Source: Chloroflexota bacterium (GTDB taxonomy: Bacteria > Chloroflexota > Dehalococcoidia > Lucifugimonadales > Australimonadaceae). Taken from it: 39,681 nt of DNA. The translations under genes were made by a program, and so were the position numbers. The stretch covers positions 1 through 39,681 of the forward strand of contig JAPPHT010000037.1 of the NCBI GenBank assembly GCA_028874795.1, written 5' to 3'. Positions within the stretch are counted from its first letter, which is position 1. Every line of letters begins with the position of its first letter. The notes below the pieces were generated by a model. It did no database searches. It was not told the origin of the DNA and was given only the letters and a program-made list of their open reading frames with translations. Positions 1 to 39,681 of this stretch are shown here, one piece after another.

Positions 1-160
1 GAGGTGCTACGAGAGCAGGTGTTGCACTTCGAATGTGAATTCACCTTCCCGCCTGTGCGGGAACGACGGGGCTCCTCACGCTGCGTAGCGCTATTTTCAT
101 GGGAACGACGAGGCTGCAATGGCCCGGTACAATCATCCCCTTGCCAGGAGGATGACCAAG
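1..160. repeat. Leading intergenic stretch with REP-like hairpin
   Basis: No gene can be supported here. One short frame closes with TGA at 36-38 and could be the tail of a gene outside the window, but eleven codons are too few to judge. From about 45 to 72 lies a copy of the commonest hairpin repeat in this window, TTCCCGCCTGTGCGGGAA followed by a CGACGG tail (TGACGG in most copies). A degenerate second copy follows at about 100-116. The repeat reaches almost to the ribosome binding site of thiI. Confidence 0.6.
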
Positions 161-1336
161 GTGCAGCAGCCGCGTGACGTGCTCGTCCGGTTCCATGAGA
201 TCGGGCTGAAGGGCAAGAACCAGCCGATGTTCGTGCGACGCCTCGTCGAGAACCTCGAGCGGGCGACCGTCGGGCTCGGCGTCGAGCGCGTGTGGGCAAC
301 GCGCATGCTGGTGCGGATGCGGCTGGCGCCTGAGGCGGACTGGGACGCCGTCCGCGCCCGCACCGCCACTGTCTTCGGCGCGGTCAAGTTCAGCCTCGCG
401 GCCCGCACCGAGCCCGACTACGACCACATCTCCGCCCTGCTCGGCGAGACCGCGAGCGCACGCATCTTCTCGACCTTCCGCATCTCCGCGAACCGCACGG
501 ACAAGACGTTCACTCTCACCTCCCACGACCTCAACGTCCGGCTCGGCGACGAAATACGCGAGGCCACGGGCGCGCGCGTCGACCTCTCGCACCCGGAGGC
601 CGACTTCCGTGTGGTGGTCGGGCGCGACGACGCCTTCGTGTACGCGGACGACAACCGGGGCGCGGGCGGCCTGCCCGTCGGCACCGGCGGGAAAGTCGCG
701 GTGATGATGTCGGGAGGGATCGACTCGCCGGTCGCGGCGTGGCGGATGATGCGGCGGGGCTGCAAGGCGGTGCTCGTGCACTTCCACGCCTTCCCGCTCG
801 TCGAGGGACGCTCGCGCGACAAGGCGAAGGAGCTGGCGGAGTTACTGAACGCGTGGCAGTACGACACGCGCCTGCACCTCGTGCCGTTCGCCGACGTGCA
901 GCGGCGCGTGATCCTGGAGGTGCCCGGTCCGCTGCGCGTCATCGCGTACCGACGCTTCATGGTGCGCATCGCGGAGGCGATCGCCGCGCGGGAGGGCGCG
1001 CAGGCGCTCGTCACCGGCGAGAGCCTAGGGCAGGTGGGCTCGCAGACGCTCCGCAACATCGCGACCGTGGACGAGGCTGCGTCGATGCCCATTTTCCGCC
1101 CGCTGGTGGGCCTCGACAAGAGCGAGATCATCGACCAGGCGCAGGCCATCGGCACGTACGAGACGTCTATCCTGCCGGACGAGGACTGCTGCACGCTGTT
1201 CGTCCCGCGCTCCCCTGCTACCGCCGTCAAGCCGGACCAGATCGCTGAGTGCGAGGCGCGGCTGGACGTGAGCGCACTCGTGGCGGAGGCCGCGGCAGCG
1301 GCCGAAGTGTTCGAGTACCACGCGCCGAGGGCTTAG
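161..1336 (+). CDS. thiI: tRNA 4-thiouridine synthase ThiI
   Basis: Predicted ThiI, the cytoplasmic enzyme that adenylates uridine 8 of tRNA and inserts sulfur. An N-terminal ferredoxin-like/THUMP RNA-binding part covers roughly residues 1-165, with the early motif RFHEIGLKGKNQ. The PP-loop ATPase motif SGGIDS lies near residues 184-189. A Cys-Cys pair (DEDCCTLF) near the C-terminus fits the position of the conserved core-domain cysteine. There is no rhodanese domain after it, so sulfur transfer must follow the short-form route used by many bacteria and archaea. I chose GTG at 161 because AGGAGG at 146-151 sits 9 nt upstream. ATG 119 and ATG 152 are in frame, but the first lies beside repeat DNA and the second directly abuts the AGGAGG. 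The gene is convergent with hicA, 9 bp away. Confidence 0.93.
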   Translation: MQQPRDVLVRFHEIGLKGKNQPMFVRRLVENLERATVGLGVERVWATRMLVRMRLAPEADWDAVRARTATVFGAVKFSLAARTEPDYDHISALLGETASARIFSTFRISANRTDKTFTLTSHDLNVRLGDEIREATGARVDLSHPEADFRVVVGRDDAFVYADDNRGAGGLPVGTGGKVAVMMSGGIDSPVAAWRMMRRGCKAVLVHFHAFPLVEGRSRDKAKELAELLNAWQYDTRLHLVPFADVQRRVILEVPGPLRVIAYRRFMVRIAEAIAAREGAQALVTGESLGQVGSQTLRNIATVDEAASMPIFRPLVGLDKSEIIDQAQAIGTYETSILPDEDCCTLFVPRSPATAVKPDQIAECEARLDVSALVAEAAAAAEVFEYHAPRA

Positions 1337-1345
1337 CGCAACGAG

Positions 1346-1555
1346 CTATGCGCCGTCCAGTTCCTCTTTGGAGATACCCAGGTTGCCGATGATCCTGAGA
1401 AGCGTTCCCTGTCTCAGATCTCGATTGCCGTGGCGCGGTATAGGCGACGTGGCACCCGTTCTGTCGTTCGCCCATATCTCATGGCTGCCACGCGCCTGAC
1501 GAACAAAGACGCAGCCCAGTCTTCGCAATTTGCGAGTGAGTTCCCCATAGGTCAA
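1346..1555 (-). CDS. hicA: HicA-family mRNA interferase toxin
   Basis: A 69-residue protein with the HicA double-stranded-RNA-binding fold pattern: an N-terminal helix (ELTRKLRRLG), the catalytic histidine motif GSHEIW (His25), and the C-terminal IPRHGNRDLRQGTLL segment followed by IIGNLGIS. HicA toxins cleave mRNA and are neutralised by HicB. The start codon overlaps the hicB stop by 4 bp, so the two are translationally coupled with the antitoxin first. The protein is full length with the catalytic His intact, so it is probably functional. Confidence 0.9.
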   Translation of the reverse strand: MTYGELTRKLRRLGCVFVRQARGSHEIWANDRTGATSPIPRHGNRDLRQGTLLRIIGNLGISKEELDGA

Positions 1556-1830
1556 ACGGATACCTCAAGCACCTGGGGCATGGAGGACAGGGCGGCATCC
1601 GTCTCCAATGGCGCTATACCCGGAGGCAAGGCATACCCACGCTCCTCGTAGGTGCGGATGGTCTCCACCACAACGCTTTCAAGGGTGGCGAGGGTCTCGT
1701 CCGGGGTGCCGCCCCAGGCGACGCAGTTGGGGAAGGCGGGTACCTCCGCCATGTACATGTCCGGTTCCGTCGACTCCGCCGGAGAATACAGGGCGCAGAG
1801 CAACCGGTAACGTTTCACTTCGGTAGTCAT
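1552..1830 (-). CDS. hicB: HicB-family antitoxin
   Basis: A 92-residue HicB-like protein. The partial RNase-H-like fold is seen in MYMAEVPAFPNCVAWGGTPD followed by a helix ending EERGYALPP, the family pattern YxAxVPxxPxCxxxGxTxxEA. It stops soon after this, so there is no room for a large C-terminal DNA-binding domain. I chose ATG 1830 because GAGG lies 7 nt upstream; ATG 1845 in frame is an alternative. It heads a two-gene unit with hicA and a sigma-70-like promoter lies just upstream. The pair is the only complete toxin-antitoxin module in the window. Confidence 0.88.
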   Translation of the reverse strand: MTTEVKRYRLLCALYSPAESTEPDMYMAEVPAFPNCVAWGGTPDETLATLESVVVETIRTYEERGYALPPGIAPLETDAALSSMPQVLEVSV

Positions 1831-1848
1831 CACTAGGCCTCGCATAGA

Positions 1849-1877
1849 AGTATCCCCAGTACGCCTGGAACAGTCAA
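1849..1877 (-). promoter_or_regulatory. Predicted promoter of hicBA
   Basis: On the minus strand a TTGACT -35 box (1877-1872) is followed after 17 nt by GATACT (1854-1849). Transcription would start near 1842, about a dozen bases before the hicB ATG, giving a very short leader. Confidence 0.5.
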
Positions 1878-2240
1878 CGCGCGTGGCTCGCTGCGCCGTG
1901 CTTGTGGGCCCTCCCTTTCGCGAGAGTGACGGGGACGCAGGGCTACGAGATTGCGCGCTAAAGCGCGGGCCTTCGCAGCAACGACGGCGCAGGAGGACAC
2001 ACGCAGGCGTGGACACCCACAAGGGACGCCCCTACACCGAACACGACGCACCACTCACCGAGAGCCCTCGCCGCGCGCTGAAGTGCATTACCCTCTCCCG
2101 TAGGAGGGGAGATCATGCACCCGAGAGATGCTTCGACTCCGCCTCCGGCTCCGATCAGCATGACAATCCTTCCCCCGCACCCAACGTTTGACGCGTCATG
2201 CAGCCGGTGATAACAAGCGGGGAGTCTCAATAACCCACGG
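1878..2240. repeat. Repeat-filled intergenic region
   Basis: No gene seen. It holds pieces of several dispersed repeats. One is CACAAGGGACGCCCCTACACC (2018-2038), which recurs near 10485. Another is a CCCTCTCCC/GGAGGGGAGA hairpin around 2090-2112. The third is a CCGAGAGATGCTTCGACTCC ... CAGCATGACA unit at about 2119-2164, which recurs at 22825, 36076 and, as an inverted pair, at 38237-38370. Confidence 0.6.
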
Positions 2241-2250
2241 AGGAACCCCC

Positions 2251-3027
2251 ATGTCACGCGAACTCGACGAAGTCAAACGGGAAGTCGCCATCGCAAACCG
2301 CATCCTGGCGGAGATGGGGCTCGCCACGCACATCCTCGCCTCACTCGGACACGCCAGCCTGCGCGTGCCCAACCAGCCCGACCTCTTCGTGGTGAAGGGA
2401 CGCGGCTATGAGACCGACGCCCTGCACGTCGTCCACCCCGAGGAGATGATCGTCGTCGACATGGACGGCAACTTCGTGGACGGCCCCAAGGGCACCTCGC
2501 AGTGCTACGAGGTCAAGATGCACTCGTGCATCTACCGGGAGCGCCCGGACGTCCTCTCCATCGTCCACACGCACCCCCGCTTCACCAACGTGCTCGGCCT
2601 GAACGACGTGAAGCTCAAGCCCCTCTCCAACGAGGGCCACCAGCTGGTACGAGACGACATCCCCGTCTTCCCGCACTCGAAGCTCATCATCACTGAGGAG
2701 GACGGCATGCAGGTTGTCGACGCCATCGGGAAGAGCGCCGTCCTCCTGCTCCGCGGACACGGCGCCGTGACGACAGGCCGCAGCCTCGAGCAGTCGGTGA
2801 TGAACATGCTGCACCTGGAGGAGCAGTCGCGTCTCAACTGGATCGCGCTCGCCGCGTTCGGACCGGACTACAAGGGCACTCCCCCGGAGGACATGGACGA
2901 GTTCGCCGCAGGCCAGGCCGCGATGCGGGAGGCGCCGCACCTTGCGCGGCCGCTCGCGAACATGCCGCCCATCCTGGTCGGTGGCGTCTGGAAGTACTAC
3001 ACGGAGCTTGTCAGCAAGGACCTGTAG
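2251..3027 (+). CDS. Class II aldolase/adducin family protein
   Basis: A 258-residue cytoplasmic protein of the class II aldolase fold. These Zn-dependent enzymes cleave or decarboxylate small hydroxy-acid or sugar-phosphate substrates. Metal ligands are visible as VHTHPRF (His106, His108) and LLLRGHGAV (His170), with a candidate acid/base Glu87 in SQCYEVKMH. Length is normal. ATG 2251 has GGAGG just upstream; the frame is open further back (2188) but without a ribosome site. It could be an L-fuculose-phosphate-aldolase-like enzyme or a decarboxylase of aromatic acids; the substrate cannot be read from sequence. No sugar kinase or isomerase lies next to it, so it stands alone. Confidence 0.85.
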   Translation: MSRELDEVKREVAIANRILAEMGLATHILASLGHASLRVPNQPDLFVVKGRGYETDALHVVHPEEMIVVDMDGNFVDGPKGTSQCYEVKMHSCIYRERPDVLSIVHTHPRFTNVLGLNDVKLKPLSNEGHQLVRDDIPVFPHSKLIITEEDGMQVVDAIGKSAVLLLRGHGAVTTGRSLEQSVMNMLHLEEQSRLNWIALAAFGPDYKGTPPEDMDEFAAGQAAMREAPHLARPLANMPPILVGGVWKYYTELVSKDL

Positions 3028-3068
3028 CGCGCGGCAGCGGCGGCGTCCTCGCGGACGCTCAGGCGTGA

Positions 3069-3097
3069 TTGAGCGTCCGCCTGTAAGGATGTAAGAT
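3069..3097 (+). promoter_or_regulatory. Predicted promoter of the AbrB/MazE-like gene
   Basis: TTGAGC (3069-3074) and TAAGAT (3092-3097) are separated by exactly 17 nt. Transcription would start near 3104, inside the palindrome described in the next entry. Confidence 0.55.
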
Positions 3098-3122
3098 CTC
3101 CTTGTATCCTTACTACAAGGAG
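3083..3122. promoter_or_regulatory. Two interlocking inverted repeats over promoter and ribosome site
   Basis: A perfect 9-bp inverted repeat, CTCCTTGTA (3098-3106) and TACAAGGAG (3114-3122), has a 7-nt centre. Its right arm contains the ribosome binding site of the gene at 3128. A second inverted repeat, GTAAGGAT (3083-3090) and ATCCTTAC (3106-3113), uses that centre as its right arm. They overlap the -10 box and predicted start site, the classic place for an autorepressor operator. AbrB/MazE-type antitoxins commonly repress their own promoters, so the gene product is the likely ligand (inference). Confidence 0.6.
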
Positions 3123-3127
3123 TCGCC

Positions 3128-3466
3128 ATGCTCGCCAAGCTGACCTCCAAGAACCAGATAACCCTGCCAAAGGCGATCATCTCCGCTTTCAAGGGCACGG
3201 AGTACTTTGACGTCACCCAGGAGGAAGGGCGCATCGTGCTCGCGCCGATGCGGGTGACCCCAGCCAAGACCTGGTCGCTCGCCGACGCCGAGGCTTACGT
3301 GGAGAAGATGAGGCGGTTGCGGATGCCGCTGGACACCACCGATCCGGAGGTCTGGCTGGAGCGCATGAACACCGACCGGTCCGAGGCCATCTGGGAGAAA
3401 ATGGACCGGCTTGGCATCACCGAGCAGGACATCGCTGACGCGATCGAGTGGGCGCGGCGAGGTTGA
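3128..3466 (+). CDS. AbrB/MazE-type swapped-hairpin antitoxin-like DNA-binding protein
   Basis: A 112-residue protein whose first 45 residues form an AbrB/SpoVT beta-hairpin DNA-binding domain (LTSKNQITLPKAI, then EEGRIVLAPM). The rest is helical and acidic, as in antitoxins that hold a PIN-domain toxin. AAGGAG lies 5 nt before the ATG. No toxin follows: after the stop at 3466 there is only repeat DNA to 3854. So this is either a lone antitoxin, an independent regulator, or what remains of a module whose toxin was lost. The palindromes upstream support autoregulation. Confidence 0.82.
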   Translation: MLAKLTSKNQITLPKAIISAFKGTEYFDVTQEEGRIVLAPMRVTPAKTWSLADAEAYVEKMRRLRMPLDTTDPEVWLERMNTDRSEAIWEKMDRLGITEQDIADAIEWARRG

Positions 3467-3854
3467 TGGCCCCGCTATACTTGCGCTCCATGAGCGACCT
3501 TCGCATAACTCTCATCGCACCCCACACTCCGCCGATTCACCCTCTCCCTAACCCTCTCCCCTCCAGAGAGAGGGGATCAGGCGCCCGACTCCCCCACCTC
3601 CGCAGGGCCCTCACCCTAACCCTCTCCCTCAGGAGAGGGGACCAAACCACCTCACCCCACCGGTTCAGCCCCATCCCCGCATCACGTGCGGGGCAGGCTC
3701 TAACCTTACGCGTGCCCACGCCGTGTGCGTTGTCCGGCGCACGTGCAACCTATCGGTTGCTTGGGATTCCCGCCGGTGCGGGAATGACGAGGACTGCGTC
3801 CCCGTTTGCAAGGGGCGAGGTTCCTGCCTCCGCAGGAACGACGGGGGCTGCGCC
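3467..3854. repeat. Intergenic repeat cluster
   Basis: No gene supported. Two CCTCTCCC/GGAGAGGGG hairpins (about 3541-3573 and 3608-3641) are followed by the CCCCGCATCACGTGCGGGG unit with tail CAGGCTCTAACC (about 3674-3704). Two REP-like hairpins come next: GATTCCCGCCGGTGCGGGAATGACG near 3766-3790 and GTTCCTGCCTCCGCAGGAACGACGG near 3820-3844. The last one abuts the start of the next gene, so it may influence its translation. Confidence 0.65.
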
Positions 3855-4643
3855 ATGAGCGAGAAGGTACTCGTCGGGGTGGAGGATGGGGTCGGGACGA
3901 TCACGCTGAACCGGCCCGGCCAGCACAACGCCATCGACTTTGAGATGTGGGGGCTGCTGCGGGACGCGGCGTTGCGGCTCGGGGCGGACGACGGAGTGCG
4001 CGTCGTCATCCTGACCGGCGCGGGGGAGAAGGCGTTCTCGGCGGGCGCGGACATCAAGGACTTTCCGGCGCACCGCAGCAACAGCGGCCTCGCCCGTGCG
4101 TACGCGGAGGCGTTCGAGGGCGCGCTCGACGCCATCGAGCAGATGCCGAAGCCGGTCATCTGCATGATCCGCGGGATCTGTGTCGGCGGGGGCTGCGAGC
4201 TGTCGATGGCCGCCGACCTGCGCATCGCGGCGACGGGAAGCACGTTCGGCGTGCCGGTCGCGAAGATCGGAGTGTTGGTGGGCTACAACGAGATGCGGCG
4301 GCTCTTACACCTCGTAGGACCCGGACACGCCGCCAACCTCCTGCTGACGGCCCGTCGCATCGATGAGCAGGAGGCGCTGCGCATCGGCCTGCTCACCGAA
4401 GTCGTCCCAGCCGACCGTCTGGTCGAGCACACCTATGGCCTGGCAAGGGAGATGACGACCTACGCCCCGCTTTCACAGTCCGCCCACAAGCGCATCGTTC
4501 GCACTGTTCTCGCGAATCCCAGTCTCACAGCCCTCACCGACGAGGAGCGTGAATTGCCGCTCTCGATCTTCGACACGGAGGACGGTCAGGAGGGGTACCG
4601 CGCCTTCATGGAGAAGCGCCCGCCGCGCTTCCAAGGGAGGTAG
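3855..4643 (+). CDS. Enoyl-CoA hydratase/isomerase (crotonase) family protein
   Basis: A 262-residue crotonase-fold protein acting on acyl-CoA thioesters. The first oxyanion-hole segment is FSAGADIKDF (about 61-70) and the second is CVGGGCEL (109-116), whose Glu115 matches the first catalytic Glu of enoyl-CoA hydratase. The second family Glu, normally in a PE motif, is replaced: the sequence reads GVPVAKIG (Val135). It may therefore be an isomerase, hydrolase or other crotonase rather than a true hydratase. ATG 3855 follows repeat DNA with no strong ribosome site. The stop lies 4 nt before the CoA transferase gene, so the two are probably co-transcribed and act on one CoA-dependent pathway. 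Confidence 0.88.
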   Translation: MSEKVLVGVEDGVGTITLNRPGQHNAIDFEMWGLLRDAALRLGADDGVRVVILTGAGEKAFSAGADIKDFPAHRSNSGLARAYAEAFEGALDAIEQMPKPVICMIRGICVGGGCELSMAADLRIAATGSTFGVPVAKIGVLVGYNEMRRLLHLVGPGHAANLLLTARRIDEQEALRIGLLTEVVPADRLVEHTYGLAREMTTYAPLSQSAHKRIVRTVLANPSLTALTDEERELPLSIFDTEDGQEGYRAFMEKRPPRFQGR

Positions 4644-4647
4644 GGTG

Positions 4648-5829
4648 ATGCCTCCGATGCCGCTGGAGGGCGTGACTGTCCTCGACTGCACGCAGGTCAT
4701 GGCCGGGCCCTTCTGCACGATGCTCCTCGCCGACATGGGCGCGGACGTCATCAAGGTCGAGAAGCCCGGCGGCGACGACTCGCGGCGCATGGGGCCGCCG
4801 TTCATCAACGGCGAGTCCGCGGCGTTCATGGGCATCAACCGCAACAAGCGGAGCATCGTCCTCGACCTCCGCAACGAGGTCGACCGCAGCGTCTTCCGGC
4901 GCATCGCCGCGCAGGCGGACGTCGTCGCCGAGAACTTCAGACCCGGCACGATGGAGCGGCTCGGGCTCGGCCCGGACGTCCTGCGAGCGGAGCACCCGGA
5001 GCTGATCTGGGTGTCCATCTCCGGCTTCGGGCAGACCGGCCCCTACGCCAGCCGCCCCGGTTACGACCTGCTCGCTCAGGGCATGTCCGGCATGATGAGC
5101 GTGACCGGCTACCCGGACTCGCCGCCGGTGAAGGTGAGTATCCCGCTCGCGGACCTGAGCGCCGGGCTGTTCGCCGCCAACGGCGTTCTCGCGGCGTACG
5201 TCCACCGGCTCAAGACCGGCGAGGGGCAGGTCATCGACACGTCACTGCTGGAGGCCGCGATCGCCCTCACCGTCTGGGAGGCCGCCGAGTACTGGGGTTC
5301 CGGCGTGGTGCCCGGCCCCAAGGGGTCGGCGCACCGGCTCGTGGCCCCGTACCAGGCGATGCAGAGCGCCGACGGCTACTTCAACATCGGCGTGGCGAAC
5401 CAGGCGAACTACGAGCGCCTGTGCGCCGCGCTCGAGCGCCCCGACCTCATGACCGACTCCCGCTTCGCCACGAACCCGGACCGCGTCCGCAACTACGAGG
5501 CGCTGGCCGAGGAGATCCAGCGCACGACACGAACCCGCACGTCCGCGGAGTGGCTGTCCGCGTTCGAGCAGGCAGGCGTTCCCGCGGGGCCGATCTACGG
5601 CATGGACGAGGTCTTCGCGAACGAGCACGTCATGGCGCGCGGGATGGTCGTCCCGCTTGAGCACCCGGTGGCGGGTGTCGTCAACAACCTCGGCATCCCG
5701 GTCAAGATGTCGGCGACGCCCGGCCAGGTGCGGCTGCCCGCCCCTACGCTCGGCCAGCACACCGAGGAGATCCTGCGGGAGTTCGGAGTGCCGGACGACG
5801 AGGCGGGGGTAGTCCTGGGGCGTTCATAG
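4648..5829 (+). CDS. CaiB/BaiF family (class III) CoA transferase
   Basis: A 393-residue family III CoA transferase, moving CoA between carboxylic acids. N-terminal landmarks are PLEGVTVLDCTQVMAGP and LLADMGADVIKVEKPGGDD, then RNKRSIVLDL. The motif ISGFGQTGPYASRPGYD holds Asp140 at the position of the catalytic aspartate. GGGAGG (4635-4640) serves ATG 4648; GTG 4645 is also possible. Partner of the crotonase immediately upstream. Such pairs activate and process acids such as carnitine, formate/oxalate or C4-C5 dicarboxylates; the substrate is unknown here. Confidence 0.92.
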   Translation: MPPMPLEGVTVLDCTQVMAGPFCTMLLADMGADVIKVEKPGGDDSRRMGPPFINGESAAFMGINRNKRSIVLDLRNEVDRSVFRRIAAQADVVAENFRPGTMERLGLGPDVLRAEHPELIWVSISGFGQTGPYASRPGYDLLAQGMSGMMSVTGYPDSPPVKVSIPLADLSAGLFAANGVLAAYVHRLKTGEGQVIDTSLLEAAIALTVWEAAEYWGSGVVPGPKGSAHRLVAPYQAMQSADGYFNIGVANQANYERLCAALERPDLMTDSRFATNPDRVRNYEALAEEIQRTTRTRTSAEWLSAFEQAGVPAGPIYGMDEVFANEHVMARGMVVPLEHPVAGVVNNLGIPVKMSATPGQVRLPAPTLGQHTEEILREFGVPDDEAGVVLGRS

Positions 5830-6077
5830 GTTCCGCCCTCACCGGCCGCCCTTCGGGCGGCGACCTCTCCTCTCAGGAGGGATGCGAGGTTCCTGCCTCC
5901 GCAGGAGTGACGGGGTGCCGGGCGGGAATGACGGGCGCCGGGCGAAGTTCCCGTCTGCGCAAAAGTGGCGAATTGATACCTCATTTGAGACTCTGCCGGG
6001 AAACCGGCATCGGTTAACATTGCACGGTTCACACGGGAGGTGTGCAGTTGCCATCGCAAACCAGCCGCAAGAAGCCG
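5830..6077. repeat. Hairpin repeats downstream of the CoA transferase
   Basis: A strong hairpin GCCGCCC-TTC-GGGCGGC (5845-5861) begins 15 nt after the stop. It has no T-tract, so it may end or protect the transcript but is not a standard terminator. It is followed by a CCTCTCC/GGAGG arm and REP-like units near 5889-5913 and 5919-5970 (the latter degenerate). The last hundred bases before the lipoprotein gene contain no recognised element. Confidence 0.5.
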
Positions 6078-7821
6078 ATGACGGACCCGACAAGACCGAC
6101 GTACCGACGGATGACGGATATCGTGAGCAAGCCGTTGCTGCTCCTGGCCCTGGCCCGCCCTGGCGGCATTGGCGCTCGCCTGCAGCGCTGAACCCACCGC
6201 GACGCCGGTACCGACCGCCACCCCTGTGCCGGCGCCTACGGCCACCCCGACACCGGAGCCCGCTCAGTCTGACGAAGACCTGACCCGTGCCTTCGTAACA
6301 AAGGCCATTGACTACTACGGAACGAACGGGCTGGACGCCACTGTCGAGTTCTACAGGTCCGCGGCGAGCATCGAAGACGGCAGAATGCTGATCCTCATAG
6401 ACGAGGCCGAAAGCCTGCTGCTGGTCTACCAGCCAATACCAGCTTTGGTGGGCCAATATGTCGGCCCGGGTTCGCGATTCGCGTTCGGCGGGTTGATCGA
6501 CCTTGCCACCGAAAGTGGTGGAGGTGGTGGCTGGGTCACGACCCGGGGCATCAACCCGGCTACCAAGCAGGAAGAGCCGCGGCGGGTCCTCGCCGTCCTG
6601 CACGACGGTCTCGTGTTCTCCGCCAGCCATTCGGCCCTCGTGGAAGACATCGCGGACTCAACCCAGGAGTACGTGACCAAAGCCATAGACAGGTACAACA
6701 GCGAGGGCCTCGATGCGGTCATCGCTCACTACAACAGCCAGGACAGCCTGGACGGGCAGTTCTACCTGTTCCTCATCGGAGCGGACGACCTCTACCTGGC
6801 CCACCCCATCTTCCCTCACCTCATCGGCACCGACATCAAGGACGTGGTCGGCTCCGACGGTCAGGAGTTGGGTGAAGAGATAGCCCAAGCCACCGGGGAA
6901 GGCGCGTGGGTCGAGTACCTGTGGCCTCATCCGGTCTCCCGAAGGGAACAGCAGAAGGTCACCTGGGCTATCCGGCACGACGGGCTGATATTCGCCTCCG
7001 GCTACTACGCAGGCGAGCCCGAAACAGCCGACCCGGCCTGGCGTGACGCCGACCCCATGGAGTACACGGTCGAGTTCGTGGAGCGGGCCATAGAGCGCTA
7101 CGAGCGCGACGGTCTGGACGCGATGCTCAACTACTACAACAGCGTTGCCAGCTTCGAGGGCGAGTGGTACCTGTTCGCCACCGACGACTCCGACATCTAC
7201 CACGTGCACCCGCTGCTGCCGCATCTCATAGGGACGGACATCAAGGACGTGGTCGGCTCCGACGGCTACGAGCTGGGCAAGGAGCTGGCCCGGGCCACCG
7301 AGGAGGGAGTCTGGGTGGAGTACCTGTGGCCCCACCCGGTAACGCTCAAGGAGGTCCCCAAGGTGGGGTACGCGGTGAGGCGGGACGGGATGCTCTTCGC
7401 GTCCGGCTACTACGTGCGCGCCCAAGACCCCGCGGGCCGGACCGTCGACTACGTGCAGGAGGCCATCGACTACTACGAGGCCAACGGGCAGGACGCTACG
7501 GTCAGCCACTACAGCAGCGAGGGCAGCTTCGACGGCCAGTGGAACCTGACCCTGACCGATGAGAACGACATCCTCCTGACCTCTCCCCTCGCCCAACACC
7601 TCGTAGGCACCGACCTGAAGGACGTCGGCGCGGGCAGGATCCGGAATATCGGCGAAGAGATGGCAGCGGCCACGGAGGACGGCACCTGGATCAGCTTCGT
7701 CTTCCCCAACACGAGGTCTTCGGAGACCCTGTACGCTCACACGTGGGCCGTGCGCCACGACGGGCTGCTCTTCACGTCGCGCTACTACGACGACCAGCCC
7801 GGCGATCCCGCGACGCCCTAG
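6078..7821 (+). pseudogene. Lipoprotein with four tandem Cache-like sensor domains, frameshifted in its signal peptide
   Basis: The long frame from TTG 6169 encodes a lipobox (LALAC), a Thr/Pro-rich linker and four repeats of about 115 residues at roughly 41-156, 166-281, 300-416 and 425-541 (numbered from 6169). Each repeat has the single-Cache layout: a helix like YVxxAIDYYxxxGLDA, a strand such as GQFYLFLIG, an (A/V)HP then HLIGTDIKDVVGSDG, and WVEYLWPHP ending in a DGLIFASGYY-like strand. Cache domains bind small ligands outside the cell. Five residues cannot form a signal peptide. The overlapping frame from ATG 6078 (or ATG 6111, GTG 6123) gives a basic start and SKPLLLLALA; deleting one C in the run 6154-6156 joins both into a perfect lipoprotein signal. 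It is thus one gene with a 1-nt frameshift (mutation, phase variation or assembly error), and the downstream frame is intact. No transmembrane or signalling output domain is present. Confidence 0.75.
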
Positions 7822-8207
7822 GCGTCCAGCGCAGGAGCGCGGTTGGAAGCGCGCGCCGTGACAGGCGCGCGCTTACCGCGACCGCCCCGCTCCTGTTCAC
7901 CCCCATCCCAGCCTTCCCCATCGAGGGCTGACAGGGGTATGTAGAGAAGTAGCCCGAGGGCGACATGGAAGGCGCCCCGCCTCCCATGCCCCACCTCGTG
8001 CGCTGCCCGCGCACCCTGGATTCCCGCCGGTGCGGGAATGACGAACGCGGTCGACACCCGGACTCAGACCCTCCTCACTCACGCCTGTTTCCGCCCGTTA
8101 CATGCCCCTGTCAGCCCATCGAGGGGGAAGGGGCCAGGCACGCCGCGCCACATCTACCCCACCGGTTATCGCAGGGGTCTCTCAAGGAGTGGCGCCGGAG
8201 CCCGGGG
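7822..8207. repeat. Intergenic region carrying a nested inverted-repeat element
   Basis: It separates two convergent genes and no CDS is supported. It consists of a split hairpin repeat with the inserted element of 7925-8117 listed separately. The rest (7822-7900 and 8135-8207) has nothing recognisable. Confidence 0.6.
7925..8117. mobile_element. 193-bp MITE-like element, copy 1
   Basis: The left end GGGCTGACAGGGGTATGTA (7925-7943) and the reverse complement of the right end (8099-8117) match at 18 of 19 positions. The element carries a REP hairpin (near 8020-8043) and codes for nothing. Flanking DNA is a hairpin repeat: a CCTTCCCC arm to the left, a GGGGGAAGG arm to the right, and the 5-nt loop ATCGA on both sides (7920-7924 and 8118-8122). 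That is the signature of insertion into the loop with target duplication. A second copy lies at 25098-25289. Confidence 0.7.
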
Positions 8208-9914
8208 TTACTTGTCCACCCGACAACTGATGACGTCTATGCCGTAGTACTTGCGGTGGTGCACCGATGAGGCGTAGTGGCGGAGGATGCGGATGGAGAG
8301 CTCCTGCTCGTCTTCCAGCGCCTGGCCCTCGTCCACGTAGGCCATGCGGTTCTCGATGTTCCCCTGGATGACGTCGTCCGAAGCGACCACGATCTCCAGC
8401 TCGGCGGCGGCGCCTTCGGGGCGGATCGTCGCGACCAGCTTGCGCCTCCGACCGTCCAGGGCGTCGTTCTCTCCCTCCAGAAGGCTCAGCATCACCTCTT
8501 CCCCCACAAGGCGGAGGCGGTCCTTCCCCTCCTCCGTCCAGGAGTGCCTGTCGGCGAACCCGCCGAGGAAATCGTCAACGGCAGGGAGGGAAGACTGCGC
8601 CAGGTCGATCCGCAGTTTCCCTGGACGGGGACTCGAAAGCTCAGTGAACACGGTCATAACCACGGCAGTCATCCCGCCGAAGAAGAGCGTGTTCCCCACC
8701 AATTGACTCGTTATCCCTTCGACGAACCCGCTGAAAGCCCCGGCGGAGAGGCCCAATATTATGGAAACGCCGGCGATGGTGGCCTTCTTCTGGTCAACCC
8801 GGCCTGTGAAGACCGTCTTTGCGCCTTCGACGAAGAGCATGCCGAAGATGATGACGTACACCGCGCTGACCACAGGAGTGGGAATGGCGACCAGTACGGC
8901 AAGCAGCTTGGAAAAGGGGGCCACCAACATGGTCAACAGCCCGAGGTATATCCCAACAGTCTTGGCGGCGACGCCGGTAAAGCCGATGTAGACCACGGTG
9001 GCCGCCCACGGCGCGGCGACGGGCAAGGTCCCCACGAAACCCGATAGCAGGGTGCCCAGACCGTACACGCCCAGACCTCCCTGCACCGAGCGGAAGTCGA
9101 TGGCCGAATGGTCCCGGTAGGAGGCACGGTAGATCACTGACAGGTCCCCCACGGCTTTCATGAATGCGGTCAGGTTCACGAACACGAAGGCCGGAAGCAG
9201 GGCCCAGAAGTCCGCGTCGAAGGTCAGGTCCAACCCGGGCCACCCGAAGTCGGGCAGGCTCACCCATGGAGCGTCAGTGATGATGCCTGCGTCGTAGTAG
9301 CCCAGGGGCACGGCCACTACCAGCCCGGCTGCCACGGTGGCCGGCAGGATCCACATGCGCCATGCCGGGGTCCCTTGCAGGGATATGAAGACCCCGGCGA
9401 CCAGGGCAGCCACCCCCGGCGCCATGAAGAGCATCGTCGATGCGCCTTCCGGCGGAACGACGGCGACGCTTATGACGAAGGGCATGGCCGAAGCCGCCAC
9501 GAGCATGATCACCACCCCGCTCACCGTCTGTGTAAAGACCCGGCGGAGGGAGGCAAGCCGCAAGGTCAGCACGAGCTGCAGGAGCGTGGAAGCCACCAGC
9601 AGGCTCGCCAGCAGACGAGGCCCGCCGGCGTGGAGGGCCAGGGCGCAGACCGTCAGGAACGGAACGTTGAAATTCGTGACGATCAGGCGGCCGGAACCCA
9701 GATACCGAAACCGGAAGGCGTGCAGGACCATGCCGGCCCCGGAGACCACGAGGGCGGCGAATATCGCCCACCCCAGATAGGCTTCGGAATCGTCGGTTGC
9801 GCGTATCACCAGCACCGCCAGCATGACGAGGGCGATGGTGTTGGGTACGAAGATCTGCGCAGCCGACGTCAGCGCCACCGACGGCGGACACTTCTCATCC
9901 GGTTCGTAGCGAAT
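8208..9914 (-). CDS. NCS2-type (nucleobase/ascorbate) permease fused to a C-terminal degenerate GHKL-like domain
   Basis: About 568 residues. The first ~430 contain 12 or more hydrophobic segments in the NCS2 (xanthine/uracil permease) order, e.g. YLGSGRLIVTNFNVPFLTV and VFTQTVSGVVIMLV. The last ~135 are soluble: a helix LRLVGEEVMLSLLEG, a strand ELEIVVAS, then LSIRILRHYASSV and YGIDVISCRVD, reminiscent of the RsbW/HATPase_c_2 fold. The N-box Asn and DxGxG ATP motif are not recognisable, so ATP binding is doubtful. GTG 9878 would clip the N-terminus. Reading back to 9914 restores RYEPDEKCPPS, the usual NCS2 pre-TM1 segment, and GAGGTGA (9927-9921) lies 6 nt before an ATT codon at 9914-9912, so I propose ATT as start. 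Transported substrate unknown. The VOC gene lies about 100 bp upstream on the same strand. Confidence 0.8.
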   Translation of the reverse strand: MRYEPDEKCPPSVALTSAAQIFVPNTIALVMLAVLVIRATDDSEAYLGWAIFAALVVSGAGMVLHAFRFRYLGSGRLIVTNFNVPFLTVCALALHAGGPRLLASLLVASTLLQLVLTLRLASLRRVFTQTVSGVVIMLVAASAMPFVISVAVVPPEGASTMLFMAPGVAALVAGVFISLQGTPAWRMWILPATVAAGLVVAVPLGYYDAGIITDAPWVSLPDFGWPGLDLTFDADFWALLPAFVFVNLTAFMKAVGDLSVIYRASYRDHSAIDFRSVQGGLGVYGLGTLLSGFVGTLPVAAPWAATVVYIGFTGVAAKTVGIYLGLLTMLVAPFSKLLAVLVAIPTPVVSAVYVIIFGMLFVEGAKTVFTGRVDQKKATIAGVSIILGLSAGAFSGFVEGITSQLVGNTLFFGGMTAVVMTVFTELSSPRPGKLRIDLAQSSLPAVDDFLGGFADRHSWTEEGKDRLRLVGEEVMLSLLEGENDALDGRRRKLVATIRPEGAAAELEIVVASDDVIQGNIENRMAYVDEGQALEDEQELSIRILRHYASSVHHRKYYGIDVISCRVDK

Positions 9915-9920
9915 CTCGAC

Positions 9921-9927
9921 TCACCTC
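9921..9927 (-). promoter_or_regulatory. Ribosome binding site that decides the ATT start
   Basis: Minus-strand GAGGTGA is a seven-base match to the consensus and lies 6 nt upstream of ATT (9914). No ATG, GTG or TTG stands at a suitable distance in the correct frame; the in-frame GTG at 9878 is too far away. Confidence 0.55.
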
Positions 9928-10013
9928 AGTGTTCGGAAGGAGTTCCAGGTCAGCGAGGGCGATGCCCTGCGTCCTGCCCTGCCGGGGTGCTGGTCGTCTC
10001 TCTCCATGCGCCC

Positions 10014-10397
10014 TCAGATCTCGTAGATCATCAGGCGGTTGCCGCACGTGTCTTCGAATATGGCCTGCGCGCCGCCAGCGGCATCGATCGGCTTGATCGA
10101 GAACACGACGCCCAGCGCCTCTAAGCGTTCGTACTCAGCCTGGATGTCGTCAACGGCGAACGCCGCTTGCGGGATGCCCTGCTCGAAGAGCGTCTTCTGG
10201 TACACCTGCGCGGCATGGTTGTCGTTCGGCTCCAGGAGGAGTTGGGCGCCGTCCGGCGCCTCCGGCGAGACGACCGTCAGCCACTTGAACTGCCCCACCG
10301 GGAATTCCTCCTTCTTCACGAAGCCCAGCACGCCGGTGTAGAACGCCAGGGCTTTGTCCTGGTCGTCGACGTGGATGCTGGTCAACTCGATCCTCAT
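10014..10397 (-). CDS. VOC (glyoxalase/bleomycin resistance) family protein
   Basis: A 127-residue single-domain vicinal-oxygen-chelate protein. It begins MRIELTSIHVDD with the typical early His, continues KALAFYTGVLGF and ends DTCGNRLMIYEI, with the Glu of the last strand as a probable metal ligand. Members are lyases, isomerases, dioxygenases or binding proteins; the reaction cannot be told from this sequence. GAAGGAG precedes the ATG. It may be co-transcribed with the permease gene downstream, about 100 bp away. Confidence 0.85.
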   Translation of the reverse strand: MRIELTSIHVDDQDKALAFYTGVLGFVKKEEFPVGQFKWLTVVSPEAPDGAQLLLEPNDNHAAQVYQKTLFEQGIPQAAFAVDDIQAEYERLEALGVVFSIKPIDAAGGAQAIFEDTCGNRLMIYEI

Positions 10398-10643
10398 TCA
10401 TGGCTCCTTCGTACGCGGGAGTGCGGTGGGGAGTGTACTACGGCAGGCGCCGGGCGCGTCCCCGCTCCGAGGAAGGGCGCCCACAAGGGACGCTCCTACA
10501 CCAGGCGCCGCCCGGCCACGCACGCCTCGTGCGCTGCCCGCGCACTCTGGATTCCCGCCTGTGCGGGAATGACGGGCAAGGGGGGCGCGGGGTTTGCTAT
10601 GCTACGCGCCGCTATACATCACTACGGCAGGAGTAGAGAGCAT
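10398..10643. repeat. Repeat-containing divergent intergenic region
   Basis: It lies between the divergent VOC and molybdenum-hydroxylase genes. It holds the CACAAGGGACGCTCCTACACC unit (10482-10502), related to the one at 2018, and a REP hairpin GATTCCCGCCTGTGCGGGAATGACGG (about 10549-10574), preceded by the same CGTGCGCTGCCCGCGCACTC stretch found beside other copies. No clear promoter was recognised. Confidence 0.55.
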
Positions 10644-12872
10644 ATGACCACCGCACCACGCGTCGTCGGCGCGCCCGTACCCCGCATCGACGGACGGGAC
10701 AAGGTGACCGGCGCGGCCAACTACGGCGCGGACGTCGACGTCCCGGGGACGCTTTGGGCGAAGACGCTGCGCAGCCCCTTCCCGCATGCCCGCATCCGCG
10801 GCATCGACACGTCCGCCGCGACGGCGCTGCCGGGCGTCCACGCCGTGCTCACGGGCGACGACATCCCCGACAACATGCGCTGGGGCCGCCGCATCGTCGA
10901 CGTGCCCGTGCTCGCGCAGGGCGAGGTGCGCTTCGTCGGCGAGCAGGTCGCGGCGGTCGTTGCGGACGACGAGGAGATCGCACAGCGCGCGCTCGAGCTT
11001 ATCGAGGTCGACTACGAGGAGCTGCCCGCCGTCACCGACCCGGAGGAGGCGATGAAGGACGAGCTTCTCGTCAACCCGGACATGCACGGGTTCAAGGGCC
11101 TGCTCTACGAGATGAGCGAGCCCACGAACACCGTCGTTCACTTCGAGTGGAGCAGAGGCGACGTGGAAGCCGGCATGAAGGAGGCGGACCTGGTCGTCGA
11201 GAACTCTTACACAACACCGTCCCAGCACCAGGTCTACATGGAGGCGCACAACGCGACGGTGCGGGTCAACCCGGACGGGACGGCTGAGGTGTGGACGCCG
11301 GGCAAGGCGCCGTACGCGGTGCGCTCCCAGATATCCGGGCCGCTCGGCGTGGAGCCGGAGAGCATCGTCTTCCACCCGGTCACGATCGGCGGCGACTTCG
11401 GGGGCAAGGGATCGCCGATGAACGTCGCGCTCGGGTACGTGCTGTCGAAGGCGGTCGGCGGCAGGCCGGTCCGGATGGTGTTCGACTACGCGGAGGAGTT
11501 CATGGCCGCGAACCCGCGCCACCACTCCCGGATACGGATGCGCACCGGCGTCAAGCGGGACGGCACGATCACGGCGCACGACGTGGCGATAGTGTTCGAC
11601 AGCGGCGCGTACGCGGGGTTCAAGCCCGCGGGGCACCTCGGCGGCGCAAAGGGCGCGGGCGGACCTTACCGAACGGAAAACGCGCGCGTGGTTGAGGACA
11701 TGGTGTACACGCACAACACGCCGTGCGGTCACATGCGCGGGCCTGGCGAGCCGCAGGCCGTCTTCGCCCTCGAATCGCACATCGATGAGGTCGCCGGGGC
11801 GCTCGGCATGGACCCCGTGCAGTTCCGCCTGATGAACCTCGTCGAAGACGGCGAGCCCACGGCGCTCGGCGACGTGTTCGTTGAGAACCGCGCAACCGAG
11901 ACGCTCGAAGCCGCTGTGGAGGCCTCCGGCTACAACGAGCCGAAGGCGCCCGGCGTCGGCCGGGGCGTGTCCGTGGGCGAGCGGACGCCCGGCGGTGGAC
12001 GCATCAACTCGCAGGTCTCGATGGAGGCGGACGGCTCTGTCCTCATCACGACTCCCCTCTTCGAGCAGGGAGCGGGTGCGTACACGGTGCTGCAGCAGGT
12101 GGTGGCCGAGGACCTCGGGCTCCCCGCCGACGCCGTGCGGATGGTGGTGGCCGACACGGGGCTGTTCGACAACGACCAGGGCGTGGGAGGCAGCCGCGTC
12201 ACGAACCTCGGCACGGTCGCCACGCACGACGCGGTGGAGCAGGCGCAGGGCGAGCTGTTCAAGCTCGCGGCGGAGCTGCAGAACTGGCCGGAGGAGAAGC
12301 TGGAGGTTCGCGGGCAGATGCTCGTGCGCACGGACACCGGGGAGTCGCAGCCGTGGAGCAACCTGATCGCCCGCGTGGGCGTGCCGGTTGTCGGACGCGG
12401 CGTCGCTTCCGGAGGCTACGAGACCCCGGTCACCGGCTACTGCGCGCAGATCGCCGAGGTGGAGGTCGACCAGGAGACGGGGCAGATCCGGCTGACGAAG
12501 CTGACGACGGTCCACGACACGGGCACCATCATCAACCCGATCGGGCACCAGGGGCAGATCAACGGGGGCACGATGATGGGCATCGGCTTCGGGCTGCAGG
12601 AGGAGCTGGTGCGGGAGAACGGCTTCGTCTCCACGCTCTCGTTCGCGGACTACAAGATCCCGAACATCGCCGACATCCCCGAGCTCACGACCGTCGTGCT
12701 CGATACGCCGGGCAAGGGCGTCGGCCCCTACAGCATCAAGGCGATCGGCGAGAGCCCCAACGCGCCAACCGCCGCGGCCATCGCGAACGCCATCGCCGAC
12801 GCCTGCGGCGTGCGCGTGCGGGACCTGCCGGCGACGGCGGAGAAGGTCTACGAGGCGTTGAGGGATGCGTAG
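10644..12872 (+). CDS. Molybdenum hydroxylase (xanthine dehydrogenase family) large subunit
   Basis: A 742-residue molybdopterin-cytosine-dinucleotide-binding subunit of the xanthine oxidase/CO dehydrogenase family. It opens with VGAPVPRIDGRDKVTGAANY, the conserved start of the a/b hammerhead domain. Motifs for cofactor binding include GGDFGGKG and HMRGPGEPQ. The catalytic glutamate is Glu703 in IGESPNAPTAAAIANA near the C-terminus. Length is normal. These subunits hydroxylate N-heterocycles, aldehydes or aromatic-CoA substrates and need a [2Fe-2S] subunit and usually an FAD subunit; neither gene is in the window. It must borrow partners encoded elsewhere or work in an unusual way. GCAGGAG lies upstream of ATG 10644. 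Confidence 0.92.
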   Translation: MTTAPRVVGAPVPRIDGRDKVTGAANYGADVDVPGTLWAKTLRSPFPHARIRGIDTSAATALPGVHAVLTGDDIPDNMRWGRRIVDVPVLAQGEVRFVGEQVAAVVADDEEIAQRALELIEVDYEELPAVTDPEEAMKDELLVNPDMHGFKGLLYEMSEPTNTVVHFEWSRGDVEAGMKEADLVVENSYTTPSQHQVYMEAHNATVRVNPDGTAEVWTPGKAPYAVRSQISGPLGVEPESIVFHPVTIGGDFGGKGSPMNVALGYVLSKAVGGRPVRMVFDYAEEFMAANPRHHSRIRMRTGVKRDGTITAHDVAIVFDSGAYAGFKPAGHLGGAKGAGGPYRTENARVVEDMVYTHNTPCGHMRGPGEPQAVFALESHIDEVAGALGMDPVQFRLMNLVEDGEPTALGDVFVENRATETLEAAVEASGYNEPKAPGVGRGVSVGERTPGGGRINSQVSMEADGSVLITTPLFEQGAGAYTVLQQVVAEDLGLPADAVRMVVADTGLFDNDQGVGGSRVTNLGTVATHDAVEQAQGELFKLAAELQNWPEEKLEVRGQMLVRTDTGESQPWSNLIARVGVPVVGRGVASGGYETPVTGYCAQIAEVEVDQETGQIRLTKLTTVHDTGTIINPIGHQGQINGGTMMGIGFGLQEELVRENGFVSTLSFADYKIPNIADIPELTTVVLDTPGKGVGPYSIKAIGESPNAPTAAAIANAIADACGVRVRDLPATAEKVYEALRDA

Positions 12873-13345
12873 GCGCAGGCAGACCGCCCTCACCCGCCCC
12901 GCTGCCGCGCGGCGACCTCTCCCTCAGGAGAGGTGGGGGTGCGACCGAGAGATTGCTCGGCTCCGCCGGGTTCTGCTCGGAATGACAAGCTTCCCTACCC
13001 CACACCAGTTCACCCCCATCCTAACCTTCCCCCATCGAGGGGGAAGGGACCAGACACCCTGCCCCAACCACCCTCGCGCGGCTCGCAGCGAGCCGCCATG
13101 TGCGCCGACGCGCACTCTGGATTCCCGCTTTCGCGGGAATGACGGGTGGGGCGGGAATGACGGGGGGATGCGAGGTTCCTGCCTTCGCAGGAATGACGGG
13201 ACGCCCTGCACCGAACCGGAGGGCCCTCACCCCAACCCTCTCCCTCAGGAGAGGGATCGAACACCCCTCACCTCCAACCACCACACGCGCGGCTCGCTGG
13301 CCGCGCACTGGATTCCCGCTTTCGCGGGAATGACGGAAGGGACAG
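12873..13345. repeat. Dense REP/hairpin array
   Basis: No gene. In order: a CCGCCCTCACCC...CTCTCCCTCAGGAGAGG hairpin (12886-12936); a GACCGAGAG...CTCGGAATGACA unit (12944-12986); the intact CCTTCCCCC-ATCGA-GGGGGAAGG hairpin (13024-13046); REP hairpins at about 13119-13142 and 13174-13200; another CCTCTCCC/GGAGAGGG hairpin (13236-13256); and a last REP at 13312-13336 that runs into the ribosome site of fhs. The unbroken hairpin is the 'empty site' for the nested elements described elsewhere. Confidence 0.7.
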
Positions 13346-14974
13346 ATGGATGAGCTACGGCCCATAGGAGAGGTGGCGCGGGGGCTGGGCATCGCCCCGA
13401 AGCATCTCATCCCCTTCGGCGACTCCAAGGCGAAGGTGTTGCTGGACGCGATGCGCCCGGAGCAGAAGGGCAAACTCATCGTCGTCACAGGAGTGAACCC
13501 AACGCCCGCCGGCGAGGGCAAGACGACCACGAGCGTCGGGCTCACGCAGGGGCTGGGGAAGATCGGCAAGAGCGTGGTGACCACGCTCCGCGAGCCGTCG
13601 CTCGGGCCGATATTCGGCATCAAGGGCGGCGGCACGGGGGGCGGCAAGGCGCGCGTCATCCCGGAGGACGAGATCAACGTCCACTTCACCGGCGACGCGC
13701 ACGCGGTCTCCTCGGCGCACAACCTGCTCGGCGCGCTCACGGAGAACGTCATCTACCGCGGGCTCATCCCCGGCGCGAAGCCGTCCGATATCACGTGGCG
13801 GCGCGTCGTGGACATCGAGGACCGCGCGCTGCGCAGCATCGTCTCCGGCCTCGGCGGCTCGGCGAACGCCCCGCTGCGCGAGACCGGCTTCGACATCGTC
13901 ACCGCGTCCGAGATCATGGCCGTGCTCGCGCTCGCGTCCGGCCTGGACGACCTGCGGGCCCGCCTCGGCAGGATCACGGTCGCCACCGGCAGCGGCGGGA
14001 GCCGGGTCACGGCGGAGGAGGTGGGAGCGGTCGGCTCGCTGATGGCGCTGCTGCGGCACGCGATCCTCCCCAACATGGTGCAGACGACGGAGGGGCAGCC
14101 CGCGTTCGTCCACACCGGGCCCTTCGGCAACATCGCGCACGGGTGCAGCTCCGTCGTGGGCGACCGGCTCGCGCTCGGCTACGCGGACTACGTCGTGACG
14201 GAGGCGGGGTTCGGCGCGGACCTGGGTTTCGAGAAGTTCATGCACATCAAGTGCCGCACGAGCGGCCTGCGCCCGAGCGCCGCGGTGCTGGTCGGCACTG
14301 TGCGCGCCCTGAAGCACCACGGCGGCGTCCCCCTGAAGGACCTGGAACACCCGGACCCGCTCTCCGTACGCATCGGCTCGGCCAACCTCCAGCACCTCGT
14401 GGGCGTCGTGCGCAAGTTCGGTCTGCCGGTCGTCGTTGCCATCAACCACTTCCCGTCCGACACGCCGGAGGAGACGGTGGTGATGCAGGACGCGGCGATC
14501 GAGGCGGGAGCGGCCGCGGCGGTGGTGTGCAGCGGGTTCGTGGACGGCGGCGAGGGCGCGGTCGAGCTCGCGGAGGCTGTCGTTCGCACGTCGGAGGCGG
14601 GGCCGCCGCGCGCCAGGTGGCTCTACCAGCTCGACGCGCCGCTGCGGGAGAAAGTGCGGGTCCTCGCAGAGACGGTGTACGGCGCGTCGGACGTGCGGTG
14701 GAGCCCCGAGGCATCGCGGCGGCTGGACCGCTTCGAGGAGCAGGGGCTCGGCGGTATGCCGATCTGCATGGCGAAGACGCCGCTCTCGCTCTCCCACGAC
14801 CCGGCGCTGAAGAACAGGCCGACGAACTACACGTTCGAGATATCGGACGTGCGCGCGTCGACCGGCGCGGGGTTCGTCTACCCCATCGCGGGCAACATCG
14901 TGACGATGCCGGGCCTGCCCCGCACGCCGCGGGCGCTCGACGTGGACAGCAAGGGGAACATCACGGGGCTGTGA
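13346..14974 (+). CDS. fhs: Formate-tetrahydrofolate ligase
   Basis: A 542-residue 10-formyl-THF synthetase, which joins formate to tetrahydrofolate using ATP to feed one-carbon metabolism (purines, fMet) or formate assimilation. Motifs: GVNPTPAGEGKTTTSVGL with the P-loop at 53-60, the Gly-rich FGIKGGGTGGGKA, and FVHTGPFGNIAHG in the middle. Slightly short of the usual 555-560 residues but no motif is missing. GGAAGG sits about 6 nt before ATG 13346, directly after a REP hairpin. No other folate gene (folD, ftcD) neighbours it. Confidence 0.96.
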   Translation: MDELRPIGEVARGLGIAPKHLIPFGDSKAKVLLDAMRPEQKGKLIVVTGVNPTPAGEGKTTTSVGLTQGLGKIGKSVVTTLREPSLGPIFGIKGGGTGGGKARVIPEDEINVHFTGDAHAVSSAHNLLGALTENVIYRGLIPGAKPSDITWRRVVDIEDRALRSIVSGLGGSANAPLRETGFDIVTASEIMAVLALASGLDDLRARLGRITVATGSGGSRVTAEEVGAVGSLMALLRHAILPNMVQTTEGQPAFVHTGPFGNIAHGCSSVVGDRLALGYADYVVTEAGFGADLGFEKFMHIKCRTSGLRPSAAVLVGTVRALKHHGGVPLKDLEHPDPLSVRIGSANLQHLVGVVRKFGLPVVVAINHFPSDTPEETVVMQDAAIEAGAAAAVVCSGFVDGGEGAVELAEAVVRTSEAGPPRARWLYQLDAPLREKVRVLAETVYGASDVRWSPEASRRLDRFEEQGLGGMPICMAKTPLSLSHDPALKNRPTNYTFEISDVRASTGAGFVYPIAGNIVTMPGLPRTPRALDVDSKGNITGL

Positions 14975-15362
14975 GGCAGACTGCCCGCCGCGCATCCAGT
15001 GGCGAGAGGCTCCTTCAGGGACGTCGCGCAACCCCCACCGGGTGCGGAAGCGACCATTGCGGAGGACACAGGGCACAGGTGCGAACGGTACGCTCCTCCA
15101 TGAACGGTAGTACCTCACCGCATCGATACTGCGGGAAAACGAGACTGTTGTATCAAAAACGCGTTCTTCAGCCTCCCCAAGGTGGACCACGCCTGAGAAG
15201 CTGGCTCATTTCTGCCGCCGCGTCGATGCAGACAGCGCGTGATACGTTGCGCGTGTCCCGTGGTAATGTTATGTTATAGACCAGTTCGACCTTTTGAGGG
15301 TACGGTTCGCTGAAATCAGGCCGCGCGGAATCTCGACGGCCAACAGACGTTCTAGGATTGCC
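14975..15362. promoter_or_regulatory. Leader region of the PAS-LuxR regulator
   Basis: Unlike most gaps here it contains none of the dispersed hairpin repeats. Two direct copies of GAACGGTA (15083-15090 and 15102-15109) start 19 bp apart, near two helical turns, and may bind a regulator. A possible promoter is TTGCGC (15247-15252), 17 nt, TATGTT (15270-15275) in an AT-rich patch. The reading frame of the next gene stays open back to TTG 15294. Confidence 0.4.
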
Positions 15363-16037
15363 GTGACTGCAGAAGCTCTTCTCACAGCACTGAATAACGC
15401 ATCTTGCGGGGCGTACGCCGTGTCCGTGGACCAGAGGATCGTGTTCTGGAACGGGGCGGCGGAGCGCATCCTCGGCTACAAGTCCGACGAGGTGATGGGC
15501 CGGCGTTGCTACGAGGTCGTTGCCGGACTCGCTCCGGGCGGCCTTGCCCCCGAGTGCCTGGGCGGGTGCCCATCGATGCGCTATCTGCGGGCCGGTCTCG
15601 TACCCGCGCCGGTGCAGCTGCGATTGCTGTGCTCTTCCGGAGAGCGGAAGTGGATCACCATCACCCCGATGGTGGTGGCGGGCGCCGTGAGAGACGCCCC
15701 TCTCCTGATCCATCTCTTCGACGAGGCCGCCGGAGATGACGCCGAGTCAGCGGGCGACCCGCGGCGAGAGGTGTTGCCGAGCCGCGCCGTCATCGTGCCG
15801 GACCAGCCCATACCCTCCGGCCCCGCAGCGGAAACGCAGATCCTCAGCCGACGAGAGCTCGAGGTGCTGCGCCTGATGGCCCAGGGCTGGGACACGCAGC
15901 GCATCGCCAATGAACTGGGCATCAGCCGCCACACGGTGCGGAACCACATACGCAATCTGCGGCAGAGACTCAACGCTTCCACCAAGCTGGACGCCGTGGT
16001 CAAGGGCCTGCGCCTGGGCATCCTGCACATGAACTGA
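15363..16037 (+). CDS. PAS-LuxR family transcriptional regulator
   Basis: A 224-residue cytoplasmic regulator. An N-terminal PAS domain (about 1-115) contains ISVDQRIVFWNGAAERILGY-like sequence (here VSVDQRIVFW) and a cysteine cluster C-x15-C-x3-C-P (RRCYEVV ... ECLGGCP) that could bind a metal, haem or sense redox state. A linker follows, then a LuxR/GerE helix-turn-helix: LSRRELEVLRLMAQG, TQRIANELGISRHTVRNHI and LRQRL. There is no receiver domain or kinase partner, so sensing is probably direct through the PAS domain. AGGA lies 5 nt before GTG 15363; TTG 15294 would add 23 residues. Target genes are unknown. Confidence 0.85.
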   Translation: MTAEALLTALNNASCGAYAVSVDQRIVFWNGAAERILGYKSDEVMGRRCYEVVAGLAPGGLAPECLGGCPSMRYLRAGLVPAPVQLRLLCSSGERKWITITPMVVAGAVRDAPLLIHLFDEAAGDDAESAGDPRREVLPSRAVIVPDQPIPSGPAAETQILSRRELEVLRLMAQGWDTQRIANELGISRHTVRNHIRNLRQRLNASTKLDAVVKGLRLGILHMN

Positions 16038-16084
16038 CGGCAGGACGCCGTCCTGCCTCACTTCGCGACGACGCCAGAGGCCCG

Positions 16085-16630
16085 TTACGGCACCGGCGCC
16101 AGAAGCGCTTCGTCCGCCCGGCGGGAGATCACGTCCACCGTCTCGACCACGCTCGCACCCGACGTGTCCAGCCAGAGGCCCAGCCCCAGCATCTGCTCCC
16201 GCAGCTCCCTGTCCAGATAGGCGAACCTGCCGGCGACGTGCTTCTCCACGCGCCCCCGGTCCCGGTCGACCGCAACGCCAACCGGCGGCGCGAGCACGAC
16301 CAACCGCACAAGCCGGTGGGCGAGCACTTCCCTGTACCGCGCCAATCGCGGCCGCAGAACGACGTCGTCGACGATCGGAGTGAAACCGGCGTCCATGAAC
16401 GAGCCCGCAAGAAGCGCGGCATTATGCGCGCCCAGGTCCAACTGCGCATCGGACACGGCCAGGGGCTCCTGACCCGGCGCCAAGTACCCGGAGACCACCA
16501 TCTCCCGCACCAGGTCAACCTCGATGTGGGCCGACGCGCCGAGCCTTGCCGCAAGCTCCCTCGAAACCGTCGTCTTCCCGACGCCGGGGATGCCGGTGAT
16601 GAGCCAAATGCTGTCGGCGAGAGCGAGCAT
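16085..16630 (-). CDS. Small P-loop NTPase / kinase-like protein
   Basis: A 181-residue single-domain P-loop protein beginning with a hydrophobic strand and Walker A WLITGIPGVGKTTVSRELAA (residues 9-28). It continues with a second strand (HIEVDLVREM), LVVLAPPVGVAVDRDRGR (a lid-like Arg-rich region) and a helical C-terminus. This layout matches the AAA_33/phosphotransferase type, akin to shikimate or chloramphenicol kinases. The small-molecule or RNA substrate is unknown. Convergent with the PAS-LuxR gene. Confidence 0.75.
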   Translation of the reverse strand: MLALADSIWLITGIPGVGKTTVSRELAARLGASAHIEVDLVREMVVSGYLAPGQEPLAVSDAQLDLGAHNAALLAGSFMDAGFTPIVDDVVLRPRLARYREVLAHRLVRLVVLAPPVGVAVDRDRGRVEKHVAGRFAYLDRELREQMLGLGLWLDTSGASVVETVDVISRRADEALLAPVP

Positions 16631-17035
16631 GTTCCCTCCCCTCCGATGATCACGAGTCCGCGGTCCATCATCGCACAGGCGGTAAGCGTGTCAGGAAGGG
16701 CAACCTCACCCCCCTCCGCAGGGCCCTCACCCCGCCGGTTCACCCTCTCCCCAGCCCTCTACCCCTCAAGAGACCTGCGTAGCTCCATACGTGGGTTGCA
16801 GCGGGGCGCTTCCAGTACCCTCTCCCTAGCCCTCTCCCCTTGTAGGGCGAGGGGATGAGACACCCACACCACCACCGCCCCGGCGGAGGCTGCGCGGACG
16901 TCCCGCATCGCCGCGGCTCACTTGCGCATCCGCCCGCTCAGGCGCATGATGGCGGCGCCAGGACTGACGCCGGGCGCGCTCGTCCGGCATCTTTACAGAC
17001 GGCGAAGCAAGACGTACCGAACCGGGAGGGCATCG
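16631..17035. repeat. Hairpin repeats between divergent genes
   Basis: No gene. It holds CCCTCACC and CCCTCTCCCC/GGGGAGAGGG-type hairpin pieces (about 16724-16768 and 16810-16856). It also holds a fragment CAAGAGACCTGCGTAG (16768-16783), which resembles the left end of the second mobile family (see 22721-22871). The last 100 bases before the amidohydrolase are free of repeats. Confidence 0.5.
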
Positions 17036-18169
17036 ATGGCGAAGAACGGATTCAGCATCCTGGACAGCGACATGCACATCATGGAGCCGCCGGACCTGTG
17101 GGAGCGATACATCGACCCCGAGTTCAAGTCGGCGGCGCCCCGCGGGAGGACATCCGAGAACGTACGAGACCTCGGGGTGTACTACCCGAACAACGAGTCC
17201 GGACAGCGGACGACCGGCACGCCGCACCGCGGGCACAACTACGCGCGTAACCAGGTGCTGTACCGGGACCACTCGGCGCGCGGATGGTCGCCGGAGGTCC
17301 AGTTGGAGGCGATGGACGTGGAAGGGTTGGACGTGGCCGTGCTGTTCCCCAGCAGGGGGCTCAGCGTGCTGACCGTGCCCGACCTGGACCCCCGGTTCGC
17401 CGCCGCCATCGCGCGGGCCTACAACGACTGGCTGTACGACTTCTGCCAGGGGGACAACGTACGGCTGCTGGGCGCGGGGATGATCTCGGTCTACGACGTC
17501 AACGACGCCGTCCAGGAGGCGTACCGCGTCGTCGAGGACCTGAAGTTCAAGTCGGTGTTCGTACGCTCCAACATCGTAAACGGCAAGAACTGGCACGACC
17601 CGTACTACGAGCCGCTGTGGAACGCGCTGGAGGAGCTGGGGATACCGCTGGGGTTCCACGAGGCGTCGGGGTCCCGGTCACACCAGAGCGCCGAGAACTA
17701 CGACCCGAACTTCGGTCTGCGGCGCATCTACGCGCAGCCGTTCGAGCAGATGCTGGCCATCGGCAGCTTCGTGGCCGGGGGCGTGCTGGAGCATCACCCG
17801 CGGCTGAACGTGGCATTCCTGGAGGCGAACTGCGCATGGCTGCCGTGGATGCTCTGGCGCATGGACGAGGGGTACGAGCGCGAGGCGGACATCTTCATGG
17901 AAGACCTCACGATGGCGCCGAGCGAGTACTTCAGGCGCCAGTGCGTCGTGTCGGTCGAGCCGGACGAACTGCCGGCGAAGTACACGATCGACGCGTTCGG
18001 CAACGACAACATCGTCTTCTCGACGGACTACCCGCACGGGGACTCGAAGTACCCGGCGGCGGTGGACAGCTTCTTCGAGCTGCCGCTCACCGACGAGGAC
18101 CGTCGCAAGATCCTGTGGGACAACTGCGCGCGCTTCTACTCGGTCGCGGGCGTGCCGAGCCCGGCGTAA
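17036..18169 (+). CDS. Amidohydrolase_2 family metal-dependent hydrolase/decarboxylase
   Basis: A 377-residue TIM-barrel protein of the amidohydrolase_2 group, which includes aromatic-acid decarboxylases such as ACMS decarboxylase. The first strand reads ILDSDMHIMEPPDLWERY, a modified metal motif with one His (His14) where many relatives have His-x-His. Further metal-site residues are the His of LGFHEASG and the Asp of FSTDYPHGD. GGGAGG stands 6 nt before ATG 17036. The frame is open back to 16922 without a ribosome site. The substrate is unknown; the SDR gene that follows is convergent, so it stands alone. Confidence 0.88.
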   Translation: MAKNGFSILDSDMHIMEPPDLWERYIDPEFKSAAPRGRTSENVRDLGVYYPNNESGQRTTGTPHRGHNYARNQVLYRDHSARGWSPEVQLEAMDVEGLDVAVLFPSRGLSVLTVPDLDPRFAAAIARAYNDWLYDFCQGDNVRLLGAGMISVYDVNDAVQEAYRVVEDLKFKSVFVRSNIVNGKNWHDPYYEPLWNALEELGIPLGFHEASGSRSHQSAENYDPNFGLRRIYAQPFEQMLAIGSFVAGGVLEHHPRLNVAFLEANCAWLPWMLWRMDEGYEREADIFMEDLTMAPSEYFRRQCVVSVEPDELPAKYTIDAFGNDNIVFSTDYPHGDSKYPAAVDSFFELPLTDEDRRKILWDNCARFYSVAGVPSPA

Positions 18170-18185
18170 GGCCGGGCGCGGCGGC

Positions 18186-18956
18186 CTATTCGCTCGGGTC
18201 TATCGCGAGCACGCCGTCAACCACGACGACCTGGTGGCCGGAGAGCTCCATCGGGGCCTCGGCGGCGAGGACGTAGCGGTCCCCGACCGATTCGATGGGG
18301 GCCATGCCGGATCGGTACTGCTCCTCGATGTCCTCGGTCCAGATCCCACGGTAGCGACCGCCGCCGCTTCCCGGGCCCATGCTGACGATGCAGATGTTGT
18401 GCTCAGCCTCCTCGGCCGCCACGTGATTGGTGAAGGAGCGCACCGCCACCTTGCTCATGGAGTACATCGCGCTGCCGATGTTGTCCGTGCGCGTCGAGGC
18501 CTTCAGCGCGCCCTGCCCGATGTTGATGATGTGGCCGGAGCCCTGCGCCTCCATGTAGGGGATGACGTACTTCGTACAGAGGATGACGCCGATCAGGTTG
18601 GTCCTGACGACGTTGTCGATGAACTCTTCCTCCATGTCACGGATGCGCGGCCACGGCGTCTTCCCTCCGCCCGGGAAGTGCGTCACGATGGCGGCGTTGT
18701 TCAGCAGGACGTCGATCCGTCCGTAGCGCTCGTGGACCTCCTCCATGAGCGACTCCACGTCGTCTTCGATGCGCACGTCGGTCGGCACGGTGAGGACCTC
18801 CGCTCCGGCGGACGCCACCTCCTCCGCAACCGCGTCCATCGGCGCCACGTCGGCTATGGCAAGCCGGGCGCCCGCCGCGGCGAAGGTGCCGGCCACGAAG
18901 CGTCCGATGCCCGACGCTCCGCCCGTGATGATGACGACTTTGCCTTCTACGGACAC
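18186..18956 (-). CDS. Short-chain dehydrogenase/reductase (SDR)
   Basis: A 256-residue classical SDR, an NAD(P)H-dependent oxidoreductase. The nucleotide motif TGGASGIG is at 11-18, the NNAA motif at 86-89, and the YxxxK active site at Tyr165/Lys169. The usual serine in the NISS strand motif is replaced (NIGQ, 145-148) with a small insertion before the Tyr; Ser154 may stand in. Asp36 after the second strand favours NAD. GTG start with AGGAGGTG just upstream. Convergent with the amidohydrolase, 16 bp away. Confidence 0.9.
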   Translation of the reverse strand: MSVEGKVVIITGGASGIGRFVAGTFAAAGARLAIADVAPMDAVAEEVASAGAEVLTVPTDVRIEDDVESLMEEVHERYGRIDVLLNNAAIVTHFPGGGKTPWPRIRDMEEEFIDNVVRTNLIGVILCTKYVIPYMEAQGSGHIINIGQGALKASTRTDNIGSAMYSMSKVAVRSFTNHVAAEEAEHNICIVSMGPGSGGGRYRGIWTEDIEEQYRSGMAPIESVGDRYVLAAEAPMELSGHQVVVVDGVLAIDPSE

Positions 18957-19412
18957 GTCACACCTCCTGGGATCCTTGCGTAACCTTCCACTTCACCGAG
19001 GGGCCTCAGCCTCCTGCCCGACACCGGTCCACCCCCATACTAACCTTCTGCCATCAAGGGGGAGGGATGCGCGCCCACTCCCAAGCCCCACCGGTTCACC
19101 CCCATCCTAACCTTCCCCCGTCAAGGGGGAAGGGACACGCACCCACTCCCAACCCCACCGGCTCACCCTCTCCCCGTGTAAAGACCCTTGCGTGACCCCT
19201 CCACACCACCGAGGGCCCTCACCCCCGCATCAAGTGCGGGGCAGGCTCTAACCCTCTCCCCCAGGAGAGGGAACCAAACATCCTGACCCTTCCAATCGCA
19301 CTTCCACTCACTTACGCAAAGGTCTCCTCAAGGGAGAGGGGGACCAGACAACGCTACTCCGGACGCGAGTCCATCAGGCGGCAGACGCGAGCTCGTCAGG
19401 CCCGGGGCCGGG
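18957..19412. repeat. Long repeat cluster
   Basis: No gene. Starting near 19030, variants of the CCTTCCCC-loop-GGGGAAGG hairpin appear: one with loop ATCAA (about 19045-19067, imperfect) and a perfect one with loop GTCAA (about 19111-19133). Then comes the inverted-repeat element of 19181-19326, listed separately. From 19345 to 19412 nothing is recognised. Confidence 0.6.
19181..19326. mobile_element. Second-family inverted-repeat element, copy at 19.2 kb
   Basis: The left end AAGACCCTTGCGTGA (19181-19195) and the reverse complement of the right end, GAGACCTTTGCGTAA (19312-19326), match at 12 of 15. Inside are the CCCCGCATCAAGTGCGGGG unit and a CCTCTCCCCCAGGAGAGG hairpin. The element sits between a CCTCTCCCC arm and a GGGAGAGG arm. 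A close relative lies at 35911-36053 and a diverged one at 22721-22871. Confidence 0.6.
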
Positions 19413-20717
19413 TCAGGCGTTCCGCAGGCTCTCCGCCTGTCTCTCGATCCGCTCCTCCACGGTCATGTTGAAGAGGCGCTCGCCCTCCTGGCGGTCGACG
19501 ACGGCGACGACGCCCGGCAGCGGGACCATCTCCTCCGCCTCAGGTCCCCTGACGATACCGATGGGGTCGATGCCGTCCTGCATCCTGGCCAGCTGTTCCT
19601 TCCACAGCCGGTGCATGAGCAGCACTCCCCTGTCGGATGAGCCGAAGGTCATCTTCTCGAAGTCAGGGAAGCCGCCGCGCTCCTCGCGGCCCTGACTGCT
19701 CATGGTCACTTCGTCCTCCCAGATGGGGCCCTGGCGCAGCGGATGGCCGAAGTTCCACCAGTAGCCGACGTCCTCCACCCAGCCCTCGTAGAACGGACCG
19801 CCCGAGTCGAGCGGACGGTCGGCCTGGAACCGTCGCAGTGCGGCCTCGCTGACCTGGCCGCTCTCGTCGAAGGGCTCGAAGTGCACGCCGAACCAGCGAG
19901 TCGAGAAGTCGTCGATCGGCACGGCCCAGTTCATGGTGTCGGTCCGGGCGCGCTGGCACGGGAGCACCGCATGCGTTTCGTGGTACTCGTAAAGTCCCTT
20001 CGTCCGGGTGTTCTGGAGCGTCACGTAGCAGGCGCCCCATGGGGTTTCCTCGAACTTGATGGGGGTTGGCGGGTCGCCGTCACGGCCATGGTGGAAGCCG
20101 TGGACGGGCTCGACGCCCTTGAACCACCCGTGCGCGATCTCGCGGTGCCAGACATCGAGGACGTTGTCGAGGGTCTGCAGCAGCGCATTCGACCTCTGTA
20201 TGCGGTTGCCCTTGCCCGCGACGCGGAGGCCGTCCTTACGGAACAGGATGGGGTAGCGGGGGAACGGCGGCTGCAACTCCGGGGGGCCCATGTAGGCGAA
20301 GATCAGCCCGCCGACCTCGACGCACGGGTACGAGGGGTGTTTCACGGACGCCCTAAAGCGGTCGTTCGTCTCCGCCGGCATCTCCAGGCAACTGCCGTCG
20401 CGGTCGTACAGCCAGCCGTGGTAGAGACACCGCAGGCCGTTGTCCTCGACGCGTCCGTAAGAGAGTGACACGCCCCGATGAGAGCAGTGGTCGGCCAGGA
20501 GGCCCGGCCTGCCGCTGGCGTCGCGGAAAAGCACGAGGGTCTCGCCGAGCACCTTGAGCTTCACAGGGTTCTTCGCGCTCGGGACGACGTGTCCGCGCCC
20601 GCCGTCCAGGTTCGCCGAGGTCTCGACGGGCAGCCAGTAGCGCCGGAAGAGATCTCCCGACGGTGTTCCGGGCCCCATCCTGAAGATCTGGTCGCCTTCC
20701 TCGTTGCTGAATGCCAT
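19413..20717 (-). CDS. Rieske non-haem iron oxygenase, alpha subunit
   Basis: A 434-residue ring-hydroxylating-type oxygenase. The Rieske [2Fe-2S] site is Cys78-x-His80 and Cys97-x2-His100 (DHCSHRG ... CLYHGW). The mononuclear iron site is DNVLDVWHREIAH, giving Asp188, His191 and His196. This resembles O-demethylase/phthalate-type single-subunit oxygenases. It needs a ferredoxin reductase, which is not encoded nearby. ATG 20717 follows AGGAGGGTG; the open frame to 20924 is not coding. It is divergent from the two racemase-like genes, sharing a 176-bp control region, which suggests a common pathway. Confidence 0.9.
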   Translation of the reverse strand: MAFSNEEGDQIFRMGPGTPSGDLFRRYWLPVETSANLDGGRGHVVPSAKNPVKLKVLGETLVLFRDASGRPGLLADHCSHRGVSLSYGRVEDNGLRCLYHGWLYDRDGSCLEMPAETNDRFRASVKHPSYPCVEVGGLIFAYMGPPELQPPFPRYPILFRKDGLRVAGKGNRIQRSNALLQTLDNVLDVWHREIAHGWFKGVEPVHGFHHGRDGDPPTPIKFEETPWGACYVTLQNTRTKGLYEYHETHAVLPCQRARTDTMNWAVPIDDFSTRWFGVHFEPFDESGQVSEAALRRFQADRPLDSGGPFYEGWVEDVGYWWNFGHPLRQGPIWEDEVTMSSQGREERGGFPDFEKMTFGSSDRGVLLMHRLWKEQLARMQDGIDPIGIVRGPEAEEMVPLPGVVAVVDRQEGERLFNMTVEERIERQAESLRNA

Positions 20718-20893
20718 GGACCCACCCTCCTGTCGCAGGGAGCGATGCCGCCGGGCGGCCTCCGAAACGGCCGGTGAGCAGCCTGACGAAGACACCGATG
20801 CGCCGCGCCGCCTTCGTCGCTCACGGCGCTCCCGGCGGGCGTAGTATAGCGCCGTGTTGAGACGGTGAACCTGCCGGATGCAAGGAGAGGCGC

Positions 20894-21655
20894 ATGACAT
20901 CGGTCCAGACCGGCCCCTACGCATGGCGAGCGCGAGCAGGCATGATCACGCCGTCCGGCGTTCACGAGATGAACTCGTTCGAGTTCTACCTGATGGCGCC
21001 TCCCGGCGTCAGCGTGGCGATGACGTCGCTGCACACCAGGGGCTGGGGTCCGGACATCGACTCCTTCGTGCGTCTCGAAGAGGCCACGCAGGAGATCGCG
21101 GAGCGGGGCGTCGGCTCGCTGGTGCAGGCCGGGACCCCGCACGTCGTTCACCGTGAGTGGCCCTACCACCGGGTCATCGTGGAGCGGATCAACGCCGTCA
21201 CGAACATCCCGGCGAGCACGGACATCGGCGCGTGCATGGACGCGATGCAGCGTCTCGGCATGTCCAGGGTCGTGCTGCTGAGCCCGTTCAGGGACCCGGA
21301 CAACGAGGCGCTCACGGCCTACGTGTCCCACGCGGGGATCGAGGTCGTCGCGTGGGACTCGATCCTGGACCACGTGGTGGGCGCCACGGGGAACTTCATG
21401 TACGACATCGCGACGCTGCCGCTGTCGACGGTCTACGCGGCGGCCCGGAGACTCTACGCCGCGAACGCAGACCGAGCCGACGGGATATGGATCACGGGCG
21501 CCGCGATGCCCAGCGTCGGCATCGTCGAAGCGCTCGAGGGGGACGCCGGGGCGCCAGTCGTCAGCAGCATGCAGGCGATGGCGTGGACGGGCATGCGGCT
21601 CGCCGGGCTGAGCCAACGCATCGAAGGCTTCGGGCGGCTCGTGCGGGAGTTCTAG
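20894..21655 (+). CDS. Asp/Glu racemase-superfamily (maleate isomerase / arylmalonate decarboxylase-like) protein, first paralogue
   Basis: A 253-residue two-lobed protein of the maleate isomerase/arylmalonate decarboxylase family, with landmarks GMITPSG, FEFYLMAP, LGMSRVVLLSPF and APVVSSMQAMAWTGMRLAG. The two positions where relatives carry catalytic Cys read LVQAGTPHVV (about 77-86) and WITGAAMPS (199-207), so both cysteines are absent. Its only Cys (114, GACMDAM) is in a helix elsewhere. AAGGAGAGG precedes ATG 20894. A 17-bp gap leads to a second paralogue with the same substitutions, so the pair probably forms an operon and perhaps a heteromer. Confidence 0.82.
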   Translation: MTSVQTGPYAWRARAGMITPSGVHEMNSFEFYLMAPPGVSVAMTSLHTRGWGPDIDSFVRLEEATQEIAERGVGSLVQAGTPHVVHREWPYHRVIVERINAVTNIPASTDIGACMDAMQRLGMSRVVLLSPFRDPDNEALTAYVSHAGIEVVAWDSILDHVVGATGNFMYDIATLPLSTVYAAARRLYAANADRADGIWITGAAMPSVGIVEALEGDAGAPVVSSMQAMAWTGMRLAGLSQRIEGFGRLVREF

Positions 21656-21672
21656 ACAAGGGGAGAGGCATC

Positions 21673-22437
21673 GTGGGAGTAGCACACACGCCAGGCAGGC
21701 CGTACGGCTGGCGAGCGCGCATAGGCCTCCTCCAGCCGGGCATCATTTCCGACACCAACCCGTTCGAGTTCTACATGATGGCCCCTGAGGGCGTGCAGAT
21801 GGTGCTCACGTCGCTCGGCCTTGGCGGCATGTCCGTGGCCAACTACGAACGCGCGCTGGCCGGCCTGGAAGGCCCGGTGGAGCGCCTGCTCCCCCGCAAA
21901 CCGAACGCGATCATCCAGACAGGCATCCCTCCGCTGGTGCACGCCGGATGGGGCGTGGAGGCGGAGCTCCGGGAGCGCGTAGCGAGGCTGACGCCCGTGC
22001 CTTACATCACAGACGCAGCGGGCAGCATCGCGGCGATGAAGGCGGTAGGGATACGCCGAGTAGTCGTCGTGAGCGCCTTTGAGGACCCCCTGCCCGACCT
22101 CATCAAGAGCTACCTTGCCCATGCGAAGGTGGAGATGGTTGGGCACGTCAACGCGGCGGCAGGTTCCGACCTCGAGAGCGGAGAGTTACCGCTCCTGACG
22201 GTGTATGAGGCTGCCCGCTCTGTTTTCGAGGAGCACGCAGCAGAGGCCGACGGCATCTGGATCACGCAGGCGTCGATGCCCAGCGCCGGGGTCATCGCGG
22301 AACTGGAGCGAGACCTCGGTGTCCCGGCCGTATCGAGCGCCCAGGCGCTGATGTGGGCGGGGCTGCGACTCGCGGGGATCAGCGACCGCATCGACGGTTT
22401 CGGCCGGTTGTTCGACGTTCCGGAGTTCGGCGCTTAG
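21673..22437 (+). CDS. Asp/Glu racemase-superfamily protein, second paralogue
   Basis: A 254-residue paralogue of the preceding gene, sharing PYGWRARIGLLQPG, FEFYMMAPEGVQM, ADGIWIT, MPS and AVSSAQALMWAGLRLAG. The catalytic-cysteine sites read IIQTGIPPLVH and WITQASMPSAG: no Cys, but the same Q-x-G-x-P and WIT-x-A-x-MPS patterns as its neighbour. There is no cysteine at either site, so the usual two-base thiol mechanism is excluded. GTG 21673 with GGAGAGG upstream is the likely start; the frame is open back to 21157 over the first gene. Confidence 0.82.
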   Translation: MGVAHTPGRPYGWRARIGLLQPGIISDTNPFEFYMMAPEGVQMVLTSLGLGGMSVANYERALAGLEGPVERLLPRKPNAIIQTGIPPLVHAGWGVEAELRERVARLTPVPYITDAAGSIAAMKAVGIRRVVVVSAFEDPLPDLIKSYLAHAKVEMVGHVNAAAGSDLESGELPLLTVYEAARSVFEEHAAEADGIWITQASMPSAGVIAELERDLGVPAVSSAQALMWAGLRLAGISDRIDGFGRLFDVPEFGA

Positions 22438-23026
22438 GGAGGCCCGTACCCTACAGCCCCACCTACTCAACCCCTTCCTGGCTGGCCCTCTCCCTCTCCT
22501 TCAGCCGCGCAGTCAGAAATCGCGCTTCACAGCGGCGGGTCCTTGCGTAGCTGCGCCAACTGCGGCGTCGTTCTTCCCACCCACCCACCCGTACGCTTGT
22601 GGGGGACACCCCCACACCCCCGACAGAGGGGGTCCCCTCTGCACTCCCCGATCAGGCACTCCCATCCCCACCGGTTCACCCTTACCGGCCACCCTCCTGG
22701 CGGCGACCTTTCCCCATCAAGAGACCCTTGCGTAACCCGTGTGTCGACGCCACGCCCCACCGAGGGCCCTCACCCGCGCGCTGAAGCGCGCCGCCCTCTC
22801 CCCCAGGAGAGGGGACCAGACCCCTGAGAGATGCTTCGGCTTCGCTCAGCATGACATTCGTGCAAGGGCCCGATCAAAGGGGAAGGGACCAGGCGCCTTC
22901 TCCATGCGGACGCGTTGCAGGGGCCACGGCCGACGCATACCATGACGCAAGCATCGTCGGCCGCCGTGTCGGACGGCCGTATCAGAGCCAGCAAGCCAAC
23001 GCGTATCGCAGGCGAGGAGGTATGCC
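22438..23026. repeat. Long repeat-rich intergenic region
   Basis: No gene supported. Fragments of the GTCCTTGCGTAGC end (about 22538), CCCACCC-rich DNA, and a CCGGCCACCCTCCTGGCGGCGACC unit lead to the element at 22721-22871, listed separately. From 22878 to 23026 no repeat is seen apart from the start of the next gene's leader. Confidence 0.55.
22721..22871. mobile_element. Second-family inverted-repeat element with clear loop duplication
   Basis: The left end GAGACCCTTGCGTAA (22721-22735) is mirrored by TTCGTGCAAGGGCCC (22857-22871). ATCAA flanks both sides (22716-22720 and 22873-22877), with CCCC to the left and AGGGGAAGG to the right, as expected for insertion in a hairpin loop. The interior has the CCGAGGGCCCTCACCC segment, a CCTCTCCCCCAGGAGAGG hairpin and a CTGAGAGATGCTTCGG...CAGCATGACA unit. 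Confidence 0.6.
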
Positions 23027-24079
23027 ATGAGCACGATCATGTACGCAGGGACAGCCGAGGGCGTGTTCACGATCGAGGGAGACAACGGCGCCTGGGAAGT
23101 GCGATCAAGGGGCCTCGGCCAGTGGCAGGTGAATGACATCGCACTGGTCCCCGGCTCGCCCAACAAGATCCTGGCGGGCACGCGCGGCGACGGAGTCCTC
23201 GTGAGCGAGGACGGCGGCCAGAAGTGGACGAAGCCGAACCGCGGCCGTACGGGCCCGGCCAAGGTCAGATGCGTGACGGTCTCGCCGCACGACCCCGCGA
23301 CGTGGTACGCGGGCACGGAGCCGATCGGCGTCTGGGTCACCCGGGACTCCGGCGAGAGTTGGGAGCAGTTCGACTCGCTGTGGGACATCCCCTCCATCGC
23401 AGGGATCGACTACCCGGTGCAGTCGGTCGAGCCGCACGTCCGCGACATCGTCGTCGACCCGTCCAACCCCGACACGATCTACGCATCGCTCCAGGTCGGG
23501 TACATGGCGAAGACCGTGGACGGAGGCAGGACGTGGGCGATGGTCAACGACAACGTGGACGCCGACATCCACAACGTAGTCGCCCGCCCCGACGACCCGA
23601 AGCACGTCTACGTATCCACGGGCGGCCATGACAACCGGCTCGGCACCTCGCCGGGGAGAGCGCTGTACGAGACGCTCGACGGAGGAGAGTCCTGGCGGCC
23701 GATGGCGATGGAGTTCGAGCAGGAGTACTCGGTGCCGCTGGCCCTGCACCCGCTCGACCCCGACGTGCTGTACTCCGCGCTGGCCTACGGACCACCTCCG
23801 CTGTGGAACCGCGAAGGCGGCGCCAGGAGCACCCTGGTCCGTTCCAACGACGGAGGAGCGTCGTGGCAGGCGGCCTACACCGGTTTCGAGGAGGTCGAGC
23901 ACGACTACGTCGAGGCGATCGCCTTCGACGAGTCCGCGCCCGATCACATCTACATCGGCACGCGGGGCGGCGGGGTGTTCACCAGCCGCGACGCAGGCGA
24001 GTCCTGGTCGAGGGTCGAGGTTGACCTGCCGGAGATCATCGAGCTCCGCGTGGTCTCGACGGACGAAGCGGGCGGCTGA
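23027..24079 (+). CDS. Asp-box (BNR) beta-propeller protein
   Basis: A 350-residue protein made of repeated propeller blades with six Asp-box turns: SEDGGQKW, TRDSGESW, TVDGGRTW, TLDGGESW, SNDGGASW and SRDAGESW. Such repeats occur in sialidases and in YCF48/HCF136-like proteins. The sialidase catalytic Arg triad and FRIP motif are not seen, so it is probably a binding or scaffold protein. No signal peptide is visible, so it is likely cytoplasmic. GAGGAGG precedes ATG 23027. The stop is 2 bp before the next start, implying translational coupling with the dehydrogenase homologue. Confidence 0.87.
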   Translation: MSTIMYAGTAEGVFTIEGDNGAWEVRSRGLGQWQVNDIALVPGSPNKILAGTRGDGVLVSEDGGQKWTKPNRGRTGPAKVRCVTVSPHDPATWYAGTEPIGVWVTRDSGESWEQFDSLWDIPSIAGIDYPVQSVEPHVRDIVVDPSNPDTIYASLQVGYMAKTVDGGRTWAMVNDNVDADIHNVVARPDDPKHVYVSTGGHDNRLGTSPGRALYETLDGGESWRPMAMEFEQEYSVPLALHPLDPDVLYSALAYGPPPLWNREGGARSTLVRSNDGGASWQAAYTGFEEVEHDYVEAIAFDESAPDHIYIGTRGGGVFTSRDAGESWSRVEVDLPEIIELRVVSTDEAGG

Positions 24080-24081
24080 TC

Positions 24082-25032
24082 GTGACCGGCAGCGTGTGGG
24101 CCCAACTGCCGCTCTCGGAGGACGACTACGCCCTGTTCGCGCGAGAGTTCCCCGGCCTGACCTTCCACTCAGGGCAGGAGATCGCGCCCTCGGAGCAGGA
24201 GGGTACAGAGATCCTGCTCACGAGCCAGCCGTTCGAGGACGAGCTCGTGCAGGCGATGCCCTCGCTGCGGTGGGTGCAGGTGACGCGCGGAGGCGGAGCG
24301 GGGTTCATCACGCCGACCATGCGGGAGCGATCCATCCGGGTGACGACCTGCACGGGCATCCACGGACCGCCGTTCTCCGAGTTCACGTTCGCCTCCATCC
24401 TGACGTTCGCCAAGCAACTGCCGCAGATCGCGGAAGCCCAGCGGGAGCACCGCTGGGCCCCGGAGATGGGGCTTGCGAAGCTGGAGGGCAGCACGCTCGG
24501 TGTCGTGGGGCTCGGCATGATCGGCTCGGCGGTCGCGGAGAAGGCGAAGGCGTTCGGGATGCGGGTGATAGCGACGCGCATGCACCCGGAACGCAAGCCG
24601 GAGTACGTGGACTGGATCGCCGGGCCGGACGGCACACCCGATCTGATGGCGGCGTCCGACTACGTGGTCGTAGCCCGGCCTCCGGGTCGTGGCGGCGGCC
24701 CCTGGATCACGGCGAAGGAGCTGGGGCTGATGCGCCGGAACGCGGTCCTGGTGGTGCTCGTCGGGGGCGACCACGTCGTCGACCTCGACGCGCTGGGGGA
24801 CGCGCTCCGCGGAGGCTCCATCGCCGGAGCGGCGATCAACTTCTCGCCGTTCGAGCCGCTGCCGGAGGACTCGCCCGCGTGGGACTTTCCCAACATGATC
24901 CTCAGCCCGGGACTGGCCGCGAGCGACCCAGACAAGTGGACCCTGCAACGCGGGGTCTTCATCGAGAACCTGCACCGGTACCTGGACGGCGGAGAACTCC
25001 GCAACGAGGTCGGGGTCAACACCGCCTACTAG
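24082..25032 (+). CDS. D-2-hydroxyacid dehydrogenase homologue with altered active site
   Basis: A 316-residue protein with the two-domain 2-hydroxyacid dehydrogenase fold. The Rossmann motif GLGMIG (143-148) is intact. Comparing the conserved loops: the Arg of the NxARG loop is replaced (VLVGGDHVVD, Gly228); the Glu in FEPLP is kept (Glu258); and the His of the TPH motif is Gly277 (ILSPGLAA). Lacking Arg and His it is unlikely to oxidise a hydroxyacid in the normal way; it may bind NAD(P) as a sensor or catalyse something else. GTG start, 2 bp after the propeller gene. The substrate-domain segment TGIHGPPFSEFTF is normal. Confidence 0.85.
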   Translation: MTGSVWAQLPLSEDDYALFAREFPGLTFHSGQEIAPSEQEGTEILLTSQPFEDELVQAMPSLRWVQVTRGGGAGFITPTMRERSIRVTTCTGIHGPPFSEFTFASILTFAKQLPQIAEAQREHRWAPEMGLAKLEGSTLGVVGLGMIGSAVAEKAKAFGMRVIATRMHPERKPEYVDWIAGPDGTPDLMAASDYVVVARPPGRGGGPWITAKELGLMRRNAVLVVLVGGDHVVDLDALGDALRGGSIAGAAINFSPFEPLPEDSPAWDFPNMILSPGLAASDPDKWTLQRGVFIENLHRYLDGGELRNEVGVNTAY

Positions 25033-25351
25033 GAGCGGTGTGAACAGCCTCTCTCACGACCCCGCGTTTCACCCGCATCCCAGCCTTCCCCCGCCAAGGG
25101 CTGACAAGGGTATGCAGGGGAGTACCCAGGAGTGACACGGAAGGCGCCCCGCCTCCCATACCCCACCGCGTGCGCTGCCCGCGCACCCTGGATTCCCGCC
25201 TGTGCGGGAATGACGAACGCGGTCGATACCTACCCCTACCGCTCCTCGCCCACGCCTATCGCCTCCCAACTACATACCGCTGTCAGCCCGTCAAGGGGGG
25301 AGGAAGCGGGCGACCTTCTCCCGTCAAGGGAGAGGAACCTGGCGACCGGGA
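25033..25351. repeat. Intergenic region holding the second MITE-like copy
   Basis: It separates convergent genes. Left and right of the element at 25098-25289 are the two halves of a CCTTCCCCC/GGGGGGAGG hairpin. After it comes a CCTTCTCCCGTCAAGGGAGAGG hairpin (25312-25333), a candidate bidirectional transcription end. No CDS. Confidence 0.55.
25098..25289. mobile_element. 192-bp MITE-like element, copy 2
   Basis: It begins GGGCTGACAAGGGTATGCA and ends in the complement of GGGCTGACAGCGGTATGTA, the same terminal repeats as the copy at 7925-8117. The interior aligns over most of its length, including GAAGGCGCCCCGCCTCCCAT, the GCGCTGCCCGCGCACCCTGG stretch, the REP hairpin and AATGACGAACGCGGTCGA. 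Loop bases are duplicated with one change: GCCAA (25093-25097) and GTCAA (25290-25294). The different loop sequence from copy 1 indicates a separate insertion. Confidence 0.7.
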
Positions 25352-27466
25352 TCAGGCGCGGCTCTCGACCGGGCTGCTCTGCAGGCGCTCGAGCTCGTCG
25401 AGCGGTATGTGGCAGTGGACCTCGTGCGTAGGGGAGCCGGGGGAGGTCTGCACGGGCGGCGGGGTGTTGTCGCAGATGTCGCCGATCTTGCGGGGGCAGC
25501 GGGACGCGAAGAAGCATCCCTTGAACTGCTCGTGCTGCTTCGGCACCGACCCGCCCAGGCGGATGGGCGTCGGGATGGCGTCCGGATCGGGTATGGGCGC
25601 CGCAGACAGGAGCGCTTCCGTATAGGGGTGGGACGGCGCAGAGAGCACGTCCTCCGCCGGGCCGCACTCGGCGACGTGGCCCGCGTACAGCACCAGGATC
25701 TCGTCCGACACGTAGCGGACGACGCCGAGGTCGTGCGAGATGAAGACGTACGACGTCCCCTTCTCGCGCTGGTGGTCCTCCAGCAGGTTGAGCACCTGGG
25801 CCTGGACCGAAACGTCCAGGGCGGAGACGGGCTCGTCGGCGACGATGAGCTCAGGGTCGCCGGCGAAGGCGGCCGCGAGGGCCACCCGCTGCTGCTGCCC
25901 GCCGCTGAGCTGCAACGGCTGGCGGTCCATGTAGGAGGCGTCGAGACCGACGGACTCGAGCAGTTCGCATGCCCGCTCTTCCCGCTCCTTCGCGCTCATG
26001 TCGGTGAACTTCTGCAACGGACGCAGGATGTTGTGGCGCACCGGCAGTTTCGGGTTGAGCGACGACGTCGGGTTCTGGAAGACCATCCGGATCGACCCCT
26101 TCTGGTCGGCGTTCCGCTCGTCGGCCTCCGCCGACAGCTCTTCCCCGCGCAGCTCGACGTCGCCGCTGTCGCGCGGCACGAGGCCCACGATGCTGCGTGC
26201 GACGGTGCTCTTGCCGGAGCCGCTCTCCCCGACGATGCCGACGGTGCGTCCGGCGCCGACGTTGAAGTCGACGTTCTCCACCGCGCGGACGGGGGGCTTC
26301 ACCTTCGGGCCGAAGAAGAGGTACTTCCGCTGCCACTTGCCGTAGACGCGATGCAGTCCCTTGACGGTCAGCGTTGGCTCCTTGCCGTTCTCGTGCGGGG
26401 CCTCCCGCTCGACGGACTCGTTCCAGAGGTCGGGGCTGACGTCGTGCGGGTAGAAGCACCGCGACCCGTGGGCCGCGCTTACGGAGACCGGCTCCGGCGC
26501 CTCCGCGGTGCAGCGGTCCGTTGCCATGGGGCAGCGGTCCGAGAACAGGCACATGCCGGGGTCGGCCTGCGTGCTGGGGAACACGGAGCCCTGGATGCTC
26601 TGGAGCCGCGTGACGGCTCCCTCGTCGGCCACCGGCTTGGGGACGCAGCTGAGCAGTCCGACGGTGTACGGGTGGCGCGGGTCTTTGAACAGGTCGCGCA
26701 CCGGCGCTTCCTCGACGGTCTGGCCGGCATACATGACCACGACACGGTCCGCGATGCGGGCAACGACGCCCAGGTTGTGGCTCACGTAGAGGATGCCGGC
26801 GTTCACCCTGCCCTTGAGGTCCGCGACGAGGTCGAGGATGGTGGCCTCGGTCGTAACGTCCAGTCCGGTCGTCGGCTCGTCCATCAGGAGCAGGTCGGGG
26901 TCGCAGGCAAGGGCCATGGCGATGACGATGCGCTGCTGCTGGCCTCCGCTGAGCTGATGCGGGTAGCTCTCAGCGATCCGCTCGGGGTCGGGCAGACCGA
27001 CGCTCTCTATCAGCTCCGCCATGCGCTGAGCAGCCTGCGCGGCGTCGAGGTCCAGGTGCTCGCTGATGGCCTCCAGTATCTGGTGGCCGACCTTCATGGT
27101 GGGGTTCAGCGCGAGCGCCGGGTCCTGGTAGACCATGGCGATACGGTTCCCACGCAGCTTGCGGAGCTCGGCAGGTCCAAACTCGGCCATGTCCTGGCCG
27201 TCGAGATAGACGGCTCCGCCGACTTCCGGTTCACCGGGCAGGTAGCCCATAATGGCATAGGCCATGGTGGACTTGCCGCAGCCCGATTCGCCCACGAGGC
27301 CGACGACCTCGCCGCGCTTGATCTCGAACGAGGCGTCGCGCACGGCGTGTACCGCTCCGGTGGGGGTGAAGAAGGTGACGGAAAGCCCGTCCACCTTCAG
27401 CAGAGGCTGGGCCGCTGACGCGGACCGAGTGGTTGTCTCGAGCGTAGCAGTGGTTGTGGTGGCCAT
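25352..27466 (-). CDS. Fused dipeptide/oligopeptide ABC transporter double ATPase (DppD-DppF type)
   Basis: A 704-residue protein with two complete ABC ATPases in one chain. Domain 1 (about 20-330) has Walker A GESGCGKST, signature LSGGQQQR and Walker B LLLMDEPTTGLD. Domain 2 (about 365-690) has GESGSGKST, LSGGQQQR and IVADEPVSALD. Each ends in the Cys-rich oligopeptide-transporter tail (CLFSDRCP and CFFASRCP). Normally these are two genes. It drives import through the two permeases upstream. Its ATG overlaps the preceding permease stop by one base (TAATG), so it is translationally coupled as the last gene of the operon. Confidence 0.93.
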   Translation of the reverse strand: MATTTTATLETTTRSASAAQPLLKVDGLSVTFFTPTGAVHAVRDASFEIKRGEVVGLVGESGCGKSTMAYAIMGYLPGEPEVGGAVYLDGQDMAEFGPAELRKLRGNRIAMVYQDPALALNPTMKVGHQILEAISEHLDLDAAQAAQRMAELIESVGLPDPERIAESYPHQLSGGQQQRIVIAMALACDPDLLLMDEPTTGLDVTTEATILDLVADLKGRVNAGILYVSHNLGVVARIADRVVVMYAGQTVEEAPVRDLFKDPRHPYTVGLLSCVPKPVADEGAVTRLQSIQGSVFPSTQADPGMCLFSDRCPMATDRCTAEAPEPVSVSAAHGSRCFYPHDVSPDLWNESVEREAPHENGKEPTLTVKGLHRVYGKWQRKYLFFGPKVKPPVRAVENVDFNVGAGRTVGIVGESGSGKSTVARSIVGLVPRDSGDVELRGEELSAEADERNADQKGSIRMVFQNPTSSLNPKLPVRHNILRPLQKFTDMSAKEREERACELLESVGLDASYMDRQPLQLSGGQQQRVALAAAFAGDPELIVADEPVSALDVSVQAQVLNLLEDHQREKGTSYVFISHDLGVVRYVSDEILVLYAGHVAECGPAEDVLSAPSHPYTEALLSAAPIPDPDAIPTPIRLGGSVPKQHEQFKGCFFASRCPRKIGDICDNTPPPVQTSPGSPTHEVHCHIPLDELERLQSSPVESRA

Positions 27467-28389
27467 TACGCCTCCCTCTTTGGCAACTCCCGCGCCTGCT
27501 TGATGCCATCCGCAAGCAGGTTTACGCCGATCACCAGCGACGCGACAGCCATTCCGGGCGCAAGCGCAACCCAGGGCGCGACGACGATGTAGATGCGACT
27601 CTCGCTGATCATGAGGCCCCAGTCCGAGGACGGCGGCTGCACGCCGAGTCCGAGGAAGCCGAGCGACGCCACCAGCAGGATCGAGTAGCTGAAGCGCACC
27701 GACGCCTCGACGGCGAGAACCGGCAGCGTGTTGGGCAGGATCTCCCGGAAGATGATGTAGATGTTCGGCTCGCCGCGCAGCCGCGCCGCATCGACGAACT
27801 CCAGGCTCTTGATCGCCAGCGTGGAGGAGCGCATCACCCGGGCAACGGGGGCGATGAACACGATGCCGATGGTGCCGGCAATGTTGATGGGGTTCGGGCC
27901 GAGGCTCGTGAGCACGAGGAGCGCTATCAGCAGCGAGGGGAACGACATCATGGCGTCCATGACGCGCATCACCACCTCGTCCGTGCGCCCTCCCTTGTAC
28001 CCGCTGCTCATCCCGACGACGGTGCCGAGGACGATGCCGAGCAACGCGCCCGCCCCAGCCACCGAGATCAGCGACGTGGCGCCCGACATGACCCGACTCA
28101 GCACGTCCCGGCCGAACTGGTCCGTGCCGAGCAGGAACTGAAGCGACGGACCTTCCAACTGGTGGTCCTCGATGTGGAACTCCGTTGGCGGGTACGGGGC
28201 CAGAGCCTGACCGAACAGCGCGAGGATTACGTGCAGGACCACCAGCGGCAGGCCGATCCTGCCGGCCGGCGTGCGGAGCGCAAGCCGCACCAGCGAAGCA
28301 AGCGCCCGCAGCAAGGCAGCCGCGATGGACGTTGCCGCATCGAGCGGGCCCAACTGCATCCGGGGGGAAGTCGTCGGGGCAGCCATCAC
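27466..28389 (-). CDS. Peptide/nickel-type ABC transporter permease (DppC-like)
   Basis: A 307-residue inner-membrane permease of the BPD_transp_1 family. It has an N-terminal transmembrane segment (GLPLVVLHVILALFGQALA), the sequence LLGTDQFGRDVLSRVMSGAT typical of DppC/OppC, and an ATPase-contact loop leading into LASLGFLGLGVQPPSSDWG. It overlaps the preceding dppB-like gene by 4 bp (ATGA) and the ATPase gene by 1 bp. It forms the channel together with the DppB-like subunit. Confidence 0.93.
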   Translation of the reverse strand: MMAAPTTSPRMQLGPLDAATSIAAALLRALASLVRLALRTPAGRIGLPLVVLHVILALFGQALAPYPPTEFHIEDHQLEGPSLQFLLGTDQFGRDVLSRVMSGATSLISVAGAGALLGIVLGTVVGMSSGYKGGRTDEVVMRVMDAMMSFPSLLIALLVLTSLGPNPINIAGTIGIVFIAPVARVMRSSTLAIKSLEFVDAARLRGEPNIYIIFREILPNTLPVLAVEASVRFSYSILLVASLGFLGLGVQPPSSDWGLMISESRIYIVVAPWVALAPGMAVASLVIGVNLLADGIKQARELPKREA

Positions 28390-29330
28390 GTCAGCCTTAT
28401 CCGCGGGTCCAGAGCGCCGTAGCTGAGGTCCGCCACGAGATTACTGAGCGCGTACGTCCCGGCGATGATGAGCGCGAGCGTCTGCAACAGAGGAACGTCA
28501 CGCGTGTTGATGGAAGTCAGCAGCAGTTGTCCCAGTCCGGGGTATGCAAAGACGTTCTCCACGATGATGAGCCCGCCGAGCATCCACCCCATGTTCACGG
28601 CGATCACGCTGATCGTCGGGAGCATGGCATTCGGCACGACGTGCCGGAGCAGAACGCGCCGCATCGGGAGTCCCTTCAGCACCGCCGTGCGGACGTATTG
28701 CGTGTTCAGCACCTCTATGACGTTGGCCCGCGTCATCCGCATGATGTAGGCGAACAGCACGCCGGTCAGCGTCAGGGTGGGGAGCACGAGGATCAACGGT
28801 CTCGTGAGCGGACTCGTTCCCGGTAGGATGGCGCTCGAAGAGGGGAACCAGCCGAGGAACGAGGAGAATACGACGATCAGGAGGACTCCCGTCACGAACT
28901 CGGGAAGCGAGATGGCCACCAGACTCCCAACCGACACGGCGTGGTCGGTCTTCGATCCGTGCCGCACGCCCATCCACACTCCTATGGCGACAGCGGAAGG
29001 CACCGCGACGAGGAAGGCGAACGCCGCGAGGATCAGCGAGTTCGCCAACCTGGGTTCGATCACCTCCGTCACCGGTATCTTCTGGACGAAGGAGTCACCC
29101 ATGTCGCCCCGGACCACCCCGCCAATCCACTCCAGGTAGCGGACAGGAGCGGGGCGGTCCAGGCCAAGCGTCTCCCGGATGTGCTTCAGGTTCTGTTCGG
29201 TCGCGCCCTGCCCCATGACCATCTGGGCGACGTCGCCAGGCAGGATCTCCGTGATGGCGAAGATTGCTGCCGAGACCACGAAGAGGGTCACGACGATCAG
29301 GCTGATGCGCCTTACCAGGAACCGCGTCAT
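28386..29330 (-). CDS. Peptide/nickel-type ABC transporter permease (DppB-like)
   Basis: A 314-residue permease with six expected transmembrane helices. The N-terminus RRISLIVVTLFVVSAAIF is followed by the periplasmic LPGDVAQMVMG and LGLDRPAPVRYLEWI, hallmark of DppB/OppB. The coupling loop reads NVFAYPGLGQLLLTSINTRD. Its ATG lies 20 bp after the substrate-binding lipoprotein gene and it overlaps the DppC-like gene by 4 bp. Confidence 0.93.
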   Translation of the reverse strand: MTRFLVRRISLIVVTLFVVSAAIFAITEILPGDVAQMVMGQGATEQNLKHIRETLGLDRPAPVRYLEWIGGVVRGDMGDSFVQKIPVTEVIEPRLANSLILAAFAFLVAVPSAVAIGVWMGVRHGSKTDHAVSVGSLVAISLPEFVTGVLLIVVFSSFLGWFPSSSAILPGTSPLTRPLILVLPTLTLTGVLFAYIMRMTRANVIEVLNTQYVRTAVLKGLPMRRVLLRHVVPNAMLPTISVIAVNMGWMLGGLIIVENVFAYPGLGQLLLTSINTRDVPLLQTLALIIAGTYALSNLVADLSYGALDPRIRLT

Positions 29331-29350
29331 TTGCCGTTACCTGCCTTTCC

Positions 29351-30928
29351 CTACCTGTCCAGCCATGCCTCATTCAGGATGAGCCAGCCCAGCGGATGCG
29401 GGTTCACGTTGCGGACGTCGTCCCGCTCGCCGTAGAGCACGGGCTGGAAGGCGGTTACGAGGCGCGGCACGTCTTCAACCAGGATGCACTGGACCTGCTT
29501 GTAGGTCTCCGCGCGCTCGGCGTCGTCCACCTGCCCGCGAGCCTTGACGATGAGCGCGTCGAGCTCGTCGTTGTAGTAGCGCGGGGCGTTCCAGGTCGAG
29601 TCGCTCATGTACTGGATGCTGAGCGCCTGGTCGGGCGTCCGGCCGAACCAGTACACGACGGTGAAGTTCTCGATCAGCCAGGTGTTCGCCCAGAACTGGT
29701 CCTCCGGCCTCTGGACGAGGTTAACGGTGATGCCGGCCGGCGCCGCGCTCTCCTTCAGGGCGACCGATTGCTCCAGCATGCCCGGACCGACGTTGCCGGT
29801 GTAGAGGGTGACCTCCAGCCCGTCCGGGTAGCCGGCCTCGGCCAGCAGCTCCTTCGCAAGCTCCGGGTCGTATTCCGGAGGCTTGCATTCGTCCGAGAAC
29901 ATCGGGTCGTTGGGGGCTATGGGGTGATCGTAGGCGATGCTGCCCCGGCCGAAGAGGGCCGCCTGGCGGATGGCTTCACGGTCGGTCGCGGCCTGGAGGG
30001 CCTGCCGGACCAGCTTGTTGTCGAACGGGGGTTCCCAGAGTCCGAGATCCAGCCCGATGTGGGAAGAACTGGCGGTTTCCAGCACGACGGTGCCGGGGTT
30101 GGCTTCGATTCCTGGGGCGGTTGGCGGCTCCAGCTGGTAGATCACGTCCACGTCGCCGCTCTTGAGCGCTTCCGCCCGGGTCGACGGGTCCGGGATCAAC
30201 TGGAACACGACCTCATCCAGGTAGGGCTTGCCCTCGTCCCAGTAGTCGGGGTTCTTCGAGAGCACCGTCCGCTGACCGGGCAGGTACTCCTCCAGGATGA
30301 AGGGGCCCGTCCCGACGCCCCCGAGCGTCAGGGAGTCGAGGTCCACGTTGGATGGGAGGATCCTGGCCTGGTAGATGGAGAGCACCTCGGGGAAGAACGC
30401 ACTGGCGCTGACCAGGTCGAAACGGATGGTGTAGTCGTCGATGACCTCCATGTGATCGATGACCTCGAACGTGGGCCGGGCGGGGGAGTCGATCACCGGG
30501 TCCAGCAGGCGGTTGAACGAGAACACGACGTCCTCAGCCTTGAACTCCTTGCCGTTGTGGAACGTTACGCCCTCCCGCAACTCGAAGGTCCAGGACGACA
30601 GGTCGTCGCTCGGTTCCCACGACGTGGCAAGCTCCGGCTTCATCGTGAGGTCCGGCTGGATCATCAGCAGGTTGTCGTACATCTGCTGGGTGATGAGGGT
30701 ATCCGCCGTGCCGAGCGTCACCGGCGGGTCAAGGGTGTTGTTCTCCGACACCAGCGTGACCGTCAGCGACCCGCCGGTCTTAATCTCATCGGAGCCGGAG
30801 CCCCCGCCGCCATCCCCGTCGTCGCCGCAGGCGCCAATCATCAGGAGCAATGCAAGTGTCAGGCCAATGAGCGCCGCGAGTCGCGTCCATCGGGCCCCGG
30901 CAGTCTTATAGTCGGTCCTCTCTCTCAT
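29351..30928 (-). CDS. ABC transporter substrate-binding lipoprotein (family 5)
   Basis: A 525-residue extracytoplasmic solute-binding protein of the DppA/OppA/NikA class. The signal peptide is basic (MRERTDYKTAGARWTR), then a hydrophobic run, then lipobox LMIGAC at about 29-34, followed by a Gly/Asp-rich tether. The mature protein shows FHNGKEFKAEDVVFSFNRL and GTGPFILEEYLPGQ, both conserved in the family. AGAGGTGA precedes the ATG. First gene of the four-gene operon running to 25352. The cargo may be peptides, nickel chelates or other organic solutes; binding residues do not settle it. Confidence 0.93.
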   Translation of the reverse strand: MRERTDYKTAGARWTRLAALIGLTLALLLMIGACGDDGDGGGGSGSDEIKTGGSLTVTLVSENNTLDPPVTLGTADTLITQQMYDNLLMIQPDLTMKPELATSWEPSDDLSSWTFELREGVTFHNGKEFKAEDVVFSFNRLLDPVIDSPARPTFEVIDHMEVIDDYTIRFDLVSASAFFPEVLSIYQARILPSNVDLDSLTLGGVGTGPFILEEYLPGQRTVLSKNPDYWDEGKPYLDEVVFQLIPDPSTRAEALKSGDVDVIYQLEPPTAPGIEANPGTVVLETASSSHIGLDLGLWEPPFDNKLVRQALQAATDREAIRQAALFGRGSIAYDHPIAPNDPMFSDECKPPEYDPELAKELLAEAGYPDGLEVTLYTGNVGPGMLEQSVALKESAAPAGITVNLVQRPEDQFWANTWLIENFTVVYWFGRTPDQALSIQYMSDSTWNAPRYYNDELDALIVKARGQVDDAERAETYKQVQCILVEDVPRLVTAFQPVLYGERDDVRNVNPHPLGWLILNEAWLDR

Positions 30929-31031
30929 CGTTCACCTCTTTCATACCCAATGCGGAGCCTGGGCTCCTCGGGGAATCTGTGCTTGGAAGGTCCCCTTGCC
31001 GCTCCGGCGAAAGCGCACAAGTCACCCGCAT
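30906..31031 (-). CDS. Possible 41-codon upstream ORF overlapping the ABC operon start
   Basis: It starts at ATG 31031 and ends in TAA at 30906-30908, overlapping the first 23 bases of the substrate-binding protein gene in another frame. It has only a weak ribosome site and no recognisable protein features (Pro/Ser/Arg-rich). If translated it could couple or regulate the operon; it may equally be chance. Confidence 0.2.
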   Translation of the reverse strand: MRVTCALSPERQGDLPSTDSPRSPGSALGMKEVNDEREDRL

Positions 31032-31092
31032 CACGCCTGCTGAGGGGTTCTCCCTGGATGGAGGTCAGGGGCGTAGCGGAGGGGATCTCTGG

Positions 31093-31108
31093 TTCGGTAT
31101 CTACCGAA
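31093..31108. promoter_or_regulatory. Palindrome in the ABC operon leader
   Basis: TTCGGTA-TC-TACCGAA is a perfect 7-bp inverted repeat with a 2-bp centre. Its location about 100 nt after the predicted start site fits a roadblock operator. The 2-nt loop is too small for a stable RNA hairpin, so a DNA-binding dimer is the more likely reader. Confidence 0.45.
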
Positions 31109-31214
31109 TGGGGGGTGACTCGCCTGGTGTCGGCCTTGCGCCGGGCTGCAGGGACCGGTCTCTTTTTTGCCTCGGGTTAGCTTGCAGCCAGCCGAGCGGC
31201 GGCGGTCAAGTCCA

Positions 31215-31244
31215 ACCATAGGCAGGGTCGTTGGAGGGTGTCAA
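31215..31244 (-). promoter_or_regulatory. Predicted promoter of the ABC operon
   Basis: A perfect TTGACA -35 box (31244-31239), 18 nt spacing and TATGGT -10 (31220-31215) on the minus strand. Predicted start near 31208. Confidence 0.5.
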
Positions 31245-31624
31245 CCTGCCGATTCCGTCAACGAACGTGCCCGATAACGTCATAAATCGACACGACTGCG
31301 CGTCGGCGGCTACGAGGGGCGTGGCTAAGGCCGTGGCCACGCTTATGCAGGATCAGACCGGACGGAGCGACCCAGCCGGTGATAGCCTGGCTCACCTACC
31401 CCGCCCCCTACTCGATCACTCGCCACGGCAGCCTGTCGAGCGCCGACCGGGGCGAGCGTTCCGCCTTCATATCATGGAAGCGCCGCATTTCGCCTTGAGC
31501 GCTACGGTTCAGGGGCCATATCCGCCACAATTGAGACCGTCGGCCAATTTTGCAGGGAATATCAGGGCTCCGCCGAGCGGCGTCAGCGGGAGCGCGGGAG
31601 GAGCCGAACAGGAGTTCCCGTCTT

Positions 31625-32476
31625 CTACACCGTGAACCGCATCAGGTCCTCGCCGAAGGTCAACGTGTTCCCGTAGCCGGCGCAGATGACCTCGCGCGAC
31701 CACGGCTCGTCGAGGTCGCTCATGTGCGTTGCGACGAGATGAGGCACGCCGGACCTGGCGGCAACCTCGGCGAGGCCGTGGGGACAGGTGTGCGAGTTCG
31801 CGATGCGCCGCGCGAACTCCGTGAGGTGCTCACGGTCGACCTCGTGATAGTCGCGACCGTCAGGCGCGGGCCCTCCGCGGTGCGGCTGCGTCTGCATCAG
31901 TTCGTGCACGAGCATGTTCGCGCCGGAGGCGGCCTCGACGACGGCGTCGCTCACCGCCGTGTCGCCCGATATGACCAGCCTGCTGCTGCCCTCCTCGAAC
32001 ACGAAGCCCAGCGCGGGCTTCACGTAGCCGTGCTCGACCTCGATCGCGGTAGCGCGCCAGCCGTCGCCTTCGAAGCGGTCGCCGTGGCCTACCTCGACGA
32101 CGCGCACATCCATGACGTCTTCGCCCACGCGGTCATGCAGGCGCCGGATGCGGATGTCCTCCTCGAAGGCGTGGACGAGCCGCTGTACGAAGTCTTTGGT
32201 GCGAGCGGGGCCGATGACGGTGAACGGTCGCTTGCGGTAGCGGATCCAACCGGTGATGAGCACGTGAGCCAGGTCGATAGTGTGGTCCGAGTGCATGTGG
32301 GTGAGGAAGATGTAGTCAAGGTCCGTGGTGTCCTCCCCCGCCTCCACCATCCGTCGCACGCAGCCGTTGCCCGTATCCACCAGCACGGAGTCGCCGCCGA
32401 TGCGCAGGTGGTTGCTGGGTCCCGCGCGTTGCGGGCTGGGCTGGGGCGTGCCCGTGCCGAGCAGGGTGAGTTCCAT
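31625..32476 (-). CDS. Metallo-beta-lactamase fold hydrolase (RNase Z/arylsulfatase-like group)
   Basis: A 283-residue MBL-fold protein. It opens MELTLLGTGTPQPSPQRAGP, then the zinc motif THMHSDHT (His60, His62, Asp64, His65), the bridging Asp in VISGDTAVS and a late His in VATHMSD. This is the layout of RNase Z-like and arylsulfatase-type hydrolases. The tRNase exosite arm is not obvious, so a small-molecule esterase or phosphodiesterase role is more likely. GGAGAGG stands before ATG 32476. It follows the S9 peptidase gene by 51 bp on the same strand and may share its transcript. Confidence 0.88.
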   Translation of the reverse strand: MELTLLGTGTPQPSPQRAGPSNHLRIGGDSVLVDTGNGCVRRMVEAGEDTTDLDYIFLTHMHSDHTIDLAHVLITGWIRYRKRPFTVIGPARTKDFVQRLVHAFEEDIRIRRLHDRVGEDVMDVRVVEVGHGDRFEGDGWRATAIEVEHGYVKPALGFVFEEGSSRLVISGDTAVSDAVVEAASGANMLVHELMQTQPHRGGPAPDGRDYHEVDREHLTEFARRIANSHTCPHGLAEVAARSGVPHLVATHMSDLDEPWSREVICAGYGNTLTFGEDLMRFTV

Positions 32477-32527
32477 GGACGGTCCTCTCCTTCCACGCAG
32501 GTCCATACGGGACCGGTGGTCTTCTGC

Positions 32528-34480
32528 TTACTTGAACAGGTGCTTCTGGAACCAGCCCAGCGTACGGGCGAGGTACTCCTCCCGCATCTTCGGGTGCCCA
32601 AGCCGGGTGAAGGAGTGGGCCGAGCCGGGGAACCGGACGAACTCCACCTCCTTGTCCAGCCGCTTCAGCAGCGTGTAATACTCCTCGCTCTGGGATATAG
32701 GGCAGCGGTAGTCCGACTCCCCGTGCAGCAGCAGCACCGGCGCGGTGACGTTGGCCGCGTAGGTGATAGGTGAGCGGAATAACAGCTCCTGGCAGGCGTC
32801 CGCCACCGTCCCGCCCCATTGGACCTCGCCGAAGCTGGTGCCGATGTCGGACGTACCGTACAAGCTGTACAAATTGGTGCAGGGCGCGCCCACCACCCCG
32901 GCCGCGAACCGGTCACTGTGGCCCAGGATCCAACTGGTCATGTACCCGCCATAGCTGTAGCCATGGACGCCCAGCCGAGCCGGGTCCACGTAGGGACGCT
33001 CCGCCACGAGGTCAACCGCCGCCATCAGGTCCAGGTAGTCCTCACCTCCCCAGTCCTCCAGCACCGCGTTCATAAACTCGTCGCCGTAGGTAGAGGAGCC
33101 CCGAGGATTCACTGCCAGCACCAGGCAGCCCGCGGTGGCCAGCACCTGCTGCACCGTGGCGAAGGCGTCGTAGAACGCCCCGTTCGGGCCGCCGTGTATG
33201 TCGACCACCAGTGGGTACTGCCACGACGGGTCGAAGTCGGGCGGGAACCACAACCGCGACTCGATGACGAACCCGCCCCGCTCAAAGGTGAACTTCTCCA
33301 TCGTGGCCGGTGGGCACTCAGCCAGGTACTCGGCGTTGGCGCTGGTAAGCTGGTTGATCGCCCCCGTGTGCAGGTCCAGCAGCAACAGGTCTCCGGGAGA
33401 GGCTGGCGACGCCGACATCTCCACGGCGCGGCGGGCGTCCCGGTCCAGGGCCAGTCCTGAGGTCTGGCGTGACCCGCCGTGAAGTTCGTGGGCTCCGACT
33501 TCTCCGACATGGGCCTCGAAGAGGTACGATTCTCCCCGCCGTTCTCCCAGGAACAGGATGCGGCCGTCGCTCTGCCAGCGCATCGACGGGCCGGGATTCA
33601 TGGGAGGGAAGTTGACGAAGGGCCTAATGGAATCGTCAGTAATGCGCTCCGGGTTGTGGCCGGGCTGGATGACGTACAGCCAAGACTGCCATGACACCAA
33701 GCCCGTGGGGACATCGGTGGCCGCGGCCAAGAGCCTGTCCCCTTCGGGCGACCAAGCCAACGCTCCGACTGCGTACAAGCCCTCGGACCATAGCTCCGCG
33801 TCGCCGCCACCAGCAGGAACCACATAGGCCTCGGTCAGAGCACGGATGTCCCGGTCATCCCGCCGTCCTGAGATGAAAGCCACTCGCGAGCCGTCGGGAG
33901 ACCACACCCCGGCGTAGTCGTCCCAGTCGCCATCGGTAAGCTGGCTGGTCTCTCCATCCGCCACATTCACGGTGAACAGGTGGAAGTGGGCATCGCCGCG
34001 CCATCCCAGGGTGTCGAATCGGTACCGGATGCGGTGGATCTCGGTGACCCGAGGGGTCGACTCGGGGAGGCCATCTCTCTCTGGAGGCTCCTCGGGAACA
34101 TCGGAGCAGACCAGCAACCGCGTGCCGTCTGGAGACCATGCCAGGTCTGACGCGCCGCCGGCAAGCGACGTAAGGCGCCTCGCCTCGCCGCCCCGCGTGC
34201 TCATGAGCCACACTTGCCGCTTGTCCTTCTCGTCAGGCCGCAGGAACCCCAAGGTCTGGCAGTCCGGTGAGAACCTGGGCGCGCCGTCCCTCTGCCCCTG
34301 AGTGAACTCGACGGTCTGCCCGGACTCCAGGTCCATGAGCATGATCCGGGACCGGCCTTCCAACTTCTGCGCGTCCACCCACGACAGGGTGTATGCCAAC
34401 CGCGACCCGTCAGGAGACAATGCCGGGTCTCCCACACTCTTCAGCTTGTAAACCACGTCGGGCGCAATGGGGCTTGGCAT
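32528..34480 (-). CDS. S9 family (prolyl oligopeptidase-type) serine peptidase
   Basis: A 650-residue protein. The N-terminal ~390 residues form a WD40/TolB-like beta-propeller with repeated LSPDGSR, WSPDGTR and WSPEGDR turns. The C-terminal alpha/beta-hydrolase domain carries Ser509 (GYSYGGYM), Asp590 (GESDYRCP) and His622 (PGSAHSF), a complete triad, plus NPRGSSTYG. This is the acylaminoacyl-peptidase/DPP IV-like type, cleaving short peptides. No signal peptide is present, so it is cytoplasmic and could process peptides imported by the nearby ABC system (inference). I chose ATG 34480 because the propeller starts there; the 38 residues upstream are not conserved-looking. Confidence 0.93.
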   Translation of the reverse strand: MPSPIAPDVVYKLKSVGDPALSPDGSRLAYTLSWVDAQKLEGRSRIMLMDLESGQTVEFTQGQRDGAPRFSPDCQTLGFLRPDEKDKRQVWLMSTRGGEARRLTSLAGGASDLAWSPDGTRLLVCSDVPEEPPERDGLPESTPRVTEIHRIRYRFDTLGWRGDAHFHLFTVNVADGETSQLTDGDWDDYAGVWSPDGSRVAFISGRRDDRDIRALTEAYVVPAGGGDAELWSEGLYAVGALAWSPEGDRLLAAATDVPTGLVSWQSWLYVIQPGHNPERITDDSIRPFVNFPPMNPGPSMRWQSDGRILFLGERRGESYLFEAHVGEVGAHELHGGSRQTSGLALDRDARRAVEMSASPASPGDLLLLDLHTGAINQLTSANAEYLAECPPATMEKFTFERGGFVIESRLWFPPDFDPSWQYPLVVDIHGGPNGAFYDAFATVQQVLATAGCLVLAVNPRGSSTYGDEFMNAVLEDWGGEDYLDLMAAVDLVAERPYVDPARLGVHGYSYGGYMTSWILGHSDRFAAGVVGAPCTNLYSLYGTSDIGTSFGEVQWGGTVADACQELLFRSPITYAANVTAPVLLLHGESDYRCPISQSEEYYTLLKRLDKEVEFVRFPGSAHSFTRLGHPKMREEYLARTLGWFQKHLFK

Positions 34481-34650
34481 GGCATCTTTCCCACGCGAGG
34501 AGGGACTATCGCTGGTTCTGGCGGGGATAGTGTACCTACGAGGGCCGCTGAGCACTATGAAGAAGCTGCCACCGTCCGTGCAAGTTGGACCCATCCTCGA
34601 GCTTGTCCAACGTCGCGGCGGGGCCAGACAGCTGTGATGGTGGTCCAGTC

Positions 34651-34727
34651 TGGTGGGCCGGGCAGGACTTGAACCCGCGACCAGACGATTATGAGTCGTC
34701 CGCTCTGACCAACTGAGCTACCGGCCC
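34651..34727 (-). tRNA. tRNA-Ile2 (anticodon CAT)
   Basis: Cloverleaf on the minus strand: acceptor GGGCCGG/CCGGCCC (7 of 7 pairs), D arm GCTC...GAGC, anticodon arm GACGA-CTCATAA-TCGTC, T arm GCGGG-TTCAAGT-CCTGC, discriminator A and encoded CCA. The anticodon CAT could be Met or Ile2. G1-C72 pairing excludes initiator Met. C4-G69 and C5-G68, recognised by TilS, and the variable/T region TGGTCGC...GGTTCAAGTCC resemble tRNA-Ile2 of E. coli, so lysidine-modified Ile2 reading AUA is preferred over elongator Met. Confidence 0.9.
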
Positions 34728-34736
34728 CCGCCCATC

Positions 34737-34742
34737 AGTATA
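34737..34742 (-). promoter_or_regulatory. Predicted -10 box of the tRNA gene
   Basis: TATACT on the minus strand ends 9 nt before the mature 5' end of the tRNA. No convincing -35 box is seen. Confidence 0.35.
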
Positions 34743-34818
34743 TGCGCGCGGTCATGTGCGCGCGTCATCGCGGGAAGGGACCCTCCGACGGGATAGCGGG
34801 ACGGAACGTCGAGAGAGA

Positions 34819-35772
34819 CTAGTCGCCTTCCGGAGGCATGTGCCGAATGACGGATGCGACACGGTCGGATGTAATGCCGGAACTGTCCAGCAGTTGACCA
34901 GCCACGTCCTCCGGCTGCTCCACGAGCGCGAGCAGGAGGTGTCCCGTGCCAACAGTGCGGAGGCCGCTGTTGCGGGCTATGCGCACGGCGCGCTCGATAA
35001 CGCGCTGGCAGCGCTGGGTCATGCTCGCCGCGCCACCGAACAACGGACCGCGCCTGCTGACGATGTTCTCGATCTCGCGCCTGATGGATGCAGGGTCGGC
35101 GCCGAGCTCCATCACGACACGCGACGCCTGCGAGCGGGAGTCGCTCAGGACGCCGAGCAGCAGGTGCTCCGTGCCCATGTTGGACTGTTCGAAGCGCTTC
35201 GCTTCCTCCTGCATGAAGGAGAGTGCGCGCCAGGCCTGGCCCGTGAACCGGCCGGGCGCCGCGTCGCGCGCTGCGCCGCCGCCGGTTGAGCGCTGCGCCA
35301 GAGCCCGGGCCGCGCCCTCGTCGGGCGGCGCCTTCAGCAGCACCCTCAGGCCAAGCGTCCCGAGCAGCAGGGCGCCGAGCGAGGTGGCGATGACCATTCG
35401 GCCGGGGATGCCCACCAGGAAAGAAGGAAGGCCGAGGAAGGTGCCGACGTTGAAACGCTCCAGCGGGATGAACAGGAGCAGGACCAGCGGCGCAACGACG
35501 AAGACGTAGATGAGCCATGAGTAGCGTTCGCCGTACTGGGCGCTGCCCCGCACCCCGACGATCATCGCGCCGCCCACGACTATCCCGATGACCCCGACGA
35601 GCAGGGTGCGCAGGTACGCGGCCAGGCCGTTGAGCGCGCTCGGAAGGGGCCCGTGACCCAATGCGGTATCGGTCCCTTCCACGAACCATGCCGCAAGGAG
35701 CACCAGTCCCCACAGGACGAGGGAGGCGATGATGACAGACGTTGCTTGTCGCGCAGGAGATTTCTCGGTCAT
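34819..35772 (-). CDS. Membrane protein with C-terminal double Clp-N domain
   Basis: A 317-residue protein. Four hydrophobic segments (about 11-31, 52-74, 86-105 and 117-145) are followed by a soluble part containing two Clp-N repeats: AWRALSFMQEEAKRFEQS ... TEHLLLGVLSD and VIERAVRIARNSGLRTVGTGHLLLALVEQ. In ClpA/B/C these repeats bind substrates and adaptors and precede AAA+ ATPase modules; no ATPase is present here. It could dock substrates or a Clp ATPase at the membrane (inference). The start is uncertain: ATG 35772 is chosen, GTG 35778 and GTG 35838 are in frame, and no ribosome site is clear. Confidence 0.83.
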   Translation of the reverse strand: MTEKSPARQATSVIIASLVLWGLVLLAAWFVEGTDTALGHGPLPSALNGLAAYLRTLLVGVIGIVVGGAMIVGVRGSAQYGERYSWLIYVFVVAPLVLLLFIPLERFNVGTFLGLPSFLVGIPGRMVIATSLGALLLGTLGLRVLLKAPPDEGAARALAQRSTGGGAARDAAPGRFTGQAWRALSFMQEEAKRFEQSNMGTEHLLLGVLSDSRSQASRVVMELGADPASIRREIENIVSRRGPLFGGAASMTQRCQRVIERAVRIARNSGLRTVGTGHLLLALVEQPEDVAGQLLDSSGITSDRVASVIRHMPPEGD

Positions 35773-36291
35773 ATCCACACTGAAGCGGCTGTTGCCGCGA
35801 GGTTTTCTCAGGCACCTTACTTTAGCGTGCCCAACCACCCGCGGGAACGAGTTGGCCTTTCCTGTTTGGGGCTATTGGCGTAAGACACCCCCCGCAGCTC
35901 TCCCTCTCGAGGGACCTTTGCACAATCCATCCCCCCACCGAGGGCCCCCACCCCCGCATCAGGTGCGGGGCAGGCTCTAACCCTGTCCCCAGGAGGGAAC
36001 CAAACGTCCTGACCCTTCCAATCGCACTTCCACTCACTTTACGCAAAGGTCTCCTCAAGGGAGCGGGGATCAGACCCCTGAGAGATGTTTCGACTCCGCT
36101 GCGCTCCGCTCAACATGACAATGCCACCCTCACCACCGGCGTGGTGAGGCGAGGCGTCCATCTGGCAGCGGCGGGGCGGCGGCGATAAGATGATGCACCG
36201 TCAGAACCAGGAGGGGGTCCCTGCCTGCGCAGGAAGGACGGGTCGCACGCCGTCGAGGACGCCCGCCAAACCGAAGGAGCCAACCGCAGAG
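35773..36291. repeat. Intergenic repeat cluster upstream of fumC
   Basis: It contains the inverted-repeat element of 35911-36053 (separate entry), a CCTGAGAGATGTTTCGACTC...CAACATGACA unit (36076-36121) and a degenerate REP hairpin GTCCCTGCCTGCGCAGGAAGGACGG (about 36218-36242). Between 36122 and 36215 there is a short CACCACCGGCGTGGTG hairpin (36131-36146). No gene seen. Confidence 0.55.
35911..36053. mobile_element. Second-family inverted-repeat element, copy at 36 kb
   Basis: It starts GGGACCTTTGCACAA and ends in the complement of GAGACCTTTGCGTAA. It aligns closely with 19181-19326 along its whole length: CCACCGAGGGCCC, CCCCGCATCAGGTGCGGGG with CAGGCTCTAACCC, then CCTGACCCTTCCAATCGCAC and TTCCACTCACTT. 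The flanks CTCGA and CTCAA look like a diverged duplication of a hairpin loop. Confidence 0.6.
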
Positions 36292-37704
36292 ATGACCGAC
36301 ACGAGAGCGACACGGATCGAGAAGGACACCATGGGGGAGATGGAGGTGCCCGCGGACGCCTACTGGGGCGCGTCCACGCAGCGCGCCGTGCTCAACTTCC
36401 CCATCAGCAACCTGCGCTACCCTCCCGCTTTCATCCACATGCTCGGCCGCATCAAGCGGGCCGCCGCGCGGACCAATCTCGCACTCGGGCTGCTCGACCA
36501 GGCCGTCGCCGACAGCATCGAGGCCGCGGCGACCGAGGTGGTCGACGGGAAGTGGGACGAGCACTTCGTGGTGGACCTCTTCCAGACCGGCTCCGGCACG
36601 TCAACCAACACGAATGCGAACGAGGTCATCGCCCGTCGCGCCCGCGAACTGACGCCGGGCGTGAACGTCCACCCCAACGACCACGTCAACATGGCGCAGT
36701 CCTCGAACGACGTCATCCCGACGGCGAGTCACCTCGCCGCCGCCGAGGCGCTCAACGGCGAGCTCATCCCCGCCCTGGAGCAGGCGCGCTCGGCGCTCGC
36801 GGCCAAGTCCGGGGAGTTCTGGGAGATCATCAAGACGGGGAGGACCCACCTGCAGGACGCCACGCCCATCCGGCTCGGACAGGAGTTCGCCGGGTACGCC
36901 AGCCAGTTGGAGTTGAGTATCGCGCGCCTGCGCCCGCACGTGACGGCGTTGGGAGAGGTCGCGCTCGGGGGCACAGCGGTGGGCACCGGCATCAACGCGC
37001 ACGAGGAGTTCGCGGCGCGGACCTGCGCAACGCTGTCCGAAGAACTCGGGCTGCCCGTAACCGAGACCACCCACCACTTCCAGGCACAAGGCACGCAGGA
37101 CACGATGCTCGCGGCGAGCGGGGCGGTGCGAAGCGCCGCGGTCTCGCTGCAGAAGATCGCGAACGACCTGCGCTGGCTGTCATCGGGGCCGCGGGCCGGC
37201 CTGGCCGAGCTGGAGCTTCCCACCGTGCAGCCGGGCTCCTCCATCATGCCGGGCAAGGTGAACCCGGTCATCCCGGAGTCCGTCGTGCAGGTGGTCTGCC
37301 AGGTCATCGGGAACGACGCGGCGGTCGCCGCGGCGGCGCAGGGCGGCTACCTGGAGCTGAACACCTACTGGCCGGTCGCCGCGTACAACCTGCACCAGGC
37401 CATCACCCTGCTGGCGTCCGCAACCGCGAACTTCGAAGAGCAGTGCCTGCGCGGCATCAAGGCCACGAGCAAGGGGCCCGACATGGTCGAGCAGGGACTG
37501 ATGATGGCAACCGGCCTGACGCCCGCGATCGGCTACGACAAGGCAACGGCCATCGCCAAGAGCGCCGCCGCCAAGGGGACCACGATACGGGAACTGGCCA
37601 AGGCGGAGGCAGGGCTCACGGACGAGCAGCTGCAGGAACTGCTGGACCCCGCGCGCATGACTGCGCCCGGCATCGTGGAGGGCGCGTCGGGCGGGGGCGG
37701 CTGA
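36292..37704 (+). CDS. fumC: Class II fumarate hydratase
   Basis: A 470-residue iron-independent fumarase of the TCA cycle. Signature GSSIMPGKVNPV lies at about 314-325. Other conserved blocks are FQTGSGTSTNTNANEVIA (with HPNDHVN nearby), QSSNDVIPTA and the catalytic-His block TGRTHLQDATP. This distinguishes it from aspartase only by family resemblance (GTGINAHEEF, ETTHHFQAQGTQD). I chose ATG 36292, matching the conserved N-terminus (RIEKDTMGEMEVP); the frame upstream is repeat DNA. It is followed 13 bp later by a GyrI-like gene. Confidence 0.94.
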   Translation: MTDTRATRIEKDTMGEMEVPADAYWGASTQRAVLNFPISNLRYPPAFIHMLGRIKRAAARTNLALGLLDQAVADSIEAAATEVVDGKWDEHFVVDLFQTGSGTSTNTNANEVIARRARELTPGVNVHPNDHVNMAQSSNDVIPTASHLAAAEALNGELIPALEQARSALAAKSGEFWEIIKTGRTHLQDATPIRLGQEFAGYASQLELSIARLRPHVTALGEVALGGTAVGTGINAHEEFAARTCATLSEELGLPVTETTHHFQAQGTQDTMLAASGAVRSAAVSLQKIANDLRWLSSGPRAGLAELELPTVQPGSSIMPGKVNPVIPESVVQVVCQVIGNDAAVAAAAQGGYLELNTYWPVAAYNLHQAITLLASATANFEEQCLRGIKATSKGPDMVEQGLMMATGLTPAIGYDKATAIAKSAAAKGTTIRELAKAEAGLTDEQLQELLDPARMTAPGIVEGASGGGG

Positions 37705-37717
37705 TCAGGAGGTCGAC

Positions 37718-38227
37718 GTGGACTTCGGCATCCAGGTACGAGAAATACGACCGCAGAAGGTGGCGGCGATACGGGCGAAGACCACCATCAACAAGGTGAC
37801 GCCCAAGGTCGTCCAGCTCCTCCAGGAGACCGCTGAGTACCTGGCGTCGGTGGGCGTGGAGCCTACCGGCCCCGGCTTCGGCGTCTACTACGAAGTGGGC
37901 GCATTCCTGGTGGACGTCGAGGTGGGCTACCCCGTGGACGTGGAGGTTGAGGGCAACGGTCGCGTGCAGCCGAACGCGCTCCCCGGCGGGAAGTGCGCGG
38001 TCGCTCACTACACGGGCCCGCACGAGCAGATCGCTGAGGCGCACCGCGCCGTGCACTCGTGGATGCACGCCAACGACGTGCAGGCCTCCGGCGACCCCGC
38101 CCGCGAGATCTACCTGACGGACCTGCGCGGTATCGGCGAGGGAGAGGAGTGCGAGGCGGAGTCGGTCTGGCCCATCATCCACGAGACGCGCGCCGAGCGG
38201 CGGCGGCAACAGCGGGCGAAGGCGTGA
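37718..38227 (+). CDS. GyrI-like small-molecule-binding domain protein
   Basis: A 169-residue stand-alone GyrI-like/AraC effector-binding (SHS2-repeat) domain. It starts IQVREIRPQKVAAIRAKT, has the central YYEVGAFLVDVEVGYPV strand, then LPGGKCAVAHYTGPHEQI and a C-terminal EIYLTDLRGI. It has no DNA-binding part. Relatives bind or inactivate small hydrophobic compounds or gyrase inhibitors. AGGAGGT lies 5 nt before GTG 37718. It is probably co-transcribed with fumC, though no functional link is evident. Confidence 0.85.
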   Translation: MDFGIQVREIRPQKVAAIRAKTTINKVTPKVVQLLQETAEYLASVGVEPTGPGFGVYYEVGAFLVDVEVGYPVDVEVEGNGRVQPNALPGGKCAVAHYTGPHEQIAEAHRAVHSWMHANDVQASGDPAREIYLTDLRGIGEGEECEAESVWPIIHETRAERRRQQRAKA

Positions 38228-38236
38228 GGACGGAGA

Positions 38237-38370
38237 GATTGTCATTCCGAGCGGAGCGCAGCGGAGTCGAGGAATCTCTCAGGCAGACGCCTGGCGCAGA
38301 CCAGCGTTCCCCCGAGAGATGTTTCGGCTGCGCTTCATGCTGCGCCTTCAGCTCCGCTCAGCATGACATG
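38237..38370. repeat. Inverted pair of a dispersed repeat
   Basis: The left arm TTGTCATTCCGAGCGGAGCG ... GAATCTCTCAGG (38237-38283) is the reverse complement, with small changes, of CCGAGAGATGTTTCGGCTGC ... CCGCTCAGCATGACAT (about 38311-38370). Single copies occur near 2119, 12944, 22825 and 36076. The pair could fold into a long stem in RNA from the fumC operon and end or stabilise it. Confidence 0.65.
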
Positions 38371-38392
38371 AGGTGAGTACGGAAGGAGCAAT

Positions 38393-39681
38393 ATGACAGA
38401 GGCGATAAGGGAGCACGTAGACAGCCACCTGGACGAGACCATCGAGGGGTTGAAGCGGCTCACGCGCCAGCCGAGCATCAGCGCGCAGCGGCTCGGCGTC
38501 CTGGAATGCGGCGAGATGGTGGTGGAGATGCTGCGCGACGCCGGCTTTGAGGCGGGCCTTGTGCCCACCGCCGACCCCGGCTATCCGGGCATCATCGCGG
38601 AGCTCAAGGGCGCGTCCGACAGGTCGCTCCTCTTCTACAACCACTACGACGTGCAACCGCCGGACCCCCTGGACGAGTGGGAGACGCCGCCGTTCGAGCC
38701 GACCGAGCGCGACGGCTACCTGTACGGTCGCGGCATCTCCGACGACAAGGGCCCCATCGCGGCCCGGCTCGCCGCCATCAAGGCGGTGCGCGACACGATG
38801 GGAGAGCTGCCCATCACGATCCGCTGGTGCCTGGAAGGCGCCGAGGAGATAGGGAGCCCGGGTTTCCACGATTTCGTCGAGCAGAACGCAGACCGCATCA
38901 AGTCGGACGTCTGCATCTGGGAGGGAGGTGGCGTGAACTGGGACGGCCGCCCCATGGTCATGCTCGGCGTAAAGGGCCTGCTGTACGTCGAACTGGAGTG
39001 CCGCTCAGCCAAGACGGACTCCCACTCCTCCTACGCTCCGGTGGTGCCGAACCCGGCATGGCGACTGGTCTGGGCGCTCAACACGCTGAAGGACGAGAGC
39101 GAGCGCATCGCCATCCCCGGTTTCTACGAGCGCATACGACCCGCGTTGGAGAACGAGACGAAGGCCATCGCCGCCCTGCCCGACACGTCACGCGAGTTCC
39201 TGCACGACCTCGGCGTCGAGATGGCTGTCGGCGAAGCGTCCGGCTACGAGTTCCGCCGCCGGCTCATCATGGAGCCCACGGCCAACATCGCCGGGTTCGG
39301 CGCGGGCTACACGGGCCAGGGAGCGAAGACCATCCTGCCCGCCGTCGCCAGGGCCAAACTCGACTTCCGCCTCGTCCCGAACCAGGACCCGCAGGAGATC
39401 CTGCAGAACCTCCGCGAGCACCTGGACCGGCACGGGTTCAGCGACGTGACCATCTCCAGCCTCACGTCGGAGCACCCGGCGCGGACATCCATCGAGGACC
39501 CGTTCGTCAAGCAGGTAGCGGACTCGGCGCGCCGCGTCTACGAGAGCGAGCCGTACATCGTGCCCAGCATGACCGGCACGGGGCCGCAGCACCCGGTACA
39601 GCACATCCTCGGCGTCCCGGTGGCCTCGTGCGGCATCGACTACCCCGGCAACCGCATCCACGCGCCGAACGAGAACATCCG
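38393..39681 (+). CDS. M20 family metallopeptidase (partial, runs off the window)
   Basis: At least 429 residues, with no stop before the window ends. A dinuclear-zinc dipeptidase/carboxypeptidase: the first ligands are in FYNHYDVQPP (His84, Asp86), then GRGISDDKGP (Asp117/118), the catalytic Glu pair in EGAEEIGSPG (151-152), and a late His in NRIHAPNEN just before the window edge. A dimerisation-domain segment runs through ECRSAKTDSHSSYAP. GGAAGGAG is 5 nt before ATG 38393. Probably cytoplasmic, hydrolysing short peptides or N-acyl amino acids; only the C-terminal tail is missing. Confidence 0.92.
   Translation, partial: MTEAIREHVDSHLDETIEGLKRLTRQPSISAQRLGVLECGEMVVEMLRDAGFEAGLVPTADPGYPGIIAELKGASDRSLLFYNHYDVQPPDPLDEWETPPFEPTERDGYLYGRGISDDKGPIAARLAAIKAVRDTMGELPITIRWCLEGAEEIGSPGFHDFVEQNADRIKSDVCIWEGGGVNWDGRPMVMLGVKGLLYVELECRSAKTDSHSSYAPVVPNPAWRLVWALNTLKDESERIAIPGFYERIRPALENETKAIAALPDTSREFLHDLGVEMAVGEASGYEFRRRLIMEPTANIAGFGAGYTGQGAKTILPAVARAKLDFRLVPNQDPQEILQNLREHLDRHGFSDVTISSLTSEHPARTSIEDPFVKQVADSARRVYESEPYIVPSMTGTGPQHPVQHILGVPVASCGIDYPGNRIHAPNENI

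Follow-up and report, generated by a model that had tools for sequence, protein, structure and literature searches.

Several insertion sequences (ISs) are directed to extragenic palindromes. The one closest in behaviour to the elements described here is ISRm22, a member of the IS4 family (IS4Sa subgroup) found in the REP elements of Sinorhizobium meliloti. Every ISRm22 copy interrupts an abundant extragenic palindrome at its axis of symmetry, and G/C stands at either end of the duplication (PMC1525189, PMC2266710). Insertion of an IS4-family element at the centre of such a palindrome therefore has a precedent in ISRm22 (PMC1525189). The hallmarks of the IS4 family are its DDE spacing, the Y(2)R(3)E(6)K motif, and a target duplication of about one helix turn (PMC2266710). 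Its subgroups differ in end sequence and duplication length, as follows: CT and 9 bp for IS10, CAT and 10–12 bp for IS231, and CA and 8–10 bp for IS4Sa (De Palmenaer et al. 2008, PMC2266710). IS1397 and ISKpn1 of the IS3 family, and IS621 and ISPpu9 of the IS110 family, also insert specifically into extragenic palindromic repeats, but their transposases are unrelated and their duplications are short or absent. Within the IS4 family, IS231A prefers GGG(N)5CCC.

The window, i.e., the whole stretch of 39,681 nucleotides that was analysed, is a contig of a Chloroflexota bacterium. It contains two MITE-like copies, each splitting a CCTTCCCC-N5-GGGGAAGG hairpin at its 5-nt loop. We conclude, with a probability of roughly 90%, that these are MITEs derived from an insertion sequence of the IS4 family, whose ends are CTGACAGGGGTATGTA and which inserts with an 11-bp stagger across the axis of a palindromic CCC-N5-GGG hairpin.

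Copy 1 proper extends from position 7928 to 8114 (187 bp, without coding capacity; ends CTGACAGGGGTATGTA and TACATGCCCCTGTCAG), and copy 2 proper from 25101 to 25286 (186 bp), both on the + strand. Copy 1 lies between convergent Cache-domain and permease genes, and copy 2 between convergent genes for a 2-hydroxyacid dehydrogenase and an ABC-transporter ATPase. The inverted ends are matched four times in the window against 0.05 expected, far beyond chance; the first bases of the terminal repeat are CTGACA, and 16 bp of it are conserved. A sequence-only reading of the window had located both copies and the inverted ends correctly and had recognised that each copy breaks a pyrimidine/purine hairpin at its 5-nt loop; the element boundaries it drew (7925–8117 and 25098–25289) and its 19-bp terminal repeat starting GGGCTGACA are revised here, for reasons given below. 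With the duplication length taken from other copies, copy 1 is flanked by the 11-bp target duplication CCCATCGAGGG at 7917–7927 and 8115–8125 (+ strand), outside of which remain CCTTC of the left hairpin arm (7912–7916, +) and GGAAGG of the right arm (8126–8131, +). By the same length rule, the 11-bp duplications of copy 2 are CCCGCCAAGGG at 25090–25100 and CCCGTCAAGGG at 25287–25297 (both +), the right one having a single mismatch to the left.

The core of copy 1, CCCCACCGCGTGCGCTGCCCGCGCACCCTGGATTCCCGCCGGTGCGGGAATGACG (7989–8043, +; about positions 65–119 of the 193-bp element as first drawn), is a copy of a dispersed palindromic repeat that also exists independently, genus-wide and at 30+ other loci of the window's genome, e.g., L010–L030. 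The window MITE carries its copy of this repeat as cargo.

Hairpins of the CCTTCCCC-N5-GGGGAAGG type number 66 genome-wide, versus 0 for a reversed-pattern control. Two intact ones had been proposed as empty sites in the window, and they were found at 13025–13047 (9-bp stem, loop ATCGA) and 19111–19133 (9-bp stem, loop GTCAA); as a single strand, the former folds at −11.1 kcal/mol (z −4.1). Comparison of orthologous loci yielded empty hairpins for copy 2. Intact ones adjoin the orthologous ABC-transporter gene in three congeners (G003, G004, and G005), and their loops differ (AGCAA, ATCGA, and ATCAA); synteny at this locus is found on the downstream side only. For copy 1, no clean empty site was found in relatives, one of which has unrelated DNA there and the other of which is a poor-quality assembly.

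The case shows how a hairpin target conceals the real boundary of an element. Because the hairpin stem supplies CCC and GGG on both sides, the GGG...CCC at the edges of the insert can be assigned to the element or to the target and, since CCC...GGG flanks both ends, hairpin sites are uninformative as to an 11-bp duplication. The sequence-only reading had assumed that only the loop is duplicated, as ATCGA in copy 1 and GCCAA/GTCAA in copy 2. On that assumption the ends would start GGGCTGACA, and a transposase from a 5-bp-duplication family would cut at the loop/stem boundary, a model that fits all of the hairpin sites equally well, as the stem already gives CCC and GGG on both sides. What decided the boundary was a set of about 50 related elements with two ends, drawn from other genomes and including ones at sites without GGG. 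Among 53 candidate two-ended elements, exact flank identity is found only at k=11 (28%, versus 0–2% at all other k), and mean flank identity at k=11 is 0.77, versus 0.51 for shuffled partners. Well-preserved copies, defined by flank identity of at least 80%, number 36, and 33 of them have an 11-bp duplication, i.e., the constant-length target-site duplication that is characteristic of MITEs.

Copies that lack GGG at both element ends place the boundary directly. L195 has AGCCCCGGCTC on both sides, L214 is flanked by CTCTGAAGCGG and CTCTGAAGCAG, and L207 and L219 have CTCCYACAGGG flanks; the elements of L195, L214, and L207 begin CTGACA, as does that of L056 in the congener G004, which has CTCCGGCCGGG on both sides. 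These non-GGG sites and the identity peak at 11 bp establish that the element starts CTGACAGGGGTATGTA and that the duplication consists of the loop plus three bp of each stem. Thus, the GGG at the start and the CCC at the end belong to the target, not to the element, and it is the symmetry of the target that produced the apparent 5-bp loop duplication. Since the 11-bp duplications abut CTGACA at the non-GGG sites, and flank identity peaks at 11 bp only, the loop-only model is already refuted for the element family; the transposases found with these ends, like their relatives, are of the IS4 type, which is known to duplicate about one turn of the helix, and we give the model hardly any credence for the window copies. 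Against the 11-bp rule, a few copies have direct repeats of 12–13 bp. One of these, L116 (4593–4912 of APA_bin_48), has the 13-bp direct repeat CCCGTTCGACGGG. The idea that this repeat tracks loop length was set aside, because the site also admits a fold with a longer stem and a 5-nt loop.

As the sequence-only reading had stated, there is no transposase in the window, and none with these ends was found in the assembled genome. No autonomous copy or matching transposase was found in the window's genome or genus, nor any homologue of the transposase described below in that genome and five congeners; the PF01609 transposases of the genus (L083–L087) were rejected as partners, having no matching ends. 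The autonomous partner that is usual, not obligatory, in the same genome as a MITE is found instead in another genome, G068. There, the full-length element L192 (1,330 bp) has ends that depart from the MITE consensus at 0 and 1 positions and an 11-bp duplication with one mismatch (GGAGGGGAGGG/GGAGGGGTGGG). It is the only complete same-ended element, and its transposase gene contains one in-frame stop. More transposase fragments lie beside the same ends at L294, L295, and L296; relatives of the L192 protein in G064 and elsewhere in G068 adjoin the same ends, and one in G059 adjoins a diverged end.

The L192-type protein matches the Pfam DDE_Tnp_1 model (E 1.6e-10) and an NCBIfam IS4 model (E 3e-27), and scores of 70–102 bits against NF033591 (the NCBIfam transpos_IS4_2 equivalog) fall below the curated cut-off of 152 bits. 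A search against solved structures returned no relative. The Y(2)R(3)E(6)K motif is present as YALRFWIELGFKAIK in L192, and it is also found in L301, L304, L305, L310, L313, and L321. The D(62)D(102)E spacing of the L293 and L301 proteins lies within the IS4 range, D(60–110)D(100–150)E, and the 11-bp duplication is about one turn of the DNA helix. The transposase of the element is likely an IS4-type DDE enzyme such as those bounded by the same ends in other genomes. On the basis of shared ends, duplication length, and target, such an enzyme would have mobilised the window copies in trans, in line with the sequence-only reading's expectation of a transposase acting in trans, and its source element would since have been lost from the window's genome.

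In the reaction we propose, the IS4-type DDE transposase would cut both ends of the element and join them 11 bp apart across the axis of the palindromic CCC-N5-GGG target, for which a dispersed hairpin repeat (9-bp stem, 5-nt loop) usually serves. As the staggered joints are repaired, the loop and 3 bp of stem per side would be duplicated. By analogy with Tn5 and Tn10, the reaction may follow the IS4 pathway of cut-and-paste through hairpinned ends.

The earlier comparison with REP-targeting insertion sequences is apt, with ISRm22 as the nearest case: both are of the IS4 family, both insert on a palindrome axis, and both have G/C at the duplication ends. ISRm22 differs in being autonomous, with reported 6-bp duplications and the CA- ends of its subgroup, whereas the present elements have CT- ends, 11-bp duplications, a different hairpin repeat, and gene-less copies. 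The IS231 subgroup resembles them in its 10–12 bp duplications and target specificity but has CAT... ends, with another end sequence, and the present target, CCC(N)5GGG, is the mirror arrangement. The IS10 subgroup shares the CT- ends, the size of about 1.2–1.35 kb, and the YREK motif, but has 9-bp duplications and another target. The combination of CT ends with 11 bp matches none of the seven subgroup rows in the table of De Palmenaer et al. (2008), to which the comparison was confined.

The consensus of the 41 reconstructed empty sites is a palindrome, rich first in C and then in G, in which CCC-N5-GGG is the part duplicated. The preference for palindromic hairpin repeats, claimed from the sequence alone, is borne out by the pairing of 8–9 of the 9 stem positions in 21 of these sites, versus 0.025% of window positions. 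At about a quarter of sites, the hairpin is weak or absent; thus, the preference is strong but not absolute. Copies in unrelated DNA, which the sequence-only reading had counted in advance against itself, do exist (L195 and L214), with 11-bp duplications of their own.

How the target is read may be considered further. In a variant compatible with the IS4 reading, what the transposase captures is not a duplex palindrome but an extruded hairpin or cruciform. Such capture would suit the insertion on the hairpin axis at most sites, the pairing of stem positions though sequences differ (d=6, 9, and 10 above shuffles), the good folding of the hairpins as single strands, and the like behaviour of ISRm22. 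However, the hairpins are poor at several sites (L192, L195, and L228), the insertion at L248 is off-axis, the conserved C/G consensus at the duplication ends accounts for much of the preference, and 11-bp double-strand duplications fit a duplex target, so that we consider the variant unlikely. Similarly doubtful is a broader proposal, in which an undescribed IS4 subgroup, widespread in Chloroflexota, would pick the folded or extruded hairpin of dispersed repeats, which would thereby offer the element and its MITEs a safe harbour throughout the genome.

Further copies are found when the window's genome and its relatives are searched for the terminal repeats. The genome has about nine loci: two on contig C28, one each on C80, C26, C89, and C79, two partial ones on C25, and one split between C25 and C15, where a copy runs off the end of C25 and resumes at the start of C15. 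The description of the element as MITE-like and mobile holds well, the copies being short (186–206 bp), multi-copy, bounded by 16-bp terminal inverted repeats, and free of a transposase gene. The C79 copy is common to the window's genome and G004, at the same site, L056 being the orthologue. In the window's genome this MITE (L012/L020, G000:C79:431–1657) is split by another insertion sequence, which is absent from L056. The five full copies, the congener's included, are 70–84% identical and are accordingly old; those of the window's genome are diverged and probably fossils.

A class-wide scan of 393 genomes for these ends gave only chance-level single matches outside the window's genome, so that the distribution of the element is patchy. 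When public genomes were scanned, Chloroflexota MAGs proved to contain many elements that end in this way, with more than 150 ends in ten of these genomes versus 0–1 in controls. A single match in a viral contig (L088) was rejected as a chance match, having neither paired ends nor a plausible site. Recent activity is seen elsewhere, in G060, where two MITEs that are 99% identical occupy different hairpins. The G060 MITEs at L223–L250 enclose the common GTCATTCTGAGCGAAGCGAAGAATCT-type repeat, i.e., another nested repeat. Internal repeats differ between MITEs of different lineages, so that conservation is limited to the ends and the target preference.

That the element lies inside one repeat and has another in its core could also suggest something not mobile at all, namely a composite repeat, made up of the hairpin and a 187-bp insert, which recombination or conversion would have spread together with its hairpin arms, and L006 and L009 each have one end replaced by hairpin sequence. 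But similarity between copies stops exactly where the duplication begins, and the DNA beyond it belongs to different hairpin families or to no hairpin; the claim that the ends mark the edge of similarity thus holds for the corrected ends. Empty sites exist, the same ends bound a transposase gene, and a composite repeat is contradicted by L195 and L214, which lie in unrelated DNA with their own 11-bp duplications. We therefore regard it as very improbable and retain IS4-type transposition. In L009 (G000:C89:119601–119794) and L006 (G000:C25:29200–29311), one end and its flank became a full hairpin, e.g., CCTATTCCCCCTCGAGGGGGAAGG; this is the outcome that quasi-palindrome correction would give with the opposite arm as template.

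More distant relatives of the transposase, at 38–51% identity and with 11-bp duplications, are found in other genomes of the phylum, and their ends are related, e.g., CTCAAAGGGGTAGGTA and CTCACAAGGGTAGGTA. L301, L304, L310, and L321 are homologous full-length ISs with perfect 11-bp duplications. In one complete genome (G233), all five copies, 96–99% identical, are in the hairpin cccttctCCCCGTGTGGGagaaggg or a close variant. This hairpin has the form CCCTTCTCCC-CGTGT-GGGAGAAGGG, and 143 intact copies of it are present in that genome. With five of five copies of a distant relative in hairpins, the hairpin preference is shared across a wide transposase clade. The G233 copies (L328–L332) are of an IS4-type element with open transposase frames, recently active, in a single hairpin repeat family, and the element is a good experimental model.

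The elements are a well-documented new example, from uncultured bacteria, of an insertion sequence that targets hairpin repeats. An insertion sequence confined to extragenic palindromes does its host little damage, and such elements illustrate how transposases can be kept to safe sites. With many copies, empty sites, non-autonomous as well as autonomous partners, and distant relatives of like preference, the case lends itself to a direct test of palindrome recognition by an IS4-type transposase.

Follow-up and report, generated by a model that had tools for sequence, protein, structure and literature searches.

Adjacent Amdase-family genes lacking both catalytic cysteines in a Chloroflexota bacterium

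Two tandem genes with an Amdase-type fold

The window analysed here (the whole 39,681-nt stretch of Chloroflexota DNA) carries two adjacent Amdase-family genes, referred to as A and B, which are co-directional and probably expressed as a single transcript, together with a Rieske oxygenase gene divergent from A (Table 1).

Table 1. Genes and key residues at the A-B locus (positions within the window)
Feature	Position	Strand	Remarks
Rieske oxygenase gene	19413..20717	-	434 aa from ATG at 20717; divergent neighbour of A
Gene A	20894..21655	+	Amdase family, 253 aa, ATG start; lacks both catalytic cysteines; sole cysteine Cys114
A first-cysteine site, Q78-A-G80-T-P82	21125..21139	+	AMDase 72-76; Gly at 74, Pro at 76
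A Asp110	21221..21223	+	AMDase 104; clade-specific acid at end of strand 107-109; candidate acid/base
A Cys114	21233..21235	+	AMDase 108; only cysteine of A; helix 110-120
A Phe132	21287..21289	+	AMDase Tyr126 dioxyanion-hole site
A Gly202	21497..21499	+	AMDase Cys188 site
A/B spacer	21656..21672	+	17 bp, from gene coordinates
Gene B	21673..22437	+	Amdase family, 254 aa, GTG start; no cysteines
B first-cysteine site, Q82-T-G84-I-P86	21916..21930	+	
B Asp114	22012..22014	+	Counterpart of A Asp110
B Gln199	22267..22269	+	AMDase Cys188 site

The two proteins share 44 % identity and are full-length members of PF17645 (Amdase; A 85.6 bits, B 77.1 bits, Pfam gathering cut-off 25.9), a fold family within which we assign them to a cysteine-less subfamily. 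AlphaFold2 models built from 60-row alignments returned mean pLDDT values of 93.8 (A) and 95.5 (B), and the greater part of each predicted structure matched AMDase and maleate isomerase (Z about 28-31; 3ixl, 2xed, 3dg9 and 4fq5 at Z about 30) and allantoin racemase (3qvj) at Z about 17. The PF17645 scores and the models thus bear out a sequence-only reading of this locus, which had proposed that both paralogues keep a racemase-type fold.

The closest PDB sequence match of A, and its top Foldseek match, is 4ix1 (E value 3.6e-15), a hypothetical protein from Rhodococcus opacus (OPAG_01669). It shares with A a Q-x-G-T-P first site and an S-G-A-A second site, with cysteine at neither; it differs, however, in having Tyr at 126 and a Met where A has Asp110, and in belonging to another clade together with two other proteins (support 100). 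A search of the open PMC literature yielded no paper that names 4ix1 or OPAG_01669. The top PDB sequence match of B is AMDase (EC 4.1.1.76; 3dg9, 3ixl; E value 3.6e-16), with which A and B share the whole fold and Gly at 74, but only 22-26 % identity.

Replacement of the catalytic residues

Maleate cis-trans isomerase (2xed, 4fq5), which shares the whole fold with A and B, has two catalytic cysteines, and ligand-bound C194S and C200A mutants of it appear among PDB titles. Both cysteines are essential in OpaE, and in Asp/Glu/hydantoin racemases a cysteine pair forms the catalytic dyad (PMC12661438). In AMDase the proton donor is Cys188, Gly74 stands in place of the second cysteine, and the dioxyanion hole comprises T75, S76, Y126 and G189 (PMC4996985); shifting the AMDase cysteine lowers activity on alkenyl substrates (PMC6563808).

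Both catalytic cysteines are absent from A and B, as had been noted from the sequence. HMMER alignments against AMDase and 4ix1 were gap-free around the sites and agreed with a MAFFT alignment of 175 rows, placing Gly80 and Gly202 of A, and Gly84 and Gln199 of B, at AMDase positions 74 and 188; Gly74 is therefore kept, and the sole proton donor of AMDase is replaced. The two motifs reported earlier as substitutes, Q-x-G-x-P and WIT-x-A-x-MPS, were recovered in both proteins (A, QAGTP and WITGAAMPS; B, QTGIP and WITQASMPS), and in the AlphaFold2 model of A the site residues lie shortly after strands 75-78 and 197-200. The AMDase dioxyanion-hole residues T75/S76/Y126/G189 correspond to Thr/Pro/Phe/Ala in A and Ile/Pro/Phe/Ala in B. 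As S76, Y126 and G189 are all replaced in both proteins, the change exceeds two residues and affects most of the described catalytic apparatus; the original observation on the missing cysteines is right and understated.

Misplacement of a cysteine in the alignment would have undone this result; B, however, has none to misplace, and Cys114 of A sits in a helix, at neither site. Given its presence in most of the related proteins described below, a role for Cys114 in A-type proteins is possible.

Scores against three related families fell short of their cut-offs. NCBIfam AMDase equivalog NF052327 returned 77.7 bits for A and 80.9 for B (cut-off 225), and the second NCBIfam match, EutA of ectoine utilisation (TIGR02990), covered the C-terminal part with 57.4 and 66 bits (cut-off 318). 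Asp/Glu/hydantoin racemases (PF01177, e.g. 3qvj) have the same two-domain superfamily fold as A and B, but A and B lack their cysteine pair and fall under the PF01177 cut-off of 31 (27.4 and 24.5 bits). Since the dioxyanion hole is also rebuilt, A and B should not be named AMDase or maleate isomerase, nor are they to be filed as racemases.

We counted as clade members the 18 sequences with at least 36.5 % identity to A in the alignment, excluding L013; L053, from a Gemmatimonadetes-labelled bin, is a fragment too short for this count. In the careful tree, 17 rows of the clade grouped together with 100/100 support, L012 having been omitted from trees for its odd motif residues, which may reflect sequencing error. 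Chloroflexota, together with bins that carry the labels Binatia, Deltaproteobacteria or Dehalococcoidia, supplied the members, which share QxGxP, Phe132, Asp110 and WIT-x-A. Pro82, Phe132 and Trp199 are invariant (18/18 each), and Gly202 is present in 16/18, with Gln in B and L052. Gln78 occurs in 17 of the 18, at a position where 56/57 two-cysteine proteins have Tyr or Phe. Asp110 is equally frequent (17/18; Ser in L051), at a position occupied by Thr in 51/57 two-cysteine proteins, and Asp is not among the four commonest residues of that column in the other groups. Cys114 is found in 15/18 clade members versus 5/57 two-cysteine proteins, and is replaced by Ser in B, L052 and L051.

Across ten close pairs dN/dS was 0.07-0.32, indicating purifying selection, with a value of 0.09 for A and its 90 % orthologue (A/L009); the values for A/L010 (0.76) and A/B (0.64) belong to pairs so diverged that the simple method is uninformative. 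The near-invariant clade residues and the low dN/dS make decay unlikely, and the earlier suggestion that the substitutes were conserved by selection now extends from two proteins to the whole clade. In the tree, B groups with L052 (100/97) and A with copies other than B, which speaks against a recent tandem duplication; the AU test, however, does not reject a grouping of A (with L009) and B (p 0.131).

Cysteine loss and gene neighbourhoods among relatives

Non-identical relatives were drawn from Chloroflexota, Binatia-type, proteobacterial, archaeal and plasmid loci, and filtering out proteins of <190 aa and same-core copies reduced them from 210 to 207 to 172. In this sample, which is biased towards A/B relatives, 57 proteins have both cysteines, 39 the second only, 4 the first only and 72 neither, the 4fq5 fragment being omitted from trees and group counts; 25 of the 72 have no cysteine anywhere in the aligned core. 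The 72 include L094 1333-2160, a relative of the host's C1 copy, which has a cysteine at 187, one residue before the usual site. The host genome itself encodes seven PF17645 members, six without both cysteines and one (C70) with both. In a 98-row tree computed with the site columns excluded, accounting for the neither-cysteine state took 13 changes, of which well-supported branches force a minimum of 3. Loss of both cysteines is therefore recurrent and extends over more than one phylum; it is old, preserved by selection and widespread among relatives, and no local oddity. Pro at position 76 occurs in 0/57 two-cysteine, 24/39 second-only and 63/72 neither-cysteine proteins, as if Gly74-x-Pro76 had arisen first and Cys188 had been lost later. 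We found no papers on cysteine-less Amdase-family members in the open PMC literature.

L055 5913-6713 encodes a PF01177 hydantoin-racemase-like protein that, by eye, seemingly lacks both cysteine motifs; its gene immediately precedes a Cys-less Amdase gene (6710-7465), and an MmgE/PrpD gene follows. On an Acidovorax plasmid (L121 5992-12708), a two-cysteine Amdase member lies beside a TTT transporter and protocatechuate 4,5-cleavage genes.

The divergent Rieske gene had been taken to suggest a role for A and B in breaking down an oxygenated organic acid; our comparisons do not support the link with this Rieske gene. Orthologues of this Rieske gene (77-80 %) in four same-genus genomes (G002-G005) lie on contigs other than those with clade genes. 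The 90 % orthologue of A (L038, in G002) also has a divergent Rieske gene as its neighbour, though a different one, 33 % identical. Because the host genome has 85 Rieske matches, we estimate that about one gene in 20 would have such a neighbour by chance, and judged by genome counts and orthologue positions the pathway link is weak. Within L038 4674-7838, the Rieske gene divergent from the A orthologue has a LigXa-like C-terminal match and is followed by two NMT1/THI5-like genes. The 3.3-Mb host genome shows a strong expansion of both Rieske (85) and Amidohydro_2 (88) matches. Paralogue expansions described in SAR202 comprise enolase-type racemases, monooxygenases and dioxygenases; in the available part of that paper the racemases belong to the enolase superfamily and the word 'maleate' was not found (PMC6946804).

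In five same-genus genomes, searched with A, no close orthologue of B was found, and the gene after the A orthologue in L038 is not B; the A-B tandem was thus not found in any relative. The gene after B encodes a BNR-repeat protein that also occurs in the Binatia-type loci and belongs to a family for which two genomes gave 13 matching stretches each. Elsewhere in the window (8208-12872), a xanthine/uracil-type permease gene lies near that of a molybdopterin dehydrogenase large subunit, perhaps marking a purine or aldehyde oxidation locus.

In the Binatia-type loci (L044, L045, L046, L047, L048, L049 and the fragment L053), an Amidohydro_2 gene lies directly upstream of the clade gene and an MmgE/PrpD gene is divergent, the family names having been assigned on L047. 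With 88 Amidohydro_2 matches in the host genome and 98 in G269, adjacency to this family as the sole clue is weak. MmgE/PrpD has only four matches in G269, and the recurring trio that includes it is a stronger clue, though the loci are mutually related.

The same-genus Chloroflexota loci (L040, L041, L042, L043 and L022) present a different arrangement, in which hisIE is followed by the clade gene and, after 2-3 bp, by genes for an HbpS-like protein and an HbpS-RidA fusion. The conserved run from hisIE to the fusion gene (about 7240-11130 in L040/L042/L043) is a possible operon and may show the role of the clade. The host his locus (L188; G000:C9, 2312-3766) keeps hisF, HAD, hisIE, HbpS and the fusion gene, but the clade gene is missing: all that is left of it is 47 bp matching its 3' end, and the gap holds a Fic-family gene (2488-3666). 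A third clade copy has therefore been lost from the host, so at least that copy was dispensable. In G001 the HbpS pair is present, and no clade gene was found within the stretch examined.

Same-strand Amdase tandems with gaps of <60 bp, A-B included, make up 8 of the 13 listed neighbouring pairs, from loci partly picked for clustered matches. Others are at L083, L127, L128, L130, L132, L136 and L169, and in some of these the two copies have unlike cysteine states.

Possible functions of A and B

A and B are folded proteins under selection, and we favour, at a probability of roughly 45 %, the interpretation that they work without the family cysteines, most likely as cofactor-free enzymes, lyases or isomerases, that act on small carboxylic acids in catabolism and use non-cysteine proton transfer. 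The 'other chemistry' suggested by the sequence-only reading would be the most likely explanation of the substitutions. Groups other than cysteine would have taken over proton transfer. The leading acid/base candidate would be Asp110 (Asp114 in B), which probably lies where the former active-site cleft opens, and the substrate may be held by Gln78 and remodelled loops. What makes Asp110 the best new candidate is its placement at the end of a strand, shared with the cysteine sites: in the model of A it is the first helix residue after its strand. Aspartate at a helix start is also a common capping residue, and Asp110 could alternatively be a helix cap. Besides the fold, the near-fixed clade residues and the low dN/dS, we counted in favour of this interpretation that genes adjoining clade members are metabolic (Amidohydro_2 and MmgE/PrpD; HbpS-like and HbpS-RidA), and against it the helix-first position of Asp110, Ser110 in L051 and the lost copy at the host his locus. 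A more specific version, which we regard as unlikely, is that A and B represent a subgroup of the Asp/Glu racemase superfamily in which an aspartate-centred site (Asp110 with Gln78) has taken the place of the cysteine pair to catalyse a different cofactor-free reaction, with A and B forming a hetero-oligomer or acting on two substrates.

Replacement of so much of the AMDase apparatus (Cys188, Ser76, Tyr126 and Gly189 are all altered in both proteins) would also be expected if A and B did no catalysis and instead bound ligands or acted as partner subunits, for instance to one another, with fold and pocket kept and the chemistry lost, and the recurrence of close same-strand tandems points the same way. 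We nevertheless consider this somewhat unlikely: the new polar residues Gln78 and Asp110 are nearly fixed, beyond what upkeep of the fold would seem to need, Cys-less single genes are common, and no fixed A-B complex is conserved, since the pair was found in no relative. Continued decarboxylation of malonate-type acids, with the proton coming from water or another side chain and stereochemistry possibly lost, appears quite improbable, although Gly74 is retained, several near relatives keep Cys188 with Gly74, and AMDase decarboxylates its substrate before Cys188 protonates the product (PMC12576825). The dioxyanion hole for the retained carboxylate is altered (S76P, Y126F, G189A), both proteins score far under the AMDase equivalog cut-off, and an AMDase with a moved cysteine (G74C/C188S) is 20,000-fold less active (PMC12576825).

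It is more doubtful still that Cys114, one helical turn past Asp110, has taken over catalysis in A-type proteins, with B-type proteins (Gln199, Ser at 114) as a second variant. The enrichment of Cys114 in the clade, and the presence of Ser at this site in both proteins with Gln at 188 (B and L052), are consistent with such a relocation; however, positions 114/117/118/121 on that helix face are hydrophobic in 0.77, 0.96, 1.00 and 0.97 of rows, which suggests a buried core face, and B has no cysteine at all. Finally, the host his locus, where a 3'-end match alone is left, illustrates that copies can disappear, yet we think it very improbable that A and B are duplicated pseudoenzymes heading for loss, given their open frames, high-confidence folds and low dN/dS, and the occurrence of the same substitutes across Chloroflexota and Binatia-type genomes.

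The superfamily is described in terms of cysteine chemistry, and 72 of the 172 aligned members lack both cysteines; the names 'aspartate/glutamate racemase' and 'maleate cis-trans isomerase' are carried over to members, for instance in plasmid annotations. If A, B and their relatives are enzymes, a large set of proteins annotated as 'racemases' in uncultured organic-matter degraders does something else, and the family would be a test case for how a fold swaps its acid-base groups while the pocket is kept.
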